Origin: an uncultured Nitrospira sp.
GTDB taxonomy: Bacteria; Nitrospirota; Nitrospiria; Nitrospirales; Nitrospiraceae
DNA length: 57,368 nt
Assembly (NCBI GenBank): GCA_902500825.1
Contig: CABVRX010000024.1
Location: forward strand, 1 to 57,368
Direction: 5' to 3'
This document shows, piece after piece, positions 1-57,368 of the stretch. Made by a program: the position numbers and the translations under genes. The notes below the pieces were generated by a model, which saw only the letters and a program-made list of their open reading frames with translations, searched no databases and was not told the DNA's origin. Each line of letters starts with the position of its first letter. Within the stretch, counting starts at the first letter, position 1.

Positions 1-44
1 CCGGCGCCCTCGTCTCTCGTCAACCCTTCGGAGGGCACCGTTTC

Positions 45-944
45 TCAGGGGTAGGCGCGAAAGCCGGCGGGGAAGATTACCTGACCCAATTCATGATCAC
101 CAGAGTCATCAGCGAGAACACCCTTCGCCGTGGATTCGAATCGACTCAATGAGGCCTTCGCCGCTTTGATGTCGTAGTCTTCAAGTTCTTCCGTGATTTC
201 CGAAACCACGCCGCGGTCCTCTTTGAGAGCGGATAATTCCTGCCGCTCCGAATACTTCACGAGACCGACCCCCTTGGCAAACCACGCCGTCATCACGTCG
301 ATTCCGGAGACGGTGCGACGGCTGCCTGACAAGTGAATCTTCATGTTCATCCGTGCCTCAATTTTGATGACATCCTGGAACGTACCGGCTGGGACCGTGA
401 TGGTTTCTCGACCGATCACCTTACTCCACCCTTGGGCATCGACCTTCTCATCTGTTTGGTCACGATCCATATCGCTGCCGAAATCGACCCCCGTTCGGTC
501 AAACTGCTGAAAGGAGGACGGGACGCTTAGCGGAAATCTGAAAATCTGGTACGGCGTAATCTGTTTCTCCAACGGTGTTCCCGGATCCGATCCATAATAG
601 ACAATGCCGACCGCGTCGCGTCGATAAAAGCTATCCGAGGGTCCATGATTTCCCGGATTCGTATCGTGGAACACGGTCACTGAGACACCGTTCATCGTCT
701 TGGTTCCCGCAACCGTCGACACATTCGTAAAAAATTTCAGTTCGATAGTTTGGAGCGGTCCCTCGCTGATCTGGCCGCGATAGGTCCAGCGGCTCCCGGC
801 CGTATCGGGAAAATACTCCTCGGACTTTGCAATCGTGACCGGCTCCTCCGCACTGAGCACGACAGCCCATAGGGATAGTCCCAAGAACAAGCACAGCCCC
901 AACGTCAAGCCCAGCCGCATATCACATTTAAGCTTCACCATCAT
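45..944 (-). CDS. Exported protein of unknown function
   Basis: 299 residues. The start region MMVKLKCDMRLGLTLG leads into a hydrophobic stretch ending near SAEEP, so a cleaved signal peptide and a periplasmic or surface location are likely. The mature part opens with a YFPDTAGSRWTYRG stretch, and the middle carries VPAGTFQDVIKIEARM followed by AWFAKGVGLVKY. This pattern (complete 'WxY' start, 'VPAGTF' and 'GVGLVK' strands) recurs in secreted beta-rich proteins of Gram-negative bacteria whose function is not known. It is transcribed away from the SDR gene at 1077, with about 130 bp between the two starts. No catalytic residues are recognised. Confidence 0.7.
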   Translation of the reverse strand: MMVKLKCDMRLGLTLGLCLFLGLSLWAVVLSAEEPVTIAKSEEYFPDTAGSRWTYRGQISEGPLQTIELKFFTNVSTVAGTKTMNGVSVTVFHDTNPGNHGPSDSFYRRDAVGIVYYGSDPGTPLEKQITPYQIFRFPLSVPSSFQQFDRTGVDFGSDMDRDQTDEKVDAQGWSKVIGRETITVPAGTFQDVIKIEARMNMKIHLSGSRRTVSGIDVMTAWFAKGVGLVKYSERQELSALKEDRGVVSEITEELEDYDIKAAKASLSRFESTAKGVLADDSGDHELGQVIFPAGFRAYP

Positions 945-1076
945 TCCTGCTCCAGACCAGATATGAGATTTGACGGTATCATAGGAGTCCTGAGGGCGGC
1001 AAGCCGATGGGTGCTGTGCTGAGTTTCGATACGTGCTTGTGTTGGTGGGCTTCTCACCGCATAATTCTTTCCGATT

Positions 1077-1853
1077 ATGGAACCTCTCCTCTCATCGATA
1101 CGTTCGGTGAAAGATCGGCCGACAAAGCCGTCCGATCGTCCGGCAATCCTCATTACCGGGGCTTCCGGAGGTATCGGTCGCGCCATCGGTCACGCGTTCG
1201 GGAAAATCGGATGGTACGTGGGGGTCCATTACTATCGGAATAAACCGGCGGCCGAAGTGACTCTGGATCATGTCCTTGAGAGCGGTGGAATCGGCGACTC
1301 ATATCATGCAGATATTCGTGAAGCTGAATCCGTTCGACGCATGATCGACAGCTTCTCCGACCGCACCTGTGGCCCATTGACATTGGTCTGCAACGCCGGA
1401 ACCGGACAGAGCGATTTGCTCGTGCGCCATTCCGACGAGATCTGGGCGAATGTCATCGCCACAAACCTCACAGGAACATTTCACTGCATGCGAGCCATGG
1501 CGCCCTCCCTGCTGGCTCGCGGCGGAGGCTCCATCATTGTGATTGGATCCCACACAGGATTCCACGGGGCGACTGGCCAGAGTGCGTATGCGACATCCAA
1601 GGCCGGGCTGATCGGACTCGTCAGAACGGCTGCGTTAGAATGGGGGCCGCAGAATATTCGCGTGAACCTCGTGCTGCCGGGTTGGCAGAAGACCGATCTG
1701 ACCGAAGGCTTCTTTCCAGAAGGACAAGACTGGCCCGATCACGCACTGCACCGACAGCCGATGATCGAGGAGGTCGTCAGTACCATCGTGCACTTGGCCC
1801 AGCTCAAGGACATATCGGGGCAGGTGTGGAACTGCGACAGCAGACATCTCTAA
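1077..1853 (+). CDS. Short-chain dehydrogenase/reductase (FabG-like)
   Basis: 258 residues, the usual length for a classical SDR. The Rossmann motif ITGASGGIGRAIG lies near residue 26, NAG near residue 103, and the catalytic Ser-Tyr-Lys set is visible as GSHTG followed by SAYATSKAGL (YxxxK). These proteins reduce or oxidise a carbonyl/hydroxyl group with NAD(P)H in the cytoplasm. The sequence resembles 3-oxoacyl-ACP reductases. It sits 101 bp upstream of bioD on the same strand, so a role in pimeloyl or biotin precursor supply is possible but is only inferred from position. The first 20 residues before the Rossmann fold are unusual and the true start could be slightly downstream. Confidence 0.85.
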   Translation: MEPLLSSIRSVKDRPTKPSDRPAILITGASGGIGRAIGHAFGKIGWYVGVHYYRNKPAAEVTLDHVLESGGIGDSYHADIREAESVRRMIDSFSDRTCGPLTLVCNAGTGQSDLLVRHSDEIWANVIATNLTGTFHCMRAMAPSLLARGGGSIIVIGSHTGFHGATGQSAYATSKAGLIGLVRTAALEWGPQNIRVNLVLPGWQKTDLTEGFFPEGQDWPDHALHRQPMIEEVVSTIVHLAQLKDISGQVWNCDSRHL

Positions 1854-1906
1854 TAAGATCGTATGGCTGATAGTCCATAGCCGGACACAAGACCGAAGAC
1901 ACGTGA

Positions 1907-3317
<1,411 letters not shown>

Positions 3318-3322
3318 GTCAG

Positions 3323-3916
3323 TTACCGCTTGGAGTGCTCCAACGCCTTCTGTTTGACGATACGAAAGTGTGTCGCCAATTCTTGCCGCACAACCATCGC
3401 CACCAACCAATCCGGTGCAAGCGAATCCGGCTCAACGGTCAGCTCAAAATCTGCGCGTGTGTAATTCGCCTCTCCAGTCGGCTGTAGTTTCCAGATCCTG
3501 TGATAGCGTTTGAAGTCTCCGCCCTTCAACTCGGTCACCAGACCACCATTCGGTAAGATCCGGGATTCTGTAACCAACCGACGTTCACCCGGCATCACCG
3601 GATGGTCGATGCGAAGGTCGACTGTCGCGATCCCATCATGGATGTGTACGTCGGCTACCCGCATCCGAACCTCAAAGAGCTCCGGCCAATGGGCGTAATC
3701 CGCCAACAGCGCTTGTATCACCTCCGGCTTCGCAGGAAAGGTCGGATGTGCCGTTGCACGCACGCCACCGCCCGGTTCGGCCTTCACCTCCAACCCTTCG
3801 ACATCGGCCGCCGCCGACGCCCATGACTCTAAGACGACAATCGACGGTGGAACTTGAACGATAATCAGAAACAGGAAAACCAGCCAAGTCCCACGTGGTT
3901 TACCCGACAATCGCAT
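3323..3916 (-). CDS. Exported START/SRPBCC-like protein
   Basis: About 197 residues from ATG 3916, which overlaps the upstream DGQHR gene by 17 bp; an upstream ATG at 3994 would overlap it by 95 bp. An N-terminal hydrophobic segment (WLVFLFLIIVQVPPSIVV) is a signal peptide or membrane anchor. The rest reads as a SRPBCC/polyketide-cyclase fold: PEVIQALLADYAHWPELF, VDLRIDHPVMPGERRLV, and a long C-terminal helix MVVRQELATHFRIVKQKAL. Such domains bind hydrophobic ligands. Function is unknown. It appears co-transcribed with thiE (5-bp gap) and the DGQHR gene. Confidence 0.7.
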   Translation of the reverse strand: MRLSGKPRGTWLVFLFLIIVQVPPSIVVLESWASAAADVEGLEVKAEPGGGVRATAHPTFPAKPEVIQALLADYAHWPELFEVRMRVADVHIHDGIATVDLRIDHPVMPGERRLVTESRILPNGGLVTELKGGDFKRYHRIWKLQPTGEANYTRADFELTVEPDSLAPDWLVAMVVRQELATHFRIVKQKALEHSKR

Positions 3917-5012
3917 CCAGTAACCGCTGATGAATCTTCCGAACTCGTTCAAGTTGGCCTTTAGCGGGAAAGCGTTCGTAGAAGCCGTCGGCACGGAACT
4001 CCTTCGTCAGAGGAGCCCAGGGTTTGACGATTTCAGCAAACGGTTTGTGCGAACGTTGCTCGTCCCAATCATTGATGAGCTTGCGATCCACAATCAGATC
4101 GTCCAAGACCCGAATCAACGCCTTGAGTGTCACATCGCGCGTAAACATATACCGGTCGTTCTGTCCCCAGACCTCGCCCATGACATCCTTGACTCCCTTT
4201 AAGTAGTCGCGCACCAAGGCGTAACAGCGCTCGGCCTTCATCCCCAAGTGGGACTCTATCCAGCGCTTATGGATCGTCACAACTTTCAACAGCTCGTTGA
4301 ACACCTCGGACTGCAGAATCCATTTTTCCTGTTTGCTCCGCCCTCCAAGACGATTGATCTTGTACTGCAGTGGCGAGTCCGGCTCGCCATAGAGGAGGTT
4401 CACGACCTTGGCGGCAAATTTCTTTTCGGGACTTTCCCATGAGACTTTTTCATACAGATCGACCAAATGCGACCGGTTGATCCGGGTGTGGGTGGAGTTG
4501 ATGATGACGAACATCTCCGTCGCAAAGTCGGCGCTCCTGCCGTCGAACAAGAGGCATGGCACCTCGACCTGCGCGCTTTGATCCGGATGTTTGTCGTGAA
4601 AAAAGTGAAGCCCGGCGAGTCGGTGTTGCCCGTCGATCACCAGATACTTTCCCTTCGGCTCGCTGAGGTGCCCGATTGAATCCGAGCCGTCCACCTTTTG
4701 GAAGCGAAGTGTTTCGTCGGTAAAGAGCAGCACTGTGCCGGGAATCATCGGTTGAACCACGACCGTTTCATAAAAATTGACGATCTGCTTGATCTTCTGC
4801 CGATTCAAAACCCGTTGGAATCCCTTCTCGCTCCGCTCGATGCCCGCAATAAATTGCGCCACATCGTCATGATCGGAAATCTTCGCCTGTGTGATCTCTT
4901 CACCCTCGAAGTAGTACCGGCTGGTGAACCGAACTTTGTTCAAGAGCTCACCGGCCTTGTATGCGATGAAATAGAATGCGCCCTCTTTTTGAGTAATCCG
5001 CGTCGCGAGCAT
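3900..5012 (-). CDS. DGQHR-domain protein (DndB-like, orphan)
   Basis: 370 residues from ATG 5012, chosen because GGAGG lies 6 bases upstream; a longer frame to 5099 has no ribosome site. The hallmark VIDGQHRLAGL motif sits about 130 residues in, followed by FATEMFVIINSTHTRINRS, typical of the DGQHR family. DndB, the best-known member, regulates phosphorothioate DNA modification, but no dndACDE or restriction genes are near. Here the gene lies upstream of the START-like gene and thiE. The molecular function of the orphan members is not known. Confidence 0.8.
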   Translation of the reverse strand: MLATRITQKEGAFYFIAYKAGELLNKVRFTSRYYFEGEEITQAKISDHDDVAQFIAGIERSEKGFQRVLNRQKIKQIVNFYETVVVQPMIPGTVLLFTDETLRFQKVDGSDSIGHLSEPKGKYLVIDGQHRLAGLHFFHDKHPDQSAQVEVPCLLFDGRSADFATEMFVIINSTHTRINRSHLVDLYEKVSWESPEKKFAAKVVNLLYGEPDSPLQYKINRLGGRSKQEKWILQSEVFNELLKVVTIHKRWIESHLGMKAERCYALVRDYLKGVKDVMGEVWGQNDRYMFTRDVTLKALIRVLDDLIVDRKLINDWDEQRSHKPFAEIVKPWAPLTKEFRADGFYERFPAKGQLERVRKIHQRLLDAIVG

Positions 5013-5101
5013 GGAGCCTCCATTGGTTTGAATAGAAGCCAGCGTGACGATTCTACGCGGCCCGCTCCATGGCCGCAAGATAAAGGACTGTGTTACCATT
5101 A

Positions 5102-5482
5102 ATGATTATGACGATTCGACGCATTGCGCTTAGTCCTTTCGTTTTGTTGGTCTCGATACTTCTCGTTCCCTCCCTCGACACAAACGCACAGGACATAGAG
5201 GATTCCGGAGCCACAACGGAGTTGTCGTGTAGTTTTTCAATGGAGAAAGGTGAAACCGGACGCCCTTGCCACGTTCCATTCCCACAAGGATGCCGGGTCG
5301 CCTCCATTCCTGGAACCAAGCAGCCCTGGACCACAATCTCGAAAGGCGGCCGCTTACAGTGTCGGTTTGATGAAAAGAGGACGGATTGGAAGACGAACGT
5401 TGTCGGCACCTGCGGCCGATGCCAATCAGTCCGATGTTCCGCCCAATTTAGTGTTCGCTTTGATTGCTCCACGCAGTACTAG
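5102..5482 (+). CDS. Small cysteine-rich exported protein
   Basis: 126 residues from ATG 5102; GTG 5090 and ATG 5108 are also possible. AAGGA lies at 5083-5087, a long spacing. The N-terminus has a clear signal peptide (FVLLVSILLVPSLDTNAQ). The mature part has eight cysteines, including a CGRC pair near the C-terminus, which suggests disulphides in the periplasm. It stops 14 bp before queG. No family recognised. Gene density and signal peptide support a real gene, but homology is unchecked. Confidence 0.5.
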   Translation: MIMTIRRIALSPFVLLVSILLVPSLDTNAQDIEDSGATTELSCSFSMEKGETGRPCHVPFPQGCRVASIPGTKQPWTTISKGGRLQCRFDEKRTDWKTNVVGTCGRCQSVRCSAQFSVRFDCSTQY

Positions 5483-5496
5483 GTTCGCTGTATCCC

Positions 5497-6504
5497 ATGT
5501 CCATCACGGCAGCAGTCAAACAAGAAGCCCGTGCGCTGGGATTCGATGCGGTTGGGATAACGCACGTGTCCGGTGAAAATATACGGTCAGCTGCCGACGA
5601 CCAAAGAAACAGTCCCTCACTCAATTCCGAGACCGCGCTACCTCAACGCCTCTTCGACCGTCTCACCGAATGGCTCAGGCGAGGCTATCACGGGACCATG
5701 GCCTGGATCGAACGGGACCCGAACAAACGCGCCGATCCCGGCCGGGTGCTTCCCGGCTGCCGGTCAATTATTTCGTTGGGGATCAACTATCTTACCGAGC
5801 ACCGGGCTAACGAACAGCCTGGCTACGGCCGCATTGCGCGATATGCGTGGGGAAGGGACTATCACAAGCTTTTTGATTCCAGGCTTAAGCATCTGGAGCA
5901 GTTGATTCATCGAATAGCACCCGACGCCAAGACTCGTTCGTACTCCGACACCGGCCCAATCATGGAGAAAGCCTGGGCCGAACGGGCGGGCTTGGGATGG
6001 ATCGGAAAACACTCCAATCTCGTGTCAGCCGAGTATGGTTCTTGGCTCTTACTGGGAGAAATTCTCACGACGTTGGACTTAGAGCCGGATGAGCCGGCGA
6101 CCGATCTTTGCGGCAGCTGCACGCTCTGCATTCAAGCCTGTCCCACAAAGGCCATCGTCGAGCCCTACGTCGTCGATGCCACCCGGTGTATTTCCTACCT
6201 TACTATCGAGCTGCGTGGCGATGAGACCGCGATCCCTCACGAACTACAAGCAGGGATGGGAAACAAGATCTTCGGCTGTGACGATTGTCTTGACGTGTGT
6301 CCGTTCAATCTCCGAGCCGAACCGACTCAAGAAAAAGCCTTTCAGCCTTCAAACTGGAGCCTCGCCCCCGACCTCAATGAGCTTTCCGAACTGGATGGGA
6401 CGACCTTCGCAACTGTATTTCATCAAAGCCCGATTCGACGCGCAAAACACCAGGGTTTTCTCCGGAACGTGGCCATTGCACGGCACAATCTCAAACCTTC
6501 GTAA
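5497..6504 (+). CDS. queG: Epoxyqueuosine reductase
   Basis: 335 residues from ATG 5497. QueG is a cobalamin and iron-sulfur enzyme that reduces epoxyqueuosine to queuosine in tRNA. The family core DTGPIMEKAWAERAGLGWIG is intact, followed by the first ferredoxin-type motif CGSCTLCIQACPTKAI and the second CDDCLDVCPFN, giving two 4Fe-4S clusters. The protein is the short form without C-terminal HEAT repeats. An upstream in-frame start at 5464 would overlap the preceding gene. Confidence 0.93.
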   Translation: MSITAAVKQEARALGFDAVGITHVSGENIRSAADDQRNSPSLNSETALPQRLFDRLTEWLRRGYHGTMAWIERDPNKRADPGRVLPGCRSIISLGINYLTEHRANEQPGYGRIARYAWGRDYHKLFDSRLKHLEQLIHRIAPDAKTRSYSDTGPIMEKAWAERAGLGWIGKHSNLVSAEYGSWLLLGEILTTLDLEPDEPATDLCGSCTLCIQACPTKAIVEPYVVDATRCISYLTIELRGDETAIPHELQAGMGNKIFGCDDCLDVCPFNLRAEPTQEKAFQPSNWSLAPDLNELSELDGTTFATVFHQSPIRRAKHQGFLRNVAIARHNLKPS

Positions 6505-7006
6505 CTCTTTTGGGGTCACACTCGCGAGTATTTGTACTTCACGGTCCGCTCCAGCCAATCCAGCGTGCTTACATCACGATACGCCTCAACCAATTCGGAA
6601 ATCGCTTAGGCATAAATCGAATCGGATACAGAGTGTATCTTATTAGATTATTCTCTTGACTCTGAGCACTTCAGTCATGCAATCGATCTCTTTCCGATGA
6701 AGCCTCGAAAATCTTCACCAACAGCCTGAAGAATCATCATTTTACAGGGTAAATTCTAGATTCCTATCACGCACAACCCTGATGGCATGTGTTGTGCCGG
6801 CCAATAGGGCCTCATCTGTTTCGTAAGAGGGACCGTATGGACTTGGCTGTAATGGGCTGCAAAACTTTTTCTTTGTATTTTCTCTTCAGAATTTGGTAGA
6901 TAGTTGACCCGGCGTCTGCTCGACGAGTAGTGGTGGGGGAACCTGATTCGCCGCACTCACTCAGTGCAGCGTCTCTTTTCCATAAAAAATCTAAAGGGAG
7001 GCTACT
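6505..7006 (+). other. 502-bp intergenic region upstream of nirK
   Basis: No convincing gene on either strand. The region is AT-richer than its surroundings in its middle. It ends with a strong ribosome site (AAAGGGAGG) just before the nirK ATG. A long leader of this size suggests a regulated promoter, but I could not identify a specific operator or a sigma-54 -24/-12 element. Confidence 0.4.
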
Positions 7007-7960
7007 ATGCAGAGGTTTCGTTTACTCACATTAACCCTCGGACTTGGCGTCCTGTTGGGAGCCAGCGGGTGCATCACGATGCCCGGGTCCGCAGGGGCAA
7101 AAGTCCATGATGTCACGTTCACGGCGACCGAAACGGAAATCGTCATCGACGGTAACGGGACGAAGTACAAGGCATGGACCTTTAACGGTCAGATGCCGGG
7201 TCCGGTCGTCCGGGTCACCGAAGGTGATACGGTAAACTTCACCCTGATCGGCGATAAGAATAATTCCTTCCCGCATTCGATGGACTTTCATGCGGCCGAG
7301 CTCGACTTCTTGAAGAACTACCACCGTACGGTTGGACCGGGAGACACACACAAATTTTCTTTCGTGGCAAAGAAGCCCGGCGTGTTCTTCTACCACTGCG
7401 GCGCGAGCCCAATGATCCAGCACGTCGCGCGTGGCATGTTCGGTGCCATCATCGTGGATCCCAAGAACGCGAACGCCTGGCCCAAAGCCGATCGGGAATT
7501 CGTCCTCGTACAATCCGAGCTGTGGCAGAACCCGGATAACGTGCAGGCGATGTTCGATCGGAAATTTGACTATACGGTCTTCAACGGCGGTATCTTCAAG
7601 CACCATCCCTTTATGCCAGGGGGAGAACCACTCGAGGTCAAGGTGGGCGAGCGGGTGCGGATCTATTTCGTGAATGCCGGCCCGAACGAGTTCTCTGCGC
7701 TCCATCCGATCGCTGAAATCTGGGACAACGTCTATGAAAGCGGCAATCCTGCCAACAAATTCACCGGGGTCCAGACCTATGTGGTAGGCCCAGGGAGCGC
7801 AGCCACATTTGACATGATCGCTGACGAGCCCGGAGCGTATCCTGTCGTCACCCACTCCTTGACAAGCGCCCTGCGTGGTGCGATTGCAGTGGTGATCGCG
7901 AACCAGAATCCCAAGGACTATAAGGGCCAGTTGATGCCAAACACCCCCTGGCATCCCTAA
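7007..7960 (+). CDS. nirK: Copper-containing nitrite reductase, NirK type
   Basis: 317 residues, two cupredoxin domains. NirK reduces nitrite to NO in the periplasm. Ligands can be placed: HSMDFHAAE supplies one type-1 and one type-2 His with the catalytic Asp between them; FYHCGASPMIQHVARGM supplies the type-2 His, type-1 Cys, type-1 His and Met; THSLTSALRGA supplies the third type-2 His. The second-sphere His is likely the one in SALHPIAEIWD, a form seen in NirK of nitrifiers. The N-terminus has a signal sequence ending LLGASGC, a possible lipobox, so it may be membrane-anchored. A good ribosome site (GGGAGG) precedes the ATG. Some close relatives are annotated only as multicopper oxidase. 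Confidence 0.87.
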   Translation: MQRFRLLTLTLGLGVLLGASGCITMPGSAGAKVHDVTFTATETEIVIDGNGTKYKAWTFNGQMPGPVVRVTEGDTVNFTLIGDKNNSFPHSMDFHAAELDFLKNYHRTVGPGDTHKFSFVAKKPGVFFYHCGASPMIQHVARGMFGAIIVDPKNANAWPKADREFVLVQSELWQNPDNVQAMFDRKFDYTVFNGGIFKHHPFMPGGEPLEVKVGERVRIYFVNAGPNEFSALHPIAEIWDNVYESGNPANKFTGVQTYVVGPGSAATFDMIADEPGAYPVVTHSLTSALRGAIAVVIANQNPKDYKGQLMPNTPWHP

Positions 7961-8027
7961 GCATGGGGGCTGAGTGTAGATTGAGTACAATTGCTTCACT
8001 TCACACCTAAAGAAAGGAACGAACGAT

Positions 8028-8471
8028 ATGAAGTTCAGCAAACAAATCGTTGCCGTTGCCGTCGCTGTAGCGGCAACCTGGACATTGAGCAGTGCTCCAT
8101 CCTTTGCCGCAGACCGGTCGCTCTATGAACGGCTGGGCGGGCAAGGCGCCATTCAGGCCGTCGTCACCAAGTTCATCGGTAACGTGGGAGCAGACAAGCG
8201 AATCAACGGCTATTTTGCAAAAGCCGATCTCAAGCAGCTCAATAAGCTCTTGGTCGAACAGGTGTGTGCGGCAAGCGGCGGCCCCTGCTCCTACTCAGGT
8301 CGAGACATGAAGACGACGCACAAGGGCATGAAGGTCACCACCGCTGCCTTCACCGCCCTCGTGGAGGACCTGGTCAGTGCGCTGGATACCTTCAACGTCC
8401 CGAAGAAAGAAAAGGACGAGTTGCTCGCCGTCCTCGGGCCGATGAAGAGCGATATCGTCGAAGTTCCTTGA
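8028..8471 (+). CDS. Exported group-I truncated hemoglobin
   Basis: 147 residues with a signal peptide (FSKQIVAVAVAVAATWTLSS...FAAD), so the globin is predicted to be periplasmic. The globin part starts LYERLGGQGAIQAVV, then RINGYF, VCAASGGPCSYSGRDMK and the proximal-His segment THKGM, all typical of TrHbN-type globins. These proteins bind O2 or NO and can oxidise NO to nitrate when a reductase is available. It lies 67 bp after nirK with its own AAAGGA-type ribosome site, which suggests handling of NO or nitrite next to NirK; that coupling is inferred. Confidence 0.88.
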   Translation: MKFSKQIVAVAVAVAATWTLSSAPSFAADRSLYERLGGQGAIQAVVTKFIGNVGADKRINGYFAKADLKQLNKLLVEQVCAASGGPCSYSGRDMKTTHKGMKVTTAAFTALVEDLVSALDTFNVPKKEKDELLAVLGPMKSDIVEVP

Positions 8472-8513
8472 TGACCTTGCAGTGGTGAGCACTGTAGGTC
8501 TCATGTGAGTCTC

Positions 8514-8549
8514 TTGCAGGCCGAGACCTCAAAAGGTCTCGGCCTGCAA
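8514..8549 (+). terminator. Perfect 16-bp stem-loop after the globin gene
   Basis: A 16-bp perfect inverted repeat (8514-8529 with 8534-8549) closes a CAAA loop, 43 bp after the globin stop. The tail is only weakly T-rich (CGTCTTC). It should end the nirK-globin transcript and separate it from the cytochrome gene. Confidence 0.75.
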
Positions 8550-8733
8550 CGTCTTCATGTTGGCATCACACGCCGACCTCTAATTCTACTTCAATCTACT
8601 CACTTTCCACGGCACATGGGCACTGCCACTTAGGACAATATCGTGTTATCATGCCCGTATCATTCGCGCCTCAGAACGCACGGCGCAAGCAATCATCTGA
8701 CTATAACGTCAGTGGTATCACTAAGGAGGAACC

Positions 8734-9192
8734 ATGAGAGGGAAGCGTTTAGTCATGACAGTATGCAGCGTAATCGCAGTTGCCGTGTGGGGTACGGCCG
8801 GATGGGCCGCCCCCGAGGCCGACCCGCTGAAGCCGCGTGTCCCGGACGCTGAGCGTGGTGATGTACGTAAAATAAAGAGTCCGCTGACCGTGACACCCGA
8901 TATCATCAACAAGGGGAAGGAACTCTACGAAGGCAAGGGCACCTGTGCAAACTGTCACGGCCAGAACGGAGACGGCAATGGCCCAGGTGGGATGCTGCTG
9001 ACACCGGGCCCCCGCAACTTCACCAACTGCAAGTTTCACAAGAAACGGAATGACGGCGAGCTGTTCTGGGTCGTCAAGAACGGGAGCCCCGGCACCGGCA
9101 TGCCGGCCCTGGTGAAGGGAAATGTGCTCACCGAGGAAGAAGCCTGGACGATCATCGCTTACGAACGAACATTCTGTAAGGACACTGAATAG
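8734..9192 (+). CDS. Monoheme class-I cytochrome c
   Basis: 152 residues with a signal peptide cut near GWAAPEA. The heme motif CANCHG lies about 75 residues in, followed by DGNGPGG, and GTGMPAL gives the likely Met axial ligand near residue 129. This is a soluble periplasmic electron carrier. Ribosome site AAGGAGG is 4 bases before the ATG. The hairpin between it and the globin gene argues for a separate transcript, but its position suggests it may feed electrons to NirK or another nitrite or NO enzyme. Confidence 0.9.
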   Translation: MRGKRLVMTVCSVIAVAVWGTAGWAAPEADPLKPRVPDAERGDVRKIKSPLTVTPDIINKGKELYEGKGTCANCHGQNGDGNGPGGMLLTPGPRNFTNCKFHKKRNDGELFWVVKNGSPGTGMPALVKGNVLTEEEAWTIIAYERTFCKDTE

Positions 9193-9222
9193 CTGAAAAG
9201 AAGTCTAGATTCGCTCTTCACG

Positions 9223-9259
9223 ACGAGCTGTCAGTCGAAACTCTCGGCTGACAGCTCGT
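9223..9259 (+). terminator. Stem-loop after cytochrome c gene
   Basis: A 12-bp perfect inverted repeat (9223-9234 and 9248-9259) with a 13-base loop, followed by TCTATTTCGTTCTT. It starts 30 bp after the cytochrome stop and fits a rho-independent terminator. Confidence 0.7.
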
Positions 9260-9317
9260 TCTATTTCGTTCTTCAAGCCCAGTACCGCGGTTTATCAACA
9301 TCTTTTAGACCTGCTAG

Positions 9318-9498
9318 GAGCCTGTCCGGCATTGCCTTCGTAACGAGGTGAAGGAGGTGCTGGCAGATGCAAGGCCACAGGCTGCGAAAAACCGGAAGCG
9401 TATTCGCTGGAACACATTGAGGGTTTTTCGTGGCTGAGAACGACGCAGATGCCGATACATCGTTCGCCGCAGTAGAAAGGTCAATGTCGGATAGGCTC
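9318..9498. mobile_element. MITE-like element flanked by CTAG
   Basis: A 181-bp non-coding element. Its ends match in inverted orientation at 14 of 16 bases (GAGCCTGTCCGGCATT against GAGCCTATCCGACATT). It is flanked on both sides by CTAG (9314-9317 and 9499-9502), as expected of a 4-bp target duplication made by an IS5-type transposase. An internal inverted repeat GAAAAACC / GGTTTTTC lies around 9387-9430. It carries no transposase and lies between the cytochrome gene and the sigma-54 regulator. Confidence 0.7.
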
Positions 9499-9599
9499 CT
9501 AGAGTTCCGCCGCTTTTCCCCTTTCTTCTGGATGCAAAGAAGTGTAGGCTATCACTGTTTCCAATGGTTCGGATGGAGGCTACAACCGGGAGCACTCCG

Positions 9600-10940
9600 A
9601 TGAACCTGCAGACGTTGCTTCTCATCTCGAAAGACTCCGAGCTTGAGCCTCTCCTTAGAGCAGCCTCACCTCACGCCAGCATTCATGCCGTAAACACAGT
9701 ATCAGCGGGAATCTCTCTATGGTCTGAAGTGTCCCCGGATCTGGTCGTGGCCGAAGGAAATCCTCAGACTCTGGCTCCCCTCCTGGAATATGTCTCCCAA
9801 ACGCCTGCATCAACGCCTTTCCTTGCCATCGGGGAACGCCATTCCGTCAAAGAGGCAGTCGAGATCATGAAGGCCGGTGCCACCGATTATCTGCCCAAGC
9901 CGATCTGTATCGAAGATCTGCACACTGCCATCACTCGGGCACTCAAACATCCTCCCTCGGCTTTGCCTTCTTCCCCACATGATCCATTCGCCTCGATCAT
10001 CAGCATCTCCCCACAAATGAACCTGATGAAACAACTGGCCAAAGAAGTGGCCCTGACGGACGCCACGGTTCTCATCACCGGTGAAAGCGGAACCGGCAAG
10101 GAATTGTTTGCGGAGGCCATCCACCGATGCAGCCTACGAGCGAACGGCCCTCTGGTCACACTCAACTGCGCGGGGATTCCTGAAAATCTCTTGGAGGCTG
10201 AGTTATTCGGGTATGAAACAGGTGCCTTCACCGACGCCAAGCGATCAAAGCCAGGCCGATTTCAAATGGCCGAGGGTGGAACGATCTTTCTCGACGAGAT
10301 CGGCGAAATGAGTCCCACCGCCCAGGCCAAACTCCTGCGCGTGTTGGAAAATCACACCATCGATCCTTTGGGGGATACTCGTAGCCGTAAGGTCAACATC
10401 CGCATCATCGCCGCCACGAACGAGGATCTGCTTGCCCACATCAAGGCCGGTCGTTTCCGCCTCGATCTGTACTATCGGTTGAACGTCTACCAGTTACGCA
10501 TTCCCCCCTTGCGAGAACGGCTTGAAGATATCGAGCCGATTCTCTTGAGTTTTTTGGAGAGGGCAAAGCAGGAACGCGGGTGCCGTATTAGAGCTATCGC
10601 TCCGACGGCTGTTGCGGTCCTTCAACACCACGATTGGCCTGGAAATGTACGGGAGCTCCACAATGCCGTCGAATGGCTGACCATCACCTGCAAAACAGAG
10701 ATTATTCAGCCGGCCCATTTACCGGCATCCGTAAAGTCCGCTCCGCCGACCAGTTGTTTGAGTCAGAGCTCCAAGCCCTCGTTGCTGGCCTTTGGGCTGT
10801 CGTTTCAGGATATGGAAAAGCAGATGCTTGAAGAAGCATTGCAAAAGTCTTCAGGCAATGTCTCGGAAGCGAGCCGCCTTCTCAAAATGACCAGAAATAC
10901 ACTACGCTACCGCCTGGCTAAATACCACCTCCCCGAGTAG
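9600..10940 (+). CDS. Sigma-54 activator with a Glu-substituted receiver
   Basis: 446 residues from ATG 9600 (GGGAG 11 bases upstream; an earlier in-frame ATG at 9564 is possible). Three domains: receiver-like (1-120), AAA+ sigma-54 interaction (about 140-375), and a Fis-type HTH at the C-terminus (SGNVSEASRLLKMTRNTL). The receiver reads PDLVVAEGNP where the phosphorylated Asp is normally found, so Asp is replaced by Glu; the T/S switch residue is also lost (FLAIGE). AAA+ motifs are good: GESGTGKE, TIFLDEIGEMS, and the sigma-54 loop as GAFTDA. The regulator may be permanently active or follow another signal. It is 7 bp upstream of the TPR lipoprotein gene. Confidence 0.9.
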   Translation: MNLQTLLLISKDSELEPLLRAASPHASIHAVNTVSAGISLWSEVSPDLVVAEGNPQTLAPLLEYVSQTPASTPFLAIGERHSVKEAVEIMKAGATDYLPKPICIEDLHTAITRALKHPPSALPSSPHDPFASIISISPQMNLMKQLAKEVALTDATVLITGESGTGKELFAEAIHRCSLRANGPLVTLNCAGIPENLLEAELFGYETGAFTDAKRSKPGRFQMAEGGTIFLDEIGEMSPTAQAKLLRVLENHTIDPLGDTRSRKVNIRIIAATNEDLLAHIKAGRFRLDLYYRLNVYQLRIPPLRERLEDIEPILLSFLERAKQERGCRIRAIAPTAVAVLQHHDWPGNVRELHNAVEWLTITCKTEIIQPAHLPASVKSAPPTSCLSQSSKPSLLAFGLSFQDMEKQMLEEALQKSSGNVSEASRLLKMTRNTLRYRLAKYHLPE

Positions 10941-10947
10941 GTGAACC

Positions 10948-11355
10948 ATGAATCTCGTTCGATTGGCCATAGCAGGAAGCCTTGTCGTCCTGCAATATGC
11001 TTGTGTCACCACAACTGAAACACTCTCTGCACCGCCGGACAGTAATGCCGCCGCCGCCCGGCACAATTCTGACGGCATCGTTCACTATGAGATGGGGCAT
11101 TGGTCGATCGCTAAGGATCATTTCGCGTCCGCTGTCGAGGCAGATCCGAATCTTGCCGAGTCTCACTACAATTTGGCTCTTGCACTGGACAAACTCAATC
11201 TTCAGTCAGAAGCTACAACCCATTTTAAAAAAGCCGCTGAACTGGCGCCCGCCGACAGCGCAATCGCCGAGTCAAGCGCCTATCGAAGCCGCACGACCCC
11301 TCCTTCACCATCCAGTTTCGGGACAAGTGGCTATGGAGAAATGGGAGGATATTAA
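10948..11355 (+). CDS. TPR lipoprotein
   Basis: 135 residues with a lipoprotein-type signal sequence ending LQYAC. Two TPR-like helical pairs follow: GIVHYEMGHWSIAKDHFASA and AESHYNLALALDKLNLQSEA, then ATTHFKKAAELAP. The C-terminus ends SSFGTSGYGEMGGY, which closely mirrors the end of the TPR lipoprotein at 15092-15550, so the two are paralogues. TPR lipoproteins usually act as scaffolds in the periplasm. It starts 7 bp after the sigma-54 activator, so the two are probably one operon. Confidence 0.75.
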   Translation: MNLVRLAIAGSLVVLQYACVTTTETLSAPPDSNAAAARHNSDGIVHYEMGHWSIAKDHFASAVEADPNLAESHYNLALALDKLNLQSEATTHFKKAAELAPADSAIAESSAYRSRTTPPSPSSFGTSGYGEMGGY

Positions 11356-11467
11356 CGTCAGCTAGATGACTATCGGCGGCCATCCGACCCACATCTCAGG
11401 ACGCTGACTTCCTACCCTGACATCCGCTCGACTGCAGAATTCGGATTTACGTATAGACAGTGACGCA

Positions 11468-12760
11468 ATGATTGCTCAAGATTCCTTGGGAGAGGTCCGA
11501 TATCGCTTACTGGAGGACCCGACTCAGCCTGATATGACTATGAAGAAACGGATCGGTATCGAGGAATTGCAACCAGGCATGCTGGTCGAACAACTCGATC
11601 GGTCTTGGCTGAGCACACCATTTTTTCGACATAAAATGACGATTACTTCTCCCCAACAGATCGCGCAGCTGAAAGCCTGTGGAGTGCGGACCCTAGTTGT
11701 GAGTATGGAGGCAGAAGAAGTCCAACAAAGCACAGTCCCAGAGCCTGACATCACGGATGAACCCGCAGGACTGGCAGCGGACGAAGCGGCATCGGTGCCG
11801 CAGGTAGTCCCCTTCGAGGAGGAATTGCCTGCTGCCAGGCAGGTGTATCAGGCAGCCAAACTCGTCATTCAAGACGCTATGCAGGACACGCGGCTCGGAC
11901 GGGCGATCAATGTCGATGCTGTCAGGACGGTCGTGTTTGAAATGGCCGACAGCGTCTTTCGGAATCCAGATGCCCTGTCCAGCCTGTCGAGACTCAAGCG
12001 GTTCGACGAATACACTTTTTATCATTCCGTCAACACCGCACTGCTGGCGATGTCCCTGGGGCGGAGCCTCGGGTTCGACCGGTCTATGTTGCATTTAGCC
12101 GGAGTCGGAACGCTGCTGCATGATATCGGCAAGACGAAGATCCCGCTAGAAGTTCTGAATAAGCCTGGTCGCTTCGAGGCCCATGAAATGGAGATCATGA
12201 AACAGCACGTCCTCCGGGGAGTCGAGGTCTTGGCCAGCACGACCGGCTTTGGAGATACATATGTCCAGCCGGCCCTTGAGCACCACGAACGAGTCAATGG
12301 CGGAGGATATCCGCATCGGCGCGCCCAGAAAGACATCAGTCAGTTCGGCTTAATCACCGCTGTCGTCGATATCTATGACGCCATGACGAGCGATCGATGC
12401 TACCACAAGGGGAAACCCGCTCATGAAGCCCTCCAGTTTCTCTATCGTCTCTCGCTCGAAGGCCACCTCGATTCGACCTTAGTCCAACGATTTATCCAGG
12501 TCGTCGGAGTCTACCCGGTCGGATCAATCGTGGAATTGAGCAGCGGCGAAACCGGTATCGTCAAACAGGTAAACCGCCATGCGCCATTGGCGCCTGTGGT
12601 GCTCCTTGTGAAGAGCGCGGGAAATACGTTGCTTTCAAGTCCGCACGAACGGGATCTTTCCCGGCAGACAGAGACGCCGCATTGGAACATCACCACCATC
12701 CTGGCCCCACACCAAGCAGGAATCGACCCCACTCTCTACCTCGACAAGAAAGCCGCATGA
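11468..12760 (+). CDS. HD-GYP phosphodiesterase with N-terminal DUF3391
   Basis: 430 residues. A DUF3391 domain (KRIGIEELQPGMLV near residue 26) precedes an HD-GYP domain. Metal-binding and signature motifs are present: LLHDIGKTKIP, EIMKQHVLRG, and LEHHERVNGGGYP, close to the HHExxDGxGYP consensus but with N in place of D. The family hydrolyses c-di-GMP. No clear ribosome site decides the start; ATG 11534 or 11540 would give a protein beginning at DUF3391 directly. The 3' third has a decayed copy at 13303-13521. Confidence 0.87.
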   Translation: MIAQDSLGEVRYRLLEDPTQPDMTMKKRIGIEELQPGMLVEQLDRSWLSTPFFRHKMTITSPQQIAQLKACGVRTLVVSMEAEEVQQSTVPEPDITDEPAGLAADEAASVPQVVPFEEELPAARQVYQAAKLVIQDAMQDTRLGRAINVDAVRTVVFEMADSVFRNPDALSSLSRLKRFDEYTFYHSVNTALLAMSLGRSLGFDRSMLHLAGVGTLLHDIGKTKIPLEVLNKPGRFEAHEMEIMKQHVLRGVEVLASTTGFGDTYVQPALEHHERVNGGGYPHRRAQKDISQFGLITAVVDIYDAMTSDRCYHKGKPAHEALQFLYRLSLEGHLDSTLVQRFIQVVGVYPVGSIVELSSGETGIVKQVNRHAPLAPVVLLVKSAGNTLLSSPHERDLSRQTETPHWNITTILAPHQAGIDPTLYLDKKAA

Positions 12761-13000
12761 ATATCCCTCATCCCCGCGGCGAACACATTTTTCAATCTAG
12801 CCGCTCAGCCATTACCGCCTGTCTACGGTCCCCATTCCAGAATAAGAAGACCGCATAAAATACTCCCGACCCCTTTCTTGCACGATGAGCCCGACAAAAC
12901 ATTGACGACTTGCGCTCATGTACGCCGTCAATCTTCTGCCAATTTTCTCTACAGGTTAACTACGTACATACGAAATCATTGAAATACTGACATGTGTAAT

Positions 13001-13018
13001 TTGGTGCGGCTCTTGCTT
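13001..13018 (+). promoter_or_regulatory. Sigma-54-type (-24/-12) promoter
   Basis: TTGGTGCGGCTCTTGCTT. The GG and GC dinucleotides are exactly 10 bases apart, with a TTGG start and TTGCTT end that match the sigma-54 consensus TGGCACG-N4-TTGC closely. It lies 45 bp before the zinc-ribbon miniprotein start at 13063. Two sigma-54 activators are encoded in this window, one 2 kb upstream. The 302-bp gap from 12761 to here otherwise shows nothing. Confidence 0.6.
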
Positions 13019-13062
13019 AATTTCGCCATTAGCTGTGAGCCCAACCACCCTAGGAGGAATCA

Positions 13063-13236
13063 ATGAACTGTCCGAAGTGTAAAGGGATGCTGATGTTGGA
13101 GCGGTTCTCGGATTTCTTTCTCGTCTTTTATGCGTGGAAATGCATGAATTGCGGCGCGATTATCGACCGTACCATTTCCAACAATCGCAGAAAGAGTCTC
13201 GCTGCCCGAGAGTCCCAGACCATCGCTACTCGGTAA
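13063..13236 (+). CDS. 57-residue zinc-ribbon protein
   Basis: Begins MNCPKCKGMLML and carries two CxxC pairs (CPKC at residues 3-6, CMNC at 28-31), the layout of a small zinc ribbon. A strong AGGAGG ribosome site lies 5 bases before the ATG. The C-terminal half is basic (ISNNRRKSLAARESQ). A sigma-54-type promoter lies directly upstream. Small zinc ribbons often bind RNA, DNA or proteins as adaptors; the specific role is unknown. Confidence 0.75.
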   Translation: MNCPKCKGMLMLERFSDFFLVFYAWKCMNCGAIIDRTISNNRRKSLAARESQTIATR

Positions 13237-13248
13237 GCTCGTACCGTT

Positions 13249-13269
13249 CGGGCTCGGGTTCCGAGCCCG
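13249..13269 (+). terminator. Stem-loop after the zinc-ribbon gene
   Basis: A 9-bp GC-rich perfect stem (13249-13257 with 13261-13269) and a 3-base loop, 12 bp after the stop. There is no T tract, so it could be a weak or rho-assisted terminator. Confidence 0.5.
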
Positions 13270-13302
13270 CAGGAACCCTCAAGACTGATCACAGGGATTC
13301 TT

Positions 13303-13521
13303 TCCAACGATTTATCCAAGTCGGCAGCATCGATCTAATCGGGTCAGCTGTGAATCTGAGTACGGGCGAGATAGGGATCGTCAAACAGATCCACCATCAT
13401 GCATGCGTCATTGACTCTGGTGGTGCTCCTTGTAAAGAGTGCGGGGAATAACCTTGCTCTCCAGTCCGCAAGAAGAAGACCTTGCCCAGCAAGCCAAGAA
13501 ACCGCAGCGAAACATCACAGC
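13303..13521 (+). pseudogene. Decayed copy of the HD-GYP gene 3' end
   Basis: The sequence from 13303 matches the HD-GYP gene from about 12483 onward. It preserves the equivalents of QRFIQV, TGEIGIVKQI and VVLLVKSAGN in shifting frames. At least two frameshifts separate these pieces, so no intact protein is made. The rest, 13522-13706, shows no gene. Confidence 0.8.
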
Positions 13522-13706
13522 CAGCAGATTGCAGATAACCGACTATTCGCAGCTGAACGAAGCTCGGAATCTCCTCGCAATAAAATGCGGTGAGCAGCTG
13601 TTAAATAAGTTTTTCAAGCAATACGAGCCCCACGCGTCTACCTTTCAATAGAGACATTGTTATTGCAGTCAGGGCTGTTACCAGACAAACACCCAGCCAG
13701 GCCAGC

Positions 13707-14591
13707 CTACAACTTCTTCCGCACCTCCCTCCAATCTTTCGCCACCTTGGCTTTGCGTGGCATGTCGCTTTTTGTGGGCTCGGGCACGATGATCGCGTCG
13801 AGGCGGCGCTGTAGAAACGCTTCTGCAAAGGCTTTGGATCGGCCGACTCCGGTTTTAATGGTTTTCCAGCCCTCGGCATGGAACTCGTCAATTTTTGTCC
13901 CTAACGTTTTGGAGTCCGGTGGCAACACCATCACATAGCCCGGTGGGAACTTATGCGTCTTCAGCCATTCTCTGGCCTCTGTGGTTGCCTGAAACCCATC
14001 CATACCCGCCGGCGATGTCACAACGTAGATGACTCGGTAATAAAACTGGGTGAGCTTCCCGAGTTCACCAGCTGCCTCAGGCATCGGCTTTCGCTCCGAT
14101 TCAATCGCGATCCCGATGCGAGGGACTCGACTGGGTGTCGGCTCTTCCATCAGTGAAGCTAGTTCGATCGTGAGGATGGGATGCCGTTTTTCCCATACGA
14201 CCAGGTTGGCCTGTCCTTCCGTCGAAGCCACTCGGGGACTGTTACCGACGCGGACCTGGACAGGTACGAGGCCTAGGGTCTTCGGGGTATAGGTGAAGAA
14301 CGCCCTGCCGTCCCCGCCGGTCATAGCCGTCGCGGCAATGTTTCCATCCACCACCAATTCAAGCGGCTCCCCGCCAAGTGCGGCAATCAGCAAGAGCCGT
14401 CTCGAGATGAGTTTGGCCTCTATAGTGGCTGACCGGCCGGGAGTCGTTAGCGCGTCTTTGACCAGAATCGTGGCGGAACTTTTCTCTGCAGCATCAAGCC
14501 GACCCGGATAGAGAGCAAGGAGAGAGAAAACAAAAGCTAAGAGAAGCGGCCAGGCTCTGCACGGAATGATGGCCGTTGACTGCACGGTCAT
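13707..14591 (-). CDS. Exported protein with a HAD/LNS2-like C-terminal domain
   Basis: 294 residues from ATG 14591, which falls 11 bp after the upstream bcp stop; an upstream in-frame start at 14720 would run into bcp. A signal peptide (WPLLLAFVFSLLALYPG) precedes a beta-rich N-terminal half. The C-terminal half has YYRVIYVVTSPAGMDGF, TTEAREWLKTHKFPPGYVMV and GWKTIKTGVGRSKAF, resembling the LNS2/App1-type phosphatase fold, but the classic catalytic DxD is not evident. Function is unknown. It is the last gene of a minus-strand run from 16567. Confidence 0.65.
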   Translation of the reverse strand: MTVQSTAIIPCRAWPLLLAFVFSLLALYPGRLDAAEKSSATILVKDALTTPGRSATIEAKLISRRLLLIAALGGEPLELVVDGNIAATAMTGGDGRAFFTYTPKTLGLVPVQVRVGNSPRVASTEGQANLVVWEKRHPILTIELASLMEEPTPSRVPRIGIAIESERKPMPEAAGELGKLTQFYYRVIYVVTSPAGMDGFQATTEAREWLKTHKFPPGYVMVLPPDSKTLGTKIDEFHAEGWKTIKTGVGRSKAFAEAFLQRRLDAIIVPEPTKSDMPRKAKVAKDWREVRKKL

Positions 14592-14602
14592 CGGCTCTTC
14601 GG

Positions 14603-15070
14603 TTAGGCCTTCAGTGCCATAAGCACTTCGTCCGCATGACCATCGACTTTCACCTTCCGAAAGATCGCCTTCAGCTTGCCTTCGAGATCGATGACGAACG
14701 TGCTCCGCTCGATACCCCAATACTTCCTGCCGTACATGTTCTTCTCTTTGTAGACCCCGTAGGCCTTGGAGATCTCAGCTTTTTCATCACTGAGGAGCGG
14801 AAAGGGCAGTCCGAATTTCTTGATGAACTTCTGGTGCGATTCTTTCCCATCCAAACTCACGCCCACAATTGCGCCACCCGCCCGGAGAATCTGCGACTCG
14901 ACGTCGCGAAAGTCACAGGACTCTTTCGTGCACCCCGGCGTATCGTCTTTCGGATAGAAGTACAGCACGATTTGTTTGCCCTTGAAGCTCTTCAGAGTCA
15001 CCGTCTTCCCATGCTGATCCGGGATTGACAGTTCCGGTGCCTGATCCCCTACCGCAAGTTCTTTGCTCAT
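14603..15070 (-). CDS. bcp: Thiol peroxidase of the Bcp/PrxQ family
   Basis: 155 residues. Bcp reduces peroxides with thioredoxin as electron donor. The peroxidatic Cys is in YPKDDTPGCTKESCDF; the second Cys five residues later fits the resolving position of many PrxQ proteins. The rest shows the expected IVGVSLDGKESHQKF and a C-terminal FVIDLEGKL strand. An AAGGA ribosome site precedes the start. trxA at 30128 encodes a likely donor. Operon neighbours are the TPR lipoprotein upstream and the LNS2-like protein downstream. Confidence 0.93.
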   Translation of the reverse strand: MSKELAVGDQAPELSIPDQHGKTVTLKSFKGKQIVLYFYPKDDTPGCTKESCDFRDVESQILRAGGAIVGVSLDGKESHQKFIKKFGLPFPLLSDEKAEISKAYGVYKEKNMYGRKYWGIERSTFVIDLEGKLKAIFRKVKVDGHADEVLMALKA

Positions 15071-15091
15071 AGGTCCATCCTTATTCGGAAA

Positions 15092-15550
15092 TTAATAACC
15101 GCCGGAGGGCATGCCGCTGCCGAACGACGACCGGCGCGGCATATTGGGACGCAGCTTGGGCTTGTTTTTATTTTCAGGATTCCCGTATGGCGCAAGCGCC
15201 GGTGAGTCCCAGATGATTTTGTCTCCTGGCGCTAAATCGGCAGCCTCTAGAAAGTGCTGCCGCGCGACTTCAGAATCACCAAGCGCATTCAATGACAAGG
15301 CATAGTTATAATGGGCCTGGCCGGAACGTGGCTCCGTGGCAACGGCTTGCTCGAAGTATCGCTTGGCCTCTTCAAACTGTTTAGCCTGGAAGGCTTGCGT
15401 GCCCTGCTCCGTCAGCATGGTCGCTTGAGATTTCACTTCGCCTTCGAGCGTCAGCGGCGCGAGCGGTTTGCGTTTCTGCGAACATGCCGTCATGCCGATA
15501 CACACCAGCGCGATACCCACGATTGCCACATATTGTATGATCTTTTTCAT
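15092..15550 (-). CDS. TPR lipoprotein, paralogue of the 10948 gene
   Basis: 152 residues with a lipoprotein-type signal sequence (YVAIVGIALVCIGMTAC). TPR repeats: GTQAFQAKQFEEAKRYFEQA and AHYNYALSLNALGDSEVARQ, then HFLEAADLAPGDK. The C-terminus ends RRSSFGSGMPSGGY and shares the SSFG...GGY tail with the 10948 protein. Both are likely periplasmic scaffolds. It is 21 bp upstream of bcp in the same operon. Confidence 0.75.
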   Translation of the reverse strand: MKKIIQYVAIVGIALVCIGMTACSQKRKPLAPLTLEGEVKSQATMLTEQGTQAFQAKQFEEAKRYFEQAVATEPRSGQAHYNYALSLNALGDSEVARQHFLEAADLAPGDKIIWDSPALAPYGNPENKNKPKLRPNMPRRSSFGSGMPSGGY

Positions 15551-15567
15551 AGCAACGACCTCAGTCT

Positions 15568-15843
15568 TCAGACCTTCGTCCGTTTGCGTGTCTCTTCCTC
15601 AAACGTCTTTCGATACAGCACGTCCCACTCGGTACTCCCTTCGATGATGCCTCGGGAATAGGACGCGAGTTTCGCTTTCACTTTTCGATCAATCTCCTGT
15701 TCCTGGGCCAACTCGGCGGCCAACACGCGCTTGATCTCTTTCAACATCCTCGCATCATCGCTCTTGACTCTCGCTCCGGCATGTTGCTTAACGGCAGTGA
15801 GAATCACGTGCGACAGATGACTGACTTTGTCCTCGCTCAACAT
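15568..15843 (-). CDS. DUF507 family protein (first of two)
   Basis: 91 residues. Helical and charged; begins MLSEDKVSHLSHVI and ends in YRKTFEEETRKRTKV. It matches DUF507, a small family found mostly in deep-branching Gram-negative groups, of unknown function. It is 17 bp upstream of the TPR lipoprotein gene and 53 bp downstream of a second DUF507 gene. Confidence 0.7.
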   Translation of the reverse strand: MLSEDKVSHLSHVILTAVKQHAGARVKSDDARMLKEIKRVLAAELAQEQEIDRKVKAKLASYSRGIIEGSTEWDVLYRKTFEEETRKRTKV

Positions 15844-15896
15844 AATAATGGCAGGTTTGGCATCAGCGGAGAGGGGTATGCTGCACTCCTTACCTC

Positions 15897-16178
15897 TTAC
15901 AGAATGACACCCCGTTCACGGACCAGCTTTTGTTTCACCATCTGAAACATCTTTTGATAGTCGACTTGCCCTTGCTCAATCTGATGTTCATAGGCCTTCA
16001 GCAGTTGCCGCACTTCCGCATTCACACGATCCTCGGCGGATAACTCATGCGTGACGACCTGATCTAATGCCTCGACGAATCCCTTGCGGTCTCCGATGAG
16101 TTCGATGTGTCCTTCCTCTTGGAGACGTCCGGCAAGGCTCTCGACCATATGTCGCACACGTTCCTTCGACAGCCGCAT
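15897..16178 (-). CDS. DUF507 family protein (second of two)
   Basis: 93 residues, helical. The N-terminus MRLSKERVRHMVESLAGRL resembles its downstream neighbour, and AYEHQIEQGQVDYQKMF matches the family C-terminus. The two genes are adjacent divergent paralogues. The function is unknown. The start follows the cyclophilin-like gene by only 5 bp, so they are co-transcribed. Confidence 0.7.
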   Translation of the reverse strand: MRLSKERVRHMVESLAGRLQEEGHIELIGDRKGFVEALDQVVTHELSAEDRVNAEVRQLLKAYEHQIEQGQVDYQKMFQMVKQKLVRERGVIL

Positions 16179-16183
16179 CGCAT

Positions 16184-16567
16184 TTACCCCTGTTCGAGAT
16201 GAATCGTCTGGACTTCCATCACCTGCCGAAATCGGGTCGCATCGCCCACGATTCTCCCGATGATATTCACTCGATCAGCCGGGACCGGATCGGCCCCCAT
16301 GCTCATGGGGGTTCTTCCAAAAAAGATCGCCAGGACCTTCCCGGCTCCCCAGAAGGCAATGTCTCCGACCTTCACCTGGGTCGTCGCAGTTTCCCGATAG
16401 TCGCGGACTCCGGGAATTGGGAAGTAGAACTCTTCTCCCCATGTGCTGATCGCAGCCGTAACCGGAAGCGCCGCGTAGACTTCCTCCGCCGTCTTGGTCT
16501 TTCTGAGTTCTGCTTCTAACCGAACTCCACCCACGGTGATACGAATTCGCTTCGCCGGCGCAGTCAT
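16184..16567 (-). CDS. Cyclophilin-like (TM1367-type) protein
   Basis: 127 residues. Visible strands are RIRITVGGVRLEAEL, AISTWGEEFYFPIP, VGDIAFWGAGKVLAIFFG and VNIIGRIVG, which fit the small TM1367-type cyclophilin-like fold (PF04126). Members have a beta-barrel without proven isomerase activity. It is first in the minus-strand run down to 13707. The 220-bp gap to the PP2C gene is a divergent promoter region. Confidence 0.7.
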   Translation of the reverse strand: MTAPAKRIRITVGGVRLEAELRKTKTAEEVYAALPVTAAISTWGEEFYFPIPGVRDYRETATTQVKVGDIAFWGAGKVLAIFFGRTPMSMGADPVPADRVNIIGRIVGDATRFRQVMEVQTIHLEQG

Positions 16568-16787
16568 GTGATCGATGGTCTACTCGCTTCTTCCTTGCAT
16601 TCTTCGTGATGTTGCGAACTGTAGCTTGTCTCCTACATGAAATCAAGGCTACAATCACCGCGATGCTGACCTCCATCTTCATTTTTCCATCGGGCATTGG
16701 ATCAGTCTTCGAACACGGCTATGAGGAGATCGTGTCACGGGTCGGATCATCCTTATTATCCACCACCCTTCAGCCGGCCTATTCACA

Positions 16788-17543
16788 ATGAGCACCTGGT
16801 TCGGCGTCGGTCGGAGCGAGATCGGACTTGTGCGTTCCGTCAACCAGGATGCGTTCGCGGTCATCGATACAGTGGGTGTCTGGGCCGTGGCGGATGGGAT
16901 GGGCGGTCATGTCGGTGGGGAAGTCGCCGCTCAGACAGCCATTGCTACTGTACAGGCCGAGGCTGCAGCATCGAGCCACCTATTCGGTAACGGCCAGACA
17001 TCTCCCGCAGATGTGCTGACTGACCTAATCAGCCGAGCGCATGACGCCATCCTCAATCGGGCTAAAACAAAATCTAAACTGAAAGGGATGGGCACGACCA
17101 TCGTGCTGCTGGCAATCGTTTCCGGCCCTGTCCCGGTCGCGTACCTCGCCCATGTCGGCGACAGCCGTGCCTATCGGTTTCGATCAGGCACACTGACCCC
17201 ATTGACCAAAGACCATACGTTGATCGAAAAATACCTGGAACGTGGCATCCTCACGACAGAAACAGCAAAGACTCATCCGGAGCGGCATGTGTTGACCCGA
17301 GCATTGGGGGTCGGCGTAACCGTGAAACCTACCACCACGGCATTTCCTCTACTGCCGGAGGATGTGGTACTGCTCTGCTCGGACGGGCTGACCAAGATGC
17401 TGGAGGACGAGGATATCCGAGCCGTGTTGGCTGTCGGCGAGCTCGACCCATCTCAGGTCTGTGACCGCCTCGTCACCACGGCCCTCGATCGCGGCGGCGA
17501 AGACAACGTGACCGTGGTAGTGATCGCTCCTCGTTCGCCCTGA
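16788..17543 (+). CDS. PP2C-type serine/threonine phosphatase
   Basis: 251 residues, the size of Stp1/PrpC-type bacterial phosphatases. Metal-binding motifs are in place: NQDAF (near residue 20), ADGMGGHVGGEVAA, AHVGDSRAYR, LLCSDGLTKML, and GGEDNVTVVVI at the end. It dephosphorylates Ser/Thr on proteins in the cytoplasm. No protein kinase of the Hanks type is next to it in this window. Confidence 0.92.
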   Translation: MSTWFGVGRSEIGLVRSVNQDAFAVIDTVGVWAVADGMGGHVGGEVAAQTAIATVQAEAAASSHLFGNGQTSPADVLTDLISRAHDAILNRAKTKSKLKGMGTTIVLLAIVSGPVPVAYLAHVGDSRAYRFRSGTLTPLTKDHTLIEKYLERGILTTETAKTHPERHVLTRALGVGVTVKPTTTAFPLLPEDVVLLCSDGLTKMLEDEDIRAVLAVGELDPSQVCDRLVTTALDRGGEDNVTVVVIAPRSP

Positions 17544-17626
17544 TTCTACTTCGTTATTGACATGGCTCATCAGGCCGTGTAGTTTCGCTGCTCATTTGTA
17601 ATGTTGTCACGTACATGGAGATCCGT

Positions 17627-18502
17627 ATGCCCCGTCGGGTATTGTTCGTTTGCGGAAGTCTGTTCCTTCTCATCGGCCTTACGACCATCGCAGGCGCTGG
17701 TGAACCGTCCGACCCGGAAGCAGCTATTCGTCAAATGGTCAGGGCCAATGCGGAAAAAGACCTCCCGACGCTCTCTCGCCTCATGGCTCACGATGCCGAT
17801 ATCGTCAGTTACACGGTGGGCGGCCGAAAATACGTCGGTTGGCCGGAGTTCGAACGAGAAATGCGTGAGGAATTCATCAACACGCAGAAGATTGAGATTC
17901 CGATTACGGAGCTCAAAGTCTGGACGAAAGGCGACCTGGCCTGGTTTACGATGGAGCTCGACTATACCCGCTATGTCGGCGAAGGATCGGCAGTGAAGCG
18001 GACAGTGCTTCCCTTAAGAGAAACCGGCGTCCTCGAACGTCGTGCCGGCCGCTGGCAGCTGTTATCGTGGCACGAGTCATTTCGATCCGCCCAACCGGGA
18101 GGTCCTCTTGCCTCACCCTCGATATCCGCAGGATCGCAAAAACTCGTCAGCAATGCTGCCGCAACGGCACCTGACGTGAGCGGGGAATGGGATATTCTCG
18201 AAGTCGAGGACGAAAAACGCTATAAAGCGACGTTAGACAAGAATGGGAACGGTCCCTACACGCAACAGGGCGGACGGTTTACTACGACAAAAATTGAGAA
18301 CCGCCTATGGCAAGGCACCTGGCATCAACCCGGTAACGATCGCGAAGGCGGGTTTGAGGTTCTCCTGTCGGAAGACGGCACGCAGGCAAAGGGAATCTGG
18401 TGGTACACTCGAGTCGATACGAGAAAAAATATTCCACCGAAGGAACACGGTGGGACCTACCACTGGAAGAAAGCGACACTCTCACCAGCCAACGCCCAAT
18501 GA
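17627..18502 (+). CDS. Exported NTF2-like protein
   Basis: 291 residues from ATG 17627, preceded by GGAG 6 bases upstream; ATG 17615 is an alternative. A signal peptide (LFVCGSLFLLIGLTTIAGAG) is followed by an NTF2/SnoaL-like domain: ASDPEAAIRQMV..., LSRLMAHDADIVSYTVGG, and LAWFTMELDYTRYVGEG. The last third (SGEWDILEVEDEKRYKATL) is a second beta-rich domain of unknown family. It lies 81 bp upstream of the PHM-like gene. Confidence 0.7.
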   Translation: MPRRVLFVCGSLFLLIGLTTIAGAGEPSDPEAAIRQMVRANAEKDLPTLSRLMAHDADIVSYTVGGRKYVGWPEFEREMREEFINTQKIEIPITELKVWTKGDLAWFTMELDYTRYVGEGSAVKRTVLPLRETGVLERRAGRWQLLSWHESFRSAQPGGPLASPSISAGSQKLVSNAAATAPDVSGEWDILEVEDEKRYKATLDKNGNGPYTQQGGRFTTTKIENRLWQGTWHQPGNDREGGFEVLLSEDGTQAKGIWWYTRVDTRKNIPPKEHGGTYHWKKATLSPANAQ

Positions 18503-18582
18503 GTCGGCTTGTTTTTTCTGAGCCATACCAACAACTCGGAGTCCGCTTCACCATCACTGCTTCATTTCCTCTGGGAGGTCTT

Positions 18583-19587
18583 ATGCGCAGATCCCTCATT
18601 CTTTTTATCTCTACCTTCTTCATGATCTCATCAGCCTACGCTGATGGTAGCCATGATCATCATGCCATCCCCACGCTGAAAAAGCAGGTGGGCTCAAAGA
18701 TCACCTATGGAGAGAACACGGCGACCCTGACGTTTGGTCCCATTGATCTTCCTACAGGCCATGGTGAAGGCGACATGGGCGATTCCATGCCGCGGTTCAA
18801 CTTCCAGTTGCCTGAGGACAAGTATTTGATCGGCTTCAAGTCGGCTCTTTCTACAGTCGATGGGAAAGAATTGCCGAGAAATTACCTACATCATATTTTG
18901 ATGATCAACAACACCAGGCCCAGCGTCTCCTGCCCCGGTGAGCCGCTCTTCTTCGGTGGAGCCGGGCTCGAAATGTCCGAAACGCAATTCCCGGAAGGAT
19001 ACGGCGTGAAGCTCTCGGCAGCTGACAAGTTAATGACGGTCGTCGCATTCTATCACGGCGCTCCACCCACCAAGGACGTCATCGCGACCTTTACGATGTA
19101 TTTTGCGCCGAAGGCCAAACCGGTTAAAGCGATGGATATCTATCAGGTCGGCGTCAACATCGTCTGCTTCACCAAATTCGGCGATCGGCCTGCGGATCAG
19201 ACCGACGAAGGGATCGAAATCGGGCCGGGTGTCCAAATCCGTACGGCCCCATTGAAGTTTAGTATGGACGGCTGCGTCAAATACGCCTATCCGCACGGCC
19301 ACGATGAATTGCTTCTGATCGCATTGGAAAATAAAACCAAGAAACAGACCCTCCTCCGGACTGTGCCGGATGTTGAGCGAGACGGAACGCTCCGCGAATT
19401 CTTACCCCACCAAGTCTATAAGGATGGCCAGGGCTTCCAGATCTCCAAGGAAGATGACTATGAGATGGTGATGGTCTACCACCATTCCCTACAAAAAACT
19501 GAATCTCAACATGGTATGGGTAATTACCTACTCTATATGACGCCTGGTGCCTGCTCGGATCAGGGCAAGACCGCGGCCGCCTATTAA
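18583..19587 (+). CDS. PHM-type copper monooxygenase-like protein
   Basis: 334 residues with a signal peptide and GGGAGG ribosome site 5 bases before ATG 18583. The sequence carries the metal-ligand pattern of peptidylglycine/dopamine copper type II monooxygenases in correct order and spacing: HH at 103-104 (NYLHHILMIN), His at 158 (VVAFYHG), HxH at 238-240 (YPHGHDEL), and a Met near 312 (HGMGNYLLYMTP). In that family these residues bind CuH and CuM and the enzyme hydroxylates C-H bonds with ascorbate and O2. The segment PEGYGVKLSAADKLMTV also fits the strand before the third His. The substrate in this organism is unknown. A conserved SHDHH stretch after the signal peptide may bind metal too. 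Confidence 0.72.
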   Translation: MRRSLILFISTFFMISSAYADGSHDHHAIPTLKKQVGSKITYGENTATLTFGPIDLPTGHGEGDMGDSMPRFNFQLPEDKYLIGFKSALSTVDGKELPRNYLHHILMINNTRPSVSCPGEPLFFGGAGLEMSETQFPEGYGVKLSAADKLMTVVAFYHGAPPTKDVIATFTMYFAPKAKPVKAMDIYQVGVNIVCFTKFGDRPADQTDEGIEIGPGVQIRTAPLKFSMDGCVKYAYPHGHDELLLIALENKTKKQTLLRTVPDVERDGTLREFLPHQVYKDGQGFQISKEDDYEMVMVYHHSLQKTESQHGMGNYLLYMTPGACSDQGKTAAAY

Positions 19588-19595
19588 TCTTCTCC

Positions 19596-19634
19596 TCGCA
19601 GGCCTGCCGGCAGGAACTCCGGCAGGGCCTGCGA
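19596..19634 (+). terminator. GC-rich hairpin after the PHM-like gene
   Basis: A stem of 15 against 16 bases with a single bulge (19596-19610 with 19619-19634) and an 8-base loop, 8 bp after the stop. It lacks a T tract but should end the transcript. The remaining 256 bp up to 19890 show no gene. Confidence 0.55.
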
Positions 19635-19890
19635 ACGGTCTGTACTATTCCTACCGTTCAAAATTGTTCATTCAAACGGCCCTGTAATCCCTCGTCCCCT
19701 ACGAAAGAAGCAGCCTTTGGCTGTGGGTTTCTCGCCCCCGCTTGTGGTATCAAATCACACAATCTGTACTAAAGCATCCAAGTAGTATTGCGCGACTGAG
19801 GTGGTTGATTGACGCGCGGCGGCGATACGCAGCAGCCCGCTGAATGACCTTCCTGACGGCAGGCTTGCCCAGAAACACGGGAATCGTACC

Positions 19891-22800
19891 ATGCCGCAGA
19901 GTGAGCCCGTCGCCATCCTTCTCGTTAATGCGATCGCTGAAGAAATCAAACTGGCCACGCTCAACTTCCGCAGATTCTTTCCGAACTGCCTGGTCGAAGC
20001 CGTCTACACCGTGGAGGAAGCGCTTCAGTGGGGACAACGGGCGCCATGGCAGCTCATCGTAATCGATGAGGCCTTGCTCACCCGGCCCGCCGCGCCTGTC
20101 TTCTCAGAATTGAGGCGGCTTGCGCCTTATGCCACGCTCATACTGCAGACGGATCGTAGCGATTCTACTGCGGCCTTGGATGCGTTTCCGGCAGATGTGG
20201 ATTTTCTCCTGTATAAGAATTCGCCGGGGTTTCTCGTCGAACTGATGTTGTACACAAGAGGTGCGTTCGAAACACGCGCTATCCGTATGACACTCAAACA
20301 GCTGGAGGACCGCCACGGCCGCCTCGTCGACCTTCTCAGTGATGGATTATACGAACTTGATGGGGAAGGACGATTTGTGTATCTCAGCCCGCTCGCCACG
20401 GAAATGCTGGGTTCCACACAGGACGAATTAATCGGCACTCCCTATTCCGCCGTCGTGCCGCAGGATCAACAGGATCGCGCTCGTCATCATTTCAATGATC
20501 GCCGAACAGGAAGGCGAGCAGCCCACCGGATCGAGCTCGACCTCATTCGCAAATCATCCCCGGACAAACCAGCCCACACCCGAGTTAGAGTCGAGGTCAA
20601 CGCAAGAGGACTGTATGATTTAGATCACCGATACCTGGGAACGCTGGGTTTGTTGCGCGATCTATCGCAGCACCATCGGCAAACAAAGACCATTGATCAG
20701 CTTGAGCATCAACTTCGTGAATCGGATCGACTTCTTTCCATTACACAGCGCTTTTCAACCCTGTCAAAAAATCTGTACGTTCCTCACGACGCTATGTATG
20801 TCCGATCTCAACTCCTGCTCAAAACCATCCGCGACGCTCATCTGATCGAACAAATAGACTCTCTGGCCACGTACGCCGCTGAAGCCGCCCATATCGGAAA
20901 AGAACTAGGCCAAATCACTACGGACATCATCACTCGCCGGGACACCATCAACGACATCATCGAGACCGTCCTGGCCGCCATCCAACCTCCTCGTGCGCTT
21001 ACGAATACCGGGTGGATTGAACGGGCTTACGGGCAAAATCTTCCGTCTTTCACCGGAAGTCTCGACTCCATGATGAATCTCGTTCGTATTCTCCTCGCAC
21101 ACGCCCGACGCTATGTGGCCACCGTAGGAACTCCCCATCGATTACGAATCAGCACCAGGGCGATCAACAAATATGGAGTTCCCATAGACCTAGAGACATC
21201 CTTGTTTCCTCAAACAACATTCGCCGAATTCGAAATTCACATCCAAGAAACAGACATCATCGCCGCGCCCGAAGAACTGCCTCTAGAGACACCACCCGGC
21301 GACATCCTTGAGGCCTATGCGTTAATCAAGCGACTTGGAGGCCGTTGGGATTTTCTTGCCCAGGCCGGCGGCTTCCTGTCCATCACAGTGTGGATTCCGT
21401 CGGAACAACCCCCAGTGCCGGACAGCCCCGGTGTACCTGAGACCTCGCCCGTTTCTTCGGCAGACGATGCGGTTGAACGGACTACCGAGACAATCCTTCA
21501 GGCTCCGACGCCCCCCTTACCGACCGCCCCCTTTCCTTCCGTCCAAACAACGAAGTCTGTGCCGGACCGCCGCAAACGCACTCGGACGACGGTCGACCTC
21601 CCGATGCGCCTTACGATCGGCAATGCCGCCTACGAAGGTATCATGACGAATCTGAGTCCAAGCGGAGCCTCGTTGGAGATGGAGGGAGTACTCCAGTCAT
21701 TCGAACAACAGCCCGTCTACCTAGTATTTCTAACAGCCAGTAGTATCTTGGAACTGGATGCCACCGCGCACGACCGAGGAGAATCCTCTCTGCAGACCGG
21801 GATCGGACGGCGAACCTCGCGTCTTGCACTCGAGTTCACGGCGATCAACGAAAGTCAGCAGAAGATGCTCATATCGTTTATTGACGCGGCACAAATACAT
21901 GCACCGGCTATCACGGTTGAAGCTCAGTTTCCACCGATCGAGAGGATGGGTCATCCTTTAGCGGCCTACACAGAAACCGGCCTTCGAGGAACAGACTCTC
22001 GTGAGGCCGTGAGAGTTCGAGTCGCACTGCCGGTCCGTCTTGAAGGTTCTACCGCTGCAGCCGGAAGTCTACTCGGCATTGCCGTCAACTTCAGCCGAGG
22101 CGGCGTATGCGTGCAAACGGAGCCGTTCTTGAAAATAACCGATGAGGTGATCACCCTTCGATTCTCTTCGATCGGCGACCATGATCGGCTGAGGACACAG
22201 AAACCGGAGGCGCCGGAAACGATCCTGACCGGGCGTATAGTCCATCCCGCTCCCGACACCACGGTGTCACCCGAGCCGACACCAGACCCATCGCATTCAG
22301 GACAGCGCATCGGTATCTGTTTTTCCCACCTGACGCCATTCGCCGAACGGGAAGTCAACCGCGTGCTTGCGAAACACATCGGTTCCTCCAAAGACTTTAC
22401 GGATCGAGACGGCAGGCCATTCATCATGAGCGACAGATGGGAATGCCGAAATACGCATGGCCAGACCCTCGCCGTGACGGTCGATCATGCCCGCCATCAT
22501 ATTTCATCCGACACGCCGATCGTCGTTCTCATTCCAGGGTTTGGATTGACTCAAACCGACTATGTACCGCTCTCGTTTTACCTCGCTGTCAACCAGGTGC
22601 GCGTGCTGCGCTATGACCACTCGAACCATGTCGGCCAAAGCGAGGGCAATATTTCACAGATCACGTTGCGTAACATGCAGGCTGATCTCCAGAGCGTCCT
22701 GGACTTCGTCCATGCTACATGGCCCACTGCTCCGGTGACTCTCCTCGCTGAAGACATTGCTGCACGAGTTGCGATGAAAGTCATGGCCCAGAACAGGTCA

Positions 22801-24117
22801 GCTGATCAGCTTTTCTTGTTGAATCCTGTCCTTGATATAGAAACCGCTCTTTCCCCCGTCGACCGCTCCAAGGTCATTGAAACTTACCGGCAAGGCCATC
22901 GGCGTGGCGTTGTCAATCTCTGGGGTCTCAATGTCAACTTCGACAAGTTTATCGGCGATGCGATCATGGGAGAATACGTCGACTTGGCCTCGTCAAGGGC
23001 CGACTTTGCTCAACTGGCTACTTCGCCTGTTATCCTAGTCTCTCCCAGAAAGAACCGTCCGATTGAACACGTGTTCGGCCGTCAATATCAATCTCTCACC
23101 GCCCTGGAAACCGGCTCAACGGTTGTATCGCTGCCGATGGACGTGTCCGCAGAACCCGGCGCCAACGACGAGCGTCGTACCGAAGCCTGCAAGATGATCT
23201 TAAAGATGATCTCACCTTCTCTGATCAATGCCCCTCTCTCGGCTCAGGTGCGGGAACCAAACCCCCGTGACGTGTATCAACAGCGACAGCTGGAGCATGA
23301 GCGCATCTGCATTCGCTATCACGTCTCGCAGGCCACGCGCAGCGCTCTGTGGGGGGCTTACTTGGCCCATCTCTCCCAGCTCGAAAACCTGCCGGACTAT
23401 TCGGTCTTGACCAATGAACTCTATCGCCGGCTTCTTCCCCTTGAGTCAGGCATGACTATCCTCGATATCGGCTGCGGTCAAACGAGCTTCGTCAATCTCC
23501 TGCTTACCAATCAGGCCTATCGGGTGGCTCATCAAAAAAACGGACGGGCGTCCCTCCCGCTCCGCTATATCGGGTTGGACCAGTCGCACGAATCGCTTAG
23601 ACTTGCGGAACAACAGATCCATGCCTTCGCTGAGGAGCTGCCCGGCACACTCACTGCTACCGCTCCAATCGACCAATGGTTATCGACAAGTTGGGCGCAT
23701 ACAGACTGGAATGCCCCTTTTCCTTTCACCGATGGATCAATCGAGCGTATTCTCTGCCATCTTTCGCTCTCCTTTACCCCCTCACCTCTACATTGCCTCA
23801 GACAGATGCTTCGAATCTTGCATCCGAATGGAACGGCCGTCGTGACCTGTTTTCAACCGCATACCGACCTCTCAATGCTGTTTCGCCGCCACCTGAGTGC
23901 AGCAGACCATAATGAATTTAGTTCTCCGGCCAAGATCGTTCTTCACTTTCTCGGCCGTCTGCGTGAAGCCGTTCGCCACGGCTTATTACATAACTATGAA
24001 CGGAATGAGCTCGCCGGTCTGCTGACTCATGCCGGTGCAGGTCCAATCCAGTTTTTCACCGTCTTTGACAACCAGTTTCTCCTCGCCGTTGTACGGAAGA
24101 CCAAATCCGCTGGATGA
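19891..24117 (+). CDS. 1408-residue fusion: receiver-like, PAS, degenerate kinase, two PilZ, dead LuxD-like hydrolase, methyltransferase
   Basis: Domains in order, with rough residues. 1-125: receiver-like fold, Asp of LIVIDEALL retained but the N-terminal acidic pair lost. 140-260: PAS (LLSDGLYELDGEGRFVYLSP). 270-510: remnant of a kinase dimerisation/ATPase region, without a phospho-His or DxGxG. 555-670 and 700-840: PilZ domains with both c-di-GMP motifs in each (RRKRTR with NLSPSG; REAVR with NFSRGG). 870-1120: alpha/beta hydrolase like LuxD acyl-ACP thioesterase (LRYDHSNHVGQSEG), but the nucleophile elbow reads LLAEDIAARVA, with Asp where LuxD has Ser. 1180-1400: class-I SAM methyltransferase with intact TILDIGCGQTSF. 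A cytoplasmic c-di-GMP-controlled effector is likely. Upstream of the kinase gene at 24218 by 100 bp. Confidence 0.85.
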   Translation: MPQSEPVAILLVNAIAEEIKLATLNFRRFFPNCLVEAVYTVEEALQWGQRAPWQLIVIDEALLTRPAAPVFSELRRLAPYATLILQTDRSDSTAALDAFPADVDFLLYKNSPGFLVELMLYTRGAFETRAIRMTLKQLEDRHGRLVDLLSDGLYELDGEGRFVYLSPLATEMLGSTQDELIGTPYSAVVPQDQQDRARHHFNDRRTGRRAAHRIELDLIRKSSPDKPAHTRVRVEVNARGLYDLDHRYLGTLGLLRDLSQHHRQTKTIDQLEHQLRESDRLLSITQRFSTLSKNLYVPHDAMYVRSQLLLKTIRDAHLIEQIDSLATYAAEAAHIGKELGQITTDIITRRDTINDIIETVLAAIQPPRALTNTGWIERAYGQNLPSFTGSLDSMMNLVRILLAHARRYVATVGTPHRLRISTRAINKYGVPIDLETSLFPQTTFAEFEIHIQETDIIAAPEELPLETPPGDILEAYALIKRLGGRWDFLAQAGGFLSITVWIPSEQPPVPDSPGVPETSPVSSADDAVERTTETILQAPTPPLPTAPFPSVQTTKSVPDRRKRTRTTVDLPMRLTIGNAAYEGIMTNLSPSGASLEMEGVLQSFEQQPVYLVFLTASSILELDATAHDRGESSLQTGIGRRTSRLALEFTAINESQQKMLISFIDAAQIHAPAITVEAQFPPIERMGHPLAAYTETGLRGTDSREAVRVRVALPVRLEGSTAAAGSLLGIAVNFSRGGVCVQTEPFLKITDEVITLRFSSIGDHDRLRTQKPEAPETILTGRIVHPAPDTTVSPEPTPDPSHSGQRIGICFSHLTPFAEREVNRVLAKHIGSSKDFTDRDGRPFIMSDRWECRNTHGQTLAVTVDHARHHISSDTPIVVLIPGFGLTQTDYVPLSFYLAVNQVRVLRYDHSNHVGQSEGNISQITLRNMQADLQSVLDFVHATWPTAPVTLLAEDIAARVAMKVMAQNRSADQLFLLNPVLDIETALSPVDRSKVIETYRQGHRRGVVNLWGLNVNFDKFIGDAIMGEYVDLASSRADFAQLATSPVILVSPRKNRPIEHVFGRQYQSLTALETGSTVVSLPMDVSAEPGANDERRTEACKMILKMISPSLINAPLSAQVREPNPRDVYQQRQLEHERICIRYHVSQATRSALWGAYLAHLSQLENLPDYSVLTNELYRRLLPLESGMTILDIGCGQTSFVNLLLTNQAYRVAHQKNGRASLPLRYIGLDQSHESLRLAEQQIHAFAEELPGTLTATAPIDQWLSTSWAHTDWNAPFPFTDGSIERILCHLSLSFTPSPLHCLRQMLRILHPNGTAVVTCFQPHTDLSMLFRRHLSAADHNEFSSPAKIVLHFLGRLREAVRHGLLHNYERNELAGLLTHAGAGPIQFFTVFDNQFLLAVVRKTKSAG

Positions 24118-24217
24118 AACAGCCCCTCGGGTGTATACTTTACCCTAGTGATGATACGTAGACAAACTTCCACCACGGCAAACTACACGGGCGCATAAAA
24201 CCTCGCCCACCACGCTC

Positions 24218-25495
24218 ATGACGGATCGCACAGCTCCAGAATCGGCTCCTTGTCAATCAACCACGGCGTCGCTGCAACGACTCACCCGGTTCGCACGGGA
24301 TATGGAGCATCCGACAAGCCTCCCCATTATTGTAGAGCGCATTCTTTCCGGTCTCTCTGAAGTATCCGGGTACTCTCAAAGCACTCTCTATCTGTTTGAT
24401 CGCGAACGCGAATGTTTCTGCCAGATGGTTTCACAAGCGCAACCCCTATCGATAACAGCGTTTCCCCCTGTTCCGCTCCAGCATCCACTTGTTCAACAAC
24501 TGACTCACCGCCAAGACATCCTCGATTCGTCCGCATTGACCGATTCCCTTTGCGGGACATCGTTGAACAACACGTTGGGTGGCCAACATGCCACTTTCCC
24601 CAACAATTTGGCCATCCCACTGCTGAATCGAGGACAGTTGATCGCCTTTGTATTGCTCCAATCCGGAATAGATGCCTCTGCCATTCCCTCCCCTACCATA
24701 GAACTCTTGGCTGCGATGGCTCAAACTGCCGCCAACGCGATCGACTCTCTCCTGCTGTATGAGGATCTCCGGCAGTCCCATGTCCTCATGCGACGAACCG
24801 ATCGATTGCGTTCCTTGGAAACCATTGCCGGAGGGTTCGCCCATGAAATCCGAAATCCCTTGACCTCAATCAAGACCTTTATTCAGCTGGCTCCTGAGCG
24901 TAAGGATGACAGTCAATTTATCAGTGAATTCAGCCGAATAGTACTCAATGACGTCCATCGAATCGAACGGTTGATTCAGGAGATTCTTGATTATGCTCGG
25001 CACATGGAACCCCGATTGACCGATGAGGATTTGAATGAGATCGTCTTGTCGTGCCTATACTTCATCCAAGTGAAAGCCGACAGCCGTGGGATCAAGATTG
25101 AAAAAGATTTGGCGCCTGAGCTTCCTCGTGGCATGTTGGATCGGCAACAAATCAAACAGGTCCTTTTAAACCTGCTTCTGAATGCAATGGATGCCATGAG
25201 CGAAACAATCGGAACCCTCCGAGTACGGACCACTAGACTCCAAAAAGCGAACGGTGACATGTGGACCCAGATAGCGATCGAAGATACAGGGCCCGGCATC
25301 TTACCCGAAAATCTCGACCACATCTTTGACCCATTCTTTACCACCAAACATGTCAGCGCCGTGAATGAAGGAACGGGGTTGGGGCTGACCATTGCTCATC
25401 AGATCATTCGAGAGCATCGAGGAGAGATTCAAGTTCAGAGCACGGTAGGGATCGGAACAACCTTCCGCATCAATCTTCCCTCTCATCGGGATTAG
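24218..25495 (+). CDS. GAF-domain sensor histidine kinase
   Basis: 425 residues, no membrane segment. Residues 25-185 form a GAF sensor (PTSLPIIVERILSGLSEVSG, LFDRERECFCQMV). The H-box FAHEIRNPLTSIKTF places the phosphorylated His near residue 209. The N-box (VLLNLLLNAMDAM), G1 (EDTGPGI), F-box (FDPFFTTK) and G2 (GTGLGL) are intact. It is cytoplasmic and lies 16 bp upstream of the NtrC-type regulator, so the two form a classical pair (NtrB/NtrC-like). The ligand of the GAF domain is unknown. Confidence 0.92.
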   Translation: MTDRTAPESAPCQSTTASLQRLTRFARDMEHPTSLPIIVERILSGLSEVSGYSQSTLYLFDRERECFCQMVSQAQPLSITAFPPVPLQHPLVQQLTHRQDILDSSALTDSLCGTSLNNTLGGQHATFPNNLAIPLLNRGQLIAFVLLQSGIDASAIPSPTIELLAAMAQTAANAIDSLLLYEDLRQSHVLMRRTDRLRSLETIAGGFAHEIRNPLTSIKTFIQLAPERKDDSQFISEFSRIVLNDVHRIERLIQEILDYARHMEPRLTDEDLNEIVLSCLYFIQVKADSRGIKIEKDLAPELPRGMLDRQQIKQVLLNLLLNAMDAMSETIGTLRVRTTRLQKANGDMWTQIAIEDTGPGILPENLDHIFDPFFTTKHVSAVNEGTGLGLTIAHQIIREHRGEIQVQSTVGIGTTFRINLPSHRD

Positions 25496-25511
25496 AACGC
25501 AAGGAGCGATT

Positions 25512-26942
25512 GTGGAAAGCTCGGTTGTGAGGAAACGAGTTCTGTTGATCGATGACGATCCCCGAGTCCGTGCTTCTCTCAAGATGGTTCTCGAACCACT
25601 CTATGACATTCTTCAAGCGAGTGATGCACATGAGGGGCTTGATGTGTTTCGGAAAGAGGAGCCCGACCTCATCCTCCTCGACGTCATTCTCCCGGGAACC
25701 GACGGCCTTGCAGCGCTTCAAACGCTTCGCACGGAAAGCAAGATGACCCCCGTCATCATGCTTACAGGCACCAAGTCTGTCAAAACAGCCGTTGACGCGA
25801 TGAAGCTCGGGGCTGCTGATTATCTCTCGAAACCGTTCGACGTCGATGAGCTCCGTATCGTCATCGATCGAGTCCTAAACTCCTCCGAATTGGAACGAGA
25901 GGTCAAGCAACTGCGGGCTCAAGTGGTCCAACGCTATGCTTTCCATAATCTCATCGGGAAAAGTCAGGGCATGCAAGAGATCTACTCAAAAATTGAGCAA
26001 GTTGCCGACAGCCGGACCACGGTGCTCATTACTGGAGAAAGCGGCACGGGAAAGGAATTGGTCGCGAGAGCCTTGCACTACAACAGTGCCCGGCGCGAAC
26101 GCCCTTTCATTGCGCTGAACTGTGCAGCGTTGCCGGAAACACTCATTGAAAGCGAACTCTTCGGCCATGAAAAAGGGTCTTTCACGGACGCGACAGCTCG
26201 GCGCGTCGGACAGTTTGAGTTGGCAAACACCGGAACGTTGTTCCTGGATGAAATCGGTGACTTAAGTCCGGTCACACAGGCCAAGCTCCTACGTGTCATC
26301 CAAGAACGCGAATTTACAAGAATCGGTGGGGTTCAGCCGATCAAAGTCGATGTCCGTATTGTGGCTGCGACGAACAAGAATCTTGACGACCTCGTTCGAA
26401 AAGGACAGTTTCGAGAAGATCTTTACTATCGTATCAACGTCATTGCCCTCTTTCTCCCTCCACTCCGCGAGCGCGGGGAGGACATTCCGCTCCTGGCCAA
26501 GCATTTCCTCGATAAACGGCTGGAAGAGGAACGACGTCCCAGAATCGAATTCGGAAAAGACGCACTGGAGCTTCTGACTCGTTATGCTTGGCCGGGCAAT
26601 GTTCGCGAGCTGGAAAACTTCGTCGAGCAAGCGTTTATCTGGTCTCAACACGCCGCGCAAATTACTCCGGAGCATTTGCCGACGCTGATCAAGAACGACT
26701 CCCGTTCAACGTCGCTTCGAGACGATACGCTCGCCGGTCGCATGTCGCTCGAAAAAGCCGTCATGGAATTTGAACGAGAAATTATCCTTGATGCATTGAA
26801 ACGAACCAATTACGTACAAACCCACGCCGCGAACCTACTGGGGATCAGTCGCCGAATGCTCAAATATCGAATGGACACCCTCGGCATCGGTCGCCCTGAC
26901 AATTCCACCATCCATGAGCCTGACCAACCCATGCAAGAATGA
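25512..26942 (+). CDS. NtrC-family sigma-54 response regulator
   Basis: 476 residues from a GTG start with AAGGAG 5 bases upstream. Receiver domain is canonical (RVLLIDDDPRVRASL, DLILLDVILPG, TGTKS, SKPFD). The AAA+ sigma-54 domain has GESGTGKE, GSFTDA in the loop that contacts sigma-54 (GAFTGA in most members), and TLFLDEIGDLS. A Fis-type HTH is at the C-terminus (YVQTHAANLLGISRRMLKYR). It is the regulator for the kinase at 24218. Targets are unknown; promoters of the -24/-12 type such as 13001 are candidates. Confidence 0.93.
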   Translation: MESSVVRKRVLLIDDDPRVRASLKMVLEPLYDILQASDAHEGLDVFRKEEPDLILLDVILPGTDGLAALQTLRTESKMTPVIMLTGTKSVKTAVDAMKLGAADYLSKPFDVDELRIVIDRVLNSSELEREVKQLRAQVVQRYAFHNLIGKSQGMQEIYSKIEQVADSRTTVLITGESGTGKELVARALHYNSARRERPFIALNCAALPETLIESELFGHEKGSFTDATARRVGQFELANTGTLFLDEIGDLSPVTQAKLLRVIQEREFTRIGGVQPIKVDVRIVAATNKNLDDLVRKGQFREDLYYRINVIALFLPPLRERGEDIPLLAKHFLDKRLEEERRPRIEFGKDALELLTRYAWPGNVRELENFVEQAFIWSQHAAQITPEHLPTLIKNDSRSTSLRDDTLAGRMSLEKAVMEFEREIILDALKRTNYVQTHAANLLGISRRMLKYRMDTLGIGRPDNSTIHEPDQPMQE

Positions 26943-27141
26943 CACACTTATGCACAAGAATGTCACATTTATTCACATATACCCCCTCCATTCTGTCAAT
27001 AAGATAGGTTCCCTATTATTATTGTAAACTACGTATAGTTGCCAATCTTCAGACCACTACCTTATATTGAATTTCATTGTAAGTTCATGAAAAGGAATGA
27101 TAATTGCTTACTCCTACTATGGGTTGGAGTAAGCAGCGAGC

Positions 27142-28263
27142 ATGGTTACTACTTCTTGTCCGATAGAAACACAACCGACAGTCCTCGTAATTGATGATGA
27201 GGCCGGGCCCCGCGATGCCCTTAAAGTCATACTTCGCACCTTCTACAACGTTCGTTCTGCAGAAAACGCCAAGGCAGCCCTGGAGGTCATTGAGCGGGAA
27301 CCCATTGATGTGATCACTCTCGATCAAAAACTTCCGGATCGTCACGGACTTGATCTTCTCAAAGACATAAAGCACCGTTGTCCCGACGTAGAAGTCATTA
27401 TCGTCACGGGGTATGGAAGCCTAAAGTCTGCCATGGAGGGCATCCGTCACGGAGCTGCGGGCTATTTGCTTAAACCCTTCAACGTGAACGAACTGACCAC
27501 TCTCATTCAACAGACGATGGATAAGAAACGCCGACTCGACTTCCTTCGCCACTGCCTTCGAACCCTTCCGGCCCTTTGGGGCTCAGAGAAAGAGAGCGCA
27601 CGAGCATGGGACAAGGTTAAGGCAGGGTATGCTGCGCTCCAGACTGTACCAGGCGATGCCTTGCAGGAAGATAATATGAACCTGCTTCCACTCTTATCCG
27701 ATATTCTCGAGGCCACAGATCGTCAACTACTCAATCATTCGAGCCGAGTGAGTTTCCATGCCACATTGATGGCCAGCCGGCTCAATCTGACCGCCTCCGA
27801 GCAAAAATCATTGGCCCTCGGAGCCTTTTTGCATGACATTGGGAAAACCAGCCTCCCATCATATAGATTTTCAGAAGACCAGATCCTTCCCTCCGGCGAA
27901 GCATCTCTCTGTAAAGAACACTCCGACAGAGGCGCACGGATGATTGCACCGTTGGGTTTACCGATTGAGGTGGGGCAAATCGTCACATCCCATCACGAGC
28001 GTTGGGACGGACAAGGCTACCCTCGTGGACTCCGAGGCACAGAGATTCCATTACCAGCTCGTATCGTCGGGATCGCACAAATGTTTGATCATTTGACCGC
28101 CGATGCACCAGGGCGCGTTGCCCTTCAGCTGGATGCCGCAATCCGCCAGATCTCGCTTCAATCCCAGACGTATTTCGATCCGCTGCTGCTGGAATTCTTC
28201 ATTCAAGCGGTGAAGGACACACCCGTTTCGTCTCCCGCCATGGACATCGTTCCCGCCGCTTGA
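27142..28263 (+). CDS. Response regulator with HD-GYP output
   Basis: 373 residues. The receiver (1-125) has TVLVIDDEAGPRDALK, DVITLDQKLPD with the phospho-Asp, IIVTGYGS and LLKPFN. The HD-GYP domain has GAFLHDIGKTSLP, CKEHSDRGARMI and the full HHERWDGQGYPRGL motif, so c-di-GMP hydrolysis is expected. It follows the NtrC-type gene by 200 bp, so it has its own promoter region. The stop is one base from the end of the convergent recN gene. Confidence 0.93.
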   Translation: MVTTSCPIETQPTVLVIDDEAGPRDALKVILRTFYNVRSAENAKAALEVIEREPIDVITLDQKLPDRHGLDLLKDIKHRCPDVEVIIVTGYGSLKSAMEGIRHGAAGYLLKPFNVNELTTLIQQTMDKKRRLDFLRHCLRTLPALWGSEKESARAWDKVKAGYAALQTVPGDALQEDNMNLLPLLSDILEATDRQLLNHSSRVSFHATLMASRLNLTASEQKSLALGAFLHDIGKTSLPSYRFSEDQILPSGEASLCKEHSDRGARMIAPLGLPIEVGQIVTSHHERWDGQGYPRGLRGTEIPLPARIVGIAQMFDHLTADAPGRVALQLDAAIRQISLQSQTYFDPLLLEFFIQAVKDTPVSSPAMDIVPAA

Positions 28264-28264
28264 C

Positions 28265-29944
28265 CTATTCAGGCGCTCCGGCGATCAACTCTGCCGCCGC
28301 AGACCGTGTCTTTTGAGTGATTCGTTCCCCCCCGAGCATACGCGCAATTTCTCCTTCGCGACTCATGCCGCCCAACAATCGCACCGTCGTCGCCGTCCGC
28401 CCTTCCACTTCTGACTTTTCGACAGAGAAATGATGTTGAGCCTGAGAGGCGACCTGCGGAAGATGCGTGATGCACAACACTTGATGGTAGCGGCCCAACT
28501 CTCTTAGCCGTTTTCCGATCGTGGCCGCAACCGCCCCTCCAACTCCCGTATCAATTTCATCAAAAATCAAGACAGGCACATGATCGACATCAGCGAGGAC
28601 GGATTTCAATGCCAACATAACCCGCGAGAGTTCGCCGCCTGATGCCACACGAGACATCGGCTTCAGCGGCTCCCCGGCATTGGTCGACAACAGAAATTCC
28701 ACACGATCGCCTCCATCAGGACCGTAGATTTCATCGGGTCCGCTCGGCAGGACTTGGACCAGAAACCGTACTGATCCCATCTTCAGCGCGTTGAGCTCCT
28801 TGTCCACCAGTTTCGTCAATCGTTGCGCGGCTTCCATTCGCTGTTTTGAGAGCGCTCGCGCCAGCAATGACACGTTCCGTTGTTGATCCTCAATGAGACG
28901 ATCATACCGATCGAGTTCGCCGTCCGCCCCTCGAAGTTGCTCCAGTTCGTGTTTCACTTTATTCTGCGTCTCCAGAACGGCTTCGATCGTCCCCCCGTAT
29001 TTCTTTTTCATCTTCTGGAGGACAATCAAACGATTGTCGATCGTGCTGAGTCGCATCGGGTCGTCATCCAAGCCGTCGGCATAACCGCGAAGGGAATCGG
29101 CGACTTCTTTCAGGAGCACTTTGGCCTCGGATGCCAATCGAACGGTGCTTTGCATCTCAGGATCAATCTGAGAGAGCTCTCCCAATACACGCTCCGTCGA
29201 CACCAGATTCGCCAAGATACCGTGAGCATCGCCATGAATTCGTTCTTGAGCTTCTGATGTCAATTCGGCCAAGCGCCGCGATGACCCCAACCGACGGCGT
29301 TCGGCTTGCAGCAGTTCTTCCTCTCCGGTACGGCAGGCAGCCTCATCCAGTTCCTGCTGTTGAAAACGTAACACGTCTTCATGCTGGGCCCGCTGTTGTA
29401 ATTTATTGGCAAGCTCAGCGCGTTCCTCGCGGAAACGGACCCACTCACGATGGGTGGATCGATACTGAGAACGCAATTCCAGTAGACGGCCGAAGGCATC
29501 CAGTACCTCTAGCTGGGCGGAGTTCGACAAGAGCGATTGCTGGTCGTGCTGGCCATGGATATCGATGAGCGTCCCTGCGAAATCTTCCAGCACATGGACA
29601 GGACTTAAGACTCCATTGAGGTAGACCCGGTTTCTCCCTGAACGAGCAATGATGCGTCGAATGATGAGCTGAGAATCCTGCGGTCCAAGAATTTCTCGGG
29701 CTCGCAGCCGTTGAAGGAGAGGATGCGTGAGCGGGATCTCGAACGACGCTTCAAGCTGGGCTTCGTTTTCGCCGAATCGAATCTGGTCGCTTGAGACCCG
29801 TCCACCGACAAGAAGAGCCATTGCGTCAATCAACAACGACTTACCGGTCCCCGTCTCTCCGGTCAATACGGTAAATCCTGAGTCGATGGGCAGGCTCAGC
29901 CGTTCGATCACAGCAAAATTTGTGATACGCAGCTCAGTGAGCAT
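28265..29944 (-). CDS. recN: DNA repair ATPase RecN
   Basis: 559 residues, normal for RecN. It is an SMC-like ATPase for double-strand break repair. The N-terminus shows ITNFAVIERLSLPIDSGFTV followed by the Walker A GETGTGKSLLIDAMALL; the long middle is helical coiled-coil, and the C-terminal LSRVMLALKSVLADVD with VPVLIFDEIDTGVGG gives signature and Walker B. The gap to trxA (183 bp) shows no gene. Confidence 0.95.
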   Translation of the reverse strand: MLTELRITNFAVIERLSLPIDSGFTVLTGETGTGKSLLIDAMALLVGGRVSSDQIRFGENEAQLEASFEIPLTHPLLQRLRAREILGPQDSQLIIRRIIARSGRNRVYLNGVLSPVHVLEDFAGTLIDIHGQHDQQSLLSNSAQLEVLDAFGRLLELRSQYRSTHREWVRFREERAELANKLQQRAQHEDVLRFQQQELDEAACRTGEEELLQAERRRLGSSRRLAELTSEAQERIHGDAHGILANLVSTERVLGELSQIDPEMQSTVRLASEAKVLLKEVADSLRGYADGLDDDPMRLSTIDNRLIVLQKMKKKYGGTIEAVLETQNKVKHELEQLRGADGELDRYDRLIEDQQRNVSLLARALSKQRMEAAQRLTKLVDKELNALKMGSVRFLVQVLPSGPDEIYGPDGGDRVEFLLSTNAGEPLKPMSRVASGGELSRVMLALKSVLADVDHVPVLIFDEIDTGVGGAVAATIGKRLRELGRYHQVLCITHLPQVASQAQHHFSVEKSEVEGRTATTVRLLGGMSREGEIARMLGGERITQKTRSAAAELIAGAPE

Positions 29945-30127
29945 GGATGCAACGGTAGCAAGAGCCAGCTAGCTGTAGAAAACGCATAGGGCATTGCACA
30001 TTGCGGGGTGCTCAGCCAATTGTCCAGCTACGCCACAACGAATGAAGAAGTTGAAGCCTACGTTTTGCCACGTTGAACGCTACTGAGCGACGCAAGGACG
30101 AGGCCGGAATCTATTTTCAGTGTCGCG

Positions 30128-30475
30128 CTAGGCGGTCCCAGCATGCTGCGCTAGCAATGAGTCGATCACTTCTTTGAACTGGCGTTTTGGTCTGGCACCC
30201 ACCAGCTTCTCGACCGGCTGACCGTTTTTGAAGAAAAGAATGGTGGGGATACTCATCACCTGATAACGACCCGCTACCTCAGGATTTTCATCGGTGTTCA
30301 GTTTTCGAACCTTCAGCTTTCCGGCATATTCGTTTGCCAGTTCATCGACAATGGGAGCTACCATTTGGCAAGGGCCGCACCACACGGCCCAAAAATCGAC
30401 CATGACGAGTTCGGAAGCCTTCATGACTTCGGCATCCCAACTGGAATCTTCAACTTTCAAGGCATCACCAGCCAC
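30128..30475 (-). CDS. trxA: Thioredoxin
   Basis: 115 residues from a GTG start, with AAGGAGG 8 bases upstream. The active site WCGPC and the cis-Pro SIPTILFF are present. Thioredoxin reduces cytoplasmic disulphides and supplies Bcp-type peroxidases and MsrB, both encoded in the window. It has its own ribosome site and probably its own promoter. Confidence 0.95.
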   Translation of the reverse strand: MAGDALKVEDSSWDAEVMKASELVMVDFWAVWCGPCQMVAPIVDELANEYAGKLKVRKLNTDENPEVAGRYQVMSIPTILFFKNGQPVEKLVGARPKRQFKEVIDSLLAQHAGTA

Positions 30476-30562
30476 GTCTGCGTCCTCCTTCAGGATTGAG
30501 AGCGTTTATGTGTAATTCATCAGGGTATGGTACCCCACCACTGTTTTTAGTGTCAAACGCGA

Positions 30563-33031
30563 TCACCGTCCGGTTTGCACGCCGGGCGGCACACTACCTG
30601 TCTCGGATGTCTGCGGAGGAATACCATAGGGCCCTCCCAGCGTCGCCCAAGGCAAACCACGCTCACCCCACAGAAGGGGGCTCAGGAGAGTACGCATGAC
30701 GACAGTCCCGGCGCTTTCGGTCCACCCTACTCCAGTGAGACTCAACATAAAGCTGTATTGCTCACGATCCGGGAATTTTAAGTAGTACAGCCCCACCGAC
30801 CAACACCTGCATGGGTTCTGATACAGCGCGACTGCGTCCAATTCCGGACTTCTCCCATTTTTGACGTCGTAGTAGGCTTTGGCTCCGAAGGTCCATCCCC
30901 AAGGAGTGCGGAACGCGCCGCCCATGGTCACAAACTGAATCTCCTCCGTCGGGGCAAACACCTCGTTAAATGAGATCGGGTTCCACAGGTCTCCTCGCCT
31001 GACCCGATTCCCATCTCTTGTGTACCGTTGTCCCACTTCGAAATACCAATTGGTTCCTTCTTGAAATCTGAGATCCGTGTTGAATTGACTCACCCCGGGT
31101 CGATAGGGATCGAAGAACGCGTCGACCGTCAGATACCGGTTGATCGGCGGTCGGAGAGCCCACGCCTGTGCCGCGCGTCCGACGACCGGAGTCTCCAACC
31201 ACGCCGTCGTCATCAGCGTCGGGAGGTTATTGCCGATCACGGCCCGCATCCAGATATCAGAGAACTTCCTGCCTTGGATAGGCACCGTGGCCGGCTGGAG
31301 CGGCTGGGTGAACGATCCTAAGAAAGGGGCGACCCCCGGCGTGAACTCCCGGGCCAGAGTCTGCACCTCACCGACATGATAGCTCTGAGCCAGCGTGAGA
31401 TCGAGCCAGCTGAAGGCATTTTTCTTGCCTGATTCCAGCACGCGACTACGCAGCATATAGGTCAGTAGATTCTTCTTTGGTAGGTCATCGACTTGATCGA
31501 TTTGGGTTAATTTCGATTGATCAGTCGACGGCACATATTCGTACATGACCGAGGGTTCGACTGTATGCAAAAGACTGTTTCCATCGGCAAGGGCGAACCG
31601 GCGAGTTACTTTCGATGTGGCATCCACCCCCAACCAAAAAGTCTCTCGATGCTGCCCTTCGTCCGATTGCACTCCTCTGGTGTAATAGACTTCGCGGAAC
31701 TTCGCTTGTGGTCGAATCCCAATGACATGCCCGAGATGAATCACATCCGTTGAGATGCCAGGAGCCATATCGATCCGATTCAGCGTAAATCCTTGATCAC
31801 GGTAAAAATTCACGTAGTTGCCTTCCATGCCGAACAGGACAGGCGAATTGAATAGTGAGACATACGGAAGGCTATAGCCGGCCTCCGGAAGGCGTTGGAA
31901 CGTATCCTTTCCCCCGGCTTGTAACGGCTGCAAATAGAGGCCCAAGAGATAGAGGTTGCCGTACGGTAAGCGCTGCGTCATCAAGAGGTTTGATTCGCTG
32001 CTCGGTGAGGCGCGGAGTATGCCGGAATTGCTCAGTTGTTGGAAATAGTTGGGGTCTGTGACCAAATTGGCATTGGCGCGGAGCAGCAACGTATCGGTGA
32101 GATATTGCGTATGGCTGCCGACAAGTGCCACGCGTGCCTTCTCAGCATCTTGCCCAGTGTTGGTCACTCCGGCGACGTTGGGCAGTTGAGTCTGTTGTAG
32201 ATAGCTCACATACCATTTGCCCCGAGATCGCCAATCCAAGGCATACCGATACTCAAAATCGGACCCATACCCCAGATTACTGTAATACGACGGGGTCACT
32301 GTCAGGTCGTGACTCGGATTGATCGCCCAAAAAAAGCTCTGTTTCAGGTGAAATCCGAATCGATTGTCATAGCTCGGGATCGGCATCAGAAATCCGGTTT
32401 GTCGTTTCGTCATTGGATAGGAGAAGGTGGGCAGTGGGACCGTAGGCACGTCCAATACGCAGAACCATGCGCCCCCGAATCCAAACCTGTCCCCTAAGGT
32501 CATATCCAGATCCTTAAACCGAAAACGCCAGGCCGGTACTTCTCCATCCTGCGCATCACAATTCGTGAAGCTGCCCTCTTTGACTCGGTAGTGGTATTCG
32601 GAAAATCTCTGCATGAGGCGGCCGGATATTGATGAGTTCGTCGTCGGAACGTAGAGCCGGCTATGGGTCACGACGCCGGCCTCAGTATTGATATTGAGAT
32701 CCATCCGCTCAGCCGTCACATCAGCCTGCGGATCTGTTAAATGGACATGGCCGACGGCAGTGAGAATCCCCGGCAAGGCTTGAATAGTGGCGTGGTCCGC
32801 CGTCAGCTTAACCGCTCCCTGCTGAATCACGACCGATCCGTTTGCTTCGTAGACGTCTTGATCTTGTCGATAGTCGATACGCTCCGCCGTGATATCGAGG
32901 GGAGCAGACCCAGCGGGCGACGCTCCGGCCCCTACTTGGTTGTCTGCCGCTGATCCAGGAAAGGGAACAAGAGAGAGGATAACAACGACGAGAACGCGCC
33001 GCCAGCGGATCCACGCGAGAAGACCCGCCAT
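30563..33031 (-). CDS. lptD: LPS-assembly protein LptD
   Basis: 822 residues from ATG 33031, one base after the folC stop; a GTG at 33058 is the alternative. The signal peptide is VLVVVILSLVPFPGSAAD. The N-terminal OstA/LptA-like domain has DITAERIDYRQDQDVYEANG; the large C-terminal part is a beta-barrel with alternating aromatic strands. LptD inserts LPS in the outer membrane. The SYPMTKRQTGFLMP segment is characteristic of the family. Confidence 0.92.
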   Translation of the reverse strand: MAGLLAWIRWRRVLVVVILSLVPFPGSAADNQVGAGASPAGSAPLDITAERIDYRQDQDVYEANGSVVIQQGAVKLTADHATIQALPGILTAVGHVHLTDPQADVTAERMDLNINTEAGVVTHSRLYVPTTNSSISGRLMQRFSEYHYRVKEGSFTNCDAQDGEVPAWRFRFKDLDMTLGDRFGFGGAWFCVLDVPTVPLPTFSYPMTKRQTGFLMPIPSYDNRFGFHLKQSFFWAINPSHDLTVTPSYYSNLGYGSDFEYRYALDWRSRGKWYVSYLQQTQLPNVAGVTNTGQDAEKARVALVGSHTQYLTDTLLLRANANLVTDPNYFQQLSNSGILRASPSSESNLLMTQRLPYGNLYLLGLYLQPLQAGGKDTFQRLPEAGYSLPYVSLFNSPVLFGMEGNYVNFYRDQGFTLNRIDMAPGISTDVIHLGHVIGIRPQAKFREVYYTRGVQSDEGQHRETFWLGVDATSKVTRRFALADGNSLLHTVEPSVMYEYVPSTDQSKLTQIDQVDDLPKKNLLTYMLRSRVLESGKKNAFSWLDLTLAQSYHVGEVQTLAREFTPGVAPFLGSFTQPLQPATVPIQGRKFSDIWMRAVIGNNLPTLMTTAWLETPVVGRAAQAWALRPPINRYLTVDAFFDPYRPGVSQFNTDLRFQEGTNWYFEVGQRYTRDGNRVRRGDLWNPISFNEVFAPTEEIQFVTMGGAFRTPWGWTFGAKAYYDVKNGRSPELDAVALYQNPCRCWSVGLYYLKFPDREQYSFMLSLTGVGWTESAGTVVMRTLLSPLLWGERGLPWATLGGPYGIPPQTSETGSVPPGVQTGR

Positions 33032-33032
33032 G

Positions 33033-34331
33033 CTAACCACGAATCGGTGACAGCCCACAGCCGCGCACTACCGCTTTGATATCCCCTAGGAGCATCAACG
33101 ACCCGGCAATGCAGATGAGATCATGAGGCAGGGCTCGTTCTTTGGCGACCCTCAACGCGTCCATGGGAAGAACGGCCTCCACTACCGGCCCATGCCATTC
33201 ATGCAGAGTTGCACGGAGTTCGTGGACCGTCGCAGACCGTGCGAGAGTCGCCTGCGTCAGCACGATTTCCGATACAAACGGCAACAACGGAGCGATAAAT
33301 CCCCGTCGATCTTTATCCCGCATCATGCCCCAGACAAGGATAATCCGAGATGCGGGATGGCTGATGGAAAAGTCCTGGAAATACGCCGCGAGCGCATGCG
33401 CAGCGGCAGGATTGTGGGCGCCGTCGAGCACGATCTTGGGAGACTCGTCGATCGGCTCCAACCGACCTTCCCATGAAACCGTACGCAGGCCATCACGAAC
33501 GGCTGTCTCATCCGTCTCGAGTCCAGCCCGACCTGCCGCTTCAAGTAGCGCCAACGCGCAAGCGGCATTGTCCCACTGGTGACGCCCTGCCAGGCCGCAG
33601 GCCAGATCCTCAAACACACGAGTCACTCCACGATACGTCAACCCTTCCGGACGATTTCCATCGATAGCAAAGTCTCGGTCAAGCTGCCACAGGGGAGCGG
33701 ACCGATCCCGCGCAATCCGGCGTAGCACCTGTTCAGCTCCCTGCCCTACCCGTCCGACCACGACCGGTACAAAGGGTTTGATGATACCTCCTTTTTCAAA
33801 CGCGATGGCTTCCTCCGTGTGCCCTAGATATTCCTGATGATCCAAGCCGATCGTCGTGATCGCACTGGTCAGCGGCTGCTCCACAATGTTGGTGGCGTCG
33901 AACCTCCCACCTAACCCGACTTCCAATACGGCGACATCGACTTCCGAATCCGCGAAATGGAGGAACGCCAATGCCGTCGTCATCTCAAAAAACGTCGGCT
34001 CCAGATTATCTTGTAGCGCAGCCCGTAACCGCGCGATCAGCTCCTCGACTTGATGCTCAGTAATCATGCATCCGTTGACACGAATCCGTTCCCAAAATTC
34101 GACGAGGTGGGGAGACGTATATAACCCGACGCGTCGGCCTGAATGCTGAAGGACCGACGCCACCATCGCCGCCGTCGACCCCTTGCCGTTGGTTCCTCCG
34201 ATATGGAGCACACGAAGCGAGCGATGGGGATTGCCGATCCTGTCCAACAGCGTCTGCATCGTTTCCAGACCGAGCTTGATGCCGTGCTTTTGAAGTGCGT
34301 AGAGATAATCAATGACGGAGGAGTAGCTCAT
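33033..34331 (-). CDS. folC: Folylpolyglutamate/dihydrofolate synthase
   Basis: 432 residues from ATG 34331, preceded by two in-frame TTG codons. FolC adds glutamate to folates. The P-loop GGTNGKGSTAAMVASVL, the omega-loop region GLYTSPHLVEFWERIRVNG, and ILDGAHNP near residue 300 (here IVLDGAHNPAAAHAL) are intact. Directly followed by lptD and preceded by accD at 25 bp, a common arrangement of accD-folC. Confidence 0.94.
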   Translation of the reverse strand: MSYSSVIDYLYALQKHGIKLGLETMQTLLDRIGNPHRSLRVLHIGGTNGKGSTAAMVASVLQHSGRRVGLYTSPHLVEFWERIRVNGCMITEHQVEELIARLRAALQDNLEPTFFEMTTALAFLHFADSEVDVAVLEVGLGGRFDATNIVEQPLTSAITTIGLDHQEYLGHTEEAIAFEKGGIIKPFVPVVVGRVGQGAEQVLRRIARDRSAPLWQLDRDFAIDGNRPEGLTYRGVTRVFEDLACGLAGRHQWDNAACALALLEAAGRAGLETDETAVRDGLRTVSWEGRLEPIDESPKIVLDGAHNPAAAHALAAYFQDFSISHPASRIILVWGMMRDKDRRGFIAPLLPFVSEIVLTQATLARSATVHELRATLHEWHGPVVEAVLPMDALRVAKERALPHDLICIAGSLMLLGDIKAVVRGCGLSPIRG

Positions 34332-34356
34332 CAACAAGCCGGGAGGACGTGGAAGT

Positions 34357-35193
34357 CTAAAAGTGATTCACGAGGGTACCGACCGTCTCCTTGAGACGTT
34401 TGCGTTCGACGATCATATCGATCATGCCGTGTTCGAGAAGAAATTCCGCCCGTTGGAACTGATCCGGCAACTGCTGCTTGATGGTTTGTTCGATCACACG
34501 AGGTCCGGCAAACCCGATCAACGCTTTCGGCTCGGCAATGATGACATCCCCCAACATCGCCACGCTGGCCGTGACGCCGCCGAACGTGGGATCGGAGAGG
34601 ATTGAGATGAACGGCAGTTTGGCCTCGCCCAGTTTTGCGACCGCGGTCGAGGTCTTAGCCATCTGCATCAATGAGAGAATACCTTCCTGCATTCGTGCGC
34701 CTCCAGAAGCAGTGACCAGAATGACCGGCAGCTTCAGTTCCAATGCCCGATCGATCGCGCGGCAGAGTTTTTCCCCGACCACAGATCCCATGCTGCCACC
34801 CATAAAGCCGAAATCAAAAACACAGAGCACGACACGACGCCCGTTGACCAGGCCTTCGCCGATAACGAGGGCATCCTTCCGACCCGTCTTTTCTTGGTGG
34901 GCTTTCACGCGATCTCGATAGGACTTGGTATCTTGGAAGGTCAAAGGATCTTGGGCTTCCAGCTCAACATCCCATTCTTTAAAGGTCCCAAGGTCGATCA
35001 GCAACCCGATTCGCTCTGTGACTGAGATCGGGAAGTGGTACTCGCACTTCGGGCACACTTTGCTGTTCCGATCGACTTCTTTCCGATAGACGATCTCCCG
35101 GCAATGGTTGCACTTGAGCCACATCCCCTCGCTCCCCTTCGAACGTGGAGGCGGGACAGTTTCTGTGGGTTTCTCTTTCTTGAACCAAGCCAT
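34357..35193 (-). CDS. accD: Acetyl-CoA carboxylase carboxyltransferase beta subunit
   Basis: 278 residues from ATG 35193 (AGGAG 6 bases upstream; the preceding codon is GTG). AccD moves the carboxyl group from biotin to acetyl-CoA. The zinc ribbon is CNHC with VCPKC about 15 residues later, and [21 protein letters not shown] is the crotonase-fold core. It depends on biotin and fits with bioD in the same window. Confidence 0.95.
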
Positions 35194-35284
35194 CACGCTC
35201 TCCTATCGGATCCTACATTCCCGTCTTACAACGCAGCGCTCGGCTGAGCGTATGCATGTCGATATCCACGGAAGGAAGACCGTT

Positions 35285-35995
35285 TCATTCCCCCGCAGCC
35301 GACAATGCCAGCTTGATCAACATCCATATTCCCACTGAGACGCTGGCGATGCTGGCCAGGCCCTGGACTGCCCCAAAAAGCCGATGATTGATCGAACGTG
35401 AATAGATGACCGGCACACTGATCGTCAGCCCGATCACCATCATCCCGATAATCGAGCCGATACCGAAGACGAGGATGGACAGAAGCCCGGTTCCCATCTC
35501 CTTCGTCGTTGAAAGAATCATCAACATCACCGCTGCTGATCCGGCCAGTCCATGGGCCATACCGATGCAGAGTGGGCGGATCGACTGAATCATCCAATGC
35601 GGATGTCGGTGATCCTCCTGCCGGTGGTGGCTATGGAAGTGGATGTGCGGTTCACCGTCATGATGATGTTTGTGCACATGCCATCGTTCACGGTACAATT
35701 TGAGAGCCAGAGTCCCGCCGAGAACGATCAGGAGAACCGCCACGCCGGATTCAGCCAAGAGTTCAAATTCTTCGGGAATGCGAATTCCCCAGGCAAGCAC
35801 AACCGACCCGACCAGCAAGAGCGTGAGTGTGTGCCCAATACCCCACCAGAGTCCCACCGCCCCGGATGCCAGAAGTGACGGCCGCTCCGCAAGCACCGTT
35901 GCGACAGCGGCAAGATGATCGCTGTCCAGCGCGTGCCGAAGCCCCAGCAAGAAACCGACGCCGATCAGCGACAACAATTGGGGATCTTGCAACAT
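35285..35995 (-). CDS. UreH/NiCoT-like metal permease
   Basis: 236 residues, about six membrane segments. The GLRHALDSDHLAAV helix carries the HX4DH motif of nickel/cobalt transporters. A His-rich loop (HVHKHHHDGEPHIHFHSHH) sits in the middle, typical of UreH-type permeases. It is probably an inner-membrane nickel importer for nickel enzymes such as urease or hydrogenase, but these are not in the window. It is upstream of accD by 92 bp on the same strand. Confidence 0.82.
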   Translation of the reverse strand: MLQDPQLLSLIGVGFLLGLRHALDSDHLAAVATVLAERPSLLASGAVGLWWGIGHTLTLLLVGSVVLAWGIRIPEEFELLAESGVAVLLIVLGGTLALKLYRERWHVHKHHHDGEPHIHFHSHHRQEDHRHPHWMIQSIRPLCIGMAHGLAGSAAVMLMILSTTKEMGTGLLSILVFGIGSIIGMMVIGLTISVPVIYSRSINHRLFGAVQGLASIASVSVGIWMLIKLALSAAGE

Positions 35996-36095
35996 GTCCT
36001 AGGAGATCCAACCCATGGGCAACCTTCTTTTGAGTCGGTAGAAACAGAACCCTTGAAGGTGGGTGTTCATTGTAGCAGATCCGTCGAAGAGAATC

Positions 36096-37163
36096 TCATC
36101 CACCACGGGCATGCATCTCTAAATGTGGATCTTCCCGAAGACGATCGATTTCGATCAATCCCCCGTCTCGAAGTCCCGCTCGTTCCAACGCCTTCCGCTC
36201 CTCCGCTCCGCGATCGCGGCGAGCAGCCCACCCCGATCGAATGATGTCCCGCATGTGCTCTGGGCGCTCGTTCATGCGGAGGGGTTTGCGGAGGTCGACC
36301 CCCGACCCCGCATACAAGCAAAGAAACCACAATCCGTCGGCTGTGAGACGACTACGGTCGCATTGCGCACAAAACGGCACTGTCGTTGACGGAATAATTC
36401 CAAAGATTGTGCCGTCCGGCAAGCAAAATCGTTGAGCGGGAGCCGCCCCCCGTTCTGGAAGGGTTGTGATTCGGCCGTACCGTCGAGCGAGGGCATCGAG
36501 GATCATATCCTGGGAAAGGACTTGGTCCATCTTCCACTCGTTCGCTCCACCAACATCCATATATTCGATGAACCGGACTTCGGCCTGATAGTGTTTTGAA
36601 AACTCGATCAATGGGCTCAATTCATCCTCATTGAACCCGCGAATCGCGACGGTATCGAGCTTCAACTTGGTAAAACCCGTTTTCCCGACTGACTCAATTC
36701 CTTCCAGGACCCGTGCAAATTCATCCCGCCCGGTCAGTCGGCGAAATCGCTCCGGCCTCAAGGTATCTAAACTGACGGTTACCCGGTTGAGCCCCGCATC
36801 ATAGAGTTCCTGCGCATATTCAGCCAAGAGCACGCCGTTCGTCGTCAACGCCACTTCGGTGATCCGTCTATCGTGTAGGAGCAACCGCACTAACCTCGCA
36901 AGATCCCGCCGCAACAAAGGCTCGCCACCGGTCAATCTGACCTTGTCGACTCCCAGATCAGCGAAATATCCCGCAAGCGTCGCCATTTCCTCGAAGCTAA
37001 GGATATCCTCGCGTGGCAGCCAGACATACTCCTCTTCCGGCATGCAGTACTTGCAGCGGAGATTGCATCGATCCGTGACAGACAATCGCAGACTACCAAG
37101 TGGACGACCAAACGTATCGGTTACGCCTTCCACAAGCTCACTATGAGAAGAATCCTCTTTCAT
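36096..37163 (-). CDS. moaA: GTP 3',8-cyclase (MoaA)
   Basis: 355 residues. Radical SAM enzyme that starts molybdenum cofactor synthesis from GTP. The N-terminal cluster motif is RCNLRCKYCMPE (CX3CX2C); the second cluster is PFCAQCDRSRLTADGLWFLC. The GGEPLLRR SAM-binding motif is intact. A repeat (37177-37335) lies in its upstream gap and separates it from moaD-moaE. Confidence 0.94.
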   Translation of the reverse strand: MKEDSSHSELVEGVTDTFGRPLGSLRLSVTDRCNLRCKYCMPEEEYVWLPREDILSFEEMATLAGYFADLGVDKVRLTGGEPLLRRDLARLVRLLLHDRRITEVALTTNGVLLAEYAQELYDAGLNRVTVSLDTLRPERFRRLTGRDEFARVLEGIESVGKTGFTKLKLDTVAIRGFNEDELSPLIEFSKHYQAEVRFIEYMDVGGANEWKMDQVLSQDMILDALARRYGRITTLPERGAAPAQRFCLPDGTIFGIIPSTTVPFCAQCDRSRLTADGLWFLCLYAGSGVDLRKPLRMNERPEHMRDIIRSGWAARRDRGAEERKALERAGLRDGGLIEIDRLREDPHLEMHARGG

Positions 37164-37176
37164 CTGTCTCTCATGA

Positions 37177-37335
37177 GGATGGTCAAAATGGCCTTCATCT
37201 CACCCGCCCCAGCGCGCCAGGACGCGCGTGTCACCGAGCAAGGCCGCAGCGAGTAAAGAGGCGAGTCGTACTTTGTTCGGTACGTCGAGCCTCTGAGCGA
37301 TGCGAGAACGCAGCCGGACGTCATTTTCACCATCC
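37177..37335. repeat. Dispersed hairpin repeat, degenerate copy
   Basis: 159 bp. Its ends match in inverted orientation at 13 of 14 bases (GGATGGTCAAAATG and CATTTTCACCATCC). The interior shares the block AGCAAGGCCGCAGCGAG with copies at 39513 and 40710. It fills nearly the whole spacer between moaA and moaDE. Confidence 0.75.
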
Positions 37336-37340
37336 ATCCT

Positions 37341-38036
37341 CTAGGGATGTTCCTCCACCCAGACCTCCCCTTCCGGCGTATGTTCCAACTTCCAGATCGG
37401 TGTGATTTGCTTGAGCTCATCGATCGCCCATTTGCAGGCCCGGAAGGCGTCGGCGCGGTGTTCCGCGCCGGCAATGATCAGCACAATATTTTCACCGATC
37501 GCAATCTCTCCGTACCGGTGGATGATGAGCAACTCTAAGATATCGAAATCTTTCAAGGCCCGTTCTCGAATGTCACGCAGCTTCTTCTGCGCCATTCCTT
37601 CGTAATGCTCGAACGTAATGCCATCGACATCTCGTCCGCGAGACCGATCCCGCGCAATGCCCAAAAACGTGGCAATCCCGCCGATGCGTTTGGATCGGCT
37701 TCGGACACGATCGAGCTCCTGATCGATGGAGAAATTCTTCCGCTGCACACGGACGAATTGATCGGCGTGAATCTGCTCCTCCTCTGTGCCTCCGGCAAAC
37801 GGCGGAAGCAACGCAATCTCGTCGTTATCCCCAATAACCGTCTCGTCGTGCGCGATTTCCTGATTCACCGATACCAGGACCTTCTTCTTCTGAATCAGTT
37901 CGCCGATCGCAGGATAGCGAGTTTCGATGAGTCCGACCAAATCCTTAACCTGTCGACCATCGTTCATCTTCAACGACAGAGAACTCTGATTTCCCGCCAG
38001 CATTTTCGTCATGCCGAACAATTGCACTGTAATCAT
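37341..38036 (-). CDS. moaDE: MoaD-MoaE fusion, molybdopterin synthase
   Basis: 231 residues in one frame. Residues 1-83 are MoaD-like, with a ubiquitin fold ending LLPPFAGG, the GG being the thiocarboxylate site. Residues 95-231 are MoaE-like: IATFLGIARDRSRGR, TFEHYEGMAQKKL, IIHRYGEIAIGENIVL, AEHRADAF, PIWKLEHTPEGEVW. Molybdopterin synthase needs a free GG C-terminus, so the fusion must be cleaved, as shown for the MoaX fusion of mycobacteria. moaC lies 12 bp upstream, and the start has a GAGG ribosome site. Confidence 0.9.
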   Translation of the reverse strand: MITVQLFGMTKMLAGNQSSLSLKMNDGRQVKDLVGLIETRYPAIGELIQKKKVLVSVNQEIAHDETVIGDNDEIALLPPFAGGTEEEQIHADQFVRVQRKNFSIDQELDRVRSRSKRIGGIATFLGIARDRSRGRDVDGITFEHYEGMAQKKLRDIRERALKDFDILELLIIHRYGEIAIGENIVLIIAGAEHRADAFRACKWAIDELKQITPIWKLEHTPEGEVWVEEHP

Positions 38037-38048
38037 CTTGCCTCAGCC

Positions 38049-38555
38049 TTAACCTGAACCTTCATTCTTCCTGGAATACGTTCCTGACTTTCCACCCGAT
38101 TTAGAAACCAGACAGACCTCGCTGAAACTCATCCCGCGATCCACTGACTTGCACATATCGTAGATCGTCAGCGCCGCCACCGTGGCCGCCGTCAGCGCCT
38201 CCATTTCGACTCCCGTAGGGCCTGTCGTCTTTGCCGTTGCGGTAATGGCGATGGAACACCGACCGTCTGTGTCGGGCTGCGGCTCCTCTTTGAAGGAGAT
38301 ATCAACACTGGTAAGCAGAATCGGATGACACATGGGAATCAGATCAGGTGCCTTTTTGGCGCCCATGACCCCGGCCACTTGAGCAACAGATAACACATCT
38401 CCCTTGGCGATCTTTCCACGTTGAATCTGTTCAAGGGTTTCGGGAAGCAGGAAGACCTTGGCTTGAGCAGTGGCCAGCCGCTCGGTCGAGTCCTTCGCGC
38501 TCACGTCGACCATCCGAGCCCGCCCCGATTCATTGAAATGAGTGAACTCTGCCAT
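38049..38555 (-). CDS. moaC: Cyclic pyranopterin monophosphate synthase
   Basis: 168 residues. MoaC converts the MoaA product to cyclic pyranopterin monophosphate. Signatures include LIPMCHPILLTSVDISF, TGPTGVEMEALTAATVAAL and YDMCKSVDRGM. It heads the run moaC-moaDE-(repeat)-moaA. MoaB/MogA and MoeA are not in the window. Confidence 0.95.
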   Translation of the reverse strand: MAEFTHFNESGRARMVDVSAKDSTERLATAQAKVFLLPETLEQIQRGKIAKGDVLSVAQVAGVMGAKKAPDLIPMCHPILLTSVDISFKEEPQPDTDGRCSIAITATAKTTGPTGVEMEALTAATVAALTIYDMCKSVDRGMSFSEVCLVSKSGGKSGTYSRKNEGSG

Positions 38556-38771
38556 TTTGTCCGTTGAATCAGTACGTTACAGTCAATAACTAGCGGGATT
38601 ATAGGTGCCGTCAGAGAGGAAGGTCAAGGAAGGGAATGAGTAACCAGCCTCAGATTCAGATTAGGTAACCTTGTGCCTGATAGTGCCCTAACCCGATACG
38701 TATACAAATCTTCCTTAAAATAGACACATGAGATTGCCTTGCTATATTCGGATGCGATCTCGCCAAGCCCT

Positions 38772-38822
38772 ATGAAGAAACTGTTGTTTGTAATCGCAGC
38801 AGCTGCCTGGATTATGGTCTAA
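38772..38822 (+). other. Signal-peptide-like mini-ORF ended by an in-frame stop
   Basis: ATG 38772 encodes MKKLLFVIAAAAWIMV, then TAA. The same frame continues without another stop into the gene at 38856-39380. It reads like the export signal of that gene interrupted by a nonsense change, and could also be a short leader peptide. Confidence 0.5.
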
Positions 38823-38855
38823 TTTCGACCGGCCCGCACTTACCGCCCCCTCTTT

Positions 38856-39380
38856 TTGCGGTCTGGAAAATCATCGCCTGTTTCAGTACACTCTCCCAAG
38901 CTTTTAGCCGCTTCACCAGAAGGAAAGACTGCCGTATCACAGCTTCACGACCTTGCAGCGAGGATTCCGATGGGATTTCTAAGCAGACTTCTCGACATGC
39001 CGTCGTTCAATGGGGCTACCAACGCGCTCTTGGTAGAGCTAGCCCTCCCCGAACTCACCGAATCTCAACGCTCCCAGTTGAAAGACCGGGTTATTGAATT
39101 ATTCCGAACGCACCGTTCTTCAAATGGATCGGCGGAGATCGCACTAGGAGAGCTGAACCAAACGCCGCGCATCTTTCAGCTCAACATGTTGGCGCTCGCC
39201 ATGAAGGACCTTGGTTACCCTTCTCCGTTTAAAAAAGAAAAGTTTCAGAAGATCAAGAATCCCTTCGATCCAAGCCACGCGGATGAGCACGCGATGAGAG
39301 CGGTCGCTCGACGCCTCAAATGGCACTATAGCGTCGAGGTCTGGATCGCGGAAGAATCGATCAGTTTTGATTCGTGGTAG
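38856..39380 (+). CDS. Hypothetical protein, possibly a truncated exported protein
   Basis: 174 residues if it starts at TTG 38856; the first ATG lies about 38 codons later. The sequence is helical and amphipathic (LLVELALPELTESQRSQLKD) with no family recognised. It lies in frame with a signal-peptide-like ORF 28 codons upstream, separated by a stop (see 38772). Either the start is internal and the protein is cytoplasmic, or the gene is broken. Confidence 0.45.
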   Translation: MRSGKSSPVSVHSPKLLAASPEGKTAVSQLHDLAARIPMGFLSRLLDMPSFNGATNALLVELALPELTESQRSQLKDRVIELFRTHRSSNGSAEIALGELNQTPRIFQLNMLALAMKDLGYPSPFKKEKFQKIKNPFDPSHADEHAMRAVARRLKWHYSVEVWIAEESISFDSW

Positions 39381-39512
39381 TCACCTGATCGCTTGACAGA
39401 CCCACGGTGCGCGGTTATTCTGCCCCGGTTCCTTAGGAGACTAGTTGGAACAACTCGGTTTCGATCTACTCGTAACAGGCAACATGGGAAATTCTCACAG
39501 AACGACGGTCCG

Positions 39513-39634
39513 CAGGATGCTCAAAAAGGCTGTCCAGCAAGGCCGCAGCGAGCGAAGAGACGAGGCGTACGCTTCGGTACGTTGAGCCTCTGAGCGACGC
39601 GAGAACGCCGCTGGCGGACTTTTTCAACATCCTG
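39513..39634. repeat. Dispersed hairpin repeat, copy with intact ends
   Basis: 122 bp. Ends CAGGATGCTCAAAAAG and CTTTTTCAACATCCTG are inverted repeats at 14 of 16 bases. The first 40 bases are identical to the copy at 40710. The element lies in the gap before skp and carries no gene. Confidence 0.8.
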
Positions 39635-39663
39635 TCATTTGGTCAGGAGGCACAAGAGGCGAT

Positions 39664-40239
39664 ATGCGTATTCCTGCTTTGCGAACCCTGTTCCTTTCGG
39701 TACTGTTCTCTCCGCTCGTTCCATTCATGCTGACATCCGCCGAGGCTGCGGAATTTAAGATGGGAGTGGTAGACCCACAGTCTGTCCTCGAAAAATCCAA
39801 GGCGGGAAAACGAGCGCTCGAAGGATTGAAGGAATACGTAGCGACCAGGCAAAAGCTCCTTGCCAGAGAGGATGAAGACCTTCGCAATAATGAAAAGCAA
39901 TTGAAGGAGCTCTTCCAGGATAAACCAAAGGACCAACAGCAGCCGAAATTGACTGATGCGGAAAAAAAAGAGAAAGAAAGCCAATTCCGGACGAAGGTCC
40001 AGGACTTCCAGAAGCGTGCGCAGGAATTCAACATGGAACTCCAGAAAAAGCAAAAGGAGTTGGTCGACGAGTACATGAAGAAAATCTCCACCGCGACACA
40101 AGCGGTCGCCGAAAAAGGAGGGGTTTCAATCGTCGTCGACAAAGGGAGCGAGCAGACCGTCAAGATCGTGATCTACAGCAAAGATACGATTGATCTCACC
40201 GAGCAGGTGATCAAGGAGTTTGATAAAACGAACAAGTAA
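39664..40239 (+). CDS. skp: Periplasmic chaperone Skp/OmpH family
   Basis: 191 residues with a signal peptide (LRTLFLSVLFSPLVPFMLTS). The mature protein has the family entry KMGVVDPQSVLEKS and a long charged helical hairpin (residues 60-150, many K/E/Q). Skp-type trimers carry unfolded outer-membrane proteins to the assembly machinery. LptD at 30563 would be a client. It follows a hairpin repeat by 29 bp. Confidence 0.85.
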   Translation: MRIPALRTLFLSVLFSPLVPFMLTSAEAAEFKMGVVDPQSVLEKSKAGKRALEGLKEYVATRQKLLAREDEDLRNNEKQLKELFQDKPKDQQQPKLTDAEKKEKESQFRTKVQDFQKRAQEFNMELQKKQKELVDEYMKKISTATQAVAEKGGVSIVVDKGSEQTVKIVIYSKDTIDLTEQVIKEFDKTNK

Positions 40240-40252
40240 GGTGGGGCAGCGA

Positions 40253-40618
40253 CTATTCCAGCGGGTACCCGGCCTCCCTCCACGCACGAATCCCTCCATC
40301 CATCGAGATCACATTCCCATACCCCATCTGCTGCAAGGCATCGGCCGCCAGCGCAGATCGATACCCTCCGCCACAATAGAGCACGACTGAGTCTTGCTTA
40401 TCAGGAACCACTGACTCGATATCCCGCTCAATGATCCCCTTCCCAAGATGTCGAGCGCCTCGAGCATGGTCCTTGGCGAATTCATGATCTTCCCGAATAT
40501 CGATGAAATGGAATCGGTCCCCCCGGTCGAGACGAGCCTTCACCTCGGCCACGCTACACTCCTTGACACGTCGTCTCGCCTGTTCGACAAGGTGCAAGAA
40601 TCCCGGATTATGTTTCAT
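40253..40618 (-). CDS. Rhodanese-domain protein
   Basis: 121 residues from ATG 40618, which has a GAGGAGG ribosome site 2 bases upstream; a longer frame to 40780 runs into the repeat. The rhodanese motif YCGGGYRSALAADAL contains the catalytic Cys in CxxGxRSA, and RFHFIDIREDHEFAKDH is the family's early strand. It probably transfers sulfur between a thiol carrier and an acceptor. Its stop is 14 bp from the skp stop, so the two are convergent. Confidence 0.85.
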   Translation of the reverse strand: MKHNPGFLHLVEQARRRVKECSVAEVKARLDRGDRFHFIDIREDHEFAKDHARGARHLGKGIIERDIESVVPDKQDSVVLYCGGGYRSALAADALQQMGYGNVISMDGGIRAWREAGYPLE

Positions 40619-40709
40619 GCCTCCTCTTTTTTCTAACAGGCTGTTGAAAACCCATTTTAATATCAGTAACCCTGACAGTTTTAAGGTTACAGACCCGATT
40701 CGAATACCT

Positions 40710-40835
40710 GCAGGATGCTCAAAAAGGCTGTCCAGCAAGGCCGCAGCGAGTGAAGAGGCGAAGCGTGCTTTGTGCCGCACGTTGAGCCTTTGAGCGATGC
40801 GAGAACGAAGCTGGAGGACTTTTTCAACATCCTGC
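40710..40835. repeat. Dispersed hairpin repeat, second intact copy
   Basis: About 125 bp (GCAGGATG ... CATCCTGC). It shares its first 40 bases with the copy at 39513. Its right end abuts and touches the stop codon of the radical SAM gene at 40835, while the left lies upstream of the rhodanese gene. Confidence 0.8.
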
Positions 40836-41848
40836 TAAAACAGCGATCCCTGTTCGACGCCCGGACGACGAAACGTCTGAGGGATCGCGCTCACGTCATC
40901 ATCAGGAAATCCCGCTCTCCGTTTGGCAAGAGCGAATAACTGCTCGATCAACTCCCAATAGGGTCCCTGTCCTGCTTGTCGCTTGAAAAATTGGCTCTCC
41001 GTCAGCGCTCCGCCCCTGACCGCACGGAGCCGATTGGTGATTTTTCCGATCCGTTCCGGAAACGCTTCCCGCATCCGTTCCAAAAACACCGACTCTAGGC
41101 TGCCGGACAGTCTCAACAGGCTATAGGTAGCAGTACAGGCCCCGGCAGCATACGCGCGATCCAGCAATTCAGGAATATCATCTTCATTCAGACCGGGAAT
41201 GACCGGCGCAATTGAAATGCCGGTCGGGATGCCGGCGTTGGACAACGCGTTCATGGCTGCAAACCGCTTGGTGATCGACGGCGCATGCGGCTCCACCTTG
41301 CGTGCCACATCGTCCGAGGAGAAGGGAATACTGAAATACACCAGTACCGAAGCCTCTCGGTGCAACCGAGCCAACACATCCAGATCACGAAGAATCAATG
41401 CGCCTTTTGTGATGATACCGACGGGATTCCGATAGTCCGCACAGACCTCTAAACAGGCACGGGTCAATCCGTACTCTGCCTCGATCGGCTGGTAACAGTC
41501 CGTGTTCCCGGAAAAGACGATCAGTTCTCCATGCCATGACGGCTTGTCAAAGGCACGCTGAAGCAGCTGCGGCGCATCCTTCTTCAGCACGATCTTGCTC
41601 TCAAAATCGGTTCCGGCGCCGAATCCCCAATATTCATGGGAAGGACGTGCATAACAATAGGCGCAGGCATGGAAGCAGCCTCGATAGGGATTCACGCTCC
41701 ACCGAAAAGGCAGGTCTGGACTGTCGTTATGGCTCAAGATCTCGCGCGTGTCGTCCGCATACAGTGTGAGCTTGGCTGCGCCGGCTGGTTCAAGCAAGTC
41801 TCGATGCTGCGACTCAAATGGGTTTGGCGGATTGGAGATTTGGCGCAT
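40835..41848 (-). CDS. Radical SAM protein of the PA0069 / SPL-like family
   Basis: 337 residues. Radical SAM motif CFHACAYCYA (CX3CX2C) and the following HEYWGFGAGTDFESKI match the PA0069/Rv2578c family; FSGNTDCYQPIEAEYGLTR is another hallmark. Function of the family is not established; some members are described as spore photoproduct lyase-like. The last codon is next to the repeat at 40710-40835. Confidence 0.85.
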   Translation of the reverse strand: MRQISNPPNPFESQHRDLLEPAGAAKLTLYADDTREILSHNDSPDLPFRWSVNPYRGCFHACAYCYARPSHEYWGFGAGTDFESKIVLKKDAPQLLQRAFDKPSWHGELIVFSGNTDCYQPIEAEYGLTRACLEVCADYRNPVGIITKGALILRDLDVLARLHREASVLVYFSIPFSSDDVARKVEPHAPSITKRFAAMNALSNAGIPTGISIAPVIPGLNEDDIPELLDRAYAAGACTATYSLLRLSGSLESVFLERMREAFPERIGKITNRLRAVRGGALTESQFFKRQAGQGPYWELIEQLFALAKRRAGFPDDDVSAIPQTFRRPGVEQGSLF

Positions 41849-42061
41849 AGGCCTATCCTGTCCTCATACCCGGTTGATGTCAATGCGCTGCACCGGATCG
41901 ATGATCATGACACGGCAGTCTGTAGGTTTCGTTGACTCTCTGGAACTCAGGTGCTAGATTCCACCCGCTTTCTGACAGGATGCTGATTCAGTCTGTGGCC
42001 TCAGAGAGGTTCAATGTTCGTAAGTGTCAAAATAGTTTCTACAGCCTGCTAAGAGTGACCC

Positions 42062-43345
42062 GTGCACGATCTTAAGCAACTCCGCGACAACCTCGACCAT
42101 ATCCGCACCTCTCTCGGACGACGCGGGAACGACGTCTCCTGGACTGATCTCCAAAAATTGAGCGAAGAACGACGGGCCGTTACGACACAGGTCGAGCAGT
42201 TCAGGCACGAACTCAACAAGGGCTCTGAAGAAGTTGCCCGGCTGCGTCGAGCCAAAGAACCGGCTGAACAGGCCATGGCGGCGATGAAGCAGTTGGGAGA
42301 TCGCATTAAGGACGCCGAGGGAGCCCTCCGAAAGATCGAGGAAGCGCTCACTGACCTCGCGCTTCGCATCCCCAATCTCCCACATACTTCTGTCCCAGTG
42401 GGGGCTGATGCCTCAGAAAATGTCGAGCTCCGTCGATGGGGTACCATCCCGTCTTTTTCGAGCGCCCCCAAACCTCACTGGGAAGTCGGAGAGAACCTCG
42501 GAATCTTGGATTTCGATCGAGCCGCGAAGATCGCAGGAGCCAGGTTCTCTGTCATGACCGGAGCAGGCGCTAAGCTGGAGCGAGCGCTGATCAACTATAT
42601 GCTTGATCTGCACACCACCCAGCATGGGTATCGAGAGGTGATTCCTCCTCTCATGGTAAACCGCTCCTCAATGACCGGAACCGGTCAGCTTCCCAAGTTC
42701 GAAGAGGATCTCTTTCGTCTGCGAGATGAAGAGTACTTTTTGATTCCGACGGCCGAAGTGCCGGTGACCAATTTACATCGTGAGGAGATCCTGGGTGAAG
42801 ACCGCTTGCCGATGCGCTATACGGCCTACACTCCTTGCTTCAGACGAGAAGCAGGGTCCTATGGAAAAGACACGCGAGGTCTTATTCGGCTTCACCAATT
42901 CAACAAAGTGGAGCTCGTGGCATATACGACACCGGAACGTTCATACGAAGAGCTTGAGCGGCTGACGGGTCATGCCGAATCGATTTTGCAGGGGTTGAAC
43001 CTCCCCTATCGCGTCATCACACTTTGCACAGGTGATATGGGATTTTCTGCGGCAAAGACTTATGACCTTGAAGTGTGGCTGCCTTCTCAACAACAATATC
43101 GGGAGATTTCGTCCTGCAGCAATTTTGAATCCTTTCAGGCGAGGCGAGCGAGCATCAAGTATCGGCCAATCGGAGGAAAGAAAGAGGCAAAGGCCGACTT
43201 TGTCCATACGCTCAACGGTTCCGGACTAGCCGTTGGGCGAACCTTGGTGGCCATCCTGGAAAATTTCCAACAACCTGACGGCTCGGTTGAAATTCCTTCG
43301 ATACTGCGGCCCTATATGGGAGGACTGGAGAGAATCGAGAAATAA
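42062..43345 (+). CDS. serS: Seryl-tRNA synthetase
   Basis: 427 residues from a GTG start. SerRS charges tRNA-Ser. The N-terminal helical arm (residues 1-110, alternating charged) is followed by the class-II core: [15 protein letters not shown] (motif 2 entry), [27 protein letters not shown], and motif 3 [18 protein letters not shown] tRNA-Ser gene lies 2.6 kb downstream. The 41849-42061 gap shows no gene. Confidence 0.95.
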
Positions 43346-43367
43346 GCCACTCGGGGAACCATATCCG

Positions 43368-43440
43368 GTCGCCAAGAACTATCTATAAGGGCTCCCGGTC
43401 GGGGCAAGCAGGGTATGGCCGAACGTGCCGGTCTTGAAAA
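43368..43440 (+). other. Decayed partial copy of the integrase tail and tRNA-Ser 5' half
   Basis: The 24 bases at 43417-43440 are identical to 45930-45953, the D-arm to anticodon loop of tRNA-Ser. Upstream, 43368-43379 (GTCGCCAAGAAC) matches 45867-45878, which lies in the integrase remnant. The acceptor stem, T-arm and 3' end are missing, so this is not a tRNA gene. It fits an old attachment-site copy at the left end of a decayed integrative element. Confidence 0.65.
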
Positions 43441-43520
43441 TCTTCCTACCCGTTCGACGTAACTTCCTGAAAAACTTCGAACCCCCGCTCTAACACTGGC
43501 GAGAACGTCGCGCACGGTAG

Positions 43521-43565
43521 TACCGTCCACTACCGCCGTTTACCGTCTTTTACCGTGGTTTACCG
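43521..43565. repeat. Five TACCG repeats spaced exactly 10 bp
   Basis: TACCG occurs at 43521, 43531, 43541, 43551 and 43561, with variable 5-base spacers. The 10-bp period puts all copies near one face of the helix, as with arm-type integrase or excisionase sites, or an operator for a multimeric protein. It lies 80 bp inside the left edge of the putative element. Confidence 0.6.
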
Positions 43566-43794
43566 CTTCGCTGTTCCCCCGAATTCCCTACCAGTCAATT
43601 AGGCGAAGAAGCGATGAATCCGATCAGACACGATAGTTCTACTACAGTTTAGCCACACTGGTGGTCGAATATTGGTTTGATGAAGTGGTGTTGTCTCGAA
43701 CGGTCTTATTCCACCTGAGCCCCAAAAGGACTCCAGAAGTTTAGATTGTCCTTCTCGCTTCCAGGAAGAAAATGCCTATTTAGTTGTGCCTATC

Positions 43795-44508
43795 ATGGAT
43801 CCATATACTCTGGCTGTCATGGAAGCACGTAGGATGAGACACTTCGTGATACTCGTTCTTTTGATGGCTACCGTCAATGTCGGGTGTGTGGCAGATCGTC
43901 TAACGACCGAACATCGCGTGGCCTTAAAAGAAGCACCCTCCGTGGAGTTTATCCATCGAAGACCTGAACCATTTCAAGTCCTGACAGAAAGCAATATGTA
44001 TAGGAATCAGCCGGGGCTCCTCGTGCTCCTTGGTGTTCCTGGTCCTCATACCCCAGAAGGAGACGGACAAATAATTCGTAGCGAAACACATATAGAAGAT
44101 CCCAGTGAACAGGTGAAACGCGATATAGCTCAGTACGTGAGCGAAGTAACTGCTCTCAGGAAGACTCGCATCATCGATGCGGTACAGCCCGATGGAGAGC
44201 TTCCATCTGAACTGCGAAACTCTGGGTCCCAGGTTTTCTCCTTTCGAACGCTCCTATGGAGACTGATGTATTACAGGTTTGACACGTCATTTCACTACCT
44301 GCTGTTTTCAGGTGAAGGAAGTCTCATTGACAGCAAGACGGGAGACACGGTGTGGAGAAGTAAGTGCCACTACCAAGGTGATGCGCTAAGAATGAGCCGG
44401 CCATCGTTAGAAGATTTTTCCGCTGATGGAGGCAAGCTCTTAAAGTCTGAACTGGCTCGTGCCGCCCAAGCGTGCACCGAGCAGCTAAAAAGTCATCTCA
44501 TTCCTTAG
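43795..44508 (+). CDS. Putative lipoprotein in the tRNA-Ser element region
   Basis: About 237 residues; GTG 43786 and later Met codons are alternatives. The signal sequence MRHFVILVLLMATVNVGC has a plausible lipobox. The mature part contains PSEQVKRDIAQYVSEVTALRK and a later FHYLLFSGEGSLIDSKTGDTVW, features reminiscent of outer-membrane lipoproteins but no family is recognised. Codon use seems more AT-rich than that of the neighbours. It is inside the interval between the two tRNA-Ser sequences. Confidence 0.6.
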   Translation: MDPYTLAVMEARRMRHFVILVLLMATVNVGCVADRLTTEHRVALKEAPSVEFIHRRPEPFQVLTESNMYRNQPGLLVLLGVPGPHTPEGDGQIIRSETHIEDPSEQVKRDIAQYVSEVTALRKTRIIDAVQPDGELPSELRNSGSQVFSFRTLLWRLMYYRFDTSFHYLLFSGEGSLIDSKTGDTVWRSKCHYQGDALRMSRPSLEDFSADGGKLLKSELARAAQACTEQLKSHLIP

Positions 44509-44662
44509 TGAATGCCAAGAGTATCCTAGGTGGTAATGCACTAACGGCAATTTTCTTCCAAGGTGAGACATCGAATTAATCCTTGTTGATAGGGTCTTTT
44601 AATACTCCTGACCATCGGTCGTAAAGGAGAGGCGCCCACCCTACCCTGACCTCCTTCGGGTG

Positions 44663-44803
44663 ATGCAGCGTCATCCGTCGCGCCCATCAATTCGACGGGT
44701 GTTTCGTGCGGCCATAGAAAAGATTCTTTCCGATCCCAGCCATCCACAGCACAGAAAATTTCGAGAGGAATTTGCCAAGTATCAGGCTGGGGGTGCGCGA
44801 TGA
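44663..44803 (+). CDS. Small ORF, coupled to the excisionase-like remnant
   Basis: 46 residues if it starts at ATG 44663, charged, with FRAAIEKILSDPSHPQH in the middle. Its TGA overlaps the ATG of the next ORF in an ATGA, as in translationally coupled pairs. It may be a remnant of a longer mobile-element gene. No family recognised. Confidence 0.35.
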   Translation: MQRHPSRPSIRRVFRAAIEKILSDPSHPQHRKFREEFAKYQAGGAR

Positions 44804-44901
44804 GTACCCGGCGCGCGGTCAATGGCGCATTGTTGGATGTGAAGTCGGCAGCCGAATTTCTTGGCAGGTCGGAGAGATGGCTGCAGCGACTCCTACATTG
44901 A
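44800..44901 (+). pseudogene. Excisionase-like HTH remnant
   Basis: 33 residues: MSTRRAVNGALLDVKSAA followed by EFLGRSERWLQRLL. This is the DNA-binding helix-turn-helix of excisionase-like (HTH_17) proteins; the basic wing segment that should follow is missing. Together with the integrase remnant at 45660 it marks the region as a decayed integrative element. Nothing more was seen in 44902-45081. Confidence 0.55.
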
Positions 44902-45081
44902 CCACGCATCCGGTGATCACGATGACCACAGCAATTCCGTCTGTGGTGTCTCGGCCTTGGTTGGACAAGCCCAGCGACACGCCGTCTGGATGGTTGATTT
45001 CCCCATGGGCAAGATCTTGACTGAGCGCTGGCTTGACACTCCACTGTTCTGCTTGTTAGATCGGCAATAAAGGAGTCGAGG

Positions 45082-45648
45082 TTGGCAAGCAAAGGACGGA
45101 AAATGATTCCATATAGTAACGCTGCTACGGGCGAGATGTTTGCCCATATGGCTGAGATTCTGGTGGAACACGGCCTTGTGGAACCTCAGGATGATGCAGA
45201 GGCCTTTGTCGGTGACGTGATGAATCTTTTGCAGTCTCAAGGCCATGTGAATGACAATGGCGATGTGACCTTGGGCCGATTCATCTTACTTCCGTCCCAT
45301 AGCCCTGAGGTCTCGTTGTTGCTCGTTTCACCTTTGCCGGCAGATCCCTATGATGATGAACTTCGACGGAAGCCATCCCCTATTCAATTTGGTCGGACTG
45401 CGAGCGATCAAATCGTGCTCCCAAGTCGAATGATGCTGGCAATAATCGAAGGGGTGGCGAGTAATCCTGTCGTCCCTGAAGAATTGCAGGTTTTATTCTT
45501 GAACTTTTCTCGCTGTGCGCTGCCGTTTCCAGATATCGTGTTGCCGCCTGAGGTAGAAACCGTCGGGCTCCCAACCGAGAAGCACGACATTGTGGAAGCC
45601 TTGATGCCGGGATGGACTCTCACCGTGAATCTTGAAACGAAGGCGTGA
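45082..45648 (+). CDS. Hypothetical protein in the element region
   Basis: 188 residues from TTG 45082 (AAGGAG 7 bases upstream); ATG 45103 with AAAGGA upstream is an equally good start. Contents are acidic and soluble: FVGDVMNLLQSQGHV, GRFILLPSHSPEVSLLLVSPL, and a C-terminal LMPGWTLTVNLETKA. No family recognised. It lies between the excisionase-like and integrase remnants. Confidence 0.6.
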   Translation: MASKGRKMIPYSNAATGEMFAHMAEILVEHGLVEPQDDAEAFVGDVMNLLQSQGHVNDNGDVTLGRFILLPSHSPEVSLLLVSPLPADPYDDELRRKPSPIQFGRTASDQIVLPSRMMLAIIEGVASNPVVPEELQVLFLNFSRCALPFPDIVLPPEVETVGLPTEKHDIVEALMPGWTLTVNLETKA

Positions 45649-45659
45649 CCCCTCCCACA

Positions 45660-45895
45660 TGCTCCTTTTCGGAGCGAGCTTCCAACCTAGAGATCTGATA
45701 GTCTCCGCTGCCTCCAGTGCAAGCAGCCTATGCGAAAAACTCCAAGCCCAGGGTGATCCCGATGAACTCGCTCGTACGCGAAGCCCTACAACGGCTCCCG
45801 AGGAAAAGCGAATGGGTGTTTACCAAGCCCAACGGAAGACCGTATACTGCCGTCCTGGGATTGCCTGTCGCCAAGAACAATCTGATTGGTTCTGG
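45660..45895 (+). pseudogene. Tyrosine-recombinase (integrase) remnant
   Basis: The frame from GTG 45717 reads QAAYAKNSKPRVIPMNSL then VREALQRLPRKSEWVFTKP, which matches the catalytic-domain region of phage-type integrases between the Arg and the first catalytic His. The same frame upstream (SNLEI, then TGA and TAG at 45696-45701) fits the preceding strand but is interrupted. The HxxR and Tyr parts are absent. It stands directly before tRNA-Ser, where integrases of integrating elements normally lie. Confidence 0.75.
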
Positions 45896-45913
45896 GTCGA
45901 GCGAGCTTGGTTT

Positions 45914-46003
45914 GGAGGGGTGACGGAGCGGCCGAACGTGCCGGTCTTGAAAACCGGAGATGGGGTAACCCATCCGCGAGTTCAAATCTCGCCCCCTCCG
46001 CCA
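45914..46003 (+). tRNA. tRNA-Ser (anticodon TGA)
   Basis: 90 nt with encoded CCA. The 7-bp acceptor stem is GGAGGGG with CCCCTCC; the anticodon stem CCGGT/ACCGG encloses CTTGAAA, giving anticodon TGA. A long variable arm (ATGGGGTAACCCAT) and GTTCAAATC T-loop are typical of tRNA-Ser. A partial copy lies at 43417-43440. Confidence 0.95.
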
Positions 46004-46035
46004 TATCCGCCATAGTAGATAAGGGCTCACAGCAC

Positions 46036-46272
46036 ATGACCCAGGCCGTGACGTACAAGGGGTTCACCATACAACCTGCGCCCCGGCAGCTCGTGGATAC
46101 CGGCCAATGGGAATTGAATGTCTTCATTTCATGGGCTGTTGACGACGAGGAGGACAGTCGTCACTTCGTGAAGACTGGTCGGTATGCGACGGAAGCCGAA
46201 GCCACGGCTCAATGTCTTGTCTATGGACAACAGATCGTGGATGACCAGGTTCCCGGCTTCTCGGTAGGATGA
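46036..46272 (+). CDS. Small conserved hypothetical protein
   Basis: 78 residues from ATG 46036. MTQAVTYKGFTIQPAPRQL, then TGQWELNVFISWAVDD and FVKTGRYATEAEATAQ suggest a compact alpha/beta domain of a small widespread family without assigned function. The start is 32 bp beyond tRNA-Ser; an upstream extension would run through the tRNA and is rejected. Confidence 0.65.
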   Translation: MTQAVTYKGFTIQPAPRQLVDTGQWELNVFISWAVDDEEDSRHFVKTGRYATEAEATAQCLVYGQQIVDDQVPGFSVG

Positions 46273-46326
46273 AGCGAAAGTAAGCTCTAACTGTCCAGAT
46301 AGTCAGCACGCTCACGAAGACGCGCC

Positions 46327-46695
46327 ATGCGACTCGCTCTGGCTCTGATCTTCACTCTTCTAAGTGTCTGCGCCGACCTAAATCCCCATAAAACTTCTTA
46401 TCAAACTGGCAATTTTTCAACCGAGGAACGCAAGACGCTGCATGACCAAACCCTTGAGGGAGCGCGACTGTCTCGGGAACGGTACATCGCCAGTACCCGT
46501 CCAGCACTTCAGCGACAGTTTCGACAGGAATACCCGACAATGACCGAAGCGGACCTTGAGGTCCTGGTTAATGATGCATCGGAGAAGGGCTTGCGCCCAG
46601 AGACTAGACGCCGTCCTGACGGTCCGATCAGGCAGCTCCAAATGGACTGCGGGCCTTCTCTATGGAGCAATTCTGATTTTTCGAGATGCTATTAG
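46327..46695 (+). CDS. Small exported protein
   Basis: 122 residues with a signal sequence (MRLALALIFTLLSVCADL); the Cys could be a lipobox. The mature part is charged with helical DQTLEGARLSRERYIAS. No family recognised. Codon use is ordinary. Confidence 0.5.
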   Translation: MRLALALIFTLLSVCADLNPHKTSYQTGNFSTEERKTLHDQTLEGARLSRERYIASTRPALQRQFRQEYPTMTEADLEVLVNDASEKGLRPETRRRPDGPIRQLQMDCGPSLWSNSDFSRCY

Positions 46696-46860
46696 TGAGC
46701 ACTGCCCTCGATAAGAATTTCTTGCCCCCTATGGATCTTCCCAGTCCCCTACAATCCGCGTTCATGCAGAATGACGAGCAGTAGAAGCGTTCTTGAATAA
46801 TGCGGGCTAGACAGGGAACCCATTACAGCCTGGCGGCGCATCAATGGCTGATGGAGTTTC

Positions 46861-46938
46861 ATGGATATTTTCCTTCTGAGCCTCATCGTCTTAGTGGCCT
46901 GGTTTGGATGGCTGGCGTTTCGCACGCCTTCCCGTTAG
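46861..46938 (+). CDS. 25-residue single-pass membrane peptide
   Basis: MDIFLLSLIVLVAWFGW, then LAFRTPSR. A GGAG ribosome site lies 4 bases upstream. One hydrophobic helix with a basic end. No family recognised; it is a candidate small membrane protein. Confidence 0.45.
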   Translation: MDIFLLSLIVLVAWFGWLAFRTPSR

Positions 46939-47001
46939 CCCATTTCGGCGCTCGCTGACTTCTAGGCGGCGGTTCCATCGAACCATGAAGGAGGTCACAC
47001 C

Positions 47002-47109
47002 ATGCCGGGTAAAGCGGACATAATCACGTATGTTATCCTTGGGGCGTTTGTCCTGGCCATCATTGTGTGGGCGATGATGAATACGGGATATAAAGGCCCA
47101 GGTTATTGA
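47002..47109 (+). CDS. 35-residue single-pass membrane peptide
   Basis: MPGKADIITYVILGAFV, then LAIIVWAMMNTGYKG. The AAGGAGGT ribosome site, 7 bases before the ATG, is the strongest in this part of the window. One membrane helix. No family recognised. It is 64 bp after the 46861 peptide. Confidence 0.55.
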   Translation: MPGKADIITYVILGAFVLAIIVWAMMNTGYKGPGY

Positions 47110-47200
47110 TGAGCAGCGACCGCCGATTCAACCGCTTCGCCGCCTCCCGGAGATCATCCTCGCTGGTGCTGCTGGATTATGGCGAGGCACAGATGAACTG

Positions 47201-47653
47201 GTGATAGATAAGACCTTACGGGAGTTGTTGCTATCCCTTTTCGGTTCTACGATCTTCAGCTATACTTCTCCTGTGAATTCGTTTCAACATGACAACGGCA
47301 AGCCTTCCACCCTCGAAACGGTGATCCGTCTTCAGGGCCTTTTCCATCATCGCTTGCACCCGCTTGGCGTCTCTCCTCTCCAGGCAAGTATGTTGCTCTA
47401 TCTTGATCGGCATCCTCAGTGCGAGGTGATGGAGATCGCTTCGGCGCTCTGTCTTCAGAACCTCTCAGCAGTCAAGACCGTCCAGCTTATTCAGCGACAG
47501 GGATGGATACGCAAGCCATTAGTCAACCCGAATAGGAAGATCGTCAAGCTGCAGCTCACTGCTAAAGGCACGGCCCTCGCTCTGAAGATCAAAGCGAATA
47601 TAGCGGTAACCGACAAACTTTTTGCTTTGGCCAACAACCGCAAGGCCGCTTAA
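47201..47653 (+). CDS. MarR-like transcriptional regulator
   Basis: 150 residues from a GTG start. Winged-helix DNA-binding core: HPLGVSPLQASMLLYLDRHP, CEVMEIASALCLQNLSAVKT (recognition helix), and RKIVKLQLTAKGTALALKI for the wing. It probably represses nearby small genes. The upstream part (1-30) is not typical, so the real start may be lower. Confidence 0.7.
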   Translation: MIDKTLRELLLSLFGSTIFSYTSPVNSFQHDNGKPSTLETVIRLQGLFHHRLHPLGVSPLQASMLLYLDRHPQCEVMEIASALCLQNLSAVKTVQLIQRQGWIRKPLVNPNRKIVKLQLTAKGTALALKIKANIAVTDKLFALANNRKAA

Positions 47654-47878
47654 GCATTTCTGGATGTTGCCATCACTCAAGCCTATCTTGTCACGCTGTT
47701 CGTCTAGTACCCCGTCTAGGTTAAAGCATGATACCCAGAAGGAATCGATGTACCGGCAGAGGTCGGTCAGTGACGGCTTCATGCACGCAGGCTGCGTAGT
47801 TGACACTCGCCTTTCCCCCACGTAGGGTTTCTCCGTTTCTGGCCGAGGACCACGCACTTCTCTAGGAACAACTTCATC

Positions 47879-48424
47879 ATGGACTGGCTCTTGCTGATCG
47901 CCTTGCTTGTTGTGCTCGTCATTGCTGGCGCCGGTGGTTTCGCGCTGTATCGATTCGTCGGCAAGATCAAGCGCGAGTTTCAAGGGCACCTACCCTCGCT
48001 TCGCATCACCAACATGTCGGCGATGAATGCGGGCGACGTGGTCACGTTGACACCCGAAGTGGAAAACGTGGGCCTTGGAGCGGCCCATGATTGCATCGTC
48101 CAATTGGCCGGATGGGACGGACACTTCGCGGTCAAGAGTATGTATCCCAAAGGTCCTCGCTATCAACGCCACTCTGTTCCTATCGTCCTGAGCCAAGAGG
48201 CACCAATCCGCATGAAAGTATTGAGCAGGTGCTATTTGCGGCTCGCGTATCGCGACCGCTGGGAACAACGGTATGAATGTTGGTACCCGGTCGCTCAAAT
48301 CAAAAACGTGAAGACTTCTCTCTATGACATTCAGATCCAGCTTTCTGACCCAGAGCTGACGGAGCCTCACCCCTCATTCAGAGAAATGTGGGCGTTGCTT
48401 CGCAGAACTCACGCGAATGACTGA
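47879..48424 (+). CDS. Membrane-anchored protein of unknown function
   Basis: 181 residues. One N-terminal helix (WLLLIALLVVLVIAGAG) then a soluble domain with a beta-rich stretch (VTLTPEVENVGLGAAHDCIV) resembling immunoglobulin-like NEW3/CARDB-type folds. No catalytic motif. The 225-bp gap upstream shows nothing. Confidence 0.6.
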   Translation: MDWLLLIALLVVLVIAGAGGFALYRFVGKIKREFQGHLPSLRITNMSAMNAGDVVTLTPEVENVGLGAAHDCIVQLAGWDGHFAVKSMYPKGPRYQRHSVPIVLSQEAPIRMKVLSRCYLRLAYRDRWEQRYECWYPVAQIKNVKTSLYDIQIQLSDPELTEPHPSFREMWALLRRTHAND

Positions 48425-48610
48425 CACGATCATACCGATCGCTTGCCTGTAAGCCCCGCCTTACCCCTCGAATCAAGCCCTTGCATTCCGGGTTCCTGAA
48501 CCGTACCATTTTATTGTCAACGGGCAACCGTGCCTCTAGAGAAATCCTGTACGACTTCGACGCGCGCCCAGACTGAGAGGCCTCACACCACCAAATGAAG
48601 GAGAAATCCC

Positions 48611-49030
48611 ATGCCGCCTACTATCCAGATCGATCCCATCGTGAAGGTCACGAAGACCGATGAAGAATGGAAAAAACAGCTGCCGGCTGCCGCCTATCGT
48701 GTCTTGCGGCACGAAGATACGGAGAGAGCGTTTGTCAACCCACTGCATGAGAACCATCAATCAGGCATCTACTATTGCTCCGGTTGCGACCTGCCGCTCT
48801 TCTCATCCGAGCACAAGTTCGACAGCCGTACCGGTTGGCCCAGCTTCTGGCAGCCGATCGATCCACGCGTGATCGAGACTCGAACCGATTTCAAACTCTT
48901 CATGCCCAGGACGGAAGTCCATTGTGCGCGATGTGAGGGTCACCAGGGCCACGTGTTTAAGGATGGGCCGAAGCCCACCGGTCTCCGTTACTGCATCAAT
49001 GGCGTGGCATTGAGATTCGTGGCCGGCTGA
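48611..49030 (+). CDS. msrB: Peptide-methionine (R)-S-oxide reductase MsrB
   Basis: 139 residues. MsrB repairs oxidised methionine. Zinc pairs YYCSGCDLPLF and VHCARCEGHQGHVF are intact, RTGWPSFWQP is the family core, and the catalytic Cys is in GLRYCINGVALRF (most members have NSASL). Thioredoxin is the usual reductant. AAGGAG lies 9 bases upstream of the ATG. Confidence 0.94.
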   Translation: MPPTIQIDPIVKVTKTDEEWKKQLPAAAYRVLRHEDTERAFVNPLHENHQSGIYYCSGCDLPLFSSEHKFDSRTGWPSFWQPIDPRVIETRTDFKLFMPRTEVHCARCEGHQGHVFKDGPKPTGLRYCINGVALRFVAG

Positions 49031-49171
49031 TGCTGCGTGGCGTGACGATCCTCTTTCTGGTAATAACTCCTACGTTCCAAGTCATATGATGCGGTGGCGA
49101 GAACACCGCTGGCACTCTTCAACTCGTTCACGGTACAATCCATAACCACGTATCATCGAGGCAACATTGCG

Positions 49172-50482
49172 ATGTTCTCCCGCGTACTCCCGTACACATT
49201 GCTCGGATTGGCTCCCTTGCTTCTTTCGTGCAGTGAATCATCCGGCCTGTTCGGATCAAAGACATCCCCTTGCTCCTTAATGACCATCGCAGACACCGAA
49301 CGGGCACTCGGAGAACCGGTTCAGGACGGAACCCTGACAGACTCGACGACCTGTATCTTCAAAGCTCGCCGTCATGAGGGAAATGCCGTCACGGTCCAAC
49401 TTGATGAGGCACCTGGGAAAGACCGGCGTACATGGTTCAATAAAGAGCGTCTGCGCCGTGACAGCCATCTCATTCCAGGTCTGGCCGACGGAGCGGTGAG
49501 GGTCGACTCCTCTCCGACTCTGTCTCGACTGACCTTCATGCATAAAGATGCCTTTGTAACCGTGATCATTTCCTCGACCCGACAGAATCAGCTCGGTGAA
49601 TCCGTCACTCAATTGGGCAGGACTGCTGCAACTCGGTACGGAGCGTCCTTAACCGCGACACTCCCTCCATCGGCCACCACCATAGCTCCAACCTCAGCCC
49701 CCAGCTCACCCCCAATGACCGGCCGTGGAACCCACACTGAGACCATCGCATCGTCGGCTCCGGTGATGCTCACACACACGCTTCCCGTCCCCTCTGATAT
49801 CCAAACCGGGCCACAAAAAGCTGCATCGTTTGATGCGACAAACCTTGTAGGAGCCTGGCACGCGCATGTGGCACACGGAACAACTCAGCATGACATGCTC
49901 CTTATCGTTCAGCCTGATCTGAAGTGGTCGCTCTCATCAATGATGCAGTTTGACGGTATCCTGAACGCTGAAGCAGGTCTGTGGTCACTTGAGCGAGCGA
50001 ACACATTCAAGGGTCTAGGGTGGAAAGGGACCTACCGCAAGACGACTCCGAATTCGTTCGCCAGCACCGGCAGTGTTCAAGCGACCTGGACGAGACTCTC
50101 AGACGAGCAACATCCGACGCGCATTCCAGCCGATTTGTGGAAACTGCGACGCGAAGCAACCAGTGTACCGGTCTTCCAACTCAAGACGGTCGATCCTGAT
50201 TTAGTCGGGCAATGGGAGGGATCCGGTACCTATGCCGGAGGTTCCGCCGCATTCATATGGGCGATCAAACCCTCTGCCGCTACCGACTTGCTGATTGTCG
50301 ATACGCTCCGCGGAACCATCCGAACCAAAGACGGTCTCCCTCAACTGCAACCGACTCAAAAGCAACAACAACGCGTCAGCGTCGTCGCTTTCCATGATCG
50401 GGGATTTACCACGACCGATGGGAAGACCAAGCTTCGATGGACCCAATTTCCTTCGGAACAGACAGGGAATCGTCAGCTCTAG
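49172..50482 (+). CDS. Exported lipoprotein of unknown function
   Basis: 436 residues from ATG 49172. Signal MFSRVLPYTLLGLAPLLLSC has a perfect lipobox (LLSC). N-terminal domain CSLMTIADTERALGEPVQDG resembles small lipoprotein folds; a Pro/Ser/Thr-rich linker (residues 165-215) leads to a C-terminal beta-rich half with two related parts (LVGAWHAHVAHGTTQHDMLL and LVGQWEGSGTYAGGSAAF). Function is unknown. Confidence 0.7.
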   Translation: MFSRVLPYTLLGLAPLLLSCSESSGLFGSKTSPCSLMTIADTERALGEPVQDGTLTDSTTCIFKARRHEGNAVTVQLDEAPGKDRRTWFNKERLRRDSHLIPGLADGAVRVDSSPTLSRLTFMHKDAFVTVIISSTRQNQLGESVTQLGRTAATRYGASLTATLPPSATTIAPTSAPSSPPMTGRGTHTETIASSAPVMLTHTLPVPSDIQTGPQKAASFDATNLVGAWHAHVAHGTTQHDMLLIVQPDLKWSLSSMMQFDGILNAEAGLWSLERANTFKGLGWKGTYRKTTPNSFASTGSVQATWTRLSDEQHPTRIPADLWKLRREATSVPVFQLKTVDPDLVGQWEGSGTYAGGSAAFIWAIKPSAATDLLIVDTLRGTIRTKDGLPQLQPTQKQQQRVSVVAFHDRGFTTTDGKTKLRWTQFPSEQTGNRQL

Positions 50483-50520
50483 CCCACATTAGTCCTATGG
50501 CTCCGAAAAGGATACCTCTC

Positions 50521-51432
50521 ATGGCGGACCCACAAGCTCGCATCGGGTTCGTCGGGGTAGGTCGGATGGGCGCTAATATGGCCAGGCGATTGAAAGAACA
50601 GGGATACCGCATCGTGGCGGTCCAGGACCGTCATCCCGACATATCGGAACCCTTGGCACGTGAACTGGACTCTGAAGCGGCCGTATCACCGGCGCGCGTT
50701 GCTGAACTATCGGATATCGTCATCACCGTCGTGTCCGACGACGCAACAATGTGGGATATTTATGCTGAACAGAATCGGACCAGCCTGATGGCTCACGCAA
50801 AAAATCGTTTATTCATCAACTGTGCAACCCTCACCCCGGCCATTCACATCGACATCGAACAGGCGGTTGAACGGCATGGCGGCTCGACTCTTGAGGCCTG
50901 CATGGCAAGCAGCATAACCCAAGCTCGCCAGGGCACTTTGTATCTCATGTGCGGAGGCAGACAGGACGTATTCGACAGGGCTCGCCCGGTGCTGAACACC
51001 CTGGGGACAACGGTCCGATACATCGGCCCAGCCGGAGCAGCGGCAAAAGTCAAAGCCCTCGTCAATATGGTGATGAACAGCAATACGGCCGCGTTGGCCG
51101 AAGGGTTAGGACTGGGAGCGGCGCTGGGAATCGACCTGACTCTTCTGCGCGAGGTATTCAGCCAGACTGGAGCGGCTTCGCGAGTATTGGAAACAGACGG
51201 GGAAGATATGCAGCGACGCGCGCACGACTGTTATTTTTCGGCAGCCCACGCCGCGAAAGACTCGGCCATCGCGCTCGCCTTGGCACAGAATGCCGGTCTC
51301 TCGCTTCCCGTCGCGCACGCAACCTTGGGCCAGTACCGGCGATTGATGGAATTGGGGAAAGGGGATCTGGATAAATCAGCTGTTGCCGAATTGACGTTCC
51401 TTGACAGAACTCACTCTCAACTCCTGACGTGA
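50521..51432 (+). CDS. Beta-hydroxyacid dehydrogenase, 3-hydroxyisobutyrate dehydrogenase type
   Basis: 303 residues from ATG 50521 (AAAAGGA upstream). NAD(P)-binding GFVGVGRMGANMARRL at the start, FINCATLTP in place of the usual D.ST..P, and the catalytic Lys in AGAAAKVKALVNMVMNSN. These enzymes oxidise beta-hydroxyacids or reduce semialdehydes such as glyoxylate. Precise substrate is not clear. It ends 5 bp from the convergent DsbA-like gene. Confidence 0.88.
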   Translation: MADPQARIGFVGVGRMGANMARRLKEQGYRIVAVQDRHPDISEPLARELDSEAAVSPARVAELSDIVITVVSDDATMWDIYAEQNRTSLMAHAKNRLFINCATLTPAIHIDIEQAVERHGGSTLEACMASSITQARQGTLYLMCGGRQDVFDRARPVLNTLGTTVRYIGPAGAAAKVKALVNMVMNSNTAALAEGLGLGAALGIDLTLLREVFSQTGAASRVLETDGEDMQRRAHDCYFSAAHAAKDSAIALALAQNAGLSLPVAHATLGQYRRLMELGKGDLDKSAVAELTFLDRTHSQLLT

Positions 51433-51437
51433 ATCTG

Positions 51438-52010
51438 TTACGTGAAGAACTGTCGGACCTGTTCTTCAGGTACACATCCGACAAGCAGATTGCCCTCGGG
51501 AGACACAATCAACGGAACTCCATTTTGACCTGTCGCATGCCAAGAAGTTTCCCATTTCTGTGCGATGCTCTGGTCCTGCCCGTCGATGTCTTCGGTAAAA
51601 TGCTCTCCCGTCAATTCTTTCAAAATCAACGGATCAGAAATGTCTCGACCGTCACACCAGAACGCACGGTAAGTCCGCTGAACAAAATCCATCCCGTTCC
51701 TGAAATCGTTTCGCAAAATCCCAACTGCTTGTTCAATCGCCGGAAAAGTATTCGGCTTTCCAGGCGGCAACGCGATCGGTAACCCCGGCGCCAATCGCTG
51801 CACCATCGCGACTTCGTGCCGCAATTCCGCCCCCAACGAACCGCTCCACGGCTTCATGGGACGGGGTAACTGCGGCGCGTGCTGTACTCCACGCCATTCG
51901 CACCGGTCGATGAGGTGTAAATCATGCAGCCGTTCGTGCAGCGCGTAACAGAAGGGACAGTTGAAGTCGCCATAGAGAATGAACCGATCAGTCGAAGAAC
52001 CGGTATTCAT
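51438..52010 (-). CDS. DsbA-family thioredoxin-fold protein
   Basis: 190 residues from ATG 52010; GTG 52019 is an alternative. Active site CPFC in GDFNCPFCYALHERLHD, cis-Pro in GVPLIVSP. No signal peptide, so cytoplasmic like FrnE or HCCA isomerase-type members. It probably acts as disulphide oxidoreductase or isomerase; the substrate is unknown. Confidence 0.85.
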   Translation of the reverse strand: MNTGSSTDRFILYGDFNCPFCYALHERLHDLHLIDRCEWRGVQHAPQLPRPMKPWSGSLGAELRHEVAMVQRLAPGLPIALPPGKPNTFPAIEQAVGILRNDFRNGMDFVQRTYRAFWCDGRDISDPLILKELTGEHFTEDIDGQDQSIAQKWETSWHATGQNGVPLIVSPEGNLLVGCVPEEQVRQFFT

Positions 52011-52082
52011 GACGCCCACTGTACCGAAATAGTTTGGCAGAGTCCACTCACATCAAAGTGGGGAGGTGGGTGCTCGCTGGAA

Positions 52083-54017
52083 TCAGGAGTTCGCTTCTCG
52101 TACCAACTCTTGGAGGTTTGCGCGAAGCGCCGACAACGTCAGCGGCTTGGTCAGGACTTTATCCATCCCGGCCTCGCGACACTTCTGAACATCTTCATCG
52201 GACGTATGACCGGTGAGGGCCATGATAGGCAAATGGCTAAACGTCCCTTTCTCGCGAAGACGAACTTCTCGGGTGGCTTCATAGCCATCCATCTCGGGCA
52301 TCTCACAATCCATCAACACGACGTCATACGCTGTTCGAGTGATAGCTTCCACCGCTTCACGCCCTGTGCGAGCAATTTCGACCTGACAGCCGAGCTTCTG
52401 TAAAAACTTGCAGGCGACAACTTGATTAATTTCATTGTCGTCCGCGATCAACACTCGTAGCGGTCCCACCTGCTCTCTTGCACCGCGTTGGGCTGAGCCT
52501 AGGGAAGATGCTGCGGGATCTCGAGGAATGGCCGGAAGGAGATTGGTGGTATAGGTGAACATACTACCGTGACCGAACTCGCTGCTGACCGCAATGGTCC
52601 CTCCCATCAACTCGACAAGTTGGCGGCAGATCATCAGACCAAGACCGGTTCCCCCGAATCGTCTCGCGGTTGACGCATCAGCTTGTGTATACGCCTTAAA
52701 CAGTTGAGTTTGTTGTTCCAGAGTTAACCCGATGCCCGTATCTTGAACGCTCCATTGCAGGACCACTGGCTCCGAACTATCCGACGGTGTTGTCTTGACA
52801 GACACCGTAATCGTAACTCCTCCATGTTTCGTGAACTTGATCGCATTCCCTACGAGATTGAATAGGATTTGCCGCAACCTGATCGGGTCACCTCGGAACT
52901 CCTCCTGAACCTCGGCGTCAATCTTCACCGAAACCGTGAGACCTTTTGAGGAAGCTAACCCCTCTGCCAACGTCGTCACATCACCAATCAATGCCCGCAG
53001 ATTGACATCGGCCACCTCCAAGGTCATTTTCCCGGCTTCGATTTTTGAAAAATCGAGAATGTCGTTCACCAACGCCAACAACGCCTCCGCGGAACGATGC
53101 ATCGTCTCGATCAGCTCCCGCTGCTGACCGGTCAACGATGTGTCCTTGAGAAGCTGCGTACACCCCAGCACCCCGTTCATCGGAGTTCGAAGCTCATGGC
53201 TCATCGTGGCGAGAAAGATCCCCTTCGCTCGCGTCGACTCCTCAGCTGCTTCTTTCGCGCGGCGTAACGCCACATCCGATGTGATATCAAGCCCGTATAC
53301 ACGGACTAGTTCCAACTCACGCAATGGAAAAAACGACCACGCGATAACCCGATCCGCCACGACATGCTCGACCCGCGACAAAGCGGAATCGGTCGTGAGG
53401 CACTCGCGTAGCATCGCCGATAGATTTGCGGGGAACATCACTTCGATACCGGCTTCAAGGAGTCCACATTGTCCTATCACATTCAGCATACCGGTGTTGG
53501 CATAGAGCATGGCACCCGTCGTGTCAAATTCCACAATAGGATTTGGCGCATCCTCGGCCAGCCGTGCGGCTCGATGAACATCCTGCTGAATCTCCTTTGC
53601 ATCACTCAGATCACGGACGACCACCAGACCACCGACCGGCATGCCTTGTTGTGTCCTCCGCACGAACGAAAGCGACAGCTCGAACTGAGTCCCATCCTCT
53701 CGATTCCAAAAGTGAGAAGGGATTACGACAGACTCGCCGGTATTTGCCATCCGAGTGAATGGACACTGAGCCGTTTCACTCTCGCCTGACGTAAAACAGC
53801 CAATAAGGTCATGAAAGCTCTGACCGATGACCTCACGTGTTCTGCCGACAAGTTGTCGTGCGACAGGATTGAGAAATAGTGTGCACCCTTCTTGGTCTGT
53901 AATAAAAATCGCTTCTGCCGAAGTCTCCAAAATGAGTGAGATATCCTCTCGGGACGGCCGCCAAGCCGGCGAACCATTAGAGGGATGATCAGGAATAGGT
54001 ATGGCAGGAATCGTCAT
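52083..54017 (-). CDS. Hybrid PAS-sensor histidine kinase
   Basis: 644 residues, soluble. PAS at 25-130 (LETSAEAIFITDQEGCTLFL), a second PAS at 145-260, HisKA with H in FLATMSHELRTPMNGVLG near 270, ATPase with NAIKFTKHGGV, DTGIGL and GTGLGL, and a C-terminal receiver (RVLIADDNEINQVV, DVVLMDCEMPEMDG, TKPL). Output target unknown. It is opposite to the riboswitch and flagellar-like gene, whose leader region faces its start. Confidence 0.93.
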   Translation of the reverse strand: MTIPAIPIPDHPSNGSPAWRPSREDISLILETSAEAIFITDQEGCTLFLNPVARQLVGRTREVIGQSFHDLIGCFTSGESETAQCPFTRMANTGESVVIPSHFWNREDGTQFELSLSFVRRTQQGMPVGGLVVVRDLSDAKEIQQDVHRAARLAEDAPNPIVEFDTTGAMLYANTGMLNVIGQCGLLEAGIEVMFPANLSAMLRECLTTDSALSRVEHVVADRVIAWSFFPLRELELVRVYGLDITSDVALRRAKEAAEESTRAKGIFLATMSHELRTPMNGVLGCTQLLKDTSLTGQQRELIETMHRSAEALLALVNDILDFSKIEAGKMTLEVADVNLRALIGDVTTLAEGLASSKGLTVSVKIDAEVQEEFRGDPIRLRQILFNLVGNAIKFTKHGGVTITVSVKTTPSDSSEPVVLQWSVQDTGIGLTLEQQTQLFKAYTQADASTARRFGGTGLGLMICRQLVELMGGTIAVSSEFGHGSMFTYTTNLLPAIPRDPAASSLGSAQRGAREQVGPLRVLIADDNEINQVVACKFLQKLGCQVEIARTGREAVEAITRTAYDVVLMDCEMPEMDGYEATREVRLREKGTFSHLPIMALTGHTSDEDVQKCREAGMDKVLTKPLTLSALRANLQELVREANS

Positions 54018-54296
54018 ACGTTGACCAACATCGCTATCACTTCACCGGCACAAAAAACTCGGCCTATCAGTCATACCTTATCGGTACCTACGTGTATTTT
54101 CTGAATTGAGAAGTCTCGCAAAATCATGCACAAGCGCCCAAGAGTGGTACACCATTGATGATCGGCTGCGAGCAATCCAAACTGCATAGTCTGTGCTCAA
54201 TTCTCTCGGTTCGTGGCGGTTACCATTGACCGACTCCTGCTACACTTCAACCAATCGCCACTCAAGTCTTAGATCAAACGACCGATACAGTTTTCG

Positions 54297-54395
54297 ACAG
54301 GGTGAAAAAGGCAAACCACCCGAGAGGGTGGGACGCAAAGCCGAGGGACCTTAACAGGGACGGACCATGTTCCAGGGTCAGCCTAGCTGCCACAC
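54297..54395 (+). promoter_or_regulatory. c-di-GMP-I (GEMM) riboswitch
   Basis: Conserved blocks GGCAAACC, a GAGA tetraloop hairpin (CCACCCGAGAGGGTGG), GGGACGCAAAGCC, and CTTAACAGGG lie in order as in GEMM-I aptamers, ending with a CAGCCTAGCTGCC segment like the second GEMM hairpin foot. It is immediately upstream of a short leader ORF and the flagellar-rod-like gene at 54480, so both are expected to respond to c-di-GMP. The rest of the 54018-54396 gap shows no gene. Confidence 0.9.
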
Positions 54396-54396
54396 T

Positions 54397-54483
54397 ATGA
54401 ACGAACTGACCAGTCAGGCTCCTCCCATTCCCCCGGTGCCTTCCACTGAATTTCAGCGCCACATGCATGGAGGTGCCGCATGA
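54397..54483 (+). CDS. 28-residue leader peptide coupled to the rod-like gene
   Basis: MNELTSQAPPIPPVPSTE, then FQRHMHGGAA. The ORF starts right after the riboswitch and its stop overlaps the next start codon (ATGA at 54480). Its own ribosome site is weak, while GGAGG inside it serves the next gene, so translation of the leader may control coupling. Alternatively the ATG is chance. Confidence 0.4.
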   Translation: MNELTSQAPPIPPVPSTEFQRHMHGGAA

Positions 54484-54833
54484 TTTCCGCTATCCACACA
54501 GCACTCTCGGGCCTGACCGCGATCGGCAAACAGATCGAGGTTGTTGCGCACAATATCGCCAACGTCAATACCGATGGGTTCAAGAAATCCAGAACAGAGT
54601 TCGTCGAAATTCCGAGCGGTGGGGTCCTCCCCGTTGTTGAAAAAGATGACTCGTCCGGCCCAACCGTCCTTCGCGACACTGGCGGCAATCAGACCATGGT
54701 CGAACTCTCGAACGTCGATCTCGGCGAGGAAGCGGTGCGGCAGATCGTGGCTCAGCGTAGCTTTGAAGCAAATCTTCAGACCTTACGAACGGGAGATGCC
54801 TTGCTCGGCAGTATTCTGGATATAAGAAAGTGA
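54480..54833 (+). CDS. Flagellar rod/hook-family protein (FlgC-like, short)
   Basis: 117 residues. N-terminus AIHTALSGLTAIGKQIEVVA followed by HNIANVNTDGFKKSRTEF matches the conserved rod/hook entry; the C-terminus NVDLGEEAVRQIVAQRSFEA matches the FlgB/FlgC/FlgG family end. The middle is shorter than in typical FlgC and lacks the DPxHP stretch. GGAGG lies 5 bases before the ATG. It is the only flagellar gene in the window and sits under a c-di-GMP riboswitch. Confidence 0.8.
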   Translation: MISAIHTALSGLTAIGKQIEVVAHNIANVNTDGFKKSRTEFVEIPSGGVLPVVEKDDSSGPTVLRDTGGNQTMVELSNVDLGEEAVRQIVAQRSFEANLQTLRTGDALLGSILDIRK

Positions 54834-54986
54834 AGACTGCGGCTGAGATCGAAGTCGAGTAGGAAAGTAACCCTTCACGGTTTTTCGTTCAACCATTGTC
54901 TCGACCTTCGCCTCAATCTTAACCTCACTTTCAGCCTCGGACCTTCCGAATAGCTTTCTTTCCTGCCTTTGTGTTATGTCGAGGCC

Positions 54987-57161
54987 ATGGCTTGTCCTCG
55001 CGTCTTATTGGTAATTCCTCCCTTGACCCAGCTGAACACTCCCTACCCATCCACCGCTTATTTAACGGGATTTCTTCAGTCCCGCGGAGTCGAAGCAGAG
55101 CAAGCCGACTTGGGTATTGAGATGGTGTTGCGCCTATTCAGTCCTGATGGACTACGAAATGTTTTCCGACGACTTCGCGACGAGAAGAACTTACTTCCCA
55201 AAGAAGCTCTCGGCATGCTGAGAAACGAACACACCTACGTGGAAATGATCGGACCGGTCGTTGCCTTCTTGCAAGGCAAAACCCCTGAGATCGCCAATCG
55301 TTTGACTCGACCCGGAGTGCTGCCTCAAGGTCCTCGATTCCGAGGTCGTCGGAAATTCGCGCGCTCTGTATCAGAGCTTGATCGAGCCAAACAATGGGCG
55401 ACGTTCTTCCTTGAAGACCTCGCCGATTTGGTGCAAGCCACGATTACACCGCACTTCGCCTTGAGCCGATATGCCGAGCATATCGGGCGCAGCGCCTCAT
55501 CGTTTGATCAAATCGCCACCGCCTTGGCGGAGCCGCCGAGTCTGACTGATGAATGGGTCCTGGATTCATTTTGGAAACACCTCCATCGCGTCAACCCGAC
55601 GCTGATCGGTTTCTCCATACCGTTTCCGGGTAATCTCTACGGTACATTCCTCATCGCAAAGACGCTCAAGCAGCACCGTCCTGACCTGCCTATTGCCATC
55701 GGCGGCGGCTATGTGAACACGGAGTTGCGTCGCGTTGCCGACCCTCGAGTGTTCGATTATGTCGACTTTATTACGTTCGACAACGGTGAACGACCGCTCC
55801 TCTCCTTGATTGAACATATTTCTGGCTTGCGTCCGCGCCGATCGCTATGCCGCACGATGTATCGCCAACACAATCGCGTGGTCTATGCCGATGATCCCTC
55901 GTCACGTGATTTCACGATGAACGACATCGGCTGTCCCACCTACCGCGGCCTGGAACTGGATCACTACCTGACCATTCTCGACAGTGCCAATCCGATGCAT
56001 CGCCTCTGGTCTGAAGGTCATTGGAATAAACTCACCGTGGCACACGGCTGCTACTGGAAACAATGCACGTTCTGCGATATAGGACTCACCTACATCAGTC
56101 GGTATGAGATGACACCGACGGAGCGGCTCATCCGACAGATTGAACAACTCGTAGACGAGACGGGCCGAAGAGGGTTTCACTTCGTTGATGAAGCCGCACC
56201 ACCGTCCGCATTGAAGTCGCTGGCCCTTGCGCTCTTGGAGCGACAGATCGATATCACCTGGTGGGGGAATATCCGCTTTGAAACCGCTTTTTCACCGGAC
56301 CTGTGCCGCCTTCTTTCCGCCTCCGGTTGTATCGCGGTGACGGCCGGGCTGGAGGCGGCATCGGATCGGTTACTTGACGACATGAAGAAAGGCATCACCG
56401 TCGATCAGACCGCGCTGGTCGCAGCCGGGTTCAAAGATGCCGGCATCCTGATCCATGCCTATCTGATGTATGGTTGTCCGTCTGAGACCATTCAGGAAAC
56501 CATCGATTCCCTCGAGCGAGTCCGCCAGCTTGTCGCGGCAGATCTCCTTCAATCAGCCTTTTGGCATCGTTTTACCGTCACCGCTCATAGCCCGGTAGGG
56601 CTGGATCCCACCGCCCATGGTTTGCGCATCATAGGACCGGAGTTTCAAGGGTTCGCGGATAATGATCTTCTTCATCGCGATGACCGAGTGGAAACGCCAC
56701 CCTGGCTCGGTGAAGGACTGCGACGATCGCTCCTGAATTACCTTGAACGGCAGGGACTTGATCTCGATGTCCGTCAGTGGTTCGATGATGAAGTCCCGCT
56801 CCCTCAGGTACCTCTCACATGGCTCAGACGCTTGCTCAAGAAGCGGACGATCTGTGACCGTTCAGACTTAGAACGACGTGTAGTCTGGTTGGGTGGAGCA
56901 GTGACCTGCCAGCAGCACGGAAAGAGAGCAACACTTACCATGGCCGGCTCACGGAAGGATCATGTCATCACAGTTTCAGAACCTGAGGTCCGATGGTTGG
57001 TGCAATTGATTAGAGATGCCACCCCAATGCAGGCATGTCAGACCTATCCGCATATGCGGGAGGCCTGCCACCAGTTTCCCGGCAGGGAGTCGGCGTTCAA
57101 CGCTTTTCTGGGCACCTCTTCGTGGAAAAAGACCCGCGAGGCAGGTCTCGTGCTCGTGTAA
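54987..57161 (+). CDS. B12-binding-like radical SAM protein
   Basis: 725 residues from ATG 54987. The start VLLVIPPLTQLNTPYPSTAY is the entry of B12-binding radical SAM proteins; no DxHxxG for base-off B12 binding is seen. The cluster motif is HGCYWKQCTFCDI, that is CX4CX2C instead of CX3CX2C. Later blocks (FHFVDEAAPPSAL, GLEAASDRLLDDMKKG, YLMYGCPSETIQETID) match the family. Substrate is unknown. A strong hairpin (57244-57280) ends the transcript. Confidence 0.82.
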   Translation: MACPRVLLVIPPLTQLNTPYPSTAYLTGFLQSRGVEAEQADLGIEMVLRLFSPDGLRNVFRRLRDEKNLLPKEALGMLRNEHTYVEMIGPVVAFLQGKTPEIANRLTRPGVLPQGPRFRGRRKFARSVSELDRAKQWATFFLEDLADLVQATITPHFALSRYAEHIGRSASSFDQIATALAEPPSLTDEWVLDSFWKHLHRVNPTLIGFSIPFPGNLYGTFLIAKTLKQHRPDLPIAIGGGYVNTELRRVADPRVFDYVDFITFDNGERPLLSLIEHISGLRPRRSLCRTMYRQHNRVVYADDPSSRDFTMNDIGCPTYRGLELDHYLTILDSANPMHRLWSEGHWNKLTVAHGCYWKQCTFCDIGLTYISRYEMTPTERLIRQIEQLVDETGRRGFHFVDEAAPPSALKSLALALLERQIDITWWGNIRFETAFSPDLCRLLSASGCIAVTAGLEAASDRLLDDMKKGITVDQTALVAAGFKDAGILIHAYLMYGCPSETIQETIDSLERVRQLVAADLLQSAFWHRFTVTAHSPVGLDPTAHGLRIIGPEFQGFADNDLLHRDDRVETPPWLGEGLRRSLLNYLERQGLDLDVRQWFDDEVPLPQVPLTWLRRLLKKRTICDRSDLERRVVWLGGAVTCQQHGKRATLTMAGSRKDHVITVSEPEVRWLVQLIRDATPMQACQTYPHMREACHQFPGRESAFNAFLGTSSWKKTREAGLVLV

Positions 57162-57243
57162 ACTTTCCAGTCCTTCTACTCGCACGCTCACAGCCAAATA
57201 CTACTGTATCCGCATGGGACCGCGCGATTCGTAGAACAAAAAG

Positions 57244-57280
57244 CAAGAGCCGGAACCCACAACGTGGATTCCGGCTCTTG
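57244..57280. terminator. Bidirectional terminator hairpin
   Basis: A 12-bp perfect outer stem (57244-57255 with 57269-57280) and an inner CCAC/GTGG pairing. It lies between the radical SAM gene and the end of the convergent barrel gene, so it can serve both. Confidence 0.8.
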
Positions 57281-57313
57281 TGGAGGAGAGACGTTCTCGT
57301 TTGCGTGAGCTGC

Positions 57314-57368
57314 TTAGTACTGCAGCTGCAACGCCACGTGGAACGAATCGACCTTGTTGCCGGCCGCA
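57314..57368 (-). CDS. Outer-membrane beta-barrel protein, C-terminal end (partial)
   Basis: Only the last 17 codons are in the window, reading AAGNKVDSFHVALQLQY and stop. An alternating strand with a final aromatic Tyr is the C-terminal signature of outer-membrane barrels of the porin type. The rest lies beyond the window edge. Confidence 0.6.
   Translation of the reverse strand, partial: AAGNKVDSFHVALQLQY

Follow-up and report, generated by a model that had tools for sequence, protein, structure and literature searches.

It has been reported that c-di-GMP represses the flgB flagellar operon of C. difficile through a c-di-GMP-I riboswitch (PMC6200980). In Bdellovibrio, FliA promoters of the form TTAAG-N16-CCGATA are widely used in the motile phase, during which merRNA, a c-di-GMP-riboswitch RNA, is also expressed (PMC3627812). 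The contacts of c-di-GMP in the c-di-GMP-I riboswitch are G20, A47 and C92 (PMC4744006). A full-text literature search for Nitrospira with c-di-GMP and riboswitch apparently returned nothing on this subject.

The locus described here, from a nitrite-oxidising Nitrospira bacterium, resembles these systems in part. As in Cdi-1-3 of C. difficile (PMC6200980), a c-di-GMP-I riboswitch precedes a flagellar rod-type gene and the predicted direction is OFF; Cdi-1-3 acts by transcription termination on a 23-kb operon, whereas the Nitrospira locus has no terminator, a single stray gene and probably translational control. Its putative FliA promoter is of the same type as those of the Bdellovibrio FliA regulon (PMC3627812). 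For merRNA, however, no FliA site is listed and no gene lies downstream, while promoter, aptamer and gene form one unit at the Nitrospira locus. The aptamer and the rod protein are individually of known kinds, and the double control at this locus is unusual; what is new is that a sigma28 promoter and a c-di-GMP riboswitch are stacked or exchanged on one orthologous gene.

Features of the locus

The window, meaning the whole stretch of DNA that was analysed (57,368 nucleotides), is an entire contig (C24) of a 3.79-Mb genome that is 99.8% complete. The features discussed below are collected in Table 1.

Table 1. Features of the riboswitch locus, in window coordinates.
Feature	Position	Strand	Basis or remark
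TGCTACACT, housekeeping-type -10-like site, weak	54238–54246	+	Upstream of most aptamer loci
Predicted sigma28/FliA-type promoter, TCAAGT-N14-CCGATA	54262–54287	+	Genome pattern count; box conservation
c-di-GMP-I class aptamer	54301–54395	+	RF03167 and RF01051 covariance matches; G20, A47 and C92 equivalents G54310, A54337 and C54390
5′ strand of P3	54341–54348	+	May pair with 54429–54436 in a putative competing ligand-free fold
28-codon leader ORF	54397–54483	+	Same ORF in 2 of 25 loci; judged not to be a functional part
Putative anti-P3 segment of linker	54429–54436	+	
Anti-Shine-Dalgarno segment CGGUGCCUUCC	54434–54444	+	Pairing kept; fixed position
Shine-Dalgarno region GGAGGTGCCG	54469–54478	+	Invariant in the window's clade
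Miniature flagellar rod-type (axial) protein, 117 aa	54480–54833	+	Pfam PF00460 and PF06429; AlphaFold; orthologues

The c-di-GMP-I aptamer

The original prediction placed a c-di-GMP-I (GEMM-I) riboswitch before a lone flagellar-rod-like gene, and the covariance search bears this out. The c-di-GMP-I-GGC variant family RF03167 gives 67.9 bits (E 5.6e-14; cut-off 59) and the parent family RF01051 of the same clan (CL00126) gives 60.8 bits (cut-off 35); in the Rfam search this aptamer is the sole match of c-di-GMP-I type in the genome. When the RF03167 covariance alignment is mapped onto Vc2 numbering, a mapping that is our own, the ligand-contact triad is kept. An aptamer stands before the orthologous gene in 25 of 64 loci; for this count the upstream sequence of every orthologue was read, and the aptamer pattern misses GGCGCAAAGC aptamers (L194 and L214 in the named set). 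Riboswitch, likely ligand and lone rod-like target are upheld by these matches, contacts and recurrences.

At the A47-equivalent position, the window and its homologues carry A where the RF03167 consensus has G, so that the variant consensus is not matched; 'GGC' in the family name presumably refers to these contact positions. Because of this A, the pocket looks canonical for c-di-GMP-I, although the overall sequence scores better with the variant model, and c-di-GMP is the likely ligand. Sensing of 3′,3′-cGAMP or another dinucleotide might be suspected from the fact that the top-scoring model is the variant family and not the parent, but cGAMP-sensing relatives carry A at the G20 position, where the window has G, and the A47 equivalent departs from the variant consensus; since the pocket residues point to c-di-GMP, cGAMP specificity was set aside as very unlikely.

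Elsewhere in the family, in other genera, RF03167 aptamers (L007, L008, L028, L029, L030) precede unrelated genes, one of which has a fibronectin-III-like stretch, and no rod-like gene was found among them; genome-wide RF03167 counts are lower bounds, with 29 candidates scored per genome.

The sigma28/FliA-type promoter

Just 5′ of the aptamer lies a predicted sigma28/FliA-type promoter that the original prediction had overlooked and that the window's clade has conserved. The pattern occurs at six sites in the genome, compared with none for the reversed-pattern control, and one of these sites precedes a flagellin gene (flagellin identified by eye). Among 13 aptamer-bearing loci of the clade, 11 of 12 box columns are invariant, against 3 of 14 spacer columns and 27 of 77 columns overall (p 1.8e-5). 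The genome has a FliA gene, and the conserved promoter stands at a fitting distance before aptamer and gene, as in a member of a FliA regulon; transcription of the locus would depend on FliA.

The -10-like site TGCTACACT lies 16 nt upstream of the sigma28 boxes and is rated weak because a sigma70 consensus scan gave no promoters; in other aptamer clades, a housekeeping-type -10-like element of this kind is the only promoter-like element. It could be argued that the sigma28-like boxes are a decayed relic and that the aptamer RNA is made only from this housekeeping promoter, given that sixteen aptamer loci have only the -10-like element and that the boxes score 11/15 in the window and 11–12/15 in its clade, against 12–14 in aptamer-less relatives. 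However, both boxes are invariant while the spacer drifts, which is not expected of a relic, and this reading is regarded as unlikely; a working FliA-type promoter is preferred.

Elsewhere in the genome, TCAAGT/TTAAGT-N14-CCGATA stands before genes whose translations, judged by eye, are a PilZ-like, a CBS-domain-like and a large GAF-type signalling protein (L182, L181, L183; contigs C16, C4, C19). Divergent from the locus, at 52083–54017 on the minus strand, is a gene of a hybrid PAS histidine kinase/response regulator, and a conserved TAGGTACCGATAAGG (a sigma28-like -10) is found upstream of it in several relatives; this kinase gene may share the motility regulon.

The miniature rod-type protein

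The 117-aa protein has the N- and C-terminal axial domains of flagellar rod and hook proteins, Flg_bb_rod (PF00460) and Flg_bbr_C (PF06429). It had been described as FlgC-like, a description that suits its predicted fold, whereas in sequence its ends come closest to the FlgG/FlgE type. Its nearest own-genome protein is FlgG-like (L034; 53% in the N-terminal and 37% in the C-terminal part); with the FlgE/F/G-type axial subfamily TIGR03506 it scores 75.8 bits in two terminal pieces (cut-off 70.25), with the FlgC equivalog TIGR01395 39.7 bits (cut-off 102.1), and it falls below every curated FlgB/C/E/F/G equivalog cut-off listed. The AlphaFold model, a helix, four strands and a helix with pLDDT 85, has as its top Foldseek matches 127–130-residue Salmonella proximal rod chains (E 9.6e-8, TMq 0.84). 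The protein is a miniature rod protein whose ends are FlgG-like and whose predicted fold is FlgC-like. It shares with FlgC and FlgG the same two terminal domains and the predicted match to the Salmonella proximal rod; unlike them, it is 117 aa long, is encoded outside the flagellar cluster and in many relatives has control of the late-gene (sigma28) type, which argues against a role as an early structural rod part.

The gene is indeed alone, as first noted: the contig has no other Flg_bb_rod gene, and the genome's six other rod/hook-type genes lie on contig C1 with FliG and FliA, so that this flagellated organism has the 117-aa gene as an additional, stray copy. Downstream (54969–57161, plus strand) is a gene of a Radical SAM/B12-binding protein; several g1 relatives have the two genes in this order too, but the other genus does not.

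An orthologue is present in 64 of the 147 genomes of the family. Three genomes (G009, G139, G067) have no FliG, no FliA above cut-off and no other PF00460 gene. Two of them, both near-complete, hold an intact gene: G009, in which the riboswitch is also kept, and G139, whose copy differs from that of G121 by 48 synonymous and 10 nonsynonymous codons; in G067 the copy has decayed. The evidence on flagellum dependence is mixed, since retention in G009 and G139 hints at flagellum-free use and decay in G067 at dependence.

Expression platform and direction of control

A GGAGG-type Shine-Dalgarno (SD) sequence is found in nearly all orthologues. In the window's clade, 90 of 90 cells allow the anti-SD segment to pair with it, and the variation in five columns always keeps the pair; slid controls reach 40–56%. 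The consensus fold of these sequences also served to select the helix and, because the SD letters are invariant, the pairing is without two-sided covariation. The best anti-SD lies 46 nt before the ATG in all nine loci of this clade, and in eight of the nine the pairing is better than in shuffled linkers. In a second aptamer clade, seven of eight loci have another anti-SD, again at a constant position, and none was found in a third. For the P3 5′ strand and the anti-P3 segment, 86% of cells pair, with one compensatory change, which does not go beyond shuffles (54/500); a duplex test of the two was likewise no better than shuffles. No plus-strand terminator-like site was found between aptamer and gene in the terminator scan, and terminator-based control was rejected for this reason.

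The following mechanism is proposed. The FliA/sigma28-type promoter would make an mRNA that starts almost at the aptamer, and because this promoter feeds the leader, message would be present only when the flagellar regulon is on. When c-di-GMP is bound, the aptamer would be closed and CGGUGCCUUCC would be free to pair with the SD GGAGGUGCCG, stopping translation; without ligand, the P3 5′ strand would hold part of the linker, leaving the SD exposed. The outcome would be a translational OFF switch that confines synthesis of the mini-rod protein to motile cells with low c-di-GMP. The model as a whole, a motility gene under double control by a FliA/sigma28-type promoter and a c-di-GMP-I riboswitch, with translation of the FliA-made mRNA blocked at high c-di-GMP, is held with moderate confidence from the sequence comparison, and the OFF direction would fit the sigma28 promoter and, by analogy, the C. 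difficile flgB case.

The direction is not certain from sequence, and the bound-state folds show further SD pairings too. An ON switch can therefore be considered, in which the SD becomes accessible once c-di-GMP binds and the rod-like protein has a sessile or surface role; the intact gene in two flagellum-less genomes, of which one also has the aptamer, would suit such a role. However, OFF is favoured by the position of the anti-SD, within the linker and overlapping the stretch that the competing fold would take up, and the shared sigma28 promoter assigns the gene to the motile state, so that an ON switch appears improbable.

The coupling envisaged in the original prediction was different: an obligate leader ORF, with an ATGA overlap, might link the switch state to initiation at the rod-like gene. 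The 28-residue ORF does exist, from its ATG to a TGA that overlaps the ATG of the gene, and the same frame can also be read without a stop from an earlier ATG, at 54367, which lies within the aptamer. The same ORF is found in only two of the 25 aptamer loci, the window and G099; in relatives, its start, length and frame alter or disappear. In the nine closest aptamer loci, the leader ATG is replaced in most and the linker is 85, 86 or 89 nt long, so that the frame is not kept (not constant modulo 3). The overlap is trivial because the gene begins with ATGAT and any ORF in that frame stops there, and no SD is apparent before the leader ATG. Since the ORF is not conserved even among the nearest relatives, coupling by its translation is unsupported and most improbable, open though it is in two loci; the comparison of the 25 loci led to its rejection as a functional part, and it would have no conserved part in the mechanism proposed above. 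The conserved SD/anti-SD footprint would give a simpler coupling.

Promoter and aptamer among relatives

The 64 orthologous loci differ in what precedes the gene. In 31 of them there is no aptamer, and the gene is immediately preceded by a sigma28-type promoter at a distance of about 69 or 108 nt from its ATG; nine, those of the window's clade, have both aptamer and sigma28-type promoter; 16 have an aptamer and no sigma28 match, most of them with a TGCTA(C/T)ACT -10-like site; and the other eight have neither aptamer nor sigma28-type promoter. In two loci of a clade without the sigma28 site (L018, L021), an inverted repeat, GTTGATC-AATCCC-GATCAA(C), stands between the -10-like site and the aptamer and is a possible operator. 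The sigma28-type promoter is also matched in four distant relatives, namely Mariprofundus, a Deltaproteobacterium and two further Nitrospirota records, and sigma28 control may therefore be ancestral. On both the RpoB tree and the gene tree, there are at least five changes in the presence of the aptamer; many branches are weakly supported, and the locus may have been transferred.

A wider interpretation is offered tentatively, as possible and not as probable. In Nitrospira, the FliA promoter and the c-di-GMP riboswitch may be interchangeable motility sensors on a stray mini-rod gene, exchanged for one another or stacked as an AND gate several times among sister species, and the protein may be a late flagellar or surface factor able to outlive the flagellum, because two near-complete genomes without FliG, FliA or other rod genes keep an intact copy.

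Meaning for Nitrospira

The locus provides a natural experiment: close relatives carry one orthologous gene, some with a c-di-GMP riboswitch and some lacking it, and its flagellar-sigma promoter is alone, stacked with the riboswitch or replaced. The comparison shows gain and loss of second-messenger control over a motility gene, and it places an unstudied rod-like protein in the motile state of an environmentally important nitrifier.
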